Under the pieces are notes generated by a model. The model saw only the letters and a list, made by a program, of their open reading frames with translations, made no database searches and was not told where the DNA came from. The position numbers and the translations under genes are program-made. From Isoetes taiwanensis (taxonomy: Eukaryota; Streptophyta; Lycopodiopsida; Isoetales; Isoetaceae): a stretch of DNA of 64,000 bases. The stretch spans positions 1,972,494-2,036,493 of the forward strand of contig JAJEKV010000047.1 in the NCBI GenBank assembly GCA_021234155.1. The letters run 5' to 3'. This document shows positions 1-64,000 of the stretch, one piece after another. How positions within the stretch are numbered: position 1 is the first letter of the stretch; each line of letters starts with the position of its first letter.

Positions 1-1290
1 AATATTGCCGGGTGGTTGATGCCTCTTGTACAACACCCTACGCCAGAAGGCTTTCGGCTCGGTCATCAACAAATCAAACATGCGCTGCTGATGGTCTGCA
101 ATGTACGCATGCTTTTTGGATTTCAAGAATGCTTTATAGTCCTGAATGGCCTGCTGCCGCAGCTGTGGATCTGAGACGAGGTGCAGTTGGGTCTTTAGAG
201 CCTTGCACTCAGCGTCAAACCAGGGATTCTGATGGAACTGCGCAGTGTCCATTCGCGAGCGATCCCTCGCTGCAACGCATGCACTGGCTGCTGTGAGTAA
301 GGCGTTTACATGCCACTCCCAACTATCATGTAACGTGCAAAGGGCATCAATCCCCTGCAGTTTACGTTCCAACACAGACTTATATTCTGCTTGCTTTCGG
401 TAGTCGGGGGTGTATCTCAACCCCTGATGGTTTCTACTCTGTGATTGCGCTACCGAGTGCTCCCAATCCAAAGTGACATAAAGTGGATAGTGGTCCGACA
501 AAGCCTTTTCATCTCCTGTTCGTGTGCCAATTGAGAGCTCGCTGATCATGTCAAGTCCTACCACTGGAGCAAGGAGATAGTCTACCACGCTAGCTCCACC
601 ATCATGTCTATCGCTCTTGCAAGTAAAACCCCCTGATTGCGGCCATCTGATCATACCATTGCACACTACCATGTCAAAGACCTGACAGAGTTGAACCAAC
701 TCCCTTCCAACGGCATTGGTGACTGTATCTTGAGACTGTCTGGCATGTTGGGGTGCAGATGTTTCAAGCCAGAGTGGGTCAGAATTGGCCTCACCCTGGA
801 AGGTAACCGCTGCGGTATGCGGTCGCGGGCATTGAAATCTCTAACAAGAGCACATGCCCTTTGGCGATATTGCTCTATGTCATTATCTGAGATCTCTATA
901 AGGCATTTGTACATCCGTAATGCGCCTATACGGACTGGTAGAACTTAGATTTTGCATGGGGTATATAACGACATGCAATAAATAATGGGCGATCTTTGAG
1001 GGCTCCGGTACTCTCACCCACGGTGGCGGTTAAGTCAATCGACCTTGTGGGCGAGGCGGTGGCTGCTATAGCATCTTTGAAGTAGCATGCCACCCCTCCA
1101 TATCCTCGCTTGCCATGGGCGACATTAGCGCGCGAAGCACCGGTATCCCGGGATGTCCGGTAGCTGATGCCCACGATATTCCCATGTCTCTTGCAAGAAG
1201 ATGATGTCCATACCTGTAGCGATCCCAACAAGGCCGCTGCCCTTCTTCCAGGGGAATCCCCTACAGTTCCATGATACAAGTCGAAGACAC
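1..1290 (-). pseudogene. LINE ORF2, AP-endonuclease domain, cut by the window edge
   Basis: This is the N-terminal part of a non-LTR retrotransposon ORF2. In intact elements the apurinic-type endonuclease nicks target DNA to prime reverse transcription. Reading leftwards on the minus strand, the domain opens near 1285 with SWNCRGF and then has LQETWE, typical of the first endonuclease blocks. A one-base shift near 1130 leads into GKRGYGGVACYFKD, then IACRYIP. DFNAR lies near 840. From about 663 to the left edge one frame stays open for more than 200 codons and contains the SDHYPL block. The frame then runs out of the window, so RT must lie outside. At least two frameshifts make this copy inactive as read. 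The order ORF1 tail then endonuclease is normal for plant LINEs. Confidence 0.85.
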
Positions 1291-1419
1291 TGTCCCTATG
1301 CTGCCTGTGGTGGTTGTCCTGCACCAGCTCCCGAGGAGGTTGCAGGGGCCGTTCCATGTGGTGCCCGAGCACTGGGTCCTGGCTGTTGCATCTGGTTTGC
1401 CGTCTCGGAGGTGAAAGGT

Positions 1420-1611
1420 CTAGATGTCCCTGGCCCCATCGCCGCTGCCTCTGCTACTGTTGGCCGCGGAGGTACAATTCATCTTGCCATTAACCAAGCC
1501 TGTCGATCCCCCTGCCTGTCTGACTTGTCTGATTTTTGTGAACTCCTCTCGTCTCTCCTTTTGTTGCACTGGAGTAAGATCTGTGTCCAAGTATATTGAT
1601 GTCCCCTTCAA
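1420..1611 (-). pseudogene. LINE ORF1 tail (gag-like), C-terminal fragment
   Basis: This short minus-strand frame lies directly upstream of the endonuclease domain. It reads YLDTDLTPVQQKERR, followed by a basic stretch and GLVNGKM. As I recall, plant LINE ORF1 proteins often end with a D-x-DLTP-x-Q-x-x-ERR segment and a W/L-x-NGK motif. Position and motif both support the end of ORF1 of the same element. The upstream, larger part of ORF1 (zinc knuckle, RNA-binding domain) is not visible to the right of 1650. The element is therefore 5'-truncated or was overwritten by the plus-strand LINE that starts near 1700. Confidence 0.6.
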
Positions 1612-1699
1612 CCGGCTAGAAGATGATGTATATGATCCTCCTTTGTGAATTTTAGAGATTTAAATGCCTTGATAAATTTCGAACATGAGTTATATTTTC

Positions 1700-3420
1700 C
1701 TCATTCCAAAAAGCGAGGAACCAAAAACTATTTCTCACTATCCTATTACATTGCTCTTCTCTATTTACAAGATCTTTGCTAAGACATTTGCATAAAGAAT
1801 TCAAAATATTTTGGCTGAATTGGGCGCGTTTATAGGTTCATAGAATGGTGTATTTTAGACGTGATTTTGCTAAACCATATGATAGTATTGATTAGGAATT
1901 TCTAAAAAAAATGTCTTCTTGCTCTTGTACTTGGAGAGTCATTTACAAGAAACGTTATGAAAACATTATGAACCTTCATTCATCAGCAAGATCTCGTGTA
2001 CTTTTTCAAGGTGAACCATCTAATATCTTTGTAGTGGGCAGAGGAATCCAACAAGATTGTCCTTTAGTACCTTTACTCTTATAATTGTGGCAGAAGCACT
2101 ATCCCAGTTTTTCTCTGTTACCCACGATGGCATCATCCAAGAGTTGCCAAAGGTTGATGGTTTTCAAGAAATATGTACTCAGTATGCTGGTGATACTTTT
2201 TTGTCCTTAAAAGTTTATACTGGAAATGTTCATGGTGTTAAGCTATTGTTAAACACATTCTCTTTAGCATCAGGATTCTTGTAGGCTCAAAATGCACTTC
2301 TTTTTAGATGTTGGACAGTCCCGTGCCTCCTTGTTTTGTGGACTACCTATAGAAGGTACTTCTACATGGCAAGGCCACGAAGTTATCGGTATTTCTGTTG
2401 GGATTCACATCTCTGCTCCAGATGATGAAATAAAATTTTGAGAGTGTTAACGAAGCACTTACTTTGGTGGAATACAACTAAATTATCTGTGCCTGTGAGT
2501 ATCACTGTAGCTAAATGTGTTCTTAGTAATACTCATGCTTATATGGCATCTTCTCTATTAGCCCCTCAGTGTAAGATGGAGGAGATTATTCGTATTGTCA
2601 AGAACTTCATTCGTAGTGGAAATGAAGAATGAGCATAAAATTTATATACCTTGCCATTGAATTCAGACTATTTCCTTTATGCCATAGAAAACCCTTACAC
2701 AATTCCAAGACACCTTATTGAAGCACAATCCCTATTTGGAAGTATGAGCAGTAGAAGTTGTAGCATTATTGAAGTTGTCGGCAAATTGAAGTAGCCATAT
2801 GAGGATGCCAAGGAACGCTTTGTCTCTTCTGTTTATAAGTTGCTTCTGCATTATGAAATCTTGCCTTCGTCTAATAGGTGGCTCTTCAAGTCCCTCAGCC
2901 ACAGTGGAAACGTGTTTGGACATGGGTGTAGGATAAGTTGGTTTGTCCCAAAGTGGCAGTTTTGTGGCGGCAAATAGTTCATAGATGTCTTAGAGTCAAC
3001 AAGATGATTCATAAAATTGATCATCAGATTTCATAGCTCTGTCTTTTGCGTAAGCACTTCTTGTGTGGGCGGCTTTGGCAGGCATGATCTTGATTGTTAA
3101 CTCTTTTTGGAACTTCTCTAACTAGCCAACGCATTTTGCTTGCTATTTAGCCTTATGCATAGCCCAAATTGCGAAAATGTGCTTTGCATCTTGTATATGA
3201 TTAAGTCTTGTGGTCAATCTAGAATAGGAGAAGATTGTATATATTTAAGGACATGGACATTGTAGATGAGATTCTTTTTCAGTGGACGCAGAATAAAATT
3301 TCTATGCTTTAAATTGTTCTCTTTTGATTAATAGACGACGGTATTTGATTTAGAAAGTTTACCTTCAGACTCATTCTTATGTATAGACAGGTGGTTATGC
3401 TCAGTTGGACCATTTTATCT
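1700..3420 (+). pseudogene. Decayed LINE ORF2: reverse transcriptase and zf-RVT remnant
   Basis: Plus-strand reading with many shifts and stops gives a recognisable LINE reverse transcriptase. DFAKPYDSID lies near 1860 (the K-A-F-D-S-V position). RVLFQGEPSN lies near 2000 and GRGIQQDCPLVPLL near 2040 (G-x-x-QGCPLSP block). DGIIQ and QYAGDTFLSL (the YADD catalytic block, with G for the first D) lie near 2130-2200. The tail KHLLWWNTTKLS (about 2450) is the usual post-RT segment. Further on, LVCPKVAVLW near 2945 looks like the zf-RVT region. It is not open over any long span, so it is a relic. It is opposite in orientation to the LINE at the left edge, so the two are separate insertions. Confidence 0.75.
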
Positions 3421-6000
3421 AGTGGATTATAGTCCTGCCTCTGCATTTTATTATAATTGTTTGGTCGATGAGTAAAGTTTGTCGTCCTTCGAACAAAAAC
3501 ATATTTGCTAAAGCTAAAAAAGATATCTAAAGCATTTGTAAGCTTATCTGATGTATGTTATCATGCATCCCTTTTTTGAAATTGTAGAGTTTGAGGACGA
3601 AATATATGCTAAGGTTTGAGGAGCATAGAAATTGGCTTATCACGGATATCTAAATAAGGTGGTCTTTGAAAGTACTTTGTAATTTGATGAGGGAAATTAT
3701 ATAACCTTCCGTAATCTTTGAACGTAGCACAACAAAATAGAGAATGTAGTACTAGCATAGTCTGATTTTAGTATTATGATGTTCATTTTTTGCAAGTAGT
3801 CATATATGTATTGCGTTTATTTTTAATTGGGACGATACAATTCAACATGTTGCAACATGCGGTGCTGCTAGAGTGTTGATGACCTCCAAATTGAAGTTCA
3901 CCCGCCCGTCAGAGATTTTCCTTCACTTGTCAAAAACTCTCGACTCCAGATTCGGGAATGATCACTAAAGAATTTAAGAGATGCAGCCATGCCATCGATC
4001 TGTGATTTCTTAGTGCTTCATTCCTACTTCGAATTTCGAAAAAGGGGGACAATTTTTCCTTCTTGTTGGGGAAATGCAGCTGCAAATTTTCCTGAATTCT
4101 TGTTGAATAATTTCTAGTTGCAAAGCCGCATTTCTTTCTCCCTTTCAAAGCCTAGAGTAGGTTTTGATCCAATTTCTTGTCCAGTCATCATCTTCAAGAG
4201 CAATCTCAAGAATTTTTGCACTTATCTGGTCGTTTAGTAGAAAAGACTAATGCCTCCAATCACTTCACTGTTATGTGCCATGGTGATGATGGTGGAAATG
4301 CTGATTATCCATGCTTTTCTGAAGTAGTTTAGGACGTTAATGCATACCAAGCAATATCTTACATTGCATGTCATATATGATCTATAAGTTGGTTCAAAGT
4401 GTAATAAATGGTTTGAAGTGCAAATTCACTTTATGTATTTATTTAAGCTTTTTTCCCATAATTTTTTTGCAAAAAATGTAGAGGAAGCAAGCTTTTGTTG
4501 CAAAGATGGTAAAAGATGTGGAGGAAGCAAGCTTTCGTTGTGAAGATGGTAAAAGTCATGGTTCCACAAAAAAATTCAAAGATAAGAACAAAATTTTGGA
4601 CCTTAATGCATGCCTGGCCATATTTATAATATTAACATTACTGATTCATTGCTTACATATTCATTGTTTGGTTTATTATAATTTCTTAGTCTTGTACAAG
4701 AAGATTATGATGCCCAACATTTACCAAACATGCATAGTACTCATATACTGCCAAGAAGAAATAGAGCAACTCTATAACCTTAGCTGCAGAAAGAGAAAAC
4801 AACATTGCCAAGAAGATAGAATGTCACTCTATAGAAATTAACTGCAGAAAGAAGAAAACAATAGAAGCAAAGAAGAGGGAAACAAAATCAGTTGAAAACA
4901 ACATGTCCTACTCTACACTCTTGAACGTGAAGTTGGACAACAATTCCGTTAACACAACAAAATAGCATGCAAATCACCAGGTATCGGCCACTCTTAATTT
5001 CCATGTTGTGGGTAGATGGAGTTGGGCCGTCCATTTTGCAACAACAGGTGGACCTTTGGTTGGGAAATTCTCCGGACTTGTAAGCTACAGTGTGGATTTG
5101 AAAACTTGAAAGTCTGCACTACAGTTTAGAAAGAGCAAGAAAATTTCTTGCTAAAAATAGCATTTTTTCTTGATACTTCCTCTAGGAATGGAGTGAGAAC
5201 ATGTAGATGGTAGGGGAATGAGATTATGTAGTTGATCCAGATCCAAAAGGAACTTGATGATTATGCTCAAAACAATTTTCAACCAAGAGGTGGACCCCCA
5301 GCTGCCATCGATCATGAGGACCCCTTCGGTCATGACATGACCCCTTTTAGTACGCGAAATAGGCTCACCAACTTGATTGAACTCGAAGCGCTGTATATAT
5401 CACTACATATAGTTGGCTGGTAAACGGTACATTTATTACATATGGTTTCCAATTGGGCATGTATTGTATGTTTTTAGGTGTTTTGAGGGCAAAAGAGAAT
5501 CTTTATTCCTCCTATATTCTGAGAAGGGCTTGGGACGAGCGGGACATGGCGCCTCCATGGTTCGATGCGAGTCCCTTGAATAGAAGCTGGTCCATGCTTT
5601 TTTTAGCATGGGGAAACTGGATTACTTGGCGATTCCGGCATTCTGTGAGACTATAAATCTGCTTCTTCGACCTTGCTGCCGAACCTATCAGGTGAGCATC
5701 TTGCTTGTGTTTTTTTTAGCTTGGTTTATTTGTTGTGTCTCGCAAGCTTACTGGTGGGTCTTTTTTTATTGGTGGTGTACAATAAAGCAGTCCAGGACAT
5801 AGGGTGCTTAATGGGTGCTGATTGCCCTTCAAGCTACCTTTCATTGCCCTTCCCTTGCCCTTCATTGCCCTTCAAAAAATATTAGGATGTTCTTTAGTTA
5901 TGTATAACATAATGAGCATATTAGTAATGTGAAGCCCCGATCACACATGTTATCTATGAAGGTGCTGATTTAGTGCTTGAATTTCGTTTTTTTGTACACC
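3420..6000. other. AT-rich intergenic stretch, no gene recognised
   Basis: About 2.6 kb of AT-rich sequence with only short chance frames. The one clear internal structure is the 40-bp duplication listed at 4479. I see no conserved domain, RNA gene or element terminus. Frames between 5230 and 5690 give no recognisable motifs. Confidence 0.5.
4479..4556. repeat. 40-bp tandem duplication
   Basis: Two adjacent copies of a segment containing GAGGAAGCAAGCTTT and AAGATGGTAAAAG start at about 4479 and 4519. They differ at a few bases. A 111-codon frame starts in the second copy, but it has no recognisable domain and its composition looks like chance, so I do not call a gene. Confidence 0.8.
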
Positions 6001-6022
6001 ACCAGCAAAAAAACACCCTGGT

Positions 6023-7622
6023 ATGAGGAGGGAGGCTAGAAAAGGCCGCCCTAGCAAACATGGCCAGGCAGCCTCTTCTTCAGCTAACTCTGTTGTGGAT
6101 GGAGGCAGCCATGCTGTGGACAATGACGGCATTGGCCTTTTGGATGTAAGTGTCACAATGGGTATGGCAGGAATAGATGCATCTAGAGAATTCTTTGACA
6201 TGCTTATTAGCTTCTGTGAACAAGATTGTGTTGCAAGGCTGTGACAGCAGAGAGGGGGAGTGATTTAGACCACTTGCACTACCAATGTATGTTTAGAGTT
6301 GCCTTTAAGGATCCTCGAACGGTCAATCTGGCTTTGAAAAGGAGATTTGGCTGGGGAGCTAGAAAACATGTTGGTGTAGTTCTTGTTTGCAAGGCACTCA
6401 AGAATACGAGGTTGCATTGTTTTGAGGGCATGAAAGATATGGACAAGCCCCACTTTAGGATTCACACTAAGAATATTTTTGAGAGGCAATTGGAGATGGG
6501 CAAAGATCTGTATTTGCTTTACGGTGTGGGAGATGTGAAGCATGTTTTTGTGCTTGATAACAGGAATATATTGGAAAGGGCCCTCCGCTTCGTGAATTAT
6601 CACGTAGCCTTGTTTACACAATAACCAGAATGCTTAGAACTGATAAGTTCACCCTCTCAACCAGTTGGATCCTCCCTTCAAATATAACATTCATATCTGA
6701 GCATAGACTGAAGGCTGCATGGCATTTGACTTTAAATCCCAGGATTGCATTGCCTAATGACGTCTGTTGTGTGTTGTATGGCGTCCCAACTGGGATGGAG
6801 CCTATTCAAAGGGGGCACAAGCGTTATTGGGCGAGCCTGGAATGCCTAGGGACATGGACGAGAACTTTGTTGAGGGGCAAGATGATGAGTATAGACCTGA
6901 AGGCATGGCTGACGAGCCTGGGTGTTCTTACATTCCTTTGGATACTGCAGACTATACAATGGCTATTGGATGAGTTGGTGCTGCGGGGCATGTTTATAAA
7001 TATGTTGCTTGTGTTTTGACATTCTTTATTTCTTTACAGTTAATTGTTGATGCCTGGGTTAGAGATGGAGCAAAAGCAATGGGGCTGCTGTTGGCGGGCA
7101 GCCTCGGGCTGTCATGGACAGTGGGGCTGTTCTTGATGGGCAGCATGTGCCTCATGTCAGCAGCAGCCCTGTTGGGGTTGTGGAGGTAAGGGCAGCACCA
7201 GATAATGGGGTGATTGACATTAGTGACGATGAGCCATCTCCTTCCCCTTCTTGTAGGCCTGTTGCACCCCTGGGCCATCTCCTGTTGTGATACACAATGC
7301 TATGCCATCTCCTGTTGTGTTTTCCCCAAGCAGGGAGTGAGTGCAGGTAGTCCTGGAGGTGGTCTCTTCTATTGTGAACATTAACACTCTTGCAGAATCA
7401 GTGGCAGCATCTGTTGGGGTCTTTAGAATACAATTGGGCCATTTATTTGCTGCTCTTGAGGATCCCGTGTCACACATGGAATGGGAGGAGGTGGAGGTTA
7501 GTAATGCGGAGAGGCAGTATATGCGCGCTCGTATGAACCAGGCGAGGGCACTTCTGATTATGGAGCTGCGCCAAATTGATGCCATGGCAAGGAGGCACAA
7601 TGCAGCCATGAACAATAACTAG
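6023..7622 (+). pseudogene. Replitron-like HUH endonuclease (Rep) transposon protein, broken
   Basis: A broken plus-strand coding region that I assign, with moderate trust, to a Rep-type transposon protein. It starts at 6023 with an AT-hook-like KGRPSKHG. A one-base loss near 6225 separates FFDMLISFCEQDC from TAERGSDLDHLHYQC. HLH in that segment is a His-hydrophobic-His (HUH) motif, as in single-strand nicking replication initiators. Then come VCKAL, KPHFRIHTKNI, GVGDVKH and NILERALRF. A second shift near 6625 leads to TDKFTLSTSWILPSN and LKAAWHLTLNPR. The acidic C-terminal part has VIDISDDE (7210-7233), which resembles a SUMO-interacting motif, and ends with a charged helical stretch stopping at 7622. 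The usual catalytic tyrosine segment after the HUH is not obvious. Family naming is from memory. Alternatives are another Rep-derived transposon or an unknown family. Confidence 0.5.
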
Positions 7623-8590
7623 GTGATGCTTTGCTGTTTGTGTATTTGTTTCTTGATTCTTTATGCATGGCCTGTTGCATTTGAAAAAGCAATAAAAAGC
7701 TAAAAAAAGCTTGTGGATTTCGCGTGCCAATTTGGATGGGAGGTTCGGATTTGATTCTGTGAGAAGACCTGCTGCATGTGTGATTGCTTTGCATTGCGTG
7801 ATTGGGGTTTAAAAAAAAAAGAAAAAGGAAAATAAAAAAGAAGGGGAAAATGATGTCTGATTGCATTTGCATGCTGCATGGGATTAGCCCCTGCTCTTTA
7901 AGGGTGGGCAGGCGGGCTGCTCGGAGCTGCGCATTGCGTAGGGGGTTCGGGGGTTCGACTCCCTCAGCTCGTTTCTGTATTTGCATTGCAGATCGGTTGG
8001 ATGCAGTTGTTGGTGGCACCTCCCATTGAGGCAAGCTTCATAGCTCATGCTGCCAGGAAAGTCTGTGGCTATCAGTTCTTATGATTCAAGCTTTTCATTT
8101 GCATCAGGTCATTCCAAGTGCAAAGTTAGAAGATCTATATTTGATGCTTGCCTAAATTCGTGGAAAAGCTATTATTTTTAGAAGATTTCTATTTGCGGGT
8201 CAAGCTTCTATAGGTCCATAAAAATAAACCATAATGGGTTCATAACTCTAATGGGTTCTAAAAAAAAAAAATCTAAAAAAACGTGAGCCACACAACAAGC
8301 CATGGACTCCACAATTAAATTATGAGCCGTACACGTGTCATTAAATGAAATCAAAGAGCAACGTCTCTTGTGCACATGCAAGTTGCCAACAAAAGCAACA
8401 TTTCTAAGATGCAATCATAATCCAGATTCAATAGGCAATATATACATAAATTAAACATATATAAACCTCAAGAGCACCACGTATTTCCGGAAGGAAAAAA
8501 TAGGTAAAGAAAAAAACCAGAGAAAATGAAATCGAAGAAAAAAAGGGCGGCCATGTTCTGCCCTGTTCCGGTGGGCAGGTGGGTCTGCCG
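7623..8590. other. Transposon 3' flank, A-rich tract and unannotated sequence
   Basis: Contains an A-rich tract (7810-7850) downstream of the Rep-like reading frame and a tRNA-like T-arm (separate entry). From 8000 to 8590 I see AT-rich sequence with no motif. No terminal inverted repeat matching the region before 6023 is visible by eye. Confidence 0.4.
7949..7965 (+). promoter_or_regulatory. tRNA-type B box / T-arm-like hairpin, possible SINE trace
   Basis: GGTTCGACTCC (7952-7962) matches the pol III B box. It sits in a 5-bp stem with a seven-base TTCGACT loop, as in a tRNA T-arm. The following seven bases do not pair with a plausible 5' acceptor strand, and no clear D-arm or anticodon arm precedes it. 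It is not a tRNA gene; a SINE or tRNA relic, or chance, are the options. Confidence 0.3.
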
Positions 8591-8632
8591 CAGATAGAAT
8601 CTCATGGTCGTCCATAGTAGGCTGTTTCGTCT

Positions 8633-8640
8633 TATATAAG
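8633..8640 (+). promoter_or_regulatory. Candidate TATA box
   Basis: TATATAAG with a GC-rich shoulder just downstream, ahead of the two exon-like segments at 9136-9431. TATA-like strings are frequent in AT-rich DNA, so this is weak on its own. Confidence 0.25.
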
Positions 8641-9135
8641 GCGCCAGGTTTTGATCTTCCGGTGGAAGCTTTGCTTGGAAGCAAAGCCTGTGATTTCTAT
8701 TCGATTCTTGGGCGCCTATAATCGATGGGACTGTTCTGCGCCCTGTTCTTTTCATGACAGCTCCTCCTTCGCCTTGAAGAAAGGGCTGCCTTGATCTGCT
8801 TAGTATTTTACAGGTGAGGATGAAGATGCTCTAGGGATCCGGCTAGCATAGGCTTCGATTTATGTTGGATATTTCCTGCTTGCCGGCTTTCCTGGCTAAT
8901 TTTGGCTCTAGCAGAATCACCACCAGATTTGCGGGCAGCCTAAAAAAGCCCCGAAATTGAACATATGGTAAATTTTCTCTTCTGATTTAAGGTTCTTTGG
9001 TTTAAATCTGGCACAGAACTCCGCTGGAGCAGATCAAACTCCGCAGGACTAGAAGGTCTTTTGTTAATTTTGATGGCACCTTGGAGCAATTCTCAATGCC
9101 TATTTCCAATCGACAATTTACTTATTGATTTCAAG

Positions 9136-9431
9136 GCATTGTTACAAAGTCCCGTCGGCAGTTATCTAAGATTAAAAATTCTCGACCTATATCTGGTGGT
9201 GCGTCTACTCATGTTTTCCAGGTGAGTTGTTTGATATATTCCTTATGAACGAGTTAACATCGTAACTTTGTTAACCCTCTTTGCAAATTCAAGTAAGATC
9301 TCTTCTGTGGGGCAATCCACATGAACTTAGTTGCAAACTTCCGATTTCAGGTCAAGCTAAAACATCTCGGCAATCTTTGGCAGAAATCAAATTGTTTTCG
9401 TTGGGACAAGTCTGAGACTGACCACCACACG
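9136..9431 (+). other. Two exon-like segments joined in frame, unknown product
   Basis: The first segment (9136-9221) follows an acceptor-like TTTCAAG and ends at CAG|GTGAGT. The second (9351-9431, exactly 81 bases) lies between ATTTCAG and G|GTAAAG. Read together without a stop they give a basic peptide with SRRQLSKIKNSR, then VKLKHLGNLW, then RWDKSETDHH. I do not recognise it. No convincing start exon or downstream exon was found. It could be part of a real host gene driven from the TATA-like site at 8633, or a coincidence of splice-like strings. Confidence 0.25.
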
Positions 9432-11613
9432 GTAAAGCTTATTTCTTATGTAAAATCTCTTTAGGTGATTCTTTATGGAGATCTTGATTCTCTGGCAGTG
9501 TTACAATGCCGGTTTAGTGTCGATATCCTGATCACTTTACATACATATCAGTCCAAAGCCTATAAACATGAAGGAGTGGTTAAAACTCATCTTGGCTGCA
9601 ACAGGTGCATACAACAGCATCATTTACAACGTTAACGACAACTTTGTTGTTTATGTACGGGCTTGACACTAGCTTCCCAAGTGTTTCCTCTTCAGAATAG
9701 TTTGTCCTTTTTGTAGTCATAGCCTGTAACCAAATTGAATGGGTCTAACTCAATGGTCTCGACATAATTCGGGGCGTATTTGTAGCCCATTTATTATTTC
9801 TTGCTTTTTCTTTCTAGCCCTCTTTTTCTCTAATAATGTGGTCTTCGTTTGGGCCCCAATTTGTTATCATTGTCATTTGCCAAGAACCATGCTCTTTCTG
9901 TTAGCATTATTTCCAGTATTCATCATTTTCCAAGTTTTATTTTGTCTGTTCTAAAGTGAGAGGGTTTCAGAGTGCATTTACGATTTGGACATTGTTTGGG
10001 ATTTAATTTGATCTATTGGCATTCATGGTTTTCTAACTATAACTTCGATTTTGTTTTCAACTCTAGTGTCATGCTTGGCCATTTATTGTGTTGTTGGTCT
10101 TTTTACAGGTTGCAATGGCTACAAGATGCCGATAACATGGCAGTAAACATGTTTTTTTTCAATTTGGAACATTGCAGACACATCCTTGTGTGTCACATGA
10201 ACAAATGACTGATGCAGCAAAGAGCACATATTTAGTTAATTGTAAGGGGTTGCTTCTACGCATATTCATTTCTACATCAAATCTATCACCAGAGTTTGAA
10301 AGAGGTATTACCTATTATGTCAAAGCATTTTTCTTTTGAACATTTGGGTTTCTCTCATGCATATAACGAACATCTTTTTTCAGAGAAAATTTTATTCAAT
10401 CTCAATAGTGATACTTGATCTCAAGAATAAAGTAAGATGTGATATCTCTGAAGCCACAGCTGATGCTCAAGGCCCATTTTAAAGGTCCTTTGTTTTTGCA
10501 TAATAAGATGTGCAAATGCTGGATGAATTTCCAATAGCTTGAGCAAGTCCAGAATTCTGAATCCCATCTCTCAAAACTGATTTTTTATGTTGTTTTAATT
10601 GTCATATGTAGACTAAGTTGTGCCATAATATATGCAATGTACATTTTGATTTTGTTCAATATTAGTTTATTTACCCAGATTTCTCTTGCAGGTTGTTTGT
10701 GGTACACTGCAGAGCCAGAATACCAATTAACTTTCTATATCCTATAGTAGAAGTTTCTTCTCTGGCAAAATTACTTGCCCTTTGATGGAAAGCTCCAATT
10801 TTCCAAGACACATCTACATATTTGTGTGGTAAATGGCACTCTAGCTAGACTATTAGTGTTTTGTTGTATATTTATTGGCGTGCGTCTAACACAATAGAAT
10901 AGTATTGAGAGAAAAAAACAAGAGCCTTGCAAAATTGAGAAGGAGATGCCATCTTAATTGATTTTAGAAAGCTAAAAACTATAATGTGCTTGTGCTATAG
11001 AGTTTTGTGGATATGCTTTGGCATTCAGCAGCATGATAAATAATGCCACTTTGTAGCCTGAATTATTAAACCTAGATACTTCATTAGCTTTTTGAAATGG
11101 CTTATAATGTGGTTTAAAGTAAATATGCCCTGATAAATTAGCAATAAATTTGCGGCAAATTAGAAGGCCCACAAAAACCTAGAAAAAACACAACCCATGC
11201 AAGGCAAGTATTGTTGATAAAATGTGACTGCAGAAAACTCCTCTATTGTTCCACTATAGTTGAGTTAAATATAGTTGCATTTAGAAGTTTTGCAAATGCT
11301 TCATGTTGTATTTGAGCATCTCGTCGTTTTGATTCAACCAATAGAACATGCACAAATACTGAGTATATTATTTTTGTTATGCATGATTGCCTGTGCCTAC
11401 TGAACATCCATCGCAATAACAGCTTAGTGGTCAAGCTATTGGTAATGGTTGACCCCATCCAATGCCCAAAACCCGCTGACTATCATCGGATGCAAAAATA
11501 TAATAAAATAAAATAAATGAATAGAAGAGAGGAGGCAGAGAGTAATGGGAATCCAAATGGTAGTCAGTTATAGCACCTATCTATCCTACGGGCGCAAAAC
11601 AAATGGCAATAGT

Positions 11614-11630
11614 GCAGGTTCAATTCCTGC
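11614..11630 (+). promoter_or_regulatory. tRNA T-arm-like hairpin with B-box sequence
   Basis: GCAGG, TTCAATT, CCTGC form a perfect 5-bp stem and 7-base loop; GGTTCAATTCC inside fits the B box. Sequence about 40-55 bases upstream resembles a D-arm only loosely. The expected 5' acceptor strand is missing, so this is not a functional tRNA. It may be a SINE head or a tRNA relic. Confidence 0.3.
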
Positions 11631-11710
11631 ATGTTCTTTCGCATCTCAAGGATGTTCAGAATTGAGATCTATTCGACTTAGCACAAAAGTTCTTTTGCAG
11701 CGGGTTGGAT

Positions 11711-11750
11711 AAGAGAAATGTTCGCGGCGGGCCGCCGCGATAAATTTCTT
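11711..11750. repeat. GC-rich 40-bp palindrome (mini foldback), copy 1
   Basis: GAGAAATGTTCGCGGCGG is followed directly by GCCGCCGCGATAAATTTCTT. The two halves are imperfect inverted complements (AGAAAT..CGCGGCGG against CCGCCGCG..ATTTCT). A similar full copy lies at 18416-18450. The right half recurs, inverted, at 37095-37116. The GC-rich core stands out from the AT-rich surroundings. Confidence 0.7.
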
Positions 11751-12774
11751 GTATACATAAATACTGCTTAACCAACAAGCAACACTGAAGCAACATTTGC
11801 AACATCCATTCATAACCCAGATTCCACAGACAATATGTACATAGCTTCTGTGAAATCTTCGACATTATAGCTTCTTAGCTATGAAGCAGCCTATACACCG
11901 ATCCATAAACATGTGTTTGGCATCTCACTCAAACAGATTTGGAAACTCATGTGCACATCTCCACGCGGCCCGGATGAACTAGAAGGGGCCTGCTTCTGTC
12001 GGCCAAGAATGCAGTTCATCCACCAATGGACGACCAAGAACAAGGGAAAAAGTAACCAATGTAAAAGAAGAAAAAAAATGGACGACCAGGGGTTTTTTGG
12101 AATTCCAATTGGAATTCCAACCCCTAAAACTGAGAGGAAGAATGATTGCGCAACTCCTAATAGGGATCCTAGCCAACGGTTCTCAAGGCCCTAAATTATA
12201 GAGCCACCTCAAATGCTGAGGTGTACGCTTAAGATGCCTCCGGAGGGAATATCCCTCACATGCCACAATCCAAGGGCTAACAGCTGCTGCAGTTATAAAC
12301 AAATGTCCCTATATCAAACGCCATCATGTTTAAACAATGAGTATATCCGTGGCATATTAGAATCTGACATGTTATAGCCACACCACAAAAAAAAAAAATA
12401 CACATCGTTTTTGTGGACTGGCAGATTTTTTGCAATTTAACGCTGGCTTAAACATGCCCGCATCCCACATTTACATGGATGGAACTCCACTCCCCTATAC
12501 ATTAAGACTTAATGCCCTATCACGTTGCAGTTGGTAAAATTACTATTGATCATAGATTTGTTATAGTTCCTTGTTTGTTGGATTCCATGGAATGAATTTC
12601 TAAGTGTTTGTTGCAGCAACAATGTTAGGAAGGTGGGAAACATGTCCACCATCAACAGTTTGAAGTAGTGGCAGTAAACAAGTGCAACCATAGAATATAA
12701 GACAGAATTATAAGATGGCTCTCTTTGTTAGACAATGGATTGGATCAGAAACAAAAGCCCTGAAGCAAAATCAT

Positions 12775-13290
12775 TTAGGGTGAGTAATTATACTGGAACT
12801 CAGTAATACCCAACATAGAAGAGAGGGTAAGTGAAAACAGATAGAAGGTTCCGACAAGGATAACAACCAAAAGAACAGCAGAGACAGGGCTCTTAAGAAG
12901 GTCGAGCAAGGGTTTGACAAGACTGTAAATTCCACCAGTTGCAACAGAAAAAAAATAGAGGCCATACCGTCTCATATTCTCCCAAAACTCTTCGACCAAG
13001 GGGCCCTGTGGACCAAGGGCCAAATCCCAATCCTGCCGCAGATGCACATTCGAAGAGCTCGCAGCTTCACACGGAAATACGTGCAGCAGTAGAGCGGCGC
13101 CAATCCCTGCCCCAAATGCAAGAAGAAATTTTGCAGGAGCTTTTACCTCCAAATCTCGGCTTCTAATTTCTGAATACTTGAAACACGCGAGCTGACGATT
13201 GCTTGATCGGGACGTCGCCGGAGTTGCAGCGGCTTTGTGGAGCGGTTGCGGTAGCGCGCAGGAATAGGGCATATAATGTACCGACGCCAT
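12775..13290 (-). CDS. ycf33: Ycf33-like protein, nuclear-encoded, chloroplast-targeted
   Basis: An intact, intronless 171-residue minus-strand frame. Residues 1-48 are rich in Ser, Ala, Pro and Arg with few acids, as in a chloroplast transit peptide. Residues 53-72 are hydrophobic and end at CEAASS, which could be a membrane span or a thylakoid-transfer signal. Residues 101-162 match the small Ycf33 (DUF751) family: EFWENMRRYGLYF, then two hydrophobic segments split by KPLLDLLKSP, ending LTLSSMLG. Ycf33 is plastid-encoded in many algae; nuclear copies with an added N-terminus occur in land plants. Its role is not firmly known; it is an integral plastid membrane protein by its spans. The ATG at 13290 gives the full transit peptide. 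No broken residues are seen. It stands alone between repeats. Confidence 0.88.
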   Translation of the reverse strand: MASVHYMPYSCALPQPLHKAAATPATSRSSNRQLACFKYSEIRSRDLEVKAPAKFLLAFGAGIGAALLLHVFPCEAASSSNVHLRQDWDLALGPQGPLVEEFWENMRRYGLYFFSVATGGIYSLVKPLLDLLKSPVSAVLLVVILVGTFYLFSLTLSSMLGITEFQYNYSP

Positions 13291-13299
13291 AGCCAGTTT

Positions 13300-15320
13300 C
13301 CGGGTTTAGAATTTTGTGGCATTATCTTCTCGTCGATATCGTCCAATCTCAGCCATCCAAGCTGAATGTTCTTATCCAACGGCTTCCAGGTCTTCTCATG
13401 TGTTTGGGTGGCTTGTTATGTGGCAGGGACCATCCTTTGATGTTCTCATTGTGAAATTGCAAAATGTGTTCTAAGGTAATCGATGCAGCATTTCTTGTTG
13501 GTCCTTAAACCCAGGTCCTTGCAAGTTAGGCTAATCCAACTGTCCTTGGCCGTTGGATTCAAGGGTGGTTATATCCCAGAACTTCTCGAATATTTTTTTT
13601 TTAAGGAATATCCTATGAATTATTGACAATAATCCTTCGAATATTTTTTTGTGGAGAAGATTCCATCGTAGCCTGCTTTCTCTGTTGCTCTGTTCCGAGA
13701 AAAATCTTCCGCTCTGCCATGCCTTTGTTCATAAGCATCAAATTGGTGATAATAAAGCTTGGATTTAGAGACGAAACATGAAGACCCATCTCAGGTACAA
13801 TGTTTTGTGCCAATAATTATGGTTTGTGCAGGAAAAATCCTTTAATTTTTGTATCCTGGAGCTTAGAAGAAACAGGAATAGGACATAACCAGCAGCAAAT
13901 TGCAGTGCTGAAGATTTTTGAGCTTGATCCAGATGCGCCTTTGGATTGGAATGCTATTTTTCTTGGCCATACCTTTGCTCTGCTCTGCCATACCTTGGCT
14001 ACTAAGCATCAAATCTGACGCTGCTCTGGCATACCTTTTTGAATAGCTTTGCTTAGCAGTGAATAGCATAAAATCCGATGGTTCTTGCCTTGTTCTTGTT
14101 TCAAAACATGAAACTATGAAGGCAAAAACAAGATTCATGCCCTTTTTGAGAGATGCTTCGGAATGGAACTACAGAATCAGAAATCTGTGCAGCGATGGCA
14201 TGGCTTGAGCTTGTATCCAACCGATTTTCTCTTTTATTGTTCAATGACTCTGCAGCACAGAAAACCTTGCAGCCCAAAAAATCCTGAAGCTAGAAACAGG
14301 CTATTGTGAATTAGGAAAATCGCCTTAGATATCAGATAGCATCAAATTAGGTAGCATAGCTTGCTCGGACCTGAGTTTAAGGGAGGCCAACCCTCCCCTC
14401 TTCAGAATTTGATATGCTATGGGCATCGTTAAAACATAAAACCTAAAGAGATTAATTGCTTAAAATTTAGATATTACCAATATAATTGAGCTCCCCCATC
14501 CATTTACATTACTTATATGTTTTGTGTGGATGTGTGGGTTCAACGTGTCATGTACATGAAATTGTGGTTTCAATGTGTCTCTCATGATTCATTCAGGGTG
14601 TATGGCTTAATGTGATTATTCCATAAAATGTTGTGCCAACCATTAGAATATGCATTCATATGCATAACAAACTAGGACGTTATGCATTCTGATGTGAGAC
14701 TACAAAATTTTCATATTAACATTACAACCGTTCCCAGATTTGCATTATCATAATATTCATGTGGCACATGAAGATGTAACTATAATACCTATTGTTCGTT
14801 AAATTTTATTGATTAAGAAGCTTTTACCACTAATATTATATTGGTGTTGCTAAACTTCAACAATGATATGATAAACAAACCATCTCTATGGTTGGGCAAT
14901 GTGAGGAAGATGGAAATATTCAATTTCGATGGTTAAGTGGTGCTATATAGACAGTACTCTAGGTGGATGCAAGTTTTGTGCACATGGTATGCATAAAGAT
15001 TATTTCTAATGTAAAGCATTGCACTTCTAGTTTTACTAGGATGTCCACATAATGAATATGGATGGAATTGCAAACACTCCTTGCAACTATCCTCAACTTC
15101 TCATACCTTGCATGCACGACAATGGGAGATTTTGAAGTTAGTTATCAAATACTGTTATCAAATATTTCTCAGTAAGCCATGCTCCAGCACCAATGAATGC
15201 ACAGACTCCTGAAATTCGAAATGTAGATACATAAAACTAACAAAACCAATGTTTTCAACACCAAGTGAAGTTAGTGCAAGACACAAATGGGCTGACATAA
15301 TTTTCATATGACTAAACATC
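13300..15320. other. Upstream region of the ycf33-like gene and AT-rich intergenic DNA
   Basis: The first about 150 bases hold the 5' leader and promoter of the minus-strand gene, without a clear TATA box at the usual distance. The rest is AT-rich with no gene or element that I can support. Confidence 0.4.
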
Positions 15321-15324
15321 CCTT

Positions 15325-15840
15325 AACAACGTCATGGCCACATGGCTTGACACGCTGGCCTGCCAGCCTGACATGTCGATATGCCACGTCAGCACACAGG
15401 ACACGCCAGATGTCCCCGACGTCGTTGAACGACGTCTTGGCTACATGGCATGACATACAGGCCTACCAGCCTGGCATGTCGGCATGCCATGGCAGCAGGC
15501 AAGACACGTCAGATGTCCTCGACGTCATTGAACGACGTCTTGTCCAGGCTGGCAAGACACGCAGGCTTGCTAGCCTGGCATGTCGAGATGCCATGGTAGC
15601 ATGCAGAACACGTCAGATGTCCTCGACATCATTGAACGATGTCTTGTCTAGGCCGACATGACACCCAGGCCTGCCTGTCTGGATGTCGGCATACCAGAGC
15701 AGCATGCACGACAAGTCAGATGTCCTAGACGTTGCTAAACAACGTCTCTTCCACGTGGCACGACACGCAGGCCTGCCAGTCGGGCAACATCAGCATGCCA
15801 CGCGAGGTGAGGTACAACGTCAGTACCTTTAGACCTTTGA
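15325..15840. repeat. Minisatellite, five units of 103-104 bp
   Basis: Unit starts, marked by AAC(G/A)A(C/T)GTC, lie at 15325, 15428, 15531, 15635 and 15738, a spacing of 103, 103, 104 and 103. Units are about 80-90% alike by eye. Each junction carries GACGTC(G/A)TTGAACGACGTC or a close variant, a near-perfect dyad with two GACGTC (C-box/ACGT) cores. The array is GC-richer than its flanks. An open frame crosses the first three units, but it reflects the repeat period and has no domain. Confidence 0.9.
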
Positions 15841-16945
15841 GATTCTACAAGGCAACGTCAGCAGTCTATAAGAAATTTCTTCCGCTAATGAAATGGAAGT
15901 GGACTTCAAACTTCAAAATTGGAGCAAAAGGTCATCATGCATGAATGAAGGTTACGAGGGTTGCATGCTGCAGTTACTTAGTAGGGCAAAGGCCTCTGGG
16001 CAGAAGCTCATGAGTAGCTGCAACAACACTTGTGCAAATTGAATAGGCAAGACAGGCTCTAGCAAGAGATTAGGTCTTAGTTACAAGGATGAGAGCTACT
16101 TGGCAAAGTGCAGTGGTTGCTTCGACTCATGTTTCCATGATTGAAGCCCACCAACCGGGCCCATAGCCACCATGGGTTCAGTATAAGCAACAAGCAACTG
16201 CCAATAGAGAGCCAATAACAGATAACGGGGCGAGGAACATTGCCTCACGGCCCAGTGAGCAACGAGAGCAGAGTCGCATGAGATATAGTATGGTAGTTTG
16301 TGGCCTCCCTGAACAACATGGGAGAACCTCCAAGATAGATATAGTCGTAGTTATCTGAACCAAGAACTCAAACTAGAGAACCAAGACAAATCTATCATTG
16401 TTTTGAAGCCATTATACTGATCAATCCTCACAATCTTAGTCTAAGTATTATTTAGGTCGACATGAATGCATACCAGCTTTGTGACAAGTCATCAAACAAA
16501 GAAAAAAAATGGTTCAATTTTATGCTCATTTTTGCAAGTAGCATAACCTTCCCACACCATCATTCCTGTTCGCACAAGCATGGAAATAAATTATTCTGCG
16601 AAGACAGAGGCAATGAATGCGGGGAAAATTTCAGAGAAAAATGGAAACCAGCGCAGAGGAGGAAAGAGGGCAATATAAATCAACAAATTGGAGCCTTGTG
16701 CATGAAGATTTGCGAGGCAATTTCGACCGTCATAAACAAACCCTAGAAGTCTTTATGATCTGCTCTCCCTTGATTTATTTTAGCCCCTTTTTCATTTTGC
16801 TTAGATAACTTTGATATTGGCCTGGAGAAATGCCTTCCCAAGTCCCTTTTGCTTATATTCCTGGGAACTTTAGGAACTAGCCTTTACATAATTGCCTTAA
16901 CCCTTTTTGCGTGGACCACTCCCCCGTGCCTGCTCCATATCACAG

Positions 16946-17003
16946 AACTCATGATTTATGAAGAATCACTAAAGAACTCGTGATTTATGAAGAATCACTA
17001 AAG
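16946..17003. repeat. 29-bp tandem duplication
   Basis: AACTC(A/G)TGATTTATGAAG followed by AATCACTAAAG occurs twice, at 16946 and 16975, differing at one base. It is a simple local duplication. Confidence 0.85.
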
Positions 17004-18415
17004 ACCGATTGCAACTGTTCCCTTTCTTCGCTTAGTTTTGTTACCAGGATTCCACGTGTTTGTGTTGTGTGAATGTATAAAGCCGCCTCAAAATTCAAAG
17101 ATTATATGTAGGATCTATTTGCAGAAATCATCTCGAGGATGAAGATGTCACAAAAACTTCAGTTGTGAACAAAATGATTTGGGTTTCGGTGGATTTACCT
17201 TGGGAAATGCTCAAATTGGGCCGGAAATTGAGGATGCAAGCCTATACACATAGATAAATGAAGAATTGTTTGGAAGAAAAAAAAAAAAAAACAGGAGAAG
17301 ATAAAAAAGATTGGATATCGAATGGACGATTGCTGCCCAGGTCGGTGAATTTTCGTGGTCCCCTTTCTAAAGCACTGCTCCCCAACCCAATGCCACACCA
17401 TTCCATTGCCCATCTTTTTTCCCAAGCTTAGGTGCGATGGCTATGGCTATGGATATGGATATGGAATGTCATGGTTTAATATATGAAGAAGTGAAGGGTG
17501 TAATCTCTGCTCCTCTTCATAGCGTCTGACCCATCGTCTCTGGTTTCTATGGCCTTCACATATGGGTGCCCTCTGATCTAGTTTTGTGACAGTCATAGAA
17601 CAGCAGCACTCTGTCAGATTGCCTGTTACATACCCAACAAAAATAGATTGGTTTTTTGGGCAAAGGAGAGGCTGGTGGAGATGGATCCTGCCAATTACTT
17701 CCTCAATTATGTTGTGGGGGAGAGTAAATGGTCCATACTGTATTCTTTTCTTAGTAAATTACATAAAATGCTAGCTAGTTTTAGGAAACATTAGTTCTTA
17801 AAAAAATATTCTTTACTACACTTTTGCAAAGATTTCACCGACATTGCCACGGTCATTCCTCAGCAACCCATTGGTTCTCTAGTTCTCTAGAAGCCACTCC
17901 ATCATATAGATGTCCCTTAAACTTGCAACTATATCTCGCACCCAACAAATATAACATCTAAGTTGGGGTTGCCAGATATGCAGTTTCGGAACACATTTAA
18001 TATTGATCCAATTATATCACGAGAACAACCTTTTGGCACAACCTTTTGGCAGGATTGGAAAATTACATTAACAAACACATTAAAGCCCTTTCCATAGCTT
18101 CCTTTAGACATTACTAGTTTTAAACATTACTAACTTCATTTCCATTCGAGTAAAACCTGTAAAAATGATAAATGTTTAGACAAGACCTTTGTTATGTTTC
18201 TCATTGTTGGTTAGATACACGATAGTGGGAATACTATGGTTGTTATGAACCGAAACTCCATATTTAATAGACTCCATAAACAACTCCATGGTTGTTATTG
18301 CAATGGCTCACAGGTCAAATCCTGTGTCTTCTTAAACCGACAGGCATTCATTGTAAACTGTTTGCTTGGGTGCTGCTTTTGTAAAAATTACTTCCCAAAT
18401 GTAGAGGAGTCAGGA

Positions 18416-18450
18416 AAGAGAAATGTTCGCGCCGCCGCGATATATTTCTT
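18416..18450. repeat. GC-rich palindrome (mini foldback), copy 2
   Basis: AAGAGAAATGTTCGCG runs into CCGCCGCGATATATTTCTT. It is the same structure as at 11711, with about 5 bases missing at the centre. Flanks differ, which suggests a small mobile or hairpin-prone unit rather than a segmental copy. Confidence 0.65.
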
Positions 18451-19455
18451 ACTTGCATTAAAAAAGAGAAGAACAATTTTGAAAACCCCTATCCCCCTTC
18501 CCAATGCCTGTTTTTTCTTTTTTTCTTTTTTTTTTTCTTTTTTTGGTGATGTATAGCTTTCTCTTTAGTTGATAAGCTGTTATTACGTTGGCAAATGCTT
18601 TCTTCAAAGTTTTAGTTGGAAAAAAAAAATAGATTTTATATGTTTTAAGCTTTGGCAAAAGCAAAAAGCTCTCAAACAACACAGGCCATTGGTCTGTGCC
18701 TGATATTTTCTTCCCCTTAAAAAAGGGTCTGAGACCATAAGCACCTGAGAAATCGGAGCAGGGCCATCATATCAGCTTCCCTGCACTCTTAGTTCTTGGG
18801 AAAAGGGCTTTTTAGTTCTTGGCTACAAAAGCTTAGGGTTCCAGAAGCATGGGCTTAGGGAAGCACGGCTTAGGGTTTTGCACGGGCTTACGTCCAGTTT
18901 TGAGGTATGGTTAATGAGGCCACAATTTACATCCACCAGTGCAAGCTACTTATTAACATTTAAAAACACATCTGTCAGGATTTGTCAATACTGGGAGCTT
19001 TGGTCCCTAATTAGCAGGCATAAAACAATTGGAAGGCCTACTTTCACTGCCCTAACTGCGAACAAATTGCACAGGACTAGTCAGATTTGCACAAGGATGA
19101 TTGCAGCAACTGGAACAGGTTGGATTTGCATAAGGTATAAGCCAAGGGGAGACTAATAATTAGAGCTGTAGAATTAGATTGGAGCTATTGGTAAGCCATA
19201 ATGAATGGAGATGTGCAAGATTGGCATTGCCTGTTTCAATGGATGCTTTTGCTTCAAAAAACGCCGCTCAAAACTTATAGTCAAAATAGATGAGAGAATG
19301 AAGGATTGATTTTTGTTTGTTTCCTAAAACTTTTGCCGGTTATGCGCATTTCAACTACTTCTCGACTTGCGAGCGGATCAATTTGTCTAAAATATATTGA
19401 GCTCGATCTACCAATCTGTTTAGCCTTTTGTCTCCAGACCCAGCAACTGCCATCC

Positions 19456-20140
19456 CTAAATTTTTGGCCCCTTTGTCATCCCTATGTCTTGAAGATCGTG
19501 GCTGTGTCCATCGCATAGCCATAGTCGCCTGCAGTCCCGGAGTGTACCATACCCATCCTGAGGGCTTTGTGCTGACTTCAGAACTTTATCCTTCACAGAG
19601 ATTAGAATATTCATGTACCCCTTTCTTGGATCCACCTTGGTCTTTCTGGGAGGTTCCATGACATCAACACGGATTTTATTTCCACCCATTGGGGCGGATC
19701 ACTTGCATCATACTTCCATTGCTTATTAAAACAATCTTTGTAGCAGCCTTTTTCATTAATGAATCCTTTGCCACTTACTGGGTGCCACCACTCCACATGC
19801 ACCTTGTTTCTATTAGGATTATTAGCGTCCCTATAAATGCTCTAGACGTTAACCCTAACCAAATAGGATAAGTATCTTCATCTGATGGTCTGGCGATCAA
19901 ATATTGGCCATCCTTCAAATCCATCTTAGGATCATATGGAGCAAGTCCATAATACTTAGGACACTCCTTTCTAGGTCCAATATAGTGCTCTTCTTCCTCT
20001 TCCACCTGCTCTTCCAACTCCTCTGTCATCAAGTGGATTGACTGCTGATCAGGTCGGAATTGACCATGGTCGAGCCTCCATCGACTTTGAAGTAGCCAAC
20101 CCTCTCGAAGGACACTACTGCTTGTGTCCAAACTCCCCAA
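19456..20140 (-). pseudogene. Broken coding remnant with acidic stretch and a tudor/BAH-like module
   Basis: Minus-strand frames overlap end to end and appear to be one protein. From 20140 it reads through an acidic run (EELEEQVEEEEEHY) and then GPRKECPKYYGLAPYDP and KDGQYLIARPSDED. After a shift near 19800 come VEWWHPVSGKG, CYKDCF and DASDPPQWVEI. After another shift near 19660 the frame continues to 19456. The pattern of DGQYLIAR, then VEWWHPV, then a Trp-rich end resembles small barrel modules (tudor, BAH or chromo-like) found in transposon and chromatin proteins. I do not recognise the family. Alternatives are a transposase C-terminus or an old host gene. Confidence 0.45.
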
Positions 20141-20267
20141 ACGTATATGAACTTCATTCCAATAATTTAGAAGTGTTTCATTGCACGCTCTTCTCTCTGG
20201 TGCTATGTGTTTATCTGCTAAGGATTTCTCCCAGGCCGTCCACTTAACATCAAATCCTTGCTAACAG

Positions 20268-21656
20268 ACAAGAATCCAATGGGGAAGAAGGGATATGTCA
20301 TTCACCCGTCCCGCTCGGGACCTACCTAGCTGCGGAAGCACATCAAACATGAGCACATAATATCAAATAACATATATATCCACCTCGAAGGATGGCTCAC
20401 CATAACATAACATATGTAACAACAACATCAATAACATCAACATAAGGGAAATCCTACCCAAGGCTCAGACTCATGGGGATCAAATGACGGCTTGAGTCTC
20501 CAGAAGTCAATGAAGACAGAATTCATGACAAACGGATTGGGCTGGCATAAGAATATGGCCGTTGGGTAGTCCACTCCATCTGCCCCTCCTGTGTATACTT
20601 TGCAGATAGGATGATAAATCTTGGAGCCTGACCGTAGCCTGCCGGGTGCATAGCCAAAGGGGCTACTACTGATTTACATTTCCCCAGTTCCCAATGAGGC
20701 AGGAGGAGATCACTCCCCTCCAGAAGATGCATGTCAGTTACAGGCGGGCTAGAGAACCATTGCTTGTCTACGACTTCAACCCCATTGAAGGTGACGCATC
20801 ACCCAAGAGGTGTCAAGCCCATACCTTGCCCTCACTCAGTGGCAAACTATTAGGCCTAGCCCACAGTATTTCTCTGTAGGCTTTACACACCAGAGGGATC
20901 AACTGTAACCGGACAAGTCTTCCTTGTCAGCCAGTCTAGCTCCACCACCCACAACAGGCAGGCTCTTAGCATAGGCCGCATTAATTGGGAATTAATGAGG
21001 CTATCTAGATACATCAACTATTAAGGCTTTCAGAGTTTCTACCCCCCTTCCCAATACACAGGAGTGTGCATAGAATAGAACATCATCATCCATAGAACTA
21101 AAATATAGAATAACATCTACTCTATCTACCTAAACATACATGGCTAGGTTCCTTTATTAGGGCTTGTGATCTCAGAATCTATAAGGCCGCTAAAGCTAAA
21201 CCAACATGCTAAGCTGGCTCATTGCTAGATTGGAAGTCGTCATTGCACATCAGAATAGCCATTTACCTGATCCTTGGATTGCTCCAGCTGCTCGAAAAGC
21301 ATCTATGCTCTTGTTCGGGCTGAAGGCGACTAAATCCAGAAGGTCTATTGTGCGAAGCCGGCTTGGCAGCGTCTGGCAATGTGGAATGGCGCTAGCACTT
21401 GGCCGGAATGGCTCTTGGAAGCTGGAATGCGAAAAAGAAAAATGTTTAGGGTTTTCCTTTATGACCCTTTTAGCGTTAGGGCCAAAAGGTCATGTGGGGT
21501 TTTGCCATGTGGCAAAAATGGGTTATATGCACATGTTCAAAACTTCAAAGACATGTGCAACATAAGAAGTTGCCCCTTAGGGTGCAACCCGTTATAGTTT
21601 CCAATCATCAAGGCGACATGTAAGAGTGATATGGCAATATAATCTAGAATGTCACA
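20268..21656. repeat. Gypsy-like LTR copy 1, truncated at its left end
   Basis: Closely matches copy 2 (23701-25226) from ATTCACCCGTC onward: the same AGCTGCGGAAGC, CATAACATATGTAACAAC, GGCTGGCATAAGAA, TAGTCCACTCCATC and GGGAATTAATGAGGCTATC blocks in the same order. It ends at TGTCACA (21656), like copy 2 (CGTCACA). The first about 150 bases of the family, including the TG start, are missing. Copies 1, 2 and 3 all lie in the same direction. Confidence 0.8.
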
Positions 21657-23700
21657 ATCTCTCTCAGCTGGCAAAGGCATAACCATTGTTTTCACTCGAA
21701 CCCTTGCACCACTTCAGAACCTCGACCGCTTTTCTCTCTTTTCAACTCAACTATATTAAAGTAAAAGTGCACAGAGGACTTCCATGCAGTAAGAGCACCA
21801 GCCTTAGATGCATCCGCAACAAATACTAAGACGTTATGGTCACATCCAAACACATTAGCTACTTTATGTACATCACCTCGATGACATTTGTTCTATTGAA
21901 GGCAACAAAAGGTAGTAGAAAACTTAGACAGGTAAAGAGATAATATGCTCCTTTTACTTAGGGAAGAAGCCACTCCCCTCACATTCCAAGACAAAAGGTT
22001 CATGTGCTCTAAATATTATGTTCCACCTCCATACCAATAGAGCCAGCATCAACCATGTCCATCTTGCATGATTCTGAAGGGAGGTCAGTCCATCTCGTCC
22101 TGAAAATTGGCAAGAGGGAGCCTCCTCTCGGTTCCACCCTTCTATTATTTTGTGTAGCATTTGGTGAGGGAGAGCCTCCTCTCTGCTCCTCCCCTCCCCC
22201 CCTCCCAATTATTTTGCTGGGTAAAACTGGCAAGGGAGAGGCTCCTCTCTGCTCCACCCTTCCATGCAAATTATTAGACTCGTTCATGACATGAGAGCCA
22301 TGTTGATTAGCCTTATTACGTGCTCATCAAAAGTAGGAGTATACACAATCTTCTTTGGGATAGAGGCTTTAGCAACAGATGAAATAGCAGCAACATAGGT
22401 AGTAGTAGCATTGGCAAAAGGGACAACGGTAGGTAAAAGGGACATAACAGAGATAGAAGGCATAGAGGAAGAAGGGAGACGATCTCTCTTAGCACGAAAA
22501 TTTGCAAATGAAGCAAGATGAGGAAGTAACTCAGCAAGCTGAGGGCTATTGAGCAATTGCAAGGCATACTTTACAAAAGATTAGGAATAGAAAACCAACA
22601 TAGCATCTTAAAAGTATGAGTCATACCGAGAGTAAATCCAGATGAGTGGGGATGATACAAAATATAGTCACTCCACATTGGATCTACACCATGAGCCGTC
22701 AAATGCTCAACTACATCAACATCATAAAAAACAATAAAAAAGAACTTTTTATCCAACATCTTTAAAGTTTGATAAGGTGGTAGACCTATTATCCGAAGAT
22801 GGCCAACCAACCAATAATCAAGTTTCCTGGCATTAGGAAGTTCTTCAATATATTGACTAACCACACTAAATGACATCAAGTTATGAATACATTTCTTGTG
22901 TAAATCATGATCAATCTCAACCACATTGTACCCAGACGCTTGAAGAGTATTCTTACACATTTCAAGCTGATAGAAAACATTAACAGGAGGTACCTGAAGC
23001 TCCAACTGAGTCTCCTTTGCCCGCAACTCATCCAAGAGGTTACTGAGATCTATTTTGTTATCTTAATCATCATATTTAATAGCTGTAGACAACAAGTCCT
23101 TCTTGATCCAATCATTAAAGTGCTCCCTGCTAGCATTTATTCTAGGAGTTGAGGACCTCCAAGGAAGTGCACGAGGCTGATCTTTATTAGGATTGGCACC
23201 AACGGGTGTTGAGGCACCATCCACAGAAGCACTACTATTATTCAAAGCATTTATACTATTCGGTGCATTAGCACAGGGTGCCAATGTAGAAAAATCACCT
23301 TCTTGAAAGATTCTCTAAGAGCTATAGGGTTAACATGCAATGTCAAATATGCCCCCTGCACCACCATGTTGAAACTTGAAACTTACGATGCTACACATCT
23401 TTCAAAAAAGTTTTGAATCATCTTTCCAACGAGCCTAAAAACACCAAAATCCGAGGTTGATAGCTCAAGCTGTGAACACAAACGTAAAGCAGTCTCTGGC
23501 AAAAACCATAGGGCGCTCCATCACACTCGCCTTTTGATCGCCTTCCCCTCAAGAACTAAGGCGTTGGAGTAGCGCCTGATATGAGCAAGCTCTACTCGAG
23601 CTTTGAAGCTTGAATGACACTGGCATGGCTCCAAAGTAGCTCTGGAATCTCCCCAACCTATGAAGGGCCCAAAATCTAAAAGGTTTTAGGGTTTGGGAGC
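21657..23700 (-). mobile_element. LINE 5' fragment: ORF1 (DUF4283-like) and start of ORF2 endonuclease
   Basis: Read on the minus strand from the right. 23284-23063 encodes a Ser/Asn/Pro-rich ORF1 N-terminus. 23035-22571 is a 154-residue frame with the LINE ORF1 fold I associate with DUF4283: YWLVGHLRIIGLPP, KKFFFIVFYDVDVVE, YILYHPHSSGF, FKMLCWFSIPNL. A variable region follows (22562-22090). Near 22005 MNLLSWNVRGVASSLSK is the classic beginning of the LINE endonuclease. The copy stops at 21656 where LTR copy 1 begins, so ORF2 is lost. Frames are broken in several places. Sequence between 23300 and 23700 is probably the element's 5' leader. Confidence 0.75.
22100..22265. repeat. Threefold 60-70 bp repeat within the LINE ORF1 tail
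   Basis: AGCCTCCTCTC or a one-base variant recurs three times, each followed by (G/T)GnTCC-like and TATTTTG-like blocks. On the minus strand this gives repeated (R/Q)-R-G-(G/A)-S-P or R-E-E-A peptide steps in all three frames. The repeat lies between the ORF1 domain and the ORF2 start. Confidence 0.7.
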
Positions 23701-25226
23701 TGTGACATCCCCTACTTCTTCTACGATGCTCCCATCATATCAGAAGGCGGAGTTCATCCCCCTGGCAGCCAAACTGGCAGGGGCCATCCACCTGACACCA
23801 ATCCCAAGCACTGGATAGAATGGATGGATCATTTGCCCCGTCTTCCCTCGGGACCGTCCTAGCTGCGGAAGCGTGAATAAACATGAGCACATGACATCAA
23901 TATATCAACAAGGTCACATCGAAGGGTAAATACATCATAACATAACATATGTAACAACATCAGTAACATCAACATAGGGGGATCCTACCCAAGGCTCAAA
24001 CTCATGAGGGATCGACTGACGGCTTGGGTCTCCAGAAGCCAATGCAGACCGAATTCATGGCAAATGGATTGGGCTGGCATAAGAACATGGTTGTTGGGTA
24101 GTCCACTCCATCCGCCCCTCCCGTGCACACTTTGCAGAGTAGGTTGAAGAGTCTTGGGACCGAACTGTAGCCTGCCGGGTGCATAGCCAAAAGGGCTATT
24201 GCTGGGTTGCATCTCCCCAGCCCCGATGAGGCAGGAGGCGAGTCACCTCCCCAGGGGCATGCATGCCCATCACATGCGGCTAGAGGGCCACTGCCCATAT
24301 TCGACTTGAACCTCATTGAAGGTGACGCATCACCCAAGAGGTGTCGAGCTCATGCCTTGCCCACACGCAGTGGCAAACCATTAAGCCTAGCCAGCTTAGA
24401 TCCCTGGTAGGCTTTACACACCAGAGGGATCAATCAGTGATAGGACAAGTCCCCCTTATTCCACCGGTCTAGCCCCGCCACTCACAACCAGGCGGGCTCT
24501 TGTACACGGGCCGCATTAATTGGGAATTAATGAGGCTATCTAGGATCATCTGCTACTGAAGTTTTCAGGGTCTCTACCCCCCTTCCCACATACACAGGAG
24601 AGCATAGAATGGAACATCATTAACATCAAAGAGCTGGAATACTGAATAAGATCTAATCTATCTTACCTAAACATACAAGGTTAGGTTCTTTCGTTACGGC
24701 TGTTGATCTTAGGATCTACAAGGCTGATAGGACTGATCTAACATACTATCCTAACTCGTTGCCGGGCTAAGAGGCATGTTTGCACAATAGAATCGCAAGT
24801 TACCTGATCCTTGGCTAGCTCCAGCTCCCCGGATGGCGTCCATGCCTTCGTTCTTGCTGAAACTGCTGCTTCTGATGAATCTAATGTGCAAAGGCGGCTC
24901 AACGATGCCTGGCAATGAGAAATGACAGCTTCCCTTAGCCGGAATGGCTCAGGGAAGCCCAAAATGCGAAAGGAGAAAGGTTTAGGGTTTCTCCTTTGGT
25001 TCCTTATATGTGAGCTTTTAGGGTTAGGTTAGAAGGGACCAAATGGGGTATTGCCACTTGGCAAGGGAGTTTTAATTGCTTATGTTTAATATACATGCGC
25101 AACATATGAGGTTGCCCTCTAGGTGCAACCCTTTACGGCTCTCAAGTACTTGTCATGATGACATGTACGTGTGACGTGGCAGTATAATATACGTATTCGG
25201 ATCGTATGTTATACTGGAACGTCACA
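23701..25226. repeat. Gypsy-like LTR copy 2, full length, likely solo LTR
   Basis: 1526 bases starting TGTGACATCCCC and ending GGAACGTCACA, so it has TG..CA ends inside a TGTGAC/GTCACA inverted pair. The bases just outside are GGAGC and GAAGC, a four-of-five match to a target-site duplication. No internal retroelement domain sits next to either end; the left flank is LINE sequence. This fits a solo LTR formed by recombination between two LTRs. The strand of the parent element is taken from copy 3 (minus). Confidence 0.8.
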
Positions 25227-25299
25227 GAAGCACTTCTTTGAATAGTCTCGAAACCATGTTATGGGAGTTGCACCTAGGGCGATATGTTATCTATTCTAC

Positions 25300-25512
25300 A
25301 TAACATATCTAGGCACTATTGGTGGCATTTTATTGCCAATTGCCAAATGGTTACCATGCACTATTGGTGGTATTACATTGTTAATATAATACATCAATTT
25401 CCTAATGGTTGCCATGCCAATTCTTTCCTTGTACATGTTAGTAGATGACATGTACCATGATGTGGCAATATATTATATGTATTCATAGTGTATAATATAC
25501 TAGAACGCCACA
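25300..25512. repeat. Fourth, short and divergent LTR end of the same family
   Basis: GACATGTACCATGATGTGGCA, then ATATTATATGTATTC, then ACTAGAACGCCACA, parallels the last about 110 bases of copy 2. An inner repeat, GCACTATTGGTGG, occurs twice (near 25313 and 25358). It lies directly after copy 2 and probably belongs to an older insertion of the same or a related family. Confidence 0.5.
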
Positions 25513-25567
25513 ACTTTTCATATAAAAAATTCTTGCAACACGTCTAAATGCCAGTGTAGTCCGGCTA

Positions 25568-26254
25568 CTAGTTTTGAGATTGCCATCTGCAAAGAAAAGA
25601 AGTTAGATCAAATATAAATCCAGTTTTGGCACCAATGCTGCCTAATCCCGCAAGCCATCCCTCTAATTCATCCATGTACAAACTAAACAAGTTAGGGGAG
25701 CAAGGGTAGCCATGTTTGACCCCAATATAGCTCTTAATTTTATGTACATCCGTGAAAGGAAAAGAGAGAATGAAGATCTGTTTGTAAAGGCATGCCACAT
25801 CTTATTTAAGCTCCAAGGTATTTGTAACAACTCCGAACGAGCTTCTAAGTCAACTCTATCCACCCGATCAAAAGCTTTAGTAAGGTCAATGAAAGCAAAA
25901 TATCTTGTAGTTCCATGCCCTTTTGCTCCTTTATCAATCACTCTTATTGTAACCAAATGGTCTATCGTGGAATGCCCATGTCTGAAACCAGCCTGGCTAT
26001 AAGACCGCATCTCATTTAAATCTGTCCATTTTGATATTTTCTATCACAGAGGCAAATACCTTCATAAAGACATTACTTACCAAAATTGTTTTATAGTTGC
26101 GTATATCATCCTTATCTCCACCTTCATAGATCGGAATGACTTTGTTTATACACCAATTGAAAGGGAAAATGCCATCTTGAAGCACTGCATTACATATAGC
26201 CACCAGTTTCTCACAAGAGATCCCTCCAAATTTCAATAACTTGATTGGGAGCAT
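25568..26254 (-). pseudogene. LINE reverse transcriptase fragment
   Basis: Minus-strand frames from right to left give an RT core. 26254-26012 has GISCEKLVAICN, then FNWCINKVIPIYEGGDK and NYKTILVSNVFMKVF (the W-x-x-A-x-I-x-P-I-x-K-G and R-P-I-S-L blocks). 26010-25663 has QAGFRHGHSTIDHLV and YFAFIDLTKAFDRVD (the A-F-D block). 25798-25568 has IGVKHGYPCSPNLFSLYMDEL (the G-V-x-Q-G-C-P-x-S-P block) and stops before an intact Y-x-DD. Three frames are needed, so it is broken. This RT lineage differs from the LINE at 26477-29690, whose blocks read otherwise. Confidence 0.8.
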
Positions 26255-26476
26255 CGAATAAAATAACGGCTAAGGTTTTGTAGCAGTTTTGCCAAGAAAA
26301 ACGGCTAAAGTAAATGGAAAAAATGCCCCAAAAAAGAAAAATTTTAGCCCAATTTTTTTGCCGCCGAAGTTAGTTTTAGGTTGAATAGCCAAACCTTTAC
26401 CTCCAGACATATCCATCAGGACATCGATTAGCTAAATCTAAGATAGAGTGGGCTTGGAAAAATGGTTAGATTAGCC

Positions 26477-29400
26477 TTTTTTTTTTTTTTTTTTTTTTGA
26501 GGGTAAGGATATGTATTAATATAAATAAATTATACAGTGAATGTCCCCTTTAGGGATAGATAGGAAGAATTGTCACTAACGGGGTTACCCCTCCAGTCCA
26601 GTCTTGTACTTCGTGGCAGCAGTTCCAATCTTCTCTAGCCCTAGGTTACTATAGGGTACCTCCCGTCTTCTCCCAAGGCCGATACTACCTAGTACTTTAG
26701 GCCACTTTCCAAGAAAGGAGGATGTAAGGATATCCCCTTTGCATGATAGTTAAAATTCCAATGGGTTTGCCTCTGCTGGTCACTTATCCATCGTGTGAGT
26801 CCCAATGGCATCTAAAGAACAAGTAAAACCCTATCGACTCCGATTCGGCCCTCTCTGTTATAGTTGCATCCAAACTTACGGTGATGAGCTAGGGCCATGA
26901 GAGCCACCTCTTGGTTGAACTGGTTTTTTATTCTATCTACTGATGTAGTTAAGCCACCAAGAGCTACTCCACATCGGTGCTTCCATATACACCAAAGAGA
27001 TATGTTGGTAAGTGTCAGATGGATGATATCTTCCTCTAGGTTGACTAAGATTTCTGGCCATGATAGTTGATGTATATCCAGCCCAATGATTGGACTGACC
27101 CATCTCCAGAAGTCACTTATATTAGGGCAGAAGAAGAGGTGATCCAGTGTCTCTGAGGCGCCACAACCCAATGGGCGTAGATCGTGGTGCACTATGTCTC
27201 GCTCAAGAACTGTGTCATATTACATAGACCGCCCCAGGATCGCCCTCCAACAAAAATCAGAACTTTCTTTGAACATGTAGAAGTCCGTGACTTAGTTAAT
27301 AGTCTTCTAGTTTCGCTTGATCTAATCTCAAGATTTCACCGCTTTAAGTGGAGGTGGTGGCATCGCTACATTCATATATTTTTTCTCGACCTTGTAGCCA
27401 TCTTCATCCCCACACATCCATTTTTCCTCGTGCCCCCAGAATGCCCGAGAGCCGTAATAACATTCCTCATTATTTCTTTGAACACCCTTCGTCTCCCCTA
27501 CCCCTACAAAGAGGGAATAAGGGCTCTCCGGGTCCATGAAATCCATCCGGCCACTTTCCCATAGGTGCCCCACCTTGGTTATTCCTCGGCCACGCCATTT
27601 GGCAAAGATACGAGGGTGTGCTAATGCTAGTGGAAGTTGGTCCTTTTTCCCAAATTTGTATATTCCAAAATATGCTAAGATCTCCAGCTTCCCATGGAGC
27701 ATCAGCCACATGGAAAAGGTCTTGCACTTCTTGCCAGGCTCCTAGAATTTTCCTCATTATAGGGGACGTGCCCGGGCCCAATGTGAACTTGTAGAAGAGG
27801 GACCCAGCCTCCTCCCCTGAGTAGAGGGTTTGCCTTTTATTTTGCCTTTGTAGAAGCCGTAATCTCACTATATCAATTGCTTGTGATCCGTCTGCCTCAA
27901 TTGCCCGCCAAACAAACTTAGCCGCTAGTGCTTTTTGCTCGACCATTGGGTCTTTACATCCTAACCCTCCATCCTTTTCGCCTCGACACATTTTCGACCA
28001 TGCCACCTTCGCTTTTTTTCCCCATATGAATTTACTTGATAATTACCAAAATCTGGTCATATACATACTTTTGTGCCACTATTGCCGCATTTAATAGAAG
28101 ATATGCGTAGCATTGAGGATTGCATTTGCTACGCCACTCGGCCCCATTGTTGAGAGAGCTTTACAGACCATAGATTGACCTTTTTTTCGATCTTTTCTAT
28201 GATAGGAGACCATAGCCCTTTAGATTATCCGCTAGATTAAGAGGCATTTCCAAGAGTTTGACAGCTTCGAGGCAGCTATTACCCGATAGTTCCATGCTCT
28301 AACCCCGCATCAGCAGCCCCATCAAAAGGCCATATAGTAGCACACTTGGGCGGGTTGATTCCTATTCCGGCGATGGAGAAGAAGGAATCCAATGCATCCC
28401 GAAGGATTCAAGCTCTCATCATCGTGATCTTAAGAAAAGGAAGGTATCATCCGTGATACCGCATTATTGTCAACTTTCCGCCGATCCGTGGAGAGTTAAG
28501 CCATTTACCTTACCTCTTGCCTCCAAATTTTGACCATGCAAGTTAGAAGATTTGCCATAATCGTAAATAGATATGGGGCGTAGAGGGCAGCCCCGTTTCT
28601 AATTCCTTTCCCCGAGGTCAAAGAGACCAAGGTGGGTTGACCATTCACTAGCACCGGGCAGATGCCATCTTGTTCAGCCCCATGACTAGATTTATGAAGT
28701 CCGCTTCAAAGCCCATTTGTGCCATAATGTTCTCTAATCCACACCATCTTAGTGAGTCATAGGCTCATGAAGTCAAGTTTAAGGTAACACACTTCCGGGT
28801 TTGAGTGCTTGCACCAATGAAGCCCCTCCCCGGCAGCCAAGTAATTGTCCGTGATGTTCCTATTTGGAAGAAAAGCTGATTGCTCATACCCTATTACACG
28901 GTCCAAGACCGGGTTTAATTCGGTAGTAGCTATTACCTTCATGATTACTTTGTTTTTAACGCAAAAAAATTGGTCAGTGTTGTATTATGCATCGGCTATA
29001 AAAATACTTTGTAAAATACTTATAGTACCATTCCTATGGATAACTGAGGCCTTTTAAACTTACTTTGGAATGAGTGCAATGAATCCAACTGCGATGCCGC
29101 TTGAAAGGTTGGATGGAGATATCCGACCTTCATGATTACCCGTGCCTACCTTTTGGAATGAGTTTGATCCACCGCCAAGGTTGGATGGAGATAAGCTGCA
29201 AAGAAGGGACCCAAGATATCCCGTAATTCCACATAGAACTCGTGGAAACCCATCCGCCCCCGGGATTTCCTGCAGGCTAGGGAACTTAGCCTTTGTAGAT
29301 TTCTCAGATCGCCGCCGCTCTTGAAGCAAAAGTCCGTTTCCTCAAAGACTTATCAAAAGGTCTTGACGAATGGAAGATAGCCATTTTGAGCATTGGGAGG

Positions 29401-29690
29401 AATAATCATTTGGAAGAGGAACTTCCTTGAAAAGCCCCTCGTAGCTATTTCTGAAAACTGATCTAATTTCGGCGTTTTATGACTTGATGCTGGTCATCAA
29501 TTACTGAAGTAATGCTGTTCTCAGCCAACCTAGATCTGGCCAGTCTAAAGAAACATTTAGAGTTTTCATGATCCACTTCGGCGTACCACTTAGTCCTAGA
29601 TCTCATGGCTGCCACACGTGCTTCTTCCTCCTCTATTGCTTTGACTCTGATGCTTAATTCTTCCTCAAGATTCTGAGACTTTTGCTTCAA
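26477..29690 (-). mobile_element. LINE ORF2 3' portion with 3' UTR and poly(A) tail
   Basis: Read on the minus strand. 29690-29463 is the pre-RT linker (RTKWYAEVDHENSKCFF). 29329-29060 holds ADGFPRVLCG and FIALIPK (RT start, disrupted). 28942-28757 holds YEQSAFLPNRNITDN and LKLDF. Broken frames follow, with a G-x-R-x-G-x-x block near 28600 and TDDTFLF (the Y-A-DD block) near 28450. 28006-27470 is the post-RT region (WSKMCRGEKDGGLG). 27192-26812 is the zf-RVT part (LGCGASETLDHLFFCPN). The 3' UTR ends in a run of about 20 A (seen as T, 26478-26498), the expected tail. Many frameshifts; inactive. The 5' end abuts an inverted RT fragment. Confidence 0.85.
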
Positions 29691-29905
29691 GAGCCAGGTG
29701 ATGCAGAAATCTACAAGGCGCTAAGTTCCCTAGCCTCTGGGAAATCCCCAGGGCCAGATGGGTTTCCACCAGAGTTCTATGTGGAATTCTGGGATATCTT
29801 GAGTCCCTTCTTTGCCGCTGCAGTCAAAGGAGCCTGGGCTGTCAGATATCTCCATCCAACCTTGGCAGCTGGATTCATTGCACTCATTCCAAAAGTAAGT
29901 AGGCC
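29690..29905 (+). pseudogene. Inverted LINE RT start fragment, head-to-head with the minus-strand copy
   Basis: Plus-strand frame beginning at the junction: ALSSLASGKSPGPDGFPPEF, then FWDILSPFF, LHPTLAAGFIALIPK. This is the opening of a LINE RT domain and is better preserved than the same blocks at 29329-29060 on the other strand. Homology ends soon after IPK at about 29905. The shared TTTGCTTCAAGAG-type string near 29690 and 29325 marks the breakpoint. Confidence 0.8.
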
Positions 29906-30480
29906 TCGTGTTATCAACTTAATGGAGACCCATAGCATTGACCAATGTTCTGTAAATTCAACACCAATATATGTTACTAACTTTAAGAAATTTCAAATAG
30001 AATTTATACTTTTCTTTTCTTTTTTTCCACTTTCTTTCTTGTTCGAAGTACAAAGTTGAACCATTAGAATAGAATAGAATAGAATAAAATGGAATAGAGG
30101 AAAAGGAACAATGTAGTCTCTTTTTTTTAGGTTTTTGAACATGTTCATGTATGTTTGTGTCTTGATTTATGTATTTCCAATAAATTCAATGTCTTTTGCC
30201 AAAATGCTTGGATTTTTTAAATTATTATAGCGTGATGACTAATATTTGCCTTTCCATTTTGTAAAAATTTAGCCAAAAGCAAGAAACCGTGGATGGAGAA
30301 AACCATTTAGTTTAGCCAAGTGTTAGAAACTTCTAGCCCCAATTTGAAGATAGTTTAGCTAAACCTATTTTGGCTACACTAAAATATAGGAGTAGTAATT
30401 TATTCCATGATTGGGAGCCCATTTGAGGCTACTGCCTCGCCATTGTCCACCTTCTTAAGGGTGCTTTCTACATTTATATT
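29905..30480. other. AT-rich filler with AGAAT microsatellite
   Basis: (AGAAT)n lies at about 30067-30085. The rest is AT-rich. TTTAGCCAA-type strings recur between 30240 and 30380 and resemble those near 26270-26400, which may mark a small non-autonomous element. No gene is seen. Confidence 0.4.
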
Positions 30481-30483
30481 ATA

Positions 30484-30893
30484 TAACGGATGATCTCGTG
30501 GATGAATTGCAGGGAGTTAGATATTTTTCTAAGATAAATTCTAATCCGATTATCAATGATAAGAATAAAGGAAGGAAGGAAGGAAGGTTTTTTATCGTCC
30601 GGGCAGAGGCCAATCGGCCTATGGGACCCAAATTACACGGGTGCAGCAAGCCCGTTGCTACCCGGATATCCATAAATAAGCTTTCAGAACTAGATATAGC
30701 CAATATGAGTTTACTGTTATATCTTTTGGACTATTCAATGTGCCTGCAATGTTCATGAGATTGATGAATGATGTCTTTCTTGAGTTCCTTGATGAATTTG
30801 TCATCATCTTCTTTGATGACGTACTTATCTACAGTAAGACCTTGGAGAAGCATGAACGCCATCTTCAAATGGCTTTGCAAAAGTTGAGACACC
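30484..30893 (+). pseudogene. Ty3/Gypsy reverse transcriptase scrap with a replaced middle
   Basis: DELQGVRYFSKIN (30498-30540) is the start of the Gypsy RT palm, usually followed by a LRSGYHQI segment. Here that segment is absent. Instead about 180 unrelated bases follow, with an (AAGG)n run near 30570. RT resumes near 30725 with [18 protein letters not shown] and [15 protein letters not shown], the F-x-DD catalytic block. Reading ends near 30893. The fragment is isolated: no integrase, protease or LTR is recognised next to it. Confidence 0.85.
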
Positions 30894-30899
30894 CTTCGG

Positions 30900-31820
30900 G
30901 CTGCAAATGTTACCCAATGCAGCCTTTGATCCTTTGCATAAGATCCACTCCAAAGAGTCATTGTGACGTGCCTCTTTCAAGAGCCATGATCCCTTATAAA
31001 GCTCACACAAGTCGACTTAACTAATCGTATTACGAATAGCAACTACTTAATTGGTTGTGTTAAAAACATGGCATCTTACCCTATGGTTTCATATCCAGTG
31101 TTTCCTCAATGGTCTAGACAACCAAGGCAATATAAATTCTGCACCGAGGCCACTAATAGTAGGTTTAATACGAGTCCTCATTCACGGACGTCCCTTATGG
31201 GTTCACATGCACCTTCACGACCATCACCATCACGTAAAAGGGCTCACCGTTTTACGCCCATCGTCACCCACCATCGCCAATTTGCACTGGGCAAAGCAGA
31301 CCCCCTCTCTGGCGATGGTTGCATGTGAAGCGGCCCTTAGGCTAGCATGTGTATGTTGGCATGCCCAACCCCAATACTTGTAACAATCACCTAGGCCACC
31401 CTGTGCCCAACCCCAGGCCACACTGGTGCGTGTAACATGAGTCCTCATTCATGGACGTCCCTTAGGGTTTAGAAGTGAGCAACACTCTGTTCGAATATCG
31501 AATCAGGGGATGACGCGTCGCGTTTAGTCTTTTAGCCTATCCTGCTGACATTTTTTTTTCCAGCAAATCTCGACCTAAGACTTTTGACGCACAGGTTTTG
31601 CCTAAGTTCAGGTTTTCAGAGCACAGGTTTTGCCTCAGTTCAAGATCGTTTGCCGCAGTTCAAGTTTTTTTTTTCAAGTTTTCAAAAGGCCCTCCGCCTG
31701 GAGCTTAGGATTGCAATGTAGCTGCCCTAATGGCCACTTAGAAAACGCAATCTTGCCATATTCCCGATTATCAAACAGTATACAACGAAGTCTAGACGAA
31801 CACACGGATTTACTAACAAC
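30900..31820. other. Intergenic region and 5' flank of the SDR gene
   Basis: Contains a 27-bp string (AGTCCTCATTCA(C/T)GGACG) twice, near 31172 and 31440. From about 31650 it includes the promoter and 5' leader of the SDR gene, with no clear TATA box. No other gene is recognised. Confidence 0.4.
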
Positions 31821-31823
31821 GAT

Positions 31824-34685
31824 ATGGCTTCCACATGGAATGTTGCTAGACCTGCTAATCTTTGGCGAATGGGAGTGCTGTGGCTGCTTGCTCTCATAAT
31901 TTCATATATAAAGCTAGCATTTCGATTACTTACAAAATCAGTTGTTCAATTTCCTCGGAGGTCACTCCGTTCAAGGTCATCCAGGGCTTGCATTGTAACT
32001 GGGGTGCGCATTCTAAATTGTCTCTTATTAAGTTATATGAATGATGCTTTCCATATGCTGATGCTTATTTTTTTGCCAGGAAGGCATCATCAGGCATAGG
32101 AAAAGCTACTGCTGAGGCTCTTGCTCTTGAAGGCTATCATGTTATACTCGGTTAGCTTGCACAAAATCGATGGTATTTATAATTTTTCATTTTCTAAGAA
32201 CTTTTTTGGTGTATCCATGCTTTTGCTGCAGCTGCCCGTTCCCCAAGTCGGTTGTCAGAGGTATTATTAGGCTCCTGGTTGTAATGTTTTCTTTTATGTT
32301 GGATATGTGAAATTTGTATTAATATCAGCTGTAGGTGGTAACAGAAATACAAGGAAGACAGGAAAATGCAAAGTTGTATCCCTTGGAGCTTGATTTGTGC
32401 TCAATAAACTCAATTTTGAAATTTGTTGATGCTGTTGGAAGGTGTTTAAATTTGCAAGCCCCTGAAGTTTCGCTGCAGCTGATTGTCAATAATGCAGGCA
32501 TCCTTTCAGCATCCCAGAAATGGACGACTGATGGATATGACAGGTAAATGATGCAAAAAACAAAGTAAATTTTCTTTGAGGAAGGTCGTTAATATGCAGG
32601 CTGATCCAACAGCATGATGATGAGCAATTTTTTTGGACCATACATTCTCACAAAGCTGCTTTTGCCTTTGCTCAAATCAAATTCTCAACCATCTCGAATT
32701 GTAAACGTTGTCTCATTTACCCATAGATGTGGTAAGTGTACATGCTTTCTTTAATTTCACTGCATTCATCCTGGGTTTTCTTGTTTAGTAGCATTTTGCA
32801 AGATGTTTGTCAGGTTTCTGCTGCAATTGGTTAGTATATAGTCATCGATTAATAGATACCTAGTCTTGAACTGTGTAAAAGTGATTGTTACACAGAATGC
32901 TTATTAAAATGTTAATTATAAGAGTTGGAGAGAGATTCCGTCATTATTGGCCTTGGGCAGGTGAGGTTCGATTATGAAGGACTATTTGTGCAAGGTAAAG
33001 GAGTACAAGAGATATACCTGCACTTAAGTTTCGTATGATCACTTTGAAAGGTTCATCTAAAGAATAGATTCATTTGAAGACCAGGTTCACAAAATTATGG
33101 CAGGAATTGCTAGAGGCTTTATTCATGATTATCCTTAATTGCAATTTTATAGGTCAGGTGTGCACATACTTGCGTCTGAAGATACCTAACCAAACCACAA
33201 AAATACTTAGACTTAACAGTCCAAATACCTTTTGTATTAGAATATCTCTAAACTTCTGTAAAGGCACTGAAAGTGACAATAAGCTTGTTATCAGCAGAAC
33301 ACACAGATTGAAAGAACAGAAGCAACTGTGTGACTGTGTATCGGCACCTCATTGAAGAAGATAGCCTGGTAATTATTTGGGATCTTCATAAGCATCTCAG
33401 ACTTGGCTCAGCTTTTTGAATAACACATAAATAACTTACCAGATAGCTAACATAAGTTGCTTGTTATTTTTTGCCTAAACTAATTTGAAATGGTATAAGT
33501 ATCTTAGCATGTTTACTTTTATTCCCCAAAAGAGATCTCCATATTACTTGGAAACTACCCATGCAGGTTTTTGTTTTAAACTGTACAATTGAGACCTAAT
33601 CTTATAAAAACTGGCTTGATGATTATACATCTAGAAGAACACCGCAACTTTATTTTCCATCATGTGATGTTTGTTTGTTTTAAGGTTCCTTCAAACTTAG
33701 ATTTTTACTTTTGCCTAAGTAATTTTATGAAAGAAATACCATGTTTGTCATTGCTTTTAATTGGTACTAATGTACTGTCCTTTGGCAGTAACGGACTTGC
33801 AGGTACGCCAGGAATTATTGACCAAGGGCAGAGTACTTGCTAGTACCAGTTCAGGATCATATCCAATGGCACGGATATATGAAGCATCAAAATGTGAATA
33901 TCTCTCAAAAATAATCACATTCATAGATATGATATGCAGATAGAAAATGTATGTTTTACCCTGTTTATGTGCAGTATGCTTACTACTTTTTACTTTACGA
34001 AGCTAAACCGGCCAACTTTGGAATGCCGGCTTCCATCAAATTTCTGTAATGTAAGAATCTGAATGTTCTAAGAGTCTGCAAAGATATTAAATGGCTAAAA
34101 TCCTCATCATTTAAAAAATGCTTACTTTTTTATATATAGGGCAGCAGACCCAGGAGCAGTAAAGACAAATATTTTACGTGAATGTCCTTTGTGGCTCGTT
34201 AAATTAGCTGAGTTTCTTCTTGCTTTTTTGTCTTTCTTCTTCAATCACCTGCTTCTGGATCCAAAGCAGTTCTTGATGCAGCATTAGCTTCTGTGGTACG
34301 TTGCCCTTTCCTTTTTTTGTTGGCTTAGGAATTATGTTATGTTTGTGTAACTTTCTGTCCCTTTTTTTCTTTGTAGTTCTATTTAGAGTATTCGTGTGAA
34401 AACTATGTTGCATTTTACGTTTGATCTTATGAGTTCTGCTAAGGGCATCTACCTTTGAATTTGTAGGATTGAACTACTTTATTTCGCTCTCACATGATTT
34501 CTTTATAAAACTTAACTCTTACTATTTTGCAGGACTCTTGCAAATATTTCTTTGGTGGGAATGGATACACTTGTCTTTCATCTCAACTGTCCTATGACGT
34601 TGCATTATCAAAATCATTATGGGAACTTTCGGAAAGTCTTTATGAGTTGGCGTTGGCCGAGAACAAGTTTTATAACTCTTTATAA
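31824..34685 (+). CDS. Membrane-anchored short-chain dehydrogenase/reductase, nine exons, two lesions
   Basis: Predicted NAD(P)-dependent oxidoreductase of about 360 residues; substrate unknown. Exons by splice sites and phase: 31824-32003, 32084-32150, 32232-32260, 32335-32543, 32613-32731, 33789-33893, 33975-34050, 34140-34295, 34533-34685. Exon 1 encodes a hydrophobic anchor (WRMGVLWLLALIISYI). Exons 1 and 2 join to form TGASSGIG, the cofactor motif. Exon 4 has VNNAG. Exon 5 has the catalytic-Ser region NVVSFTH. Exon 6 has YEASK (Y-x-x-x-K). Exon 8 has AADPGAVKTNI. Exon 9 has YFFGGNG. The order and the anchor recall plant SDRs of the Arabidopsis At5g04070 type (from memory). Exon 7 has an in-frame TAA (34004-34006), and exon 8 needs one extra base near 34240. 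So this is a recent pseudogene or carries sequence errors. Other introns are 69-237 bases; intron 5 is about 1.06 kb. Confidence 0.85.
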
Positions 34686-34689
34686 AACT

Positions 34690-34825
34690 TAACTTTAAGG
34701 TACTATTTTCCAGGATGTCTCTTGCATATATTTCTTTGGTGGAAACGGATACACTTGTCTTCATCTCAACTATCCTATGACATTGCATTATGAAAATCAT
34801 TATGAGAACTTTTTGAGAATAAAGG
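34690..34825 (+). pseudogene. Duplicated last exon of the SDR gene
   Basis: A second, degraded copy of exon 9 and its 3' splice region follows the gene. AAAACTTAACTTT, TACTATTTTCCAGGA, TATTTCTTTGGTGG and ATGACATTGCATTATG parallel 34508-34625. One base is missing before CATCTCAAC, and the copy breaks up after about 34810. It has no stop-free frame of its own beyond a few tens of codons. Confidence 0.85.
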
Positions 34826-35477
34826 AAAACTAAGAGTAATGGCTCGTAGGCCTTAGCAACGAAGTGTTCTGTTTTAGCAACAAAGTGTTATGTTGGGGGG
34901 TGATCATGATGTTATTGCTCAATGATATGGATGAACTAAGTTCAATGTTTGGTATTAATGGAAGCCTAGCTTTTGTAGCAATTTTGTCGTTGATCCCCAT
35001 CTTGTAGGTGGATGCTTGCAAGTTTTGGGCACATGGGAATGTCATCCAAGCAAGAGAGCATGTTCAACCTTGTATGCGACACAATACATTCAGCCTTCAT
35101 TAGTTTATTGTGATGTGGAAGTTAAAATTAGATGCCCACAAAATTTTATAGGTAGCTGGGTGGGCAAGAATGCCATTCCAGTTTATCTTGCACTATGTCA
35201 AGCAAGCAAACAAAATTTTTAATTCGTGATCTCTTTGGTTGCTACAAGATTGGGGCTCATGTTCTGATTCTTCATGTCATAATGCATGTGCATAACGAAT
35301 GGTATTTTGAATTGCCCAAGGGCAAACCCTTAGAGAGGTGGGTTGATTGAATATTATTGAGATATTCTAATTAAATAGAGGAGATTAGGAATTTCTTTGC
35401 ATCCAACGGGGCTGAGGCTAAAGTTCCTCCGTGATTATGTGAGTTAGTAGCCGATTTAATTGTCGCTGGTTGTCATG
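34826..35477. other. Intergenic, no gene recognised
   Basis: AT-rich sequence between the duplicated SDR exon and the minisatellite. A 68-codon plus-strand frame at 35016 has no recognisable domain. Confidence 0.4.
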
Positions 35478-35692
35478 AGTAGAAGAGGAAGCTAACGCAA
35501 GTTGTCTCGAAGGGAGGGGAGAAGAGGAAGCTAACGCAAGTTGCCTCGAAGGGAGGGGAGAAACCCCCCCGCTTGAGGAGCCTTCATGAGTAGAAGAGGA
35601 AGCTAACGCAAGTTGTCTCGAAGGGAGGGGAGAAGAGGAAGCTAACGCAAGTTGCCTCGAAGGGAGGGGAGAAACTCCTCCTGGCTTGAGGA
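35478..35692. repeat. Minisatellite: 43-bp units inside a 110-bp duplication
   Basis: AGAGGAAGCTAACGCAAGTT followed by (G/T)CTCGAAGGGAGGGG appears four times, starting near 35483, 35523, 35593 and 35634. The pairs are separated by a block ending CTTGAGGAGCCT. So a two-unit block was itself duplicated. The strand is strongly purine-biased (plus). Confidence 0.9.
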
Positions 35693-35699
35693 GCCTCCA

Positions 35700-37260
35700 A
35701 CACGTGTTGGACGTTCCATTTATCCAGAAGGTATTTCTTCATGTGAGAAACTCCCAAGATGCATTGAAATTGCAATCCGTGTCACATTATTTTGAGCAGG
35801 CTCTATGATCTCTGACGAGAAACCATTAAAAAAAGGTCTTTCCAAAAGAGGGTTTTCCAAAACTGCTACCAAACACATGAGTTATGGCAAAAGAAGATTG
35901 TAAGCAAACCCTACCACTGTACATAAAGGGTGGAAACTGTTACGCGCTTTTTCTCTACTAGAACAGTCCAATCACCATATAAATCACACACTTATAGAAA
36001 GGGCATGCAACCAAGCTTTCCAAGAGCCCAAAATCACCTAAATAGGATACTAGAATCAAGAGTTATAAGCAAATGAATGGGGTGAAAACCCTTGGCGCAA
36101 TCACTAGCGCCCTTTAGTCGAATACCACTTCCTCAATTCTCAAGGATAAACGTTTAAATGGAAGGAACTGTGACAGAATTAACAACGATAATACTGATTT
36201 AGTAATATGCATTTCTAACTTCTGCTATCTAAAAAGGGGATCGAGCTATGAGGAAGGATAAGTATACACTAGACCCAAGACTTAAAGCATTTGTTGGGTT
36301 AACTCAACCGCAGCTTGAAGATGATGTGTGCTATGGCTTACCGGCTCCATCTTTGGTTCCAACCGATCTCCCAAGATGATCCAAAACATAATGAGAGAAA
36401 AAAATGCAGATAGCTCATGCTCCTCCTTTCTTTATGGTTCTTCCCCAAAAATGGGTTTTATGCCAAAAAAAAAAAAAAAAAAGAAAAATAATGTTAATAG
36501 AATGGAGTTTCCATTTGATGGAAACTTTGTCCGTAATGTAGTTATTGGTAGCACCTATACTAGAGCTTGGTTGGGAGTTCTCGTAACACCGGAGCCTTGG
36601 GAACAGAGTTCTAATGAGAACCAAGTTCGAAGTTAGTTCTTTTTAGTTATAGTAGAAATTTCTATCTATCTACTATCAAAGATCTTCAACCTAAATCATT
36701 TGAAACTGAATAACTCAAGGAACACTAGTGGACATAGTTACTAACATGTGTGCTTTTACTGAATTTTATAGGAATAAAGGGAATAATTCCATAAGTTTCC
36801 ATTTCAAATCCAATGAACCACAAGAAGAGCCAAAAATTGTAAATTTTACATCAAAAGAGCTCAATCTGCATGTCGCAACACAAATGATACCATCTCTAAT
36901 TGGATTGACAAACAAATCCAACCTGATTGGGTTGCCATTAGCTTTGTCCCTTTCACGGTATCCACGACATAAATAAGACTACACAATGACATGTTATTCC
37001 CAGTGGATAAACAAGGGATTGCCCTCAAGAATAAGGGCAACCTAGAAACTAGTAGAATCCATATGATGTCAAATATTACTATCTCTTATCTATACAAGAA
37101 ATTTATCGCGGCGGCCTTGGCTCACTCATGCAGGGGAAATTTGAGTAATTTTGAAATGGTGCAAAAGCTTTTAAAATGTGATACATGATGTTTCTATGAT
37201 ATGAGAAGGCATTGCATGAGTAGACTATGGGGTATCCAAGCTAAGAGCTTGCATGTGAAA
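35700..37260. other. Intergenic, A-rich tract, no gene recognised
   Basis: Holds a poly(A) run at about 36463-36482, which could be the tail of a short retroposed sequence on the plus strand. It also holds the half-palindrome at 37095-37116. Frames show no domain. Confidence 0.4.
37095..37116. repeat. Half of the GC-rich palindrome, inverted
   Basis: ACAAGAAATTTATCGCGGCGG matches the reverse complement of the right half of the 11711 palindrome. The matching other half is absent here. AGAAATGTTCGCC near 38589 resembles the left half, but the spacing and context do not prove a link. Confidence 0.5.
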
Positions 37261-37262
37261 TC

Positions 37263-37364
37263 CAAAACACAACTTGCACTCGGAATAAGGTTAGGTGCTA
37301 AGCATAACTATTTCAAAACACAACTTGCACTCGGAATAAGGTTAGGTGCTAAGCATAGGACAAC
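37263..37364. repeat. 51-bp tandem duplication
   Basis: CAAAACACAACTTGCACTCG followed by GAATAAGGTTAGGTGCTAAGCATA occurs at 37263 and 37314 with no difference across the first about 45 bases. It is therefore a recent duplication. Confidence 0.9.
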
Positions 37365-37789
37365 TCTAGGACAAACAATGCACAATTCACTTTTGAGGGA
37401 CTGTATAGTTGCATTTACTTCTTTAATTAGAAGTCTTAGCCCCTAACGCTTCTCTTTTATGTTAAGTTCCTTCAAGGAATGAACATATGCCATTCTCCAT
37501 GCATAGAATTCTTTTGCAAAGAAGGAGAGCTAGCCGGTGGAAATAATTCAACAAAATCTGGCTGGATTTTAAATCTTAATTTCAGAAGGCACAGATTATA
37601 ATCTTACACAATGCAAAAGCTGTAATCTAAAGCTGCTTTCTAAAGCATAATTCATTTTCAAATGAGAATGTTCTCTAAAAGGCTTTCAGTAATAATGGTG
37701 CAGGTATGTTTCAAGCTAGAATTGTTGTATTTGCCTTGCATTGTCGCAAGGCACCTTGAGAAGACAACCCTTCCCTTGTGCATGTCTTT

Positions 37790-39200
37790 CTTCTTCTTTT
37801 TCCCCTTGAGACTTCAATGCGCCGGGACAGGGTGGAACAGCCATGCGGGCCGACCTCTTCAGCGGATGACTTGCCGCGCTTTTCGCGCCCCGCAGAGGCA
37901 GCTCTTTGCACACCTTACCTCGGGATGACGGGGCCAGTCACCGCCGGGCAGACAATTCCTCCCAAAGCAGATCTTTGACTCCGCCATATGCAATGGCCTA
38001 CCACAATGGCCCTTCCTCCCACCTGCACACTTCTATGCATGTGACAATCACGCGCTTAATCCAGTGTCGGGATGGGGTCATAGTGGTCGCCAGATGTACA
38101 CCTTGTCGCCCACTTTCACGCTGGCATGGACAAATGGACGCAGGAGGCCGAATCGCATCATCTCCCCACTTCTATGTGAAGTCGGCCTCGCCACCGCTAC
38201 TTCCTCTTCAAAGAAGCATTCACTACGACTTCTGGGCTGGCGCTTTTGGATTATGAGCAAGCGGAGGCTTATGCCGGGCATGCTTTCAGAGTTCTACCGA
38301 TAGCTTCGCGAGCCCATACGTACTGAGCAAAGAACCACCTGGTTGGAGCTCTCATCGTAATAGGGGCGGACATGTGCTTTTGGGAGACCTCCCCCACGCC
38401 AGAGATCGAGGTCGCGAACCTTCCCGCTGCAGAATGTGATGGTTTGATGCCGAAAGTGTAAGGAACGAAATGCGACTGGCCTCATCATGGATCGGGATTA
38501 CGCGAAGCCAAGCCACCAGCCATTACCGCGCCTTCCTCAAGGAAACAAAGACAAGGCACCGGCAAGGCACCAAGCAAGCACCAAGGAGAAATGTTCGCCA
38601 TCGGACGCCCACCCGAGAACTTCTTCGGGCGCAGTGGTACTCCCGCAGGCTGCTGCATGCCTTTACTTGGGAACATCACGGCGATGCAATGGGAGCAAGA
38701 CGCGACAGCCTTTATGATCCCCCGGGAACACTTGGATGATGTGCCCCCAACATGGCCCACCACCGATGATCACGTAAGAAGATGTCGAAGAGGGCTACAA
38801 ATACCGGCTAATGGGAAGGCGCCAGACTTGACTACCGCAGTTTGAAGTTGCTCTGGGCGTGACAGCCCATGGCCCGGCCCTGCTACAATCGCTCAACAGG
38901 CGGCCAGAAGAGGGTTTTCCCCGCCATGGACCACAAGCAGTGGTTGTTCCGATCTACAAGGCGTGGGACCCACACCGCCCAAACCAATTACCGAACCATC
39001 ATGGTCACCAAGTTTGCCAAGCCGCGGCGCTGGCATTCTCGAACAAGAGGGTGACCGGGGATGGGCAGAGGGCAAAGAAAAGTCGTGGCACTTACCTGTG
39101 CAAAGCTTCGACCGACATTCACCATTGATCACATTAGAGGTTTGGTGGAGTCTATTAACGCCTTTGTAAGCCCTTCCCAAATTTGATTTTAGTTGGTACC
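37790..39200. other. GC-richer block with overlapping open frames, unassigned
   Basis: Clearly higher GC than the flanks, with medium frames open on both strands (up to about 115 codons). Examples are a minus-strand VKVGDKVYIW near 38100 and a plus-strand TIDHIRGLVESINAFV near 39120. The first recalls the post-integrase segment of retroelements, but nothing else supports it. Frames change often and none shows a full domain. It may be an old retroelement body or foreign-looking DNA. I do not call a gene. Confidence 0.4.
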
Positions 39201-40008
39201 AACTCCGCGTGTATGGGCAAAAAGCCCCTAATCTAACCTTAACCCAACCTTAGCCCCGAGCAACCGAACCTCGTTAAACGCCATTATTACTTGTTGTTTT
39301 ACTCATTACGCCTAAATCCCTCCTCTCCCCCCACCTTCCCACCAACCGGGTTACAGTGGAGTACTTCCGAGTGACACACCTCAAGAATGCCTCAATTGGA
39401 CGCCAAAGCTTTGGAGGGCATTTCGAATTTAGTATTGATAATAATCCTCGCCCAAATACGGCGAATTCTCTAGTTTTCCTTCAGATTTTGGCTAAGAATT
39501 TGCATCAATTTGGTTGACCGGTGGCAGCTCTGGAAAGCCATCACGCGACTCAATTCGATCTATGGCAGAGGTAACTGCTCTATTAATTTCGCAATGACAA
39601 TGAGTAATTCTTTTTGAATACGTAAAACCGAAAGGCCAATTCAAGGTGGAGGTACCCAAGAACCGCTTTGCCCTACAAAAATCAATATAATCGGAAGGAA
39701 TGTGTCGATGAGAATGCTCTTCGAGCTTCGTGCAATGAATATTGATCTCGGGCGCGTGGGGAATCAGATCTCATCGATCCGATCACCGTAAGACATCCCT
39801 CAATTTCATTCTCGCAGACGGGCTTATTCATTTTGCTAAGGGTAATCAAGGTCCGCTTTTGGCTATTGCAATAATATTTCAAGTCATTCTCGATGTGCAT
39901 TTGAGAACAATGTACAATCAATTGTGTGGAGTGCATTGCAATATGATAGCACAATCAGAATTACCTCCAACAAGTGTAACTATTTCTTAACCAACAGTCT
40001 AACAATAC

Positions 40009-42145
40009 AGATGAACTGCAAGCTTCCAATCAAAGGTTGCTTATGGAGGTGGTGTCACTCAAACAAGGATTGAAGAGATGCTCTGAGGACAATGACAAAC
40101 TGGAGAGGAAGTTAAAAAGATTGAAAATGACACCACCGGGCATGAGGGAGAGGCAAAAAGAACCAAGGCCCTAAATGTACTTGCCCCTAGTGGTGGGGGT
40201 TTCTAGAAGAAGAATCCACGCTTATTAAAAACGGGTGGATCCTACTATGGCTGAAAAGAAGAAGAGAAAACCTTGTAATATGGCTAGTTTGTTGAAAAAA
40301 CTTGTAACTAAAGATGATGTTATAGATATGTTGAAGCTTCCTGGAGCTAACCATTTAAGAAAAGCTGTTGTTGAACAGGTGCTTAGTGAATTGGGAAAGA
40401 GTCAAAGTGCTGATAGCATGCAAGAATTATATGACAATGTGGGTATCAGTCGACAAGCTTACATTGCTCTCTTTAGATGTTTGCAGGATGGTATCAAGCA
40501 ACAGGGTATTACGAAGACCATACTGCCAAGACTCAGTTATGTCAGAGCAAGCAGAACAAAGAGGAATGCAGAAGTACACGGACATTTGGGAGAGATGTAC
40601 CAGATCACCACATCTGTGCACTTGGGATCACTAATCACTGGGAAAAGTAAGAAGAAGGGTGGCTCCGGAAATGATCTATTTGTTCTTAATGAGAAGAATA
40701 ATTGTTGTATGGATCTCTCTAAAATGCTTCTTCTGTTAGTTCGCTTCTATGATATGAAAGTGGAAGAATGTGCAGGGAAACTCCAAATTGCTATAATGAT
40801 GGAACTAATCAAAGGTGAAAAGTATGAGAGGGTTTCTTTGACATTAATGAACAGGGCGTTGTCAAATTCTGATAATGAGGAAGGGAAGTTCTTTGTTCAA
40901 TCAGGGGACCATATTTGGTGGATAGGGATATTTCAAGTACCGGAAGAAAATCATGGTGTTCTTCAGTGGGTCTTTCAGCAGACACCTATTCCTACTATTA
41001 TTGCTGCTCATGGAGTCGGAGAGAAGCTTCAGGTTCCTGGCTACGGAGATTACGATGTTGAATGGCATTTGGCTGCTGATCTAAAGACCATCAAGTGCAT
41101 GTATAATATGAAACATGGTTCTGGTAAGACTACCCACGCATGTCCTTGATAAGGGGAAGGGAATGAGTACTCTCGAATATGACCAGGATGCTGAACCAAC
41201 GCGTGAGAAGGAGGATCTAAACTTTGATCCCCGGCCCTGTAATTTCGCGGAAGAGAGTACATATCCAAGACTCTCCATGCCTTTCTAAGAATAGTGGATA
41301 AGATGGTGTACATGAGCATTCTTTTTGCTTGGAATAAGTCTCCAAAATCAGCCAGAGAAAAGTGTATGAAAGATGTTGAGAATGTATTTTCTGATCTTGG
41401 TCTTCATGGTGGTGACTATAAAATCTTGCAAGATCCTAAGAAGGGAGGCAAGGTTCCTTGTAAACCATCCATGGGTGGGGTGAAAGCAAAAAGATTTCTG
41501 CCTTTGTACTAAATTACGAAGAATGGATCATTGCCAACTAGAAAGTGGGAGGGTATAAGGACTTGCCGGTAGCGTAAGATGACCGCATTTCACACGGGAG
41601 GGCAAAACTAAAGAAAATTAAAGCGCGGGCAGAATCTGAAAGCACCGGGTAACTTTGATGGCAGAGAAGAAAATGGTGGGTGGAAAGTTAGATGAATTCA
41701 AAGTAGCAGTAACTGAATTCACGAAGTCCTTTATACAAGCATGGGGAGAATGCAATGTCACACATTACATTCATATACTTCACGCCCATGGCTTGTGGTT
41801 TGCCAAAGAGTACGTGGAGCTTGGGAATATGGAATGCCAGGAATGGAGAAGTCACATAAGCAAGCCAAGAATGCTTTTTTCAGGTTCTCACAACATCGAG
41901 GTTCATGTGGTAACTCATTGCAACAGATGTGCCAATGGTTCTATAGGAGGATTATCTGCAAGCTAGAGAAAAAAGATAAAGCTACACAAGACACGACGTT
42001 GGCTAGAATATTGAGGAGAAAAGTTGAGCAGGAAAAAAAGAAGCAGATATGGTGTAGCTCTAGTGCAGCAGACAAGTTAAGGCAGTGGCGATCCACAAGG
42101 ATCAGACAGGGTAGAAGATATACTTCTGGGGTTTCAATTGTATGA
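40009..42145 (+). pseudogene. Unassigned transposon-like gene, several exons or broken frames
   Basis: A plus-strand coding run in at least four frames. 40009-40173 encodes a Leu-zipper-like coiled coil (LKQGLKRCSEDNDKLERKLK). 40235-41149 is a 304-residue frame: lysine-rich start, VGISRQAYIALFRCL (helix-turn-helix-like), VQSGDHIWWIGIF, then GYGDYDVEWHLAADLKTIKC. Frameshifted pieces follow: RIVDKMVYMSILFAW and SDLGLHGGDY (41294-41512), then THYIHILHAHGLWFAKEY (41655 on), then MEKSHKQAKNAFFR and QWFYRRIICKLEKKDK ending at 42145. The last blocks resemble the C-terminal part of eukaryotic DDE transposases such as KDZ-type, but I cannot place it firmly. A helper or replication protein of a DNA transposon is the alternative. 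Palindromic repeats follow directly. Confidence 0.5.
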
Positions 42146-42220
42146 ACAAATTCATATTAATAGTATAACTATTGACCATGATGTGCAACTATAATGTTTC
42201 AAATATGTTAGGTTAGCAGC

Positions 42221-42482
42221 ATGGGCACGGTGCGAACTTAGTTGGTATTCAATTCATGAATGACAAGTGATCGCACCGTGGCCACGGTGCGAATGAAGTT
42301 GGGAATTAGTTATGGAATAACCAATATTCAAGACTGCGGGTTACCGGGTGGGCACGGTGCGAAAATGACCATTCCACATTCTGTGGGAAGGTCTATTTCG
42401 CACCGTCGCCACGGTGCAAAAATAGCAGTTCCAACATTTTTGGAGGGCGCAATTTCGCACCGTGACTATACACACTGCGAAG
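42221..42482. repeat. Cluster of GCACCGTGGCCACGGTGC hairpins
   Basis: The arm CACGGTGCGAA and its complement TTCGCACCGTG recur. A single arm lies at 42224, a perfect palindrome TCGCACCGTGGCCACGGTGCGA is centred at 42281, an arm at 42351, a near-palindrome at 42397-42418, and a split one at 42453-42481. Two adjacent units (about 42351-42405 and 42407-42465) share CCAC..GTGC(G/A)AAAA. The cluster lies just past the stop of the transposon-like gene at 42145, where subterminal repeats of a DNA transposon would be expected. Confidence 0.85.
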
Positions 42483-42489
42483 AGAATGC

Positions 42490-44070
42490 TTATCTGAATT
42501 TAGAATCTACATGTAAGGAAAATGGCCAAGAGCTTTCCAAATTGAAAATGTGCGGTAAATAGATGGATCACATGTATCACTTATGGTTACATACTTATAA
42601 CTAGCTTAATGTCTGGAAATATTCTAGTAAATGTAATTTAGAACTCATATAAGAGGCATAGCATACATGAATGCGAAGTTCATTCAACCGGGATCATCAT
42701 GAGCAGGTAGTTGAGTGATGCGATTAATCTCATAGACGTGACGCCCGGAACCCGAATGAAGGTGGATAACAACACGATAAAACCCGTTGGAAGAACGATT
42801 TCGACCCCGCTACTCCTTCCAGCCTGTGGATCAAGGGGATACCCCTCCGAGAACATCTATAAAGATCATTATATTTCATAGTGCAAGTAATGGAGCCTAT
42901 ATCTTCGTGGACGAGGAGGCAAGGTAGACCCCCGTAATAAGAATAACCTGTGCCGAGACATAGCAAATGGATGCCTTTCGCATTGAATGGAGTGTACTTA
43001 TGTCGAACAAAATTATTGACATGCAATCAGAAGCAGCATTATTGGTTATATATAATGAGCATAATGTACAAAATCCACATGTAAATATAATGCACGATAT
43101 AGCATATATACCTGGTTTCTCTTTAAATAGGAATCTATGCCTTCATTGTCTTTGTTCCGCTTCTTGTTTGCATGCTTCTTGCCTCCTCGTCCGCTTTCTT
43201 GTTGCTCCTTGCCTCCCCTCGTCTCGCTTCCTTTCTTGCATGCTCCTTGCCTCCCCTCGCCGCTCCACTAGTTGTTCCTTGTCCGCCGACTAATTTCTTG
43301 CAAATGGTAACTTTGCAAGAACATCCTCGGGGGCTGATCCCGAATACCGCAAGCATGTGGCGTAATAAATACGTGCACTTTTGATGAATTTTTAGCAACT
43401 TTTGGGAGCATCGATGGCGCCACGGTCCAACCACAGAGCTTGCAAGGCAGCTGATCAACTTCATTATCGATCGCTATACTCGCCATCTCCCTCCACTGCG
43501 GGAGATCAGTTCGAGTCATGCAAGGATTACTCTAAGTGCTTTGGGACTTCTTGAACCCCCTCGATTTAGAAGATAGGCTAGAACAGCTTGAAGGACATGC
43601 TTTTCCATGGTTTCATGGCCTACTCTCTGGATCACTATGTACCTCTGGTCATTCCTACTAGTGAAAAGAATAGGATTTATATCCTCATTGAACTTTACAA
43701 CTTCCATTACAAATCTTTTGTGGATATTGGTAAGCTCCTATTCCGTTCCTTGACTTCAACATCCCCCGTGGCTCTTGCCTAAATTCCCCCGACCGGGATA
43801 CAATCCCTTGGGATACACGTGACCTATGGCTACATAGCACACAAAGACATATAATACGTACATATCACAGGTAAAGATACTCCATTAGAATATGTGTATA
43901 TTTCATAGAAATTAAGTATATAAGCAAGTGATTTTCGTGTAATTAAGTAACATCCTTATATTATCATGTATTATCTTGGCAATCTTACACTTTTAGTGTA
44001 ATTGAATGATTTCTTCTACCATTTTCCTTGTATTTTCTCATGTGATTGTTCTATTTGTGGTCATATTCGC
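42490..44070. other. Intergenic with CT-rich low-complexity runs
   Basis: 43140-43290 is a C+T-rich run built on CTTGC and CTCC. It opens chance frames on both strands. No gene is recognised. Confidence 0.4.
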
Positions 44071-44270
44071 AATCAGAGCCACTGGGCTTAAATCGCTCTC
44101 GCTTATAAATTATTGAAGGGTCTATTTCAAGACCGGTGGCTATGGTGCAAAAAAAAACGTGGATCCGGCTTTTAGTTACAGCCCATCTTTCAAAGATCAG
44201 AGCCACTAAAATAAATCCACCGCCTACAAATTATTGAAGGGCCTATTTCGCCACCACCGAAAGTAACTTC
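44071..44270. repeat. 126-bp tandem pair with a decayed hairpin motif
   Basis: ATCAGAGCCACT and later AAATTATTGAAGGG(T/C)CTATTTC occur at about 44073 and 44200. The first copy continues into ACCGGTGGCTATGGTGCAAAA, a worn form of the ACCGTGGCCACGGTGC hairpin at 42221-42482. This suggests related repeat units. Confidence 0.6.
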
Positions 44271-44274
44271 AAAG

Positions 44275-44346
44275 ATTATTGGTATTATTCTTCAACATTC
44301 TTGGTATTATACTTCAACAGTATTAGTATTATACTTCAACATTATT
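44275..44346. repeat. Threefold 24-bp AT-rich repeat
   Basis: TATTATACTTCAACA-type units repeat three to four times between 44275 and 44346. Single-base variants are present. Simple local expansion. Confidence 0.8.
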
Positions 44347-44399
44347 GGATTCGTAGCTATAAATTCTTTCACCTTGCTTTCACTTCTCACCTTTGTTCC

Positions 44400-44600
44400 A
44401 TGTTTTCACCTTGCTTTCACTTCTCGTGTTCGCACCTTGCTTTCACTTCTCACCTTGTATTCCATGTTCTTTGCTAATTGATCTTGATCCTTGCTTCGTG
44501 CTCCTTGCTTCGTGCTCATTGCTACTTGGTCTTGTTCCTTGCTTCTTGCTCCTTGTTCCTTGCTCTGCTCCTTGTTCCTTGCTCTGTCGGTGATCCTTGC
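44400..44600. repeat. CT-rich low-complexity tract (CTTGCTCCTTGTTC)
   Basis: Degenerate repeats of CTTGCTC, CTTGTTC and TTTCACTTCTC. They produce several overlapping open frames that are artefacts of composition. Confidence 0.75.
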
Positions 44601-44724
44601 TTGCTTTTGCAAATGATTGGACCCAATCCTCCCCGGCTACTCCGGGAAGGCTTGCAAGCATGCCCCTGCATTACAGGCGGCCCGAACCGATGAGCTATTT
44701 GACCATTTCTTGGAGTGGAGGTTG

Positions 44725-45327
44725 TGTTGATATTCAAGAATATGTTCATCATATATCATGGGATCTACATTCAAATTGACATGATCCTAGAAGCAGATCA
44801 TGATACCTAGGTAACCTATTTAACCTAGTGTATTATGGTTTAAATTGTTTGTAAATATTGTGAACTATGTTCAATGGTCTATTGTATATAAATAGTATTA
44901 AAGGTGTCGAAGAGGTGAAGGCGATCGATATGGAGCCAAAACCATTCAAACAAGAACACCTCATCATTGTTGGTCAATTTTGAAGCCATAACCGATTTAA
45001 GAATAATCAGACATATATCCAATGCTTGGATCAATCTATAATGACGAAAACTTGAGCAATTCCGGCCATATTCGAGCTAATGGAGTAGATCAAAGTTCAA
45101 CTTTGGTAAATGTTTATTTGGTCAATACGTCTACAATAATGAGTCAATGATCTTGTGAACAGTAACTACCGAATATATTGTTCAATGGTTTGAGTTGAAT
45201 TGGCATTTGAAATTCACATGGTTTCCTTGGGTAACTAGATAACTTATTGGAGCATTATTAGAAGAAGTTCTCTTGGTAGATTAAAGAAAGTTCACGTTTG
45301 GTCATTTGATTATTACTCATTTCAACA
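44725..45327 (+). repeat. Copia 5' LTR
   Basis: About 603 bases from TGTTGA (44725) to TCAACA (45327), perfect 6-bp inverted ends. It is immediately followed by TT and then the primer-binding site, which fixes the right boundary. The left boundary rests on the inverted repeat alone. No second LTR is found in this window. Confidence 0.75.
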
Positions 45328-45329
45328 TT

Positions 45330-45342
45330 TGGTATCAGAGCC
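45330..45342 (+). promoter_or_regulatory. Primer-binding site for initiator tRNA-Met
   Basis: TGGTATCAGAGCC lies two bases after the LTR. It is complementary to the 3' end of plant initiator tRNA-Met and is the standard Copia minus-strand primer site. Confidence 0.95.
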
Positions 45343-45369
45343 AGGTTTGCTTGAATTTTTTTAAGGAAA

Positions 45370-46356
45370 ATGTCAAGCAGATTTGGTGCCAGCCTATTGA
45401 GCAGTGTAGAAATCTTCAAAGGAGGAGCAGGCTTTCAGGTATGGAAAGATGCCATTAAACATATACTTGAAGTAGAAGATTTATGGGATCTGGTTGATCC
45501 AGAAAATGTGGACTTGAGCAGTCCAATTAACATCATTCAAAGGTCTGTGTCAGAAGGTTCAGTGAATGCAAATGCTACTAATGCAAATGCAGGTGAGACA
45601 AGTGCAAGAGAGACTGTGGTTAGCCAAGGAGGAATGCAAAGGAGATCACAGTATGCACGAAAGGAAGCATAAGAAATCATTTCGTGCAAGGTGAGTTCTA
45701 CCATTAGACTAAAATTGAGAGATAAAAGTCCTAGACAAATGTGGCAGTTTCTTCTTAAAAATTATGAAGAAAAGACCTCTTCTCAAATAGAACTTTTGGA
45801 AAATGAACTCAGAAGCTTAAAGCTTAACTTTGATGGAGATGTGTCAGAATACTTCAATCACTTTGATAATATGATTGCTGACCTGTCAACAGCAGGGATT
45901 AACATATCAGACAGAAGTCAGGTCTTACAGATTTCTAGGGCCATCATTGATAATGAACAACTTGGATTATTCATAAGGAACATGTGCAAAAATCGAGAAG
46001 AGGCTGAAAAAGTGCTAAGAACAGAATTTGAGCAAAAGAAGTTGAAAGAGGGAGATGATTCTGCTGAGATCTTAATTGCTGGTGAAAAGAAACAAATCAC
46101 ATGCTATTATTGTCATGAAATTGGTCACTTTAAAAGTCAATGCCCCAAACTGAAAAAGAAATTTAGCTGCTTCAATTGTGGAGGGAAAGGACATATGGCA
46201 GCCAAGTGCTCAACTCCCAAAGACTACAATCAAGGAAAGGGGAAAGAGAAAAACTTTAAGGGAGGAAGAGGATCTGGAAGGAAGGATGGGGGGTCCACAT
46301 CACAAAAACCAATGATGATGACAGCAAAGAAGAAAGCCAAGATGAGAATGAGGTAA
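45370..46356 (+). pseudogene. Copia gag with two zinc knuckles, interrupted by one stop
   Basis: Capsid/nucleocapsid polyprotein. ATG at 45370; one in-frame TAA at 45670-45672, then the same frame continues to 46356. The capsid part has FQVWKDAIKHILE and the UBN2-like region with MWQFLLKNYEEKTSSQ and LRSLKLNFDGDVSEYFNHFD. Two CCHC knuckles follow: CYYCHEIGHFKSQC and CFNCGGKGHMAAKC, which bind RNA in such elements. The C-terminus is basic and Gly-rich. The next domain lies one frame over, with a shift near 46310 inside a Met/Asp-rich stretch. I see no clear programmed slippery site, so I treat it as an indel. Confidence 0.9.
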
Positions 46357-46361
46357 AGAAA

Positions 46362-47568
46362 TTGATGATTGCAAGCAAAATTAATTCTGGAACTAATAAA
46401 AGGTCTGATGTTGTTGTAGTTGATAGTGGAGCTGAGAGATCAGTAGTACAAACTACTGATCTACTCCAAGACCTTGATGCATCTCGAAGAAGTAAAATAC
46501 AAGTTGGCAATGGAGAAGTACAACTTGCTGAAGGCACTGGATTGTTGCAGCTGATTGATCTAGAGGGAAACATTGTAGACATAGAAAATGTGTTATGTGT
46601 TCCCACTTTGATCAAGAATTTGATTTCAGTTAGTCAATTAGTTGACTTGGGATACAAAATCAATTTTGATTCCAAAGGATGTAGCATCTTTCTTGATAAT
46701 ATATTGAAGTTTAATGCAAAAAGATTTGGAAACCTTTTTCAAATGGATGGCATCATTAAGAACAGCATAAATTGCATAACCACTTCAGACACAGAATTAT
46801 GGCACAATAGATTGGCTCACACTCATTGCAACAACATTAATTTTCTGACCAAAAAGGGATGGATATCCTGCAGTGATATTAAGGAAAAAGAACTTATATG
46901 TGAAGGATGCTTGCTTGGGAAGATAAATAGGCTTCCCTTTAAGAAATCAGCAAATAGAGCCAAACATGTGCTGGACCTAGTGCACAGTGATCTCTGTGGC
47001 CCATTAAATATCAGAAGCAGATCAAACAAAAGGTACTTTATTACCTTTATTGATGATTATTCTCGTAAGTGCAAGGTCTATTGTCTTGAAAGAAAGTCAC
47101 AAGCTCTGCAAGCTTTCAAACAATATGTAGCAGAGGTAGAAAGAGAAACTGGCAACAAATTGAAATGTATAAGAACAGATCGTGGAGGAGAATACTTGTC
47201 TAGGAAATTCAGGCTTTCTTGTATTGCTAATGGAATAAAGAGACAGCTAACTTGCAGGTTCAGTCCTCAGCAAAATGGAGTAGCAGAAAGGAAAAATAGG
47301 ACACTTATGGATGCTGTGAGATCCATGATCAAACATAGTGGAGCTTCCTGCAGCTGCTCTTAAAGGTAATATACCTCAAATCCTTTGGCATAATGGGAAT
47401 GATAAAGTTAACTATGATATGTTTAAAGCGTATGAATGTTTAACTTATGTTCACGTACCTCATGAATTAAGAAAAAAATTAGACAATAAGGCTGAAGTTG
47501 GTTACTTAGTGGGATATGATGATGAAGCAAAAGGGTACGTAATTTATAACCCTTTACTAAGCAGATAA
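46362..47568 (+). pseudogene. Copia protease and integrase
   Basis: 46362-47363 is one open frame. The aspartic protease has VVDSGAERSV near its start (D-S-G-A). The GAG-pre-integrase zinc region has LWHNRLAHTHCNN and ICEGCLLGK. The integrase core has HSDLCGPL and FIDDYSRK (first Asp region), IRTDRGGEY (second Asp) and PQQNGVAERKNRTLMD (catalytic Glu). After MIKHSG the frame shifts, and about 25 residues usual in the family appear to be missing. The other frame resumes with AAALKGNIPQILW, then KAYECLTYVHVP and VGYLVGYDDEAKGY, ending at 47568. In an intact element protease matures gag-pol and integrase inserts the cDNA. Confidence 0.92.
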
Positions 47569-47580
47569 TGATCAGCCAGG

Positions 47581-48486
47581 ATGTTATATTCAATGAGGAA
47601 GCATCAGATAAAGACAGCACCTAAAGGAAATGACTCAAAAGAAGCAAAAACAGTTGTTAGAAATGAAGATGCAAAGCAAATAGAGAAGCAGACCAATGAA
47701 CTCAATAGTATGGACTCTGATGATGATGAAAATCAAACAGAAGGTGACAATGTTGATGAGACAACAGTGAAGTGCAGATTAAATGAGGAAGAACAGGTTC
47801 AACAATCAGAGCTACATGAAAACAACTTTGTCAAACAAAGGAAAAATCAAGCGGAAAAATTACTTGAGGATACACACATTGATTTAGACCAATATGGCAG
47901 GACAGAAACTGGCAGAAGCAGAAGAATACAGGGATCTTATGTTGACCATGATCACATTCTCAGCATCACTGAAGATTCTAGTGTTCCGAGATCATATGAG
48001 GAAGTATTAACATCTCCAGAAAAGGAAAAATGGTTAGATGCAATGAATGAGGAGATGGAATCCTTCAAGGACACAAATACATATGATCTGGTGGAATATA
48101 CAGATGATAAGCACTTAATAGGATGCAAATGGCTCTTCAAATTAAAGACAAATGCAGATGGCAGTCAGAAGCACAAAGCTAGATTAGTAGCTCAGGGATT
48201 TACCCAGAAAAAGGGGAAAGATTATGATGAAACCTATTCCTCAATTGTAAAATTAACAAGCCTCAAAATGTTGTTGAGTATAGCAAATGCACTTGATTTT
48301 GAGGTGCACCATATGGATGTAAAGACTGCCTTTTTGAATGCAAAGTTGGAGGAGAAAATTTATCTTGAACAAGAAAAACAAAATTTGGAAGCTTAATAGA
48401 GCTTGGATTTGAACAAGAAGATAACAAAATTTGGAAGCTTAATAGAGCTGCTGTATGGATTAAAGCAGTCCCCCAAGGAATGGTAT
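47581..48486 (+). pseudogene. Copia reverse transcriptase, N-terminal part only
   Basis: 47581-48396 is open for 271 codons: an acidic linker, then PRSYEEVLTSPEKEKWLDAM, IGCKWLFKLKTNADG, KARLVAQGFTQKKGKDY and HMDVKTAFLNAKLEEKIYLE, all standard Copia RT blocks. It stops where a short duplication occurs: ACAAAATTTGGAAGCTTAAT is present twice, about 50 bases apart (near 48378 and 48424). After the second copy the LLYGLKQSPKEWYN block can be read at 48440-48486. Homology then ends. The catalytic DD pair and RNase H are absent. Confidence 0.9.
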
Positions 48487-48770
48487 AATGGGTGTGTTTT
48501 TGCTTGACATATGCAAAAAGCATGTGGGCTTACACCCATGCTGAAAAAACCGCCAACTTCATTAACAGATGTCGCCACGCCTGGCCCTTTCGATCGGGTC
48601 ACGGAATTTTCGCCTTCATTCGGGCCGCCATGCAAAATTCCCGGCGGAGGGAGATTCTTTTCTTGATCGTTTAGGGCCGGAGCTGAATTTTGGAATTCAA
48701 ATAGGAAATGGCGGTGTTGTGTCATTGTTCTTGCAAAATTTATTGCAATTCATTCATCTGGTCCACTAGT
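48487..48770. other. Junction between the Copia truncation and the next transposon
   Basis: About 280 bases with no recognised coding potential. They should contain the left end and promoter of the downstream transposon; no terminal inverted repeat with the 54.2-54.5 kb region is visible by eye. Confidence 0.35.
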
Positions 48771-51700
48771 ATGGACTGGAATTCGCCTTCCCCGTCTTCT
48801 TTGGCCAAGAACCGAGTGCAATTTGATCCTGGCACAATTCTATCAGGCTTACAACAATTTCAGCAGCAATCCGAAAGATTTATGGAGTGCTGCCTTAGTT
48901 TCAGCAAGAATTTTGATGACAAGATGATTCCTGGTAGAGGTATGCCATAAGCTTATCGCACCGTTTTGACGGGTCGTGGACACTTAATTTTTAACTGTTG
49001 TGCCTTGATAGGAGAAGACGAACCTGCTGCTGTCCAAGATGAAACAAGAACAGAGGATATTCTACATGAAAACAGATATGAAGGTATGTTGTTAGTGCTT
49101 GTTTAGTGCTGTAATAACCAGTGAATTTTGAAATGATATTGAATGTAAAAACTTCATCTAAGGTGGTGGATGTTTCAGAAGAAGCACATGCCGGGTTGTA
49201 GCCGAATGACACAAATGCAGATGTAGAGGATCCAGGTAATTCAGGATTTATTATATTGTTGTTTGTTTGTGTAAAAAGAAACTTCATGACTAACCTTAGT
49301 TCTTGATTTATCTTTCCAGAAATTGGTGGTGAATTTTGTTATGAAGAAACACAAACTGATTTTATGGCAGAGACTTCACATGGTGAATTACATCAAAATG
49401 AGACACAAGCTCCAATAAATATTGAAGGTATGTCAAGTTGTATCTCCAGTTGTTTTTTATGAATCCTTTACAAATTAACTTTTGTTAGCTTCTTTAGGTG
49501 TTCTTTTTAGGAAGAAGAGAGCTGAATAAAGAAGAAAAGAAAGACAAAGACAGAGAGAAAGGGAGGCTGCAGCTGATGAACAAGCCAAGTTGAATGGTGA
49601 TTTCAGCACAAAAAAAAAAAAAGAAAAGATTGTCAAAGAATATTGGCAAACTTGTTAATAATATTTGTAGGAATGCTAGTGAAAAAGATAGGGAAGATAT
49701 TCTAAGGGGTGCAGCCAAATGGTTGCCTGGTCTAGGTGTTCAAACCACCAAAGAATTCAAAACAATGAAAGCTATAGTGGACAACTTGAAGGATTCATTT
49801 GCAGCCCACAAATATGCAAAGGATACAGATGCATGGAGAGCAAGAAGTGCTGCCATGGCTTACTATAGAAGGGCCTTTGCAAAGCAACTAAACCTGAATA
49901 GAAGAATTGTCTCTGTTGCTGTTAAGAGAAGACTTGCTGGTGAACATGGGGAAGGACCATGGTCAATGTTCAAGAAAAGCACTCGGTGACAAGCTTTCTT
50001 ATGATCAGAGGAAACTTGTGGTTGACTTTGGAGGAATAACACCGTGAGTATCACCTTGCAAAAAACATGTGGTGAAGATCGACTAGGCAAAGGAGTGAAC
50101 ATAATGCATCCCTTGCATTTTCTAGAGGAAACTCAAGTAAGTGTTTCTATATATTGATTTTTTTGTTGGCCTTTTAAATTTTTTTTATAACTTGTGAATT
50201 TGCACTTGCGGTGTTACTTTCTATAAACGCTTTTATGCTGAATATCCCAAGTTTGACTTGTCTTTTTTCGATGTTTCATGCTCAAACCACCATATATAAG
50301 GAAGGTTAGGGATAGAGAAACTTGTCGTTGTGTGTATCACATGAAAACAGATTTCATTAGGCAAGCAATAAATAAGGTTAGGCATGATGAGAAATTACAT
50401 GGAGCTAGCCGCAAGTGCACTTGTGTGGTTTGTGGCCCCGGGCCAACTTGCATGGCAAATAAATGTACATATACTCTTCTACCAAGGAGCTTTGGAGATC
50501 ACCGGGTTTGTCCAAGGGATGATGAAACAGAGGAGTGGCATGCACATGACTGCTTTGACTCTCAAGTGCAAGAATTGTGGACCGCCAAGTTACCAACCCG
50601 CCCAAATATTCCGTGACACAACATTGAATGGAAGACCTATGACAAGGTTAGAATTCAGCTTTATTTTATCCCAAGTTATATCACATTGATCCGCATTCAT
50701 TACCATTGCGGTGTACTTGAACCCATTGGAGAACCCGTGTGCTCGATGGCAAGGGAGGGTACAAGATTTCTACTAAAACCGGTTACCAAACTGGTTTACA
50801 AATGCACAACTGTTGTAGAGATTATCCAGGAAGCCAAGAGTGTCTTAAAAGAGTTTATACCACATAATTATGAAGGAAGATGGCAGGCCAAACAATTCAG
50901 GGAGTGTTTGGCAACATTTCCAAAGGACACCATAGTTTCTGTCATAGATTTTGCTGAGAATTATACTTTTAAGATTCAGCAAGAGATACAGAGTCTACAC
51001 TGGAAGAATGATCAATGCACAATTTTAGTGCATATTACATACAGACATGCAACATTGTCAGATGATCCAATTTTGGATGAAAATGAGAGAAGAATTATAA
51101 AAGAGACTCATTTCTACATATCAGATGACAGGGACCATGATACCTTGTTTGTGCAGTATTGTTTGAACAAGCATCATGTATTTCTGACAAACAGGGCAGT
51201 AAAGTATAACAGACACATCATGTGGTCTGATGGTTGCTCATCTCAGTTCAAAGGAGCAAGGAACTTTTATTTCCTTGGTAGGAACTACCATACCAATGGC
51301 ATTCCAATAAATTGGAATTACTTTGCCTCCTATCATGGCAAAGGTAACTACATTCTTTTGTCAATGGATTTATAGTTTTAATTTGTTTTTTTTTGACTAA
51401 TAATAGAACAGTGAACATGATGGTGCTTTGGAGCTGTCATTAAACGAAGCTCTTACACATGAGATGTTGAAAAGAGGATCAAGTACTAATTTAAAATGCA
51501 CATGATGCAAGAGTTTTTTTCGGGTCAAGCATTTCAGGGACAACTCCACAATCGAGGGCAAAGACAGGTTCAGGTATGCTGAATTACTGCTTTTTAACTG
51601 TTAGTGTGTGCTGAAATACTGCTTTTTTGAATGTTATTGTGTGTTGAAATACTGGTTTCTTTCCTAAACAGGTTTTTCTGGGAAACTGGAGTAGACGAGG

Positions 51701-52351
51701 TTGATAGGTCAGAAAGGTATGATTGTGCTACACTTTCTCGGTTCAAGCAAGTTCCATTCCATCGTGCCAATTCAAGCTACGATCCTACACAAGTTGCTCA
51801 TATGGACTACGCTTGTTTTCGTCATAATTGTTGGTTAGGCAAACATGCCAAGTGCCCTAACAAAGGTAGAATAGGCACATGGCAATACTCTGAGCTAAGA
51901 CCAGGTGCTGATTATGTGGAAGATGTTGTGGAAGATGTTGTGGTGATCCTCAATGGAAGTCTGATATTCTTGCAGCTGGAGATAATTTTTCTGTAGTTGC
52001 AGAGCCAGACAACAAGGAGAATGTGGACTTCTATGTGCTGAAGTGCACAAAGGTGAAACATGTGGTGGAGAAGGCATTCAAAGATCCATGGGGCCAAAAG
52101 TTTGCCGTAAAATGAGGTAGTTGTCACCGGGTTTATTCTACAAGTTCTTAGGGGGCAGCAGATATGAGTTACTGGTAAATGAACCAGAGTGTAATGTTTA
52201 TAGTCATTTGGTTACTTCTGTTTGTTTTGAGTTGACCAAGATTAGTGGTAACTGTTTTGATCTGCCAGAAGATACACATAACCAAATATTGGACAGCTTG
52301 CCACAAAACAGTGCATTGATAGCTCAAAACTCAGATGAACCTGCATAAAGT
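48771..52351 (+). pseudogene. DDE-like transposase gene with introns, unassigned family, degraded
   Basis: Probable exons: 48771-48939, 49012-49083, about 49150-49233, 49320-49428, 49499 on. Most junctions have GT..AG and keep phase. Early exons are acidic; the third has an in-frame TAG. An A-run near 49615 shifts the frame into LSKNIGKLVNNICRN (49594-49989). 50278-50616 is Cys-rich (CRCVYHMKTDF, CTCVVCGPGPTC). 50686-51375 is the core: TIVSVIDFAENYTF (Asp at 50947), then HIMWSDGCSSQFKGARNF (Asp at 51229) and SYHGKG. After an intron-like 68-base gap comes EHDGALE. Two Asp and a later acidic pair suit a DDE/D nuclease, though the third residue is a guess. 51660-52351 encodes the C-terminus with paired Cys and KFLGGSRYELL. 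I recall similar proteins from plants, but cannot name the superfamily. Confidence 0.6.
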
Positions 52352-52784
52352 GAGCTGAATTTAACAAAAAGAACAAGAAACTCGGGGAAAAAGAAGAGAA
52401 CAACCTAATTCTTTTAAATTGTACATTGTATACCATTCTATGATTGTAACCATTGTATTGAAATTTTAACCATTGTATTGTATGGTCATTGATTTGTAAT
52501 GAAATTCTAACCAATTCATTGTAATGAATTGGAATTGTGTTTGAATTTAGTTTGAATTGAATTTGATTGTCAATTGAATTGGAAATGTCTTTGAATTGTG
52601 TGTGAATTGAAAATGAATTTGAAGTGTGTTTGCATTGAAATTTGTATGAATTATACTTCTAACTTTCATACATAAGATATTCATAACAAAAGTGCAAAAT
52701 ATCAAGCAAACATATCATTTGATTCAAGAGAAACTCATTATTTCATATAAGTGTTACACAAAATATTTCAAAACTTAATCGCAC
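52352..52784. other. Convergent 3' region between the two transposon genes
   Basis: AT-rich, with GAATTG repeats (about 52500-52640: TTGAATT and GTGTTTGAATT). It probably holds both 3' UTRs; no exact polyadenylation signal can be fixed. Confidence 0.5.
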
Positions 52785-54240
52785 CTAAGGGGAAAATTGG
52801 TGCAAGAAAAGCAAGATTGTCAACATAAAAAGCAAGATTGTCAACATGGAGATTAAAGCAAAGATTGCCAACATGAGGATTACTGGTTGCAACTTCTTAT
52901 GCATCTTCTTCTCCAACCACTTCTCCATGGTAACATCATCTTCCATGGGGCTATCTGGGCTTTGTGGAGACAATAAAGACTTTTCCTCCTGTGGCCGGAG
53001 AGAATATCTCACAATCTTGGTGAGATCACCACCGGTGCTCAACTCTCGACACGCAAAACAAAACAAGTCAATATTAAGACATTTATTTCTGCAAACCAAA
53101 TTTGCAAGATAACACTTACAAATGCTCAAGGTAATTGGCATTTGTCGAACAACCCGAATCGAACCGGGAGGATCTCGTGATAATACAAGTTAGGTCGGGT
53201 CTAAAATAAAACTATTGAACACATGTGCTGAAAAAAGTGCTTACCTTTTTTTAACCGAGTGTGCATTTCAGATAAGCCCTCCTTTGAAGCATCGGTTTAC
53301 AAAGACCATCCCCGTCCAACCACTTTTGAAATTTTTTCTCAAGATTTAAAAGTGCGATGTGAGTCAAATGCACATGAGTAAATGATACATATGTTGAAAT
53401 GTTGCTTACCTTTCATTTTTGGAGACAAATCATGCAATCGCAAAATAGTCTTTGGACAAGTTCATCTACAACACCATCATCGGTAATGTCCGGCAAAGAA
53501 AAAAATCTTAAGTAATTGTACTCAAATACACGTAATTGTTAATTTTTTTTACCTGGCCGCTTTTATCGCTTATCCGAGGACTATCTTCACGAGCTAAGTG
53601 AGAAAACTTCATTGGACTAACCTTGTCCACATCAATTGGATCTGCAAGGAATAAACAAACTTCAAACAAGCTTTAACTAACTTGAGAAAATAATCAATAA
53701 GTAGCTAGATCTATGGGTTTTGACCACATGACTTAGTGGCACTCCTTGTTATTCTTTTCTTTGCCACTCTGACAGGCTGAAAATCTGAACTTGGTGGATC
53801 ATTATACATAGAGGTGCTCGAGCTAGTTTCTTCTCTGAATCTCTTCTTGGGTGTCACCTCCTTCCGCTTTTTCCGGTCTTGGCCGGTTTTTCTACTTCTT
53901 CGCTCACTGGTTTTTCCTTCTGGCTGGTTTTTTCTACTTCTTCTATTTTCTGTTTCTTCACTTGATTCTTCTTCATCTGAACCTGGTGGCTTGAGTTCCT
54001 TGAAACCAAGTTCATCAAGAATACTTGGAGGAACCTCAACATCACAGCCAGATGCAATGCAATGCATGCCTTCCAGCACAACACTCAAACATATTCCTAG
54101 GATGGGTCCCTATATAGGCATATATACCGCCGATAGTGGTGTTCTCATTGAGCTTTGTAAAACATTGAGTACAAATGGATCCCTCACTAGGCGTAGATAA
54201 ATTTGGAAATATGAACTTTAAATGCTCCGACACTAGACAA
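52785..54240 (-). pseudogene. Second transposon gene: Cys motif, basic region, C-terminal membrane span
   Basis: Minus-strand frames facing the transposase gene. 54233-54042 has SICTQCFTKL, a CxxC, in a compact segment. 54088-53711 (overlapping, another frame) has VPPSILDELGFKEL followed by a long acidic then Lys/Arg-rich region (RRSRKTGQDRKKRKEV) that could be nuclear-targeting or nucleic-acid binding. 53141-52785 has CFACRELSTGG and ends in a strongly hydrophobic stretch (LMLAIFALISMLTILLF). Gaps between frames at 53150-53700 look intronic or broken. I recognise no family. A partner ORF of the same element fits the convergent layout. The membrane-like tail would be odd for a transposon protein. 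Confidence 0.4.
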
Positions 54241-54494
54241 TCATCGAGAGCATGATGGTATTAAAGAATACAACATAAAAGATGGTTTTATCCGCCACTT
54301 GGTCGATGCAAAGGTGAGAAGACCTGGTGACTGCTTCTCATCGAGAAGAAGAACCACACCTTCTCAGGTTTTTGAGAAAAACCCAAGCAAATAGTCGAAG
54401 CACGACCCCACGTACCACAAGACCTTCAAAAAATCCTGCAGAGTCAAGGCTAAACGAAAAATAACCCGTCAATGAGTTAGATGTCATAGGCAAG

Positions 54495-54725
54495 AAGACT
54501 CGGAGGCTCCAGGGCCACGCCGAGAAAGAAACAACAGCCGACCAATCGGGAACCGTCTGCGGAAAATGACCCTCGCAGGAAAAACAACCGATTAGTGCTG
54601 CCTCGGAGGCTACATTGCCACGCCGAGAGAAAATGAAAAAGAGTCATGCTTCAGAAGCTATAGTGCCATGCCGAGAAAGACTAATAAGTATGCCTCAGAG
54701 GCTACAATGCCACGCTGAGGAAATA
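54495..54725. repeat. Four copies of a CTCGG..CCGAG hairpin repeat
   Basis: Copies start near 54499, 54600, 54648 and 54692. Each has C(C/T)TC(G/A)GAGGCTnnA-like left and GCCA(C/T)GC(C/T)GAG right arms that can pair. Spacing is irregular (about 100, 48, 44), so this is not a simple tandem array. Copies differ by paired changes in places. Confidence 0.7.
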
Positions 54726-54908
54726 AAGAATGCAATTTAAAGGACAAAGAAAAGAAAAAGAAATAATGAACATGATCAAATGCAAATAACCATCAAGGGA
54801 GGGAGGGTGAGGGAAACTGATAGGATAGAGAAGAAGGAGAAATCTAGCTCAAGAGAACGTAGATGATAGAACAATGAAGAGAGGCTGAATAAATAGGAGG
54901 AGGATAAA

Positions 54909-55007
54909 GGGCGTCCCCATCCAAGGAATGTCGGTTCTATTGCCGCCGTAATAGAACCGTGGCATTCCTAGGATGGGTCCTATGATAGGCATATCTTGTG
55001 GACGCCC
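54909..55007. repeat. Foldback next to the LTR start
   Basis: Inner stem CGGTTCTATT (54932-54941) and AATAGAACCG (54950-54959) is perfect, with an 8-base loop. Next outward, CCCATCCAAGGAATG (54917-54931) pairs with CATTCCTAGGATGGG (54963-54977) with one mismatch. Outermost, GGGCGTCC (54909) pairs with GGACGCCC (55000), the latter already inside the LTR start. A copy of the right arm (ATTCCTAGGATGGGTCC and following) also lies at 54092-54122. Confidence 0.85.
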
Positions 55008-56624
55008 CTACTCCTTATCTACGATGCCCACATCGTGATTCGGCGGGAGGAGCATTCCCCGGCAGCTACTAATCGGGGGCCATCCACTGACTCCACTCCA
55101 GCCGGGATGAGCCGACAAGGGAAGAATGGATGTGTCATTCACCCGCCTTCCATCGGGTCGACCTATCCGCTGAAGCGTGAATAAACAAACGTGAGCACAA
55201 CTAACAAATAAACAAATACAAGTACCTCGAGAGGTAAATACAATACAACATCACGTAGATAGCAATACCATAGAAATAACATCATCACATAACATAAATA
55301 ACAAAGGGGAGATCCTACCCGGGGCTCGAGACTCTAGGGGGATGACCGACGGCTAGGGCCTCGAGGAGTTCATTGCGCATGTAATTCATGGCAATGGATT
55401 TGGCTGGCATAGAACATGGCTTAGGGTAGTCCACTCCATCCGCCCCTCCCGGTGCACACTGCGCAGTAGGTGAAAAGTGTTGGGACTTGGCCGTAGCTCC
55501 CCAGGGTGAATAGCCGGAGGGGCTACTACTCTTGGGTTGCATCTCCCCAGCCCGATGAGGCAGGGGAAGAGAGTTGCCTCCCCTCCGGAGGCATCCATGC
55601 TCATCCAGTGAGCGGCTAGAGGGCCCTTGCCCTTATTCGACTTGAACTCTTTGGAAGGTCATATTCACCACCCCACAGTGTCGAGCTCATGCCTTGCCCA
55701 CACGCGGTGACAAGCCATTAAGCCTAGCCCACAGAGACCCCGATAGGCCTTACTACCCGGAGGGGGGTCGGTCAGGTGATGAGACAAGTTCCTCCTTATC
55801 AACCGGCCTAGCCCCTTCACCCATAGCCGGTGGGCTCCGTGCGCGGGCAAGATATAATTGGGAACTAGTGGTGCTACCTAGGATCATCCGCTACACGACT
55901 TTTAGGTCTCTACCCCCTTCCCAATACATGGAGATCACAGAGTGAAATACATACAACATCCGTAACTGAAATAGAAATAGAAATATCATCTAATCTATCT
56001 ACCTAAACAATGAGTTAGGTTCCTTAGTTAGGGCTTATGATCTCGGGATCTATAAGGCCTCTAGAGTTGATCTAACATACTAAACCAGCCTATTGCCTTG
56101 CCCAAAGGCGGCTTTGCACAACGAGAACAACTAGATACCGCTCCTTGACACGCTCGACCCTCGGGCGTCCATGCTCCTGATCTTCTTGAAGATGGTCGCT
56201 GTCGATAATGTTTGTGCAAATCCGCTTCCGAGCTTCAAAGAATGCGGATTGAAGTCCGGACTTGGCGAAATGGCTCAAGAGAACCACGAACTTCGAGAGA
56301 GGAAAGGAGCTCTAGGAAAAACCTAAAATGCAAAGAGAAGAAAGGTTTAGGGTTTAAGAGGAAAGCCCTTTTATAGAAACCCTTAGGGTTAGGTTAGATA
56401 TTGGCCAAATGGGATTTAGCCATTTGGCAATGGGGTCCATGGGGTTATTAATTGTGTATGTTTATTTAACATGCACAACATTCGATGTTGCCCCTAGGTG
56501 CAACTCTTGCTCCCCTAGGTGCAACCTTATATCGTCTCAAGTACATGTCATCCGTGACGTATGCGGGTGGTGACGGGCAAGATAATATACGTATTCGGGG
56601 CGTATATTATGTTGGAACGTCACA
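54997..56624 (-). repeat. Gypsy-like LTR copy 3, 3' LTR of a minus-strand element
   Basis: 1628 bases, TGTGGACGCCCC to GGAACGTCACA. It shares with copy 2 the block order ATTCACCCG, AGCGTGAATAAAC, GATCCTACCC, TAGTCCACTCCATC, TGCATCTCCCCAGC, ending TAATATACGTATTCGG. The bases to its right read, on the minus strand, AAGGTGGGGAGAA directly before TGTGACG. That is a polypurine tract, so this is a 3' LTR and the internal region lies at higher coordinates. Confidence 0.8.
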
Positions 56625-56637
56625 TTCTCCCCACCTT
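56625..56637 (-). promoter_or_regulatory. Polypurine tract of the Gypsy-like element
   Basis: Minus-strand AAGGTGGGGAGAA abuts the LTR. In such elements it primes plus-strand DNA synthesis. A similar GGTGGGGAGAC lies 40 bases further in (56663-56680). Confidence 0.75.
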
Positions 56638-59600
56638 GACTTGATGCTGTCCTCAGCATCACGCGTCTCCCCACCTTGGAAACCTGCATATCTTGCAATC
56701 ACATTTAATACACATAGGATGTATAGCAAAATTACCCCAAGGTAATATTTAAGTTTTAATTTCTATAACACATCCTTGTTTAATATCATACTATGGTAAG
56801 GGAGTCTTTCACCCTCTTACTTTATCATCTATTATTATTCACAAAATTTTATAGCTTACACCATTATTATTATTAACATAGTTCCAAAATTTCCTACTTA
56901 AGGTTCCACATCGTTTCCTTACAACACATCGTGACAAAATTATGTGTTGCAAGTCTTTGCAGTGTGACCTTCCTCCCGTAGACTCCCCTATTGGCATGCA
57001 GGTCCACACTACGCTAGCATACATTTAATTATTATAGATATTGGTTGTTAGGGAACCACCCATTAAATACAATTATATGGATGCAAGGCATATCTCCCGG
57101 CATAGGAAGATTATGTTTCTTCCATCATGGCCGTGGAGACAGGCCTATCATGCCTATATGCCACTCATGCCTACACTGTAGTTGGCCAGCGTGGGAGATA
57201 GGGTCCTTCCGTGTATATGGGGGCGTGAAGGGCCCTCCCCGTAGGCATTGACTAGAGGTGCTTTTCCTATCATGCATTCCTGAATGACCTCTTATCTCTC
57301 GAGGTCGTCTACTTCCGTGGGGACGTAAGTAGACCTTCTAATCTACCTCCCAACCTCGTTAAAGCAAAACCGCGGTCATGCCTACAATGACATTACACCC
57401 GTCCTAGAGATCACCGTAGTGGTCTCATCATCGATAACAACGCATGCAACCCATACCTAGCATATAGGCCGCATCGTAGATTAATCTTAGCTACACATGA
57501 AATTTAATCTAAACCCAAATCGACATGCACGGCCGATTTCTTGGGTATCGATGTCGATTACTTGGTGACGAGCCGACCATTGCATTGCTCCATGAGTTGT
57601 GTAATGCGCTTCTCAAGATCTATTTGTAGTGCCCACGTGGCGTCTTCCACTTGTAAGTGTCTCTTTCACTGGGTATTGGAGGATTGAGATCTTCTTGTCT
57701 TCTTATAGGATCGACAAGAAGAACCTGCGAACAATCTCAAGGTGATCGCCCATTGTTTTCCAGAACTTTGGTCTCTCCGGTACTTCCTCCGGATTAGGAA
57801 TGTGTTTCTTTAGGAGACTTACCGGAAAACACTATGGATCTTTAAGTGTGTCTTTGGCAGGTCCAACTTATAGGATTGGTTACCTGCTCTTTTGGTTATC
57901 CCGAATTGTCCAGCCCACCTTGGAGCAAGCTTCTTGCAATTGTCTGAGGAAGCCGATCTTTTGTAATCGCCGATCTGAGCTTCAGCCTAACCGCCGATGC
58001 AGAGCTTCATCTATGCAATTGTCGATGCAGAGCTTGTCGCTATGCTCTTCTGCCGGCCTCTTGCTGCTAGAGGATATCTTTGTACTTCCTCCACCAACTG
58101 TTGCATGTCGGCTAGCATCCGTTAACGTCTTAAATAAACATTACATTCTTGGACCCCTGCATGATCCTGCTGGACTTCCCTAATGCATGCAATTATATTA
58201 ATTACCTTACGGTAATATTCTTATATTAGCATTATAGTAGTATTGGATATATTGCTTCCAATAGTATTATATTTAACTAACTATTATATGATAACTTTTA
58301 CGACCTTTAAGATATGTCATCATACGATTATCGATGCCATACTTCGAGTTTGAAGCGTATTTTAATTGTTTATCATATGGCTAGGATTTATATCATGGGA
58401 TCCAAGTGTTGAGCATTATGACTCTCGCTCTCGCTACTTGGTTGGTGATGTATCAACCTTACATGTATATACTTTATATTTGCTATACTTATGGAAAGAT
58501 AGACAAATTCTTATTATATTTGTCAGGATCCTATGAAAGTTACTTAAATGCCTTTGGAAGGAATTACATCCTTGCGAAGGTTTAACTAAGATTTTATGTA
58601 ATTATTATCTTACTTTATCTCGATACTGAGATATCTACACAAGACAAAACTATCTATGCAGCTATTATGAACATATAATTTATCAACAAGGCATTAAAGC
58701 TTATGATACATGCCATCATGGAGTGCTATCGATGCCCCTGCATGATAACATATTTAAGATTATATAATTTATGTAGTTATATGGGGTTGACAACCCTGAA
58801 TAATTTAATTAAGAGCTAGGCTACTAGCTCATTCCTAGATGCGAATGCAAACAATAGATCATGGCGTAAGAAATTTATGCAAAGCCTCTCCCCACCTTAG
58901 TTGTGCGACCTAGGCTAAGGCTAGAATACATCTCCCCATTGAGTGGGTGTCGACTAATTTGGAGACGACTTGGCCGTTGCATTGCTTCCATTGATTCGGC
59001 TCCCCTTTGGTGCGGTTGGTTACCGCATTAATCTTGCATCTTTGAAGGACACATAGACATTAAGCATCTATCCATCTTACGCTCTATGTGCTTTGGCTAC
59101 TTGCGAAAGGAACTCTATTCTAAGGGTCGACTAATTGGATGGCGATTCAACCCCTAAGATATAGGTTGGTTCAGTCCTAAGATTGAGCCCCCCACTTTCT
59201 TCATAAGAAAGTGGTCCTACACCTCAATGTATCCTATCCCCTTAATTGGTGTTGTCATAACATCTTAGCTATTCTATTTACCTTGAGAGGTTATATGCTT
59301 CTTACCTAACACATTAATTTACTAGCCTTAGCTAACATATTTAATCATCTATGATGGATGCGACCATCATGTTTAACATATCTATCCCTAAGCGATGAGT
59401 TATTGAATTATTTAGAACAATTCTAAATTGCAAGGTTTTATTATCATGACAATTTTTTTGCCTCAAGAGACTATGTGATTAATATGTTTCTTATTTCTCG
59501 ATGTGCCTTTCATGTGCTATTTAATTTTATATTCTAAATATCCCCTTTTCTTAGTTATTTACTCTCTTGGAATATTCCTATCAATTGAATTGATGTCATC

Positions 59601-62600
59601 ATAACAAGTTGGCGGACTTGTTAGATTACTTCTTTTCATTCGATTGGATTATTCCTTGAGGTACTAACTTTATACATGGTCAACAATTATCCTAGTAATG
59701 ATTCCTTCTTAGCGAGGTGATGGGTCTCACCGAAGTGGTTTCAATATGTTGGATGTCCTTTAACAATCATGTATAATTTTAGTTACTCCTATGCATTTCC
59801 TTCCCAATCATTGACGCTTAGCTCAACTTGGGGCAATCCCTTCATGAGAAAAATCTAGAAATGCCTTCCACTCCCATTATGGATGTCGTCATCCATAAGC
59901 CTCAATCTTGCTCGCATGGCTCATCCACTCATTTGCCTTCTTGAGGGTAATGTTCTTCGAGTTGCTTTCGAGACTCAGGGCTCCTCCTCGATGTAGAGGT
60001 CAACTTTCCTCGATGTAGAGGCTTCCCATTGTTGGTGGTTTTGATGGCGTAGTTGACCACTTGAAATCTTCTATGTTACTTCCCAAAAGCACGAAGGTGG
60101 TTTCATTGAGAAACATCTTGGCTGACTAAAAAGATGCCTCTAGATCCGATCTTATTGTGCCAACTCCATCCTTCGAGTCTGTGGCGTGTTGTGGACAAGT
60201 GTTGAGGATGTTGCTTTCGCTTCCACTTCTTTGCAATTGTCCAAGCATCTCTTTTCTTTGATCTCATTATCTTTGAGAGAGAGGAAATAACAAAGGGAAA
60301 TATGCATGCAAGTCATATAGCTTACACTATTATGATTACAAATACTATTAAAGCTATTAGGCTCCCCCTCTATATCCTCCTATTTATATGTCAGCTCGTC
60401 GGCTTTCGATTGGTAGACTCTTTGATATTTTTGAGCTCTCCAATGGGTTCGGGGCTATGGCATAACTACGCTTTCACAATGTCCAAGATCTTTGAGGCCT
60501 CTTGAAGTTGTGCACAATCCCTTTGGCTAGAATCGTAATTAAGGAGTTGTTCTCTTCATGATTTGCCTTTCAATTGTCGATCCTTGGGTTCCACGAAGTT
60601 GCATGCGAGTTGTCGTAGCTTTGTGAGGTTCTAGCTGATTCATCGATTCTTTGGCTCGGTTCTCCTATTGGCTTCTCCATCGAGCTTCTCATCGCATCCT
60701 GTTTGATCTCCCTCAATGTGATGGCTTAGGCGTTATCACGATCTTCGTTGCTATGTTGCCTTCTAGTTGCACTTGATCACGCCCACGGTTTGGACCTCAT
60801 GTTGCATCTAAGGAGCTCGTGGGAAGTACTAGCACTCCTTCGCCTTACGGTTTATGGCCATTGTCCCTCAATACATGTGCATCTTCTGGCGAGTAAAGCC
60901 TCATGACTCTTCTCCATGATTGGTTTCTTTGTCGGGGATGATGTACTCTTATATCTAGCGTAGATTGACCCTTGAGTTGAAGTACTTTCTGTCCTAGACC
61001 TGCTTTCGTGTCCTTGAATAGCCCGGCTAATGTCTTGAACTCTCTTTTTGTCGAAGGTGCTTTGGTTCTTTGTCCTTGTCGTTAAGGTGTCGAATGCTTC
61101 TATCTTGGCGTTGAGGTCCCTCGTGTTGGAGATAAGTTGGGCTTCTTGTCTTCTAATTGTTGGTAGGAGTACTTTGAAGCCATCACCTAGTTGTTGAATG
61201 AGCATAGACATAAGCCATTGTTGTGGCCTTTCTTAAGTGTATCTCCATCGGGTGTGCATGTTACAAACATCACCATACAAGGTAGAATTATGGTCGTCGA
61301 AGGTTGCCTCCTTAGTTGGCTCGTTGATGTCGAAGTTGTCCCAAGGAATTCCTCGACGTCTATTGGCTTGAGGTCGTTGTCGTAGTTTAGAAGATGTGTG
61401 TTCGATTTCCTCCTTACATTTGTTGAGGACACTCGTGTGGTTAGTGTTCTTGCTGCTACAAGAGGTAGAGTTGCATCGAAGATGATGTCGTGCAAAACCT
61501 AGATGGTGCTTGGCTAGAGATCTTGACATGACTGGCGTTATCTCTCATCTTGACATTGTGGCCGACGGCGATCTTCTACTTGAGGCCTTCCGGAAGTGTC
61601 CTGGAGTTGAAGCTTGGCTTGAGCTCGGTGGTCTCTCTCCTATATTTGCTCTTCCATTTGAGCACTTGCTCTTGGCTATACATGTGGTTCTTTACTTCAT
61701 CCTTTGGCAAATGGGGCGATGGAGTTTCTTGATGCAAACACTAAACCCTAAAACGTGATCCTAATTTTGTACTATGTGTTAGCTCCATATTTATGATAGA
61801 CATATATATATAATTATCTTTGGGATTTTAATTCATCCACTTTTCTAATTTATAGAAGAGCATATGCTTAATTGTGTATACTTCTTTAGGATTTTCCCTC
61901 CTCCAATCACGTTTGATTCTTGGTTTTGCTGCATCTTCCTTGTTCTACTTGACTCGGGGTTCCTTGAGGTGTTGCGACCGTTGTAGTTGACCTTCGTGTG
62001 TGATTTGAGGTCGTTATCCCAAGTCGCGAGAACGCGTTGCTCGAGGTGAACCCTTGAGTTGAAAATGCTCCTCCTTAATGTGTTTACCCCGTCATGTGGA
62101 GTGTCGTTTGGAGATGCGTAGCATTGACGCTTGAGTACGATCACTTGGTTGTTGCGGTCGGGCATTGTTGCATGTCTTTGAATCTTCGTTGTGAGATGCT
62201 TCCCTATGCACGGAATTGTTGTCATCTCCATTGCTCATGCCATCACTCTTTTGAGTTGCGTTTGAGTGGTCCGTGGTTGTTGGCTAGGTCGGCTCCTTCG
62301 TCATTTGTCGTGCTCTGCCTCCCCCTCCTCTCTACGGTTCTCGATTGTAGCCCCATGTCTTAGGGTTATTAGCCCACCGTAATGCTATCATCTCCATGTG
62401 AGTAGCCGAACATGAACTTAGGAGATGTTACGTTGATTTTGCCTCTATCCCGTTAGGACTAGTGCCGCTGCCGAGGTCTTTGGGTAGGCCTTTTCGTTGT
62501 TTTCCCTTTGATTTCCATCCGATTATGTCGTGGATCGCTATGAACTCCTCTCGTGGGTAACTCCATTTGTGCCATCATCTCCGCCTCGATGCGGTGTAGG

Positions 62601-63550
62601 CTTCTATGTCCGTCGATGTCCGCCGATTAATGCGTCCCGAGCCTCCCTTATGCTGATGTGAAATTCCTGCGTTTCACGGTCGATGAAGTCATCGAGGTCC
62701 GGTTTTTTGACGTAGGAGATGTAGGAGCTTCGTTTATCCCGCCAGAGCCCATGTCCCCACGCACGGGGGAGGAGGGGTTCTTGATGTCGTGCGTGCTCAG
62801 TGCACGGTTCCTTGGATGATTACCGGGGTTAAGCTTGTGATGCCTAGCCCAAGTGGTGGAGTTGTTCTGCGTGGTTCTCGGCCCCTCTTCAAAGCTTTGA
62901 AGTTCCCGCCCCCTTTGTTTGCCTTTCTTGTATCGGGTCGATGTCATCGATGTCCTCTCCGCCTCGACTCCCCCGCCCTTCATCTTCCCTCTGCTTTGCC
63001 TCCTGCATTTTCGAAGCATCCGCTCTTCTTCACCGGCCGCCATGGCCATAGGCTCGAGCTCTAGGGGTTGGGCAGATGGCTCTCCTATCTGGGTTTGGGC
63101 TCTATGGAATAGAAAAATTGCTTTGACTTCGGGACATATAATTGGGCAAGCCCGGCTGGCCGTATTTTCTTGGTATTTGTCTATCTTAAGGCTGTCCTAA
63201 AGTATCCTATGCAAGGGGAAGTTCTACTAGAGAAGGACCTATCTTTGCATGGAACTCGACCATAATGTCTGGTAAAGTAGGGAATAGCATTGATGGTTGC
63301 CATGATGCTAGAGCCTCTTTGGGGATATCAAACAGATGAAGGAGCGCCTCTGGGAGCTGAAAAATCGGCTTGGAGCGAGGAGCAAAGGTGTAGGATGCAA
63401 ATGAGGGTTGTGTTCTACTTATAGGCAAAAACCCTAATTTTAGAAAAAAATTTGGATAAAGGAAAATCTAGGATTCTAAGGTATTGCTAAGCACAAGACA
63501 AGCTAATCAAGCTAAAGAGTACATTCTAAGGATCCTATTGCAACAAATTC
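56638..63550 (-). mobile_element. Internal region of the Gypsy-like element, largely non-coding as read
   Basis: Nearly 7 kb with no RT, integrase or protease block found on the minus strand. Just inside the polypurine tract a minus-strand DAEDSIKSRWGE peptide resembles the end of Gypsy pol. Further in, 61211-60852 encodes a helical, charged frame (LIQQLGDGF, IRRQEAQLISNTRDLNAKIEAFDTL) that could be gag-like. 62231-61845 and 63049-62648 are basic frames. Related strings recur (GGCCGTTGCATTGCTTCCAT at 58971 and a worn GACCATTGCATTGCTCCAT at 57575). A non-autonomous, gag-only or very decayed element fits best. The 5' LTR is not inside the window. Confidence 0.4.
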
Positions 63551-63557
63551 TATCTAA

Positions 63558-64000
63558 TTTGGGGAAAGTGTGGACAAATTGGAGCAATTTTGGTGTGACC
63601 ACTCACACAGTGCGCGAGAGGCAGTTAGGAATATGATCCTAAGTGGCCTGGGCGCACTCTGTGAGGGGTGGGGCCATGTTTGGGTCGAGGATGATGCCAA
63701 ACATGCAAACTAAGGGTGAAATCCTGCATATCTCGTCGAGATAGGTCGGATTGAGCCCTTACTTGCTTCATTTGGATAAGTTTTGGCCCAGATTTGGGGT
63801 CGACCACTCACCGCAGGCGCCAGGTCGAATGGGTTTGCAAAACCGAATTGGTGCAGGCGCACTCTGCATGAGGGGTGGAGCTCCATGTGAGTTAGGGTTG
63901 GGCAATTTCTACAAACTATGGTTCAAATCCTACTAATTATGGTGAGTCGAGTGAATGGTGTGCTTACTTTACGCATTTGGACAAGTTTTGGCATAGATCG
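63558..64000. repeat. 205-bp tandem repeat at the right edge
   Basis: ATTTGGA(T/C)AAGTTTTGGC lies at about 63770 and 63975, 205 bases apart; an older unit begins near 63558. Each unit also carries GACCACTCAC and GGCGCACTCTG(T/C) with GAGGGGTGG. The array runs out of the window. Confidence 0.75.

What the first reader, a model, noticed from the sequence alone, without database searches (positions are those of the whole stretch)
6023..7622. HUH-endonuclease (Replitron-like) transposon relic in a plant genome
HLH inside LDHLHYQ is a His-hydrophobic-His motif preceded by an AT-hook-like N-terminus and followed by a conserved-looking LPSN and NPR tail and an acidic SIM-like VIDISDDE. HUH transposons of the Replitron type are a recently described group; plant copies with a SUMO-interacting-like C-terminus are little described. 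Only two or three single-base shifts break it, so intact copies may exist elsewhere in the genome. The tyrosine block expected after the HUH seems shortened, which could be a copy-specific deletion.
Basis: partly seen in the sequence, partly recalled or inferred. Interest (0 to 1): 0.7.

Follow-up and report, generated by a model that had tools for sequence, protein, structure and literature searches.

The report
Broken Replitron transposase relic in plant
This is the decayed remains of a Replitron, a recently described kind of jumping gene, with its DNA-cutting enzyme broken by frameshifts and probably lacking the key tyrosine; an ordinary fossil of a known family.

Summary
The frame at 6220-6621 (+) matches Pfam PF21859, Replitron_HUH, at E = 3.5e-5 (24.6 bits; gathering cut-off 28.5). 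Joined by X to the N-terminal frame it scores 27.0 bits. With a neutral spacer of five X between FEGM and KDMDKPHF it scores 35.4 bits (E = 1.6e-8). Spacers of 2, 3, 4, 6, 7 and 8 X give 29.0-31.1, and five X at six other places give 20.4-28.3. So about five codons are missing, at profile positions 96-100, just before a conserved Lys-Asp. That is where I recall the Rep catalytic tyrosine (YxxK). Masking puts HLH on conserved profile columns. Five frame changes break the reading frame, more than the "two or three" claimed. Triplet periodicity supports the acidic, SIM-like and tail pieces as former coding DNA. No other copy was seen in the window, and no relative in the viral, phage and prokaryote collections searched. 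Ends and target-site duplications stay unresolved. [quoted passage not shown] The host is unknown; a seed plant would extend that range.

The parts
6023..6229 (+). N-terminal coding piece (frame 2): ATG, basic KGRP stretch, start of the HUH domain (EFFDMLISFCEQD); frame closes at the stop 6242-6244
   Evidence: translation; the joined reading extends the Pfam match back to profile position 13; triplet periodicity p = 0.0065 against base shuffles
6229..6606 (+). HUH endonuclease core (frame 1) with HLH at 6271-6279
   Evidence: Pfam PF21859 Replitron_HUH, E = 3.5e-5 for the frame 6220-6621; masking shows that both His, the Gln, and the later Lys-Asp and His fall on columns that add to the score
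6432..6433 (+). Site of a loss of about five codons (15 bases, in frame), profile positions 96-100, immediately before the conserved Lys-Asp; expected seat of the catalytic tyrosine (recalled motif)
   Evidence: spacer test: maximum at five X (35.4 bits against 27.0 with none and 29.0-31.1 for 2, 3, 4, 6, 7, 8)
6615..6785 (+). Piece after the HUH domain (frame 0), with LPSN and NPR
   Evidence: open frame only; no credible Pfam match and no triplet periodicity (p = 0.24); assigned by position
6791..6970 (+). Acidic piece (frame 2), closed by the stop 6971-6973; possibly once followed by a short intron
   Evidence: triplet periodicity p = 0.0035; value reached in 9 of 345 background windows
7063..7287 (+). 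Piece with the SIM-like VIDISDDE (frame 1), closed by the stop 7288-7290
   Evidence: triplet periodicity p = 0.0005; value reached in 3 of 276 background windows
7341..7622 (+). C-terminal tail (frame 0) with stop codon at 7620-7622; AATAAA at 7691-7696 may be a polyadenylation signal
   Evidence: periodicity reached by 0 of 2000 shuffles and by 3 of 222 background windows; sequence
5752..6022 (.). Small MITE-like element with inverted ends (5756-5786 and 5988-6018) between TGGT copies, lying right against the ATG; taken as separate from the Replitron
   Evidence: 31-nt arms, 87% complementary; flanking TGGT read

Best explanation
The stretch 6023-7622 is a dead copy of the transposase gene of a Replitron. 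In life the protein would have used the HUH histidines to hold a metal ion and a tyrosine to nick one strand at the element's end, forming a 5'-phosphotyrosine link, and so helped the element to move through a single-stranded step. This copy cannot: its frame is broken in several places, and about five codons before the conserved Lys-Asp, where the catalytic tyrosine is expected, are gone. Shown: family match, position of HLH on conserved columns, the gap, the frame changes. Inferred: that the tyrosine was in the gap, and the chemistry (from the superfamily). Not shown: element ends, target-site duplications, mobility in this species.
For: Pfam PF21859 Replitron_HUH E = 3.5e-5 with the bare frame and E = 1.6e-8, above the curated cut-off, when joined with the N-terminal piece and a five-X spacer; the gain depends on spacer length and place, and the one shuffle tried had no match. 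Masking costs in bits: first His 2.5, Leu 0.3, second His 5.8, Gln 4.5, post-gap Lys 4.1, Asp 4.7, later His 5.8. The Tyr downstream at profile position 127 costs only 1.6 bits, so it is a poor candidate for the catalytic column. Triplet periodicity in five of six pieces.
Against: The bare frame is below Pfam's gathering score (24.6 against 28.5), and so is the joined reading without spacer (27.0); the pass depends on a spacer. The part after the gap alone gives no match, and each half alone is weak (E = 0.068 and 0.065). The profile itself could not be seen, so a tyrosine in columns 96-100 is recalled from Rep motif III, not read. No relative was found to compare, the fold prediction failed (mean pLDDT 39.8), and no element ends were established.
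Confidence: 0.92

Rival explanations
1. The relic is a decayed host gene domesticated from a Replitron long ago (an exapted HUH protein, possibly kept for DNA binding without the tyrosine), later pseudogenised.
For: The loss of about five codons keeps the frame, as selection on a non-cutting protein might; the basic N-terminus and SIM-like acidic stretch would suit a chromatin protein (inference); no second copy seen in 64 kb with three of the six pieces and by self-comparison.
Against: Five frame changes argue against selection now; a random short deletion keeps the frame one time in three (inference). Copy number outside the window could not be counted.
Confidence: 0.05
2. A Helitron or CRESS-DNA-virus Rep relic rather than a Replitron.
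For: Both encode HUH Rep domains (Helitrons and reps are named as HUH proteins in PMC13231165, passage seen; CRESS viruses recalled).
Against: The only Pfam family reported for the HUH frame at E up to 1 is Replitron_HUH; no helicase match in the six frames given, nor in 20 other frames of the window; no phage record and no PHROG family matches the HUH frame.
Confidence: 0.02
3. Chance: a non-coding stretch in which HLH and loosely fitting residues arose by accident.
For: HUH motifs are common by chance, 109 in six frames.
Against: E = 3.5e-5 and 1.6e-8; one shuffle without match; triplet periodicity of this strength is rare elsewhere in the window.
Confidence: 0.01

Closest known systems
Replitrons (Craig 2023, PNAS e2301424120, not seen; Pfam PF21859)
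   Same: HUH endonuclease domain matched over profile positions 13-127 of 128; no helicase match in the pieces; the 1.6 kb frame fits the 0.9-4 kb elements described in PMC10741241 (passage).
   Different: Broken frame; about five columns missing before the conserved Lys-Asp; ends and target-site duplications not found. The original paper was not held, so the N- and C-terminal regions could not be compared.
Helitrons
   Same: Eukaryotic transposons with an HUH enzyme (PMC13231165, passage).
   Different: No helicase and no Helitron profile match in the pieces.

Membership tests
Replitron | Replitron-type HUH endonuclease domain | tested here: met
   PF21859: 24.6 bits for the bare frame (below cut-off 28.5); 27.0 joined, 35.4 for the X-joined reading with five-X spacer
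Replitron | HUH histidines | tested here: met
   masking the first and second His of HLH costs 2.5 and 5.8 bits
Replitron | catalytic tyrosine | tested here: inconclusive
   about five profile columns (96-100) are missing from this copy; that the tyrosine lies there is recalled from Rep motif III; the profile could not be read and no relative was found
Replitron | endonuclease gene without a helicase (recalled) | tested here: met
   no helicase match in the six frames given to (E up to 1); 20 of the 43 window frames of 120 aa or more listed were also scanned (E up to 0.1), the rest not, apart from the two
Replitron | short direct terminal repeats (5-11 bp) and no terminal inverted repeats (PMC10741241) | tested here: inconclusive
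   one 11-bp exact direct repeat, ATTCTGTGAGA at 5640 and 7754, against a shuffle mean of 0.175 such matches; not decisive with one copy; the inverted ends at 5756/6018 are taken as a separate small element
Replitron | target-site duplication of 2-8 bp (PMC10741241) | tested here: inconclusive
   ends not fixed, so not assignable
Replitron | host among green algae, liverworts, mosses, lycophytes, ferns | not testable with these tools
   no genome held for the window
Helitron | Rep domain together with a helicase (recalled) | tested here: not met
   no such Pfam match in the six frames

The most novel reading that the evidence does not exclude
The window comes from a hornwort or seed plant, where Replitrons are said to be absent (PMC10741241), so this is the fossil of a Replitron in a lineage thought to lack them; or its lineage carries a distinctive long C-terminal extension with an acidic SUMO-interacting motif that steers the enzyme to SUMO-marked chromatin.
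Probability: 0.1. Interest if true: 0.5.

Novelty: new member of a known kind. Interest (0 to 1): 0.22.

Why it matters
It shows that a Replitron match can be recovered from a frameshifted fossil whose longest frame, and even whose joined reading without spacer, stays below the curated cut-off, and it marks one more place where this recently described transposon group has lived. If the host were a seed plant or hornwort it would change the reported host range. Otherwise it is an ordinary transposon fossil.

Tried and rejected
Relatives: scan of IMG/VR (33 stretches matched a peptide pattern, 0 confirmed by tblastn) and of GTDB genome contigs (41 stretches, 0 confirmed), tblastn of 50,697 phage records (no match at E up to 1), the PDB by sequence (none at E up to 10). 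Four degenerate DNA patterns in IMG/VR: one hit, L001, whose ORF shares only the pattern and looks to me like a 2-oxoglutarate oxygenase (recalled). The spacing in the pattern was one codon shorter than in the window's frame; one search repeated it at the window's spacing, also with no hit. These collections hold viruses and prokaryotes, so an empty result says nothing about plants.

Other copies in the window: tblastn of three of the six pieces (N, HUH, and 6615-6785) gave, outside their own places, only weak rows (best E = 0.16), and the self-comparison of the window listed no pair within 5600-7800.

Fold: single-sequence AlphaFold2 of 6229-6606 gave mean pLDDT 39.8; no fold search was made with so poor a model.

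NCBIfam gave nothing for five pieces; PHROGs gave only weak matches to families of unknown function (E = 0.35 in the acidic piece, 0.028 and 0.094 in the tail); not pursued. For the piece 6615-6785 the only Pfam row was a periplasmic sensor domain at E = 0.15, and for the N-terminal frame YjbE at E = 0.14; both taken as chance.

Terminal repeats: exact direct repeats between 5000-5755 and 7623-8600 were 8 of length 9, 2 of length 10, 1 of length 11 and 0 of length 12, against means of 3.72, 0.97, 0.175 and 0.08 in 200 shuffles of the upstream part (overlapping words counted separately); suggestive at most.

Papers: four searches. A search on ycf33 as a lineage marker listed 2 papers on chloroplast genomes of other plants (listing only), which did not help to place the host.

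Full report
What is in the sequence. The + strand from 6023 to 7622 holds a chain of open frames: 6023-6229 (frame 2), 6229-6606 (frame 1), 6615-6785 (frame 0), 6791-6970 (frame 2), 7063-7287 (frame 1) and 7341-7622 (frame 0). There are five frame changes; the one near 6970-7063 might be a short intron, because TTTCTTTACAG at 7029-7039 resembles an acceptor, although no clean donor is seen (inference). The other changes were not tested for splice sites beyond reading the sequence. The exact piece limits are my choice, within overlapping or neighbouring open frames.

Is it more than chance? The H-hydrophobic-H motif is not: 109 occurrences in six frames. The profile match is. Of six frames given to Pfam, the one with HLH matched a single family at E up to 1, PF21859 Replitron_HUH, E = 3.5e-5, 24.6 bits against a gathering score of 28.5, over profile positions 31-127 of 128; the N-terminal frame had one chance-level row and the other four none. 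Joined through X with the N-terminal piece, the match extends back to position 13 at 27.0 bits, still below the gathering score.

The gap. Between FEGM and KDMDKPHF I placed neutral X spacers. Bits were 27.0 (none), 30.7 (2), 30.2 (3), 31.0 (4), 35.4 (5), 31.1 (6), 30.0 (7) and 29.0 (8); a spacer of one X was printed but not scored. So any spacer here helps, and five helps most. Five X at six other places gave 25.4, 28.3, 22.0, 24.8, 24.3 and 20.4. One shuffle of the core had no match. Alone, the piece before the gap aligns at positions 32-94 (E = 0.068), LHCFEGM plus five X plus the following piece at 92-127 (E = 0.065), and the following piece without these gives no match. The missing columns are therefore 96-100. 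Rep proteins carry the nicking tyrosine in a YxxK motif (recalled), and the conserved Lys follows the gap directly, so I infer that the tyrosine went with it. The next tyrosines are poor substitutes: masking the one at position 127 costs 1.6 bits, and the one three residues on, outside the matched stretch, costs nothing; masking the Gly and Met just before the gap costs 2.3 and 4.8 bits.

The HLH. Masking one residue at a time from the 35.4-bit reading gave 32.9 (first His), 35.1 (Leu), 29.6 (second His), 35.4 (Tyr), 30.9 (Gln), 32.1 (Glu of ERG), 31.3 (Lys after the gap), 30.7 (Asp), 29.6 (His of KPHF) and 35.3 (His of LHCF). The HLH therefore lies on conserved columns, the second His more strongly than the first. 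The profile itself was not seen, so that these are its HUH columns follows from the scores and the family's name.

The rest of the frame. Period-three signal exceeds base shuffles in five of six pieces (p = 0.0065 for N; 0 of 2000 shuffles for HUH; 0.0035 acidic; 0.0005 SIM-like; 0 of 2000 for the tail) but not in 6615-6785 (p = 0.24), nor in three control stretches (p = 0.12, 0.43, 0.16). Against equal-length windows elsewhere in the 64 kb, which include other present or former genes, the observed value was reached in 10 of 301 (N), 4 of 163 (HUH), 132 of 364 (6615-6785), 9 of 345 (acidic), 3 of 276 (SIM-like) and 3 of 222 (tail). The pieces were chosen because they are open, which favours them somewhat. 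So the acidic, SIM-like and tail pieces are probably former coding DNA, while the piece with LPSN and NPR rests on position alone. That all belong to one gene is inferred from order and strand. An AT-hook was not recognised by Pfam, and short motifs of this kind occur by chance.

Surroundings. No second copy was seen in the window (tblastn with three of the six pieces). A 263-base element with inverted ends sits between TGGT copies right against the ATG. The window also holds a copia-type retrotransposon, a reverse transcriptase fragment (RVT_1) and an intact-looking DUF751 (Ycf33) frame whose product starts with what looks like a transit peptide. No rRNA, tRNA or other Rfam family reaches its threshold. 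That fits a plant nuclear genome (inference); the species is not known.

Mechanism and place among known things. Replitron enzymes belong to the HUH superfamily, whose members use a tyrosine to cut single-stranded DNA and stay linked to it by a 5' phosphotyrosine (PMC13231165, passage seen). [quoted passage not shown] The original description (PMC10288648) is not held. Three papers in the library hold the word; in PMC13253262 it is only in the reference list. This copy fits the family by its enzyme; the structural hallmarks could not be tested on one decayed copy. It is a new member of a known kind, dead, in a host I cannot name.

Noticed in passing
window 5752-6022: A 263-base element with 31-nt inverted ends (GGGT..., 87% complementary) between TGGT copies, inserted directly upstream of the Replitron ATG; superfamily not determined.
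   Followed up: partly
window 12778-13305 (-): Apparently intact single-exon frame with a DUF751 (Ycf33) domain, E = 5.2e-20, behind a possible chloroplast transit peptide: a nuclear copy of what is a plastid gene in many algae (recalled).
   Followed up: partly
window 7878-7966 (+): Weak tRNA-like match (Rfam tmRNA model, 20.1 bits, E = 2.2e-5, below the gathering score of 47) with GGGTTCGACTCCC; perhaps a tRNA-derived fragment or SINE head.
   Followed up: no
window 20305-21460, 23837-24997, 55265-56083: Three related repeats of 0.8-1.2 kb, 73-78% identical, in the same orientation; nature unknown.
   Followed up: no
window 45673-48393 (+): Copia-type retrotransposon with gag, zinc knuckle, integrase and reverse transcriptase matches in three successive open frames.
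   Followed up: no
window 25666-26040 (-): Fragment of a RVT_1 reverse transcriptase, E = 1e-8, probably LINE-like.
   Followed up: no
window 5640-5650 and 7754-7764: Exact 11-bp direct repeat ATTCTGTGAGA flanking the relic, a possible pair of Replitron terminal repeats, but not significant on one copy.
   Followed up: partly
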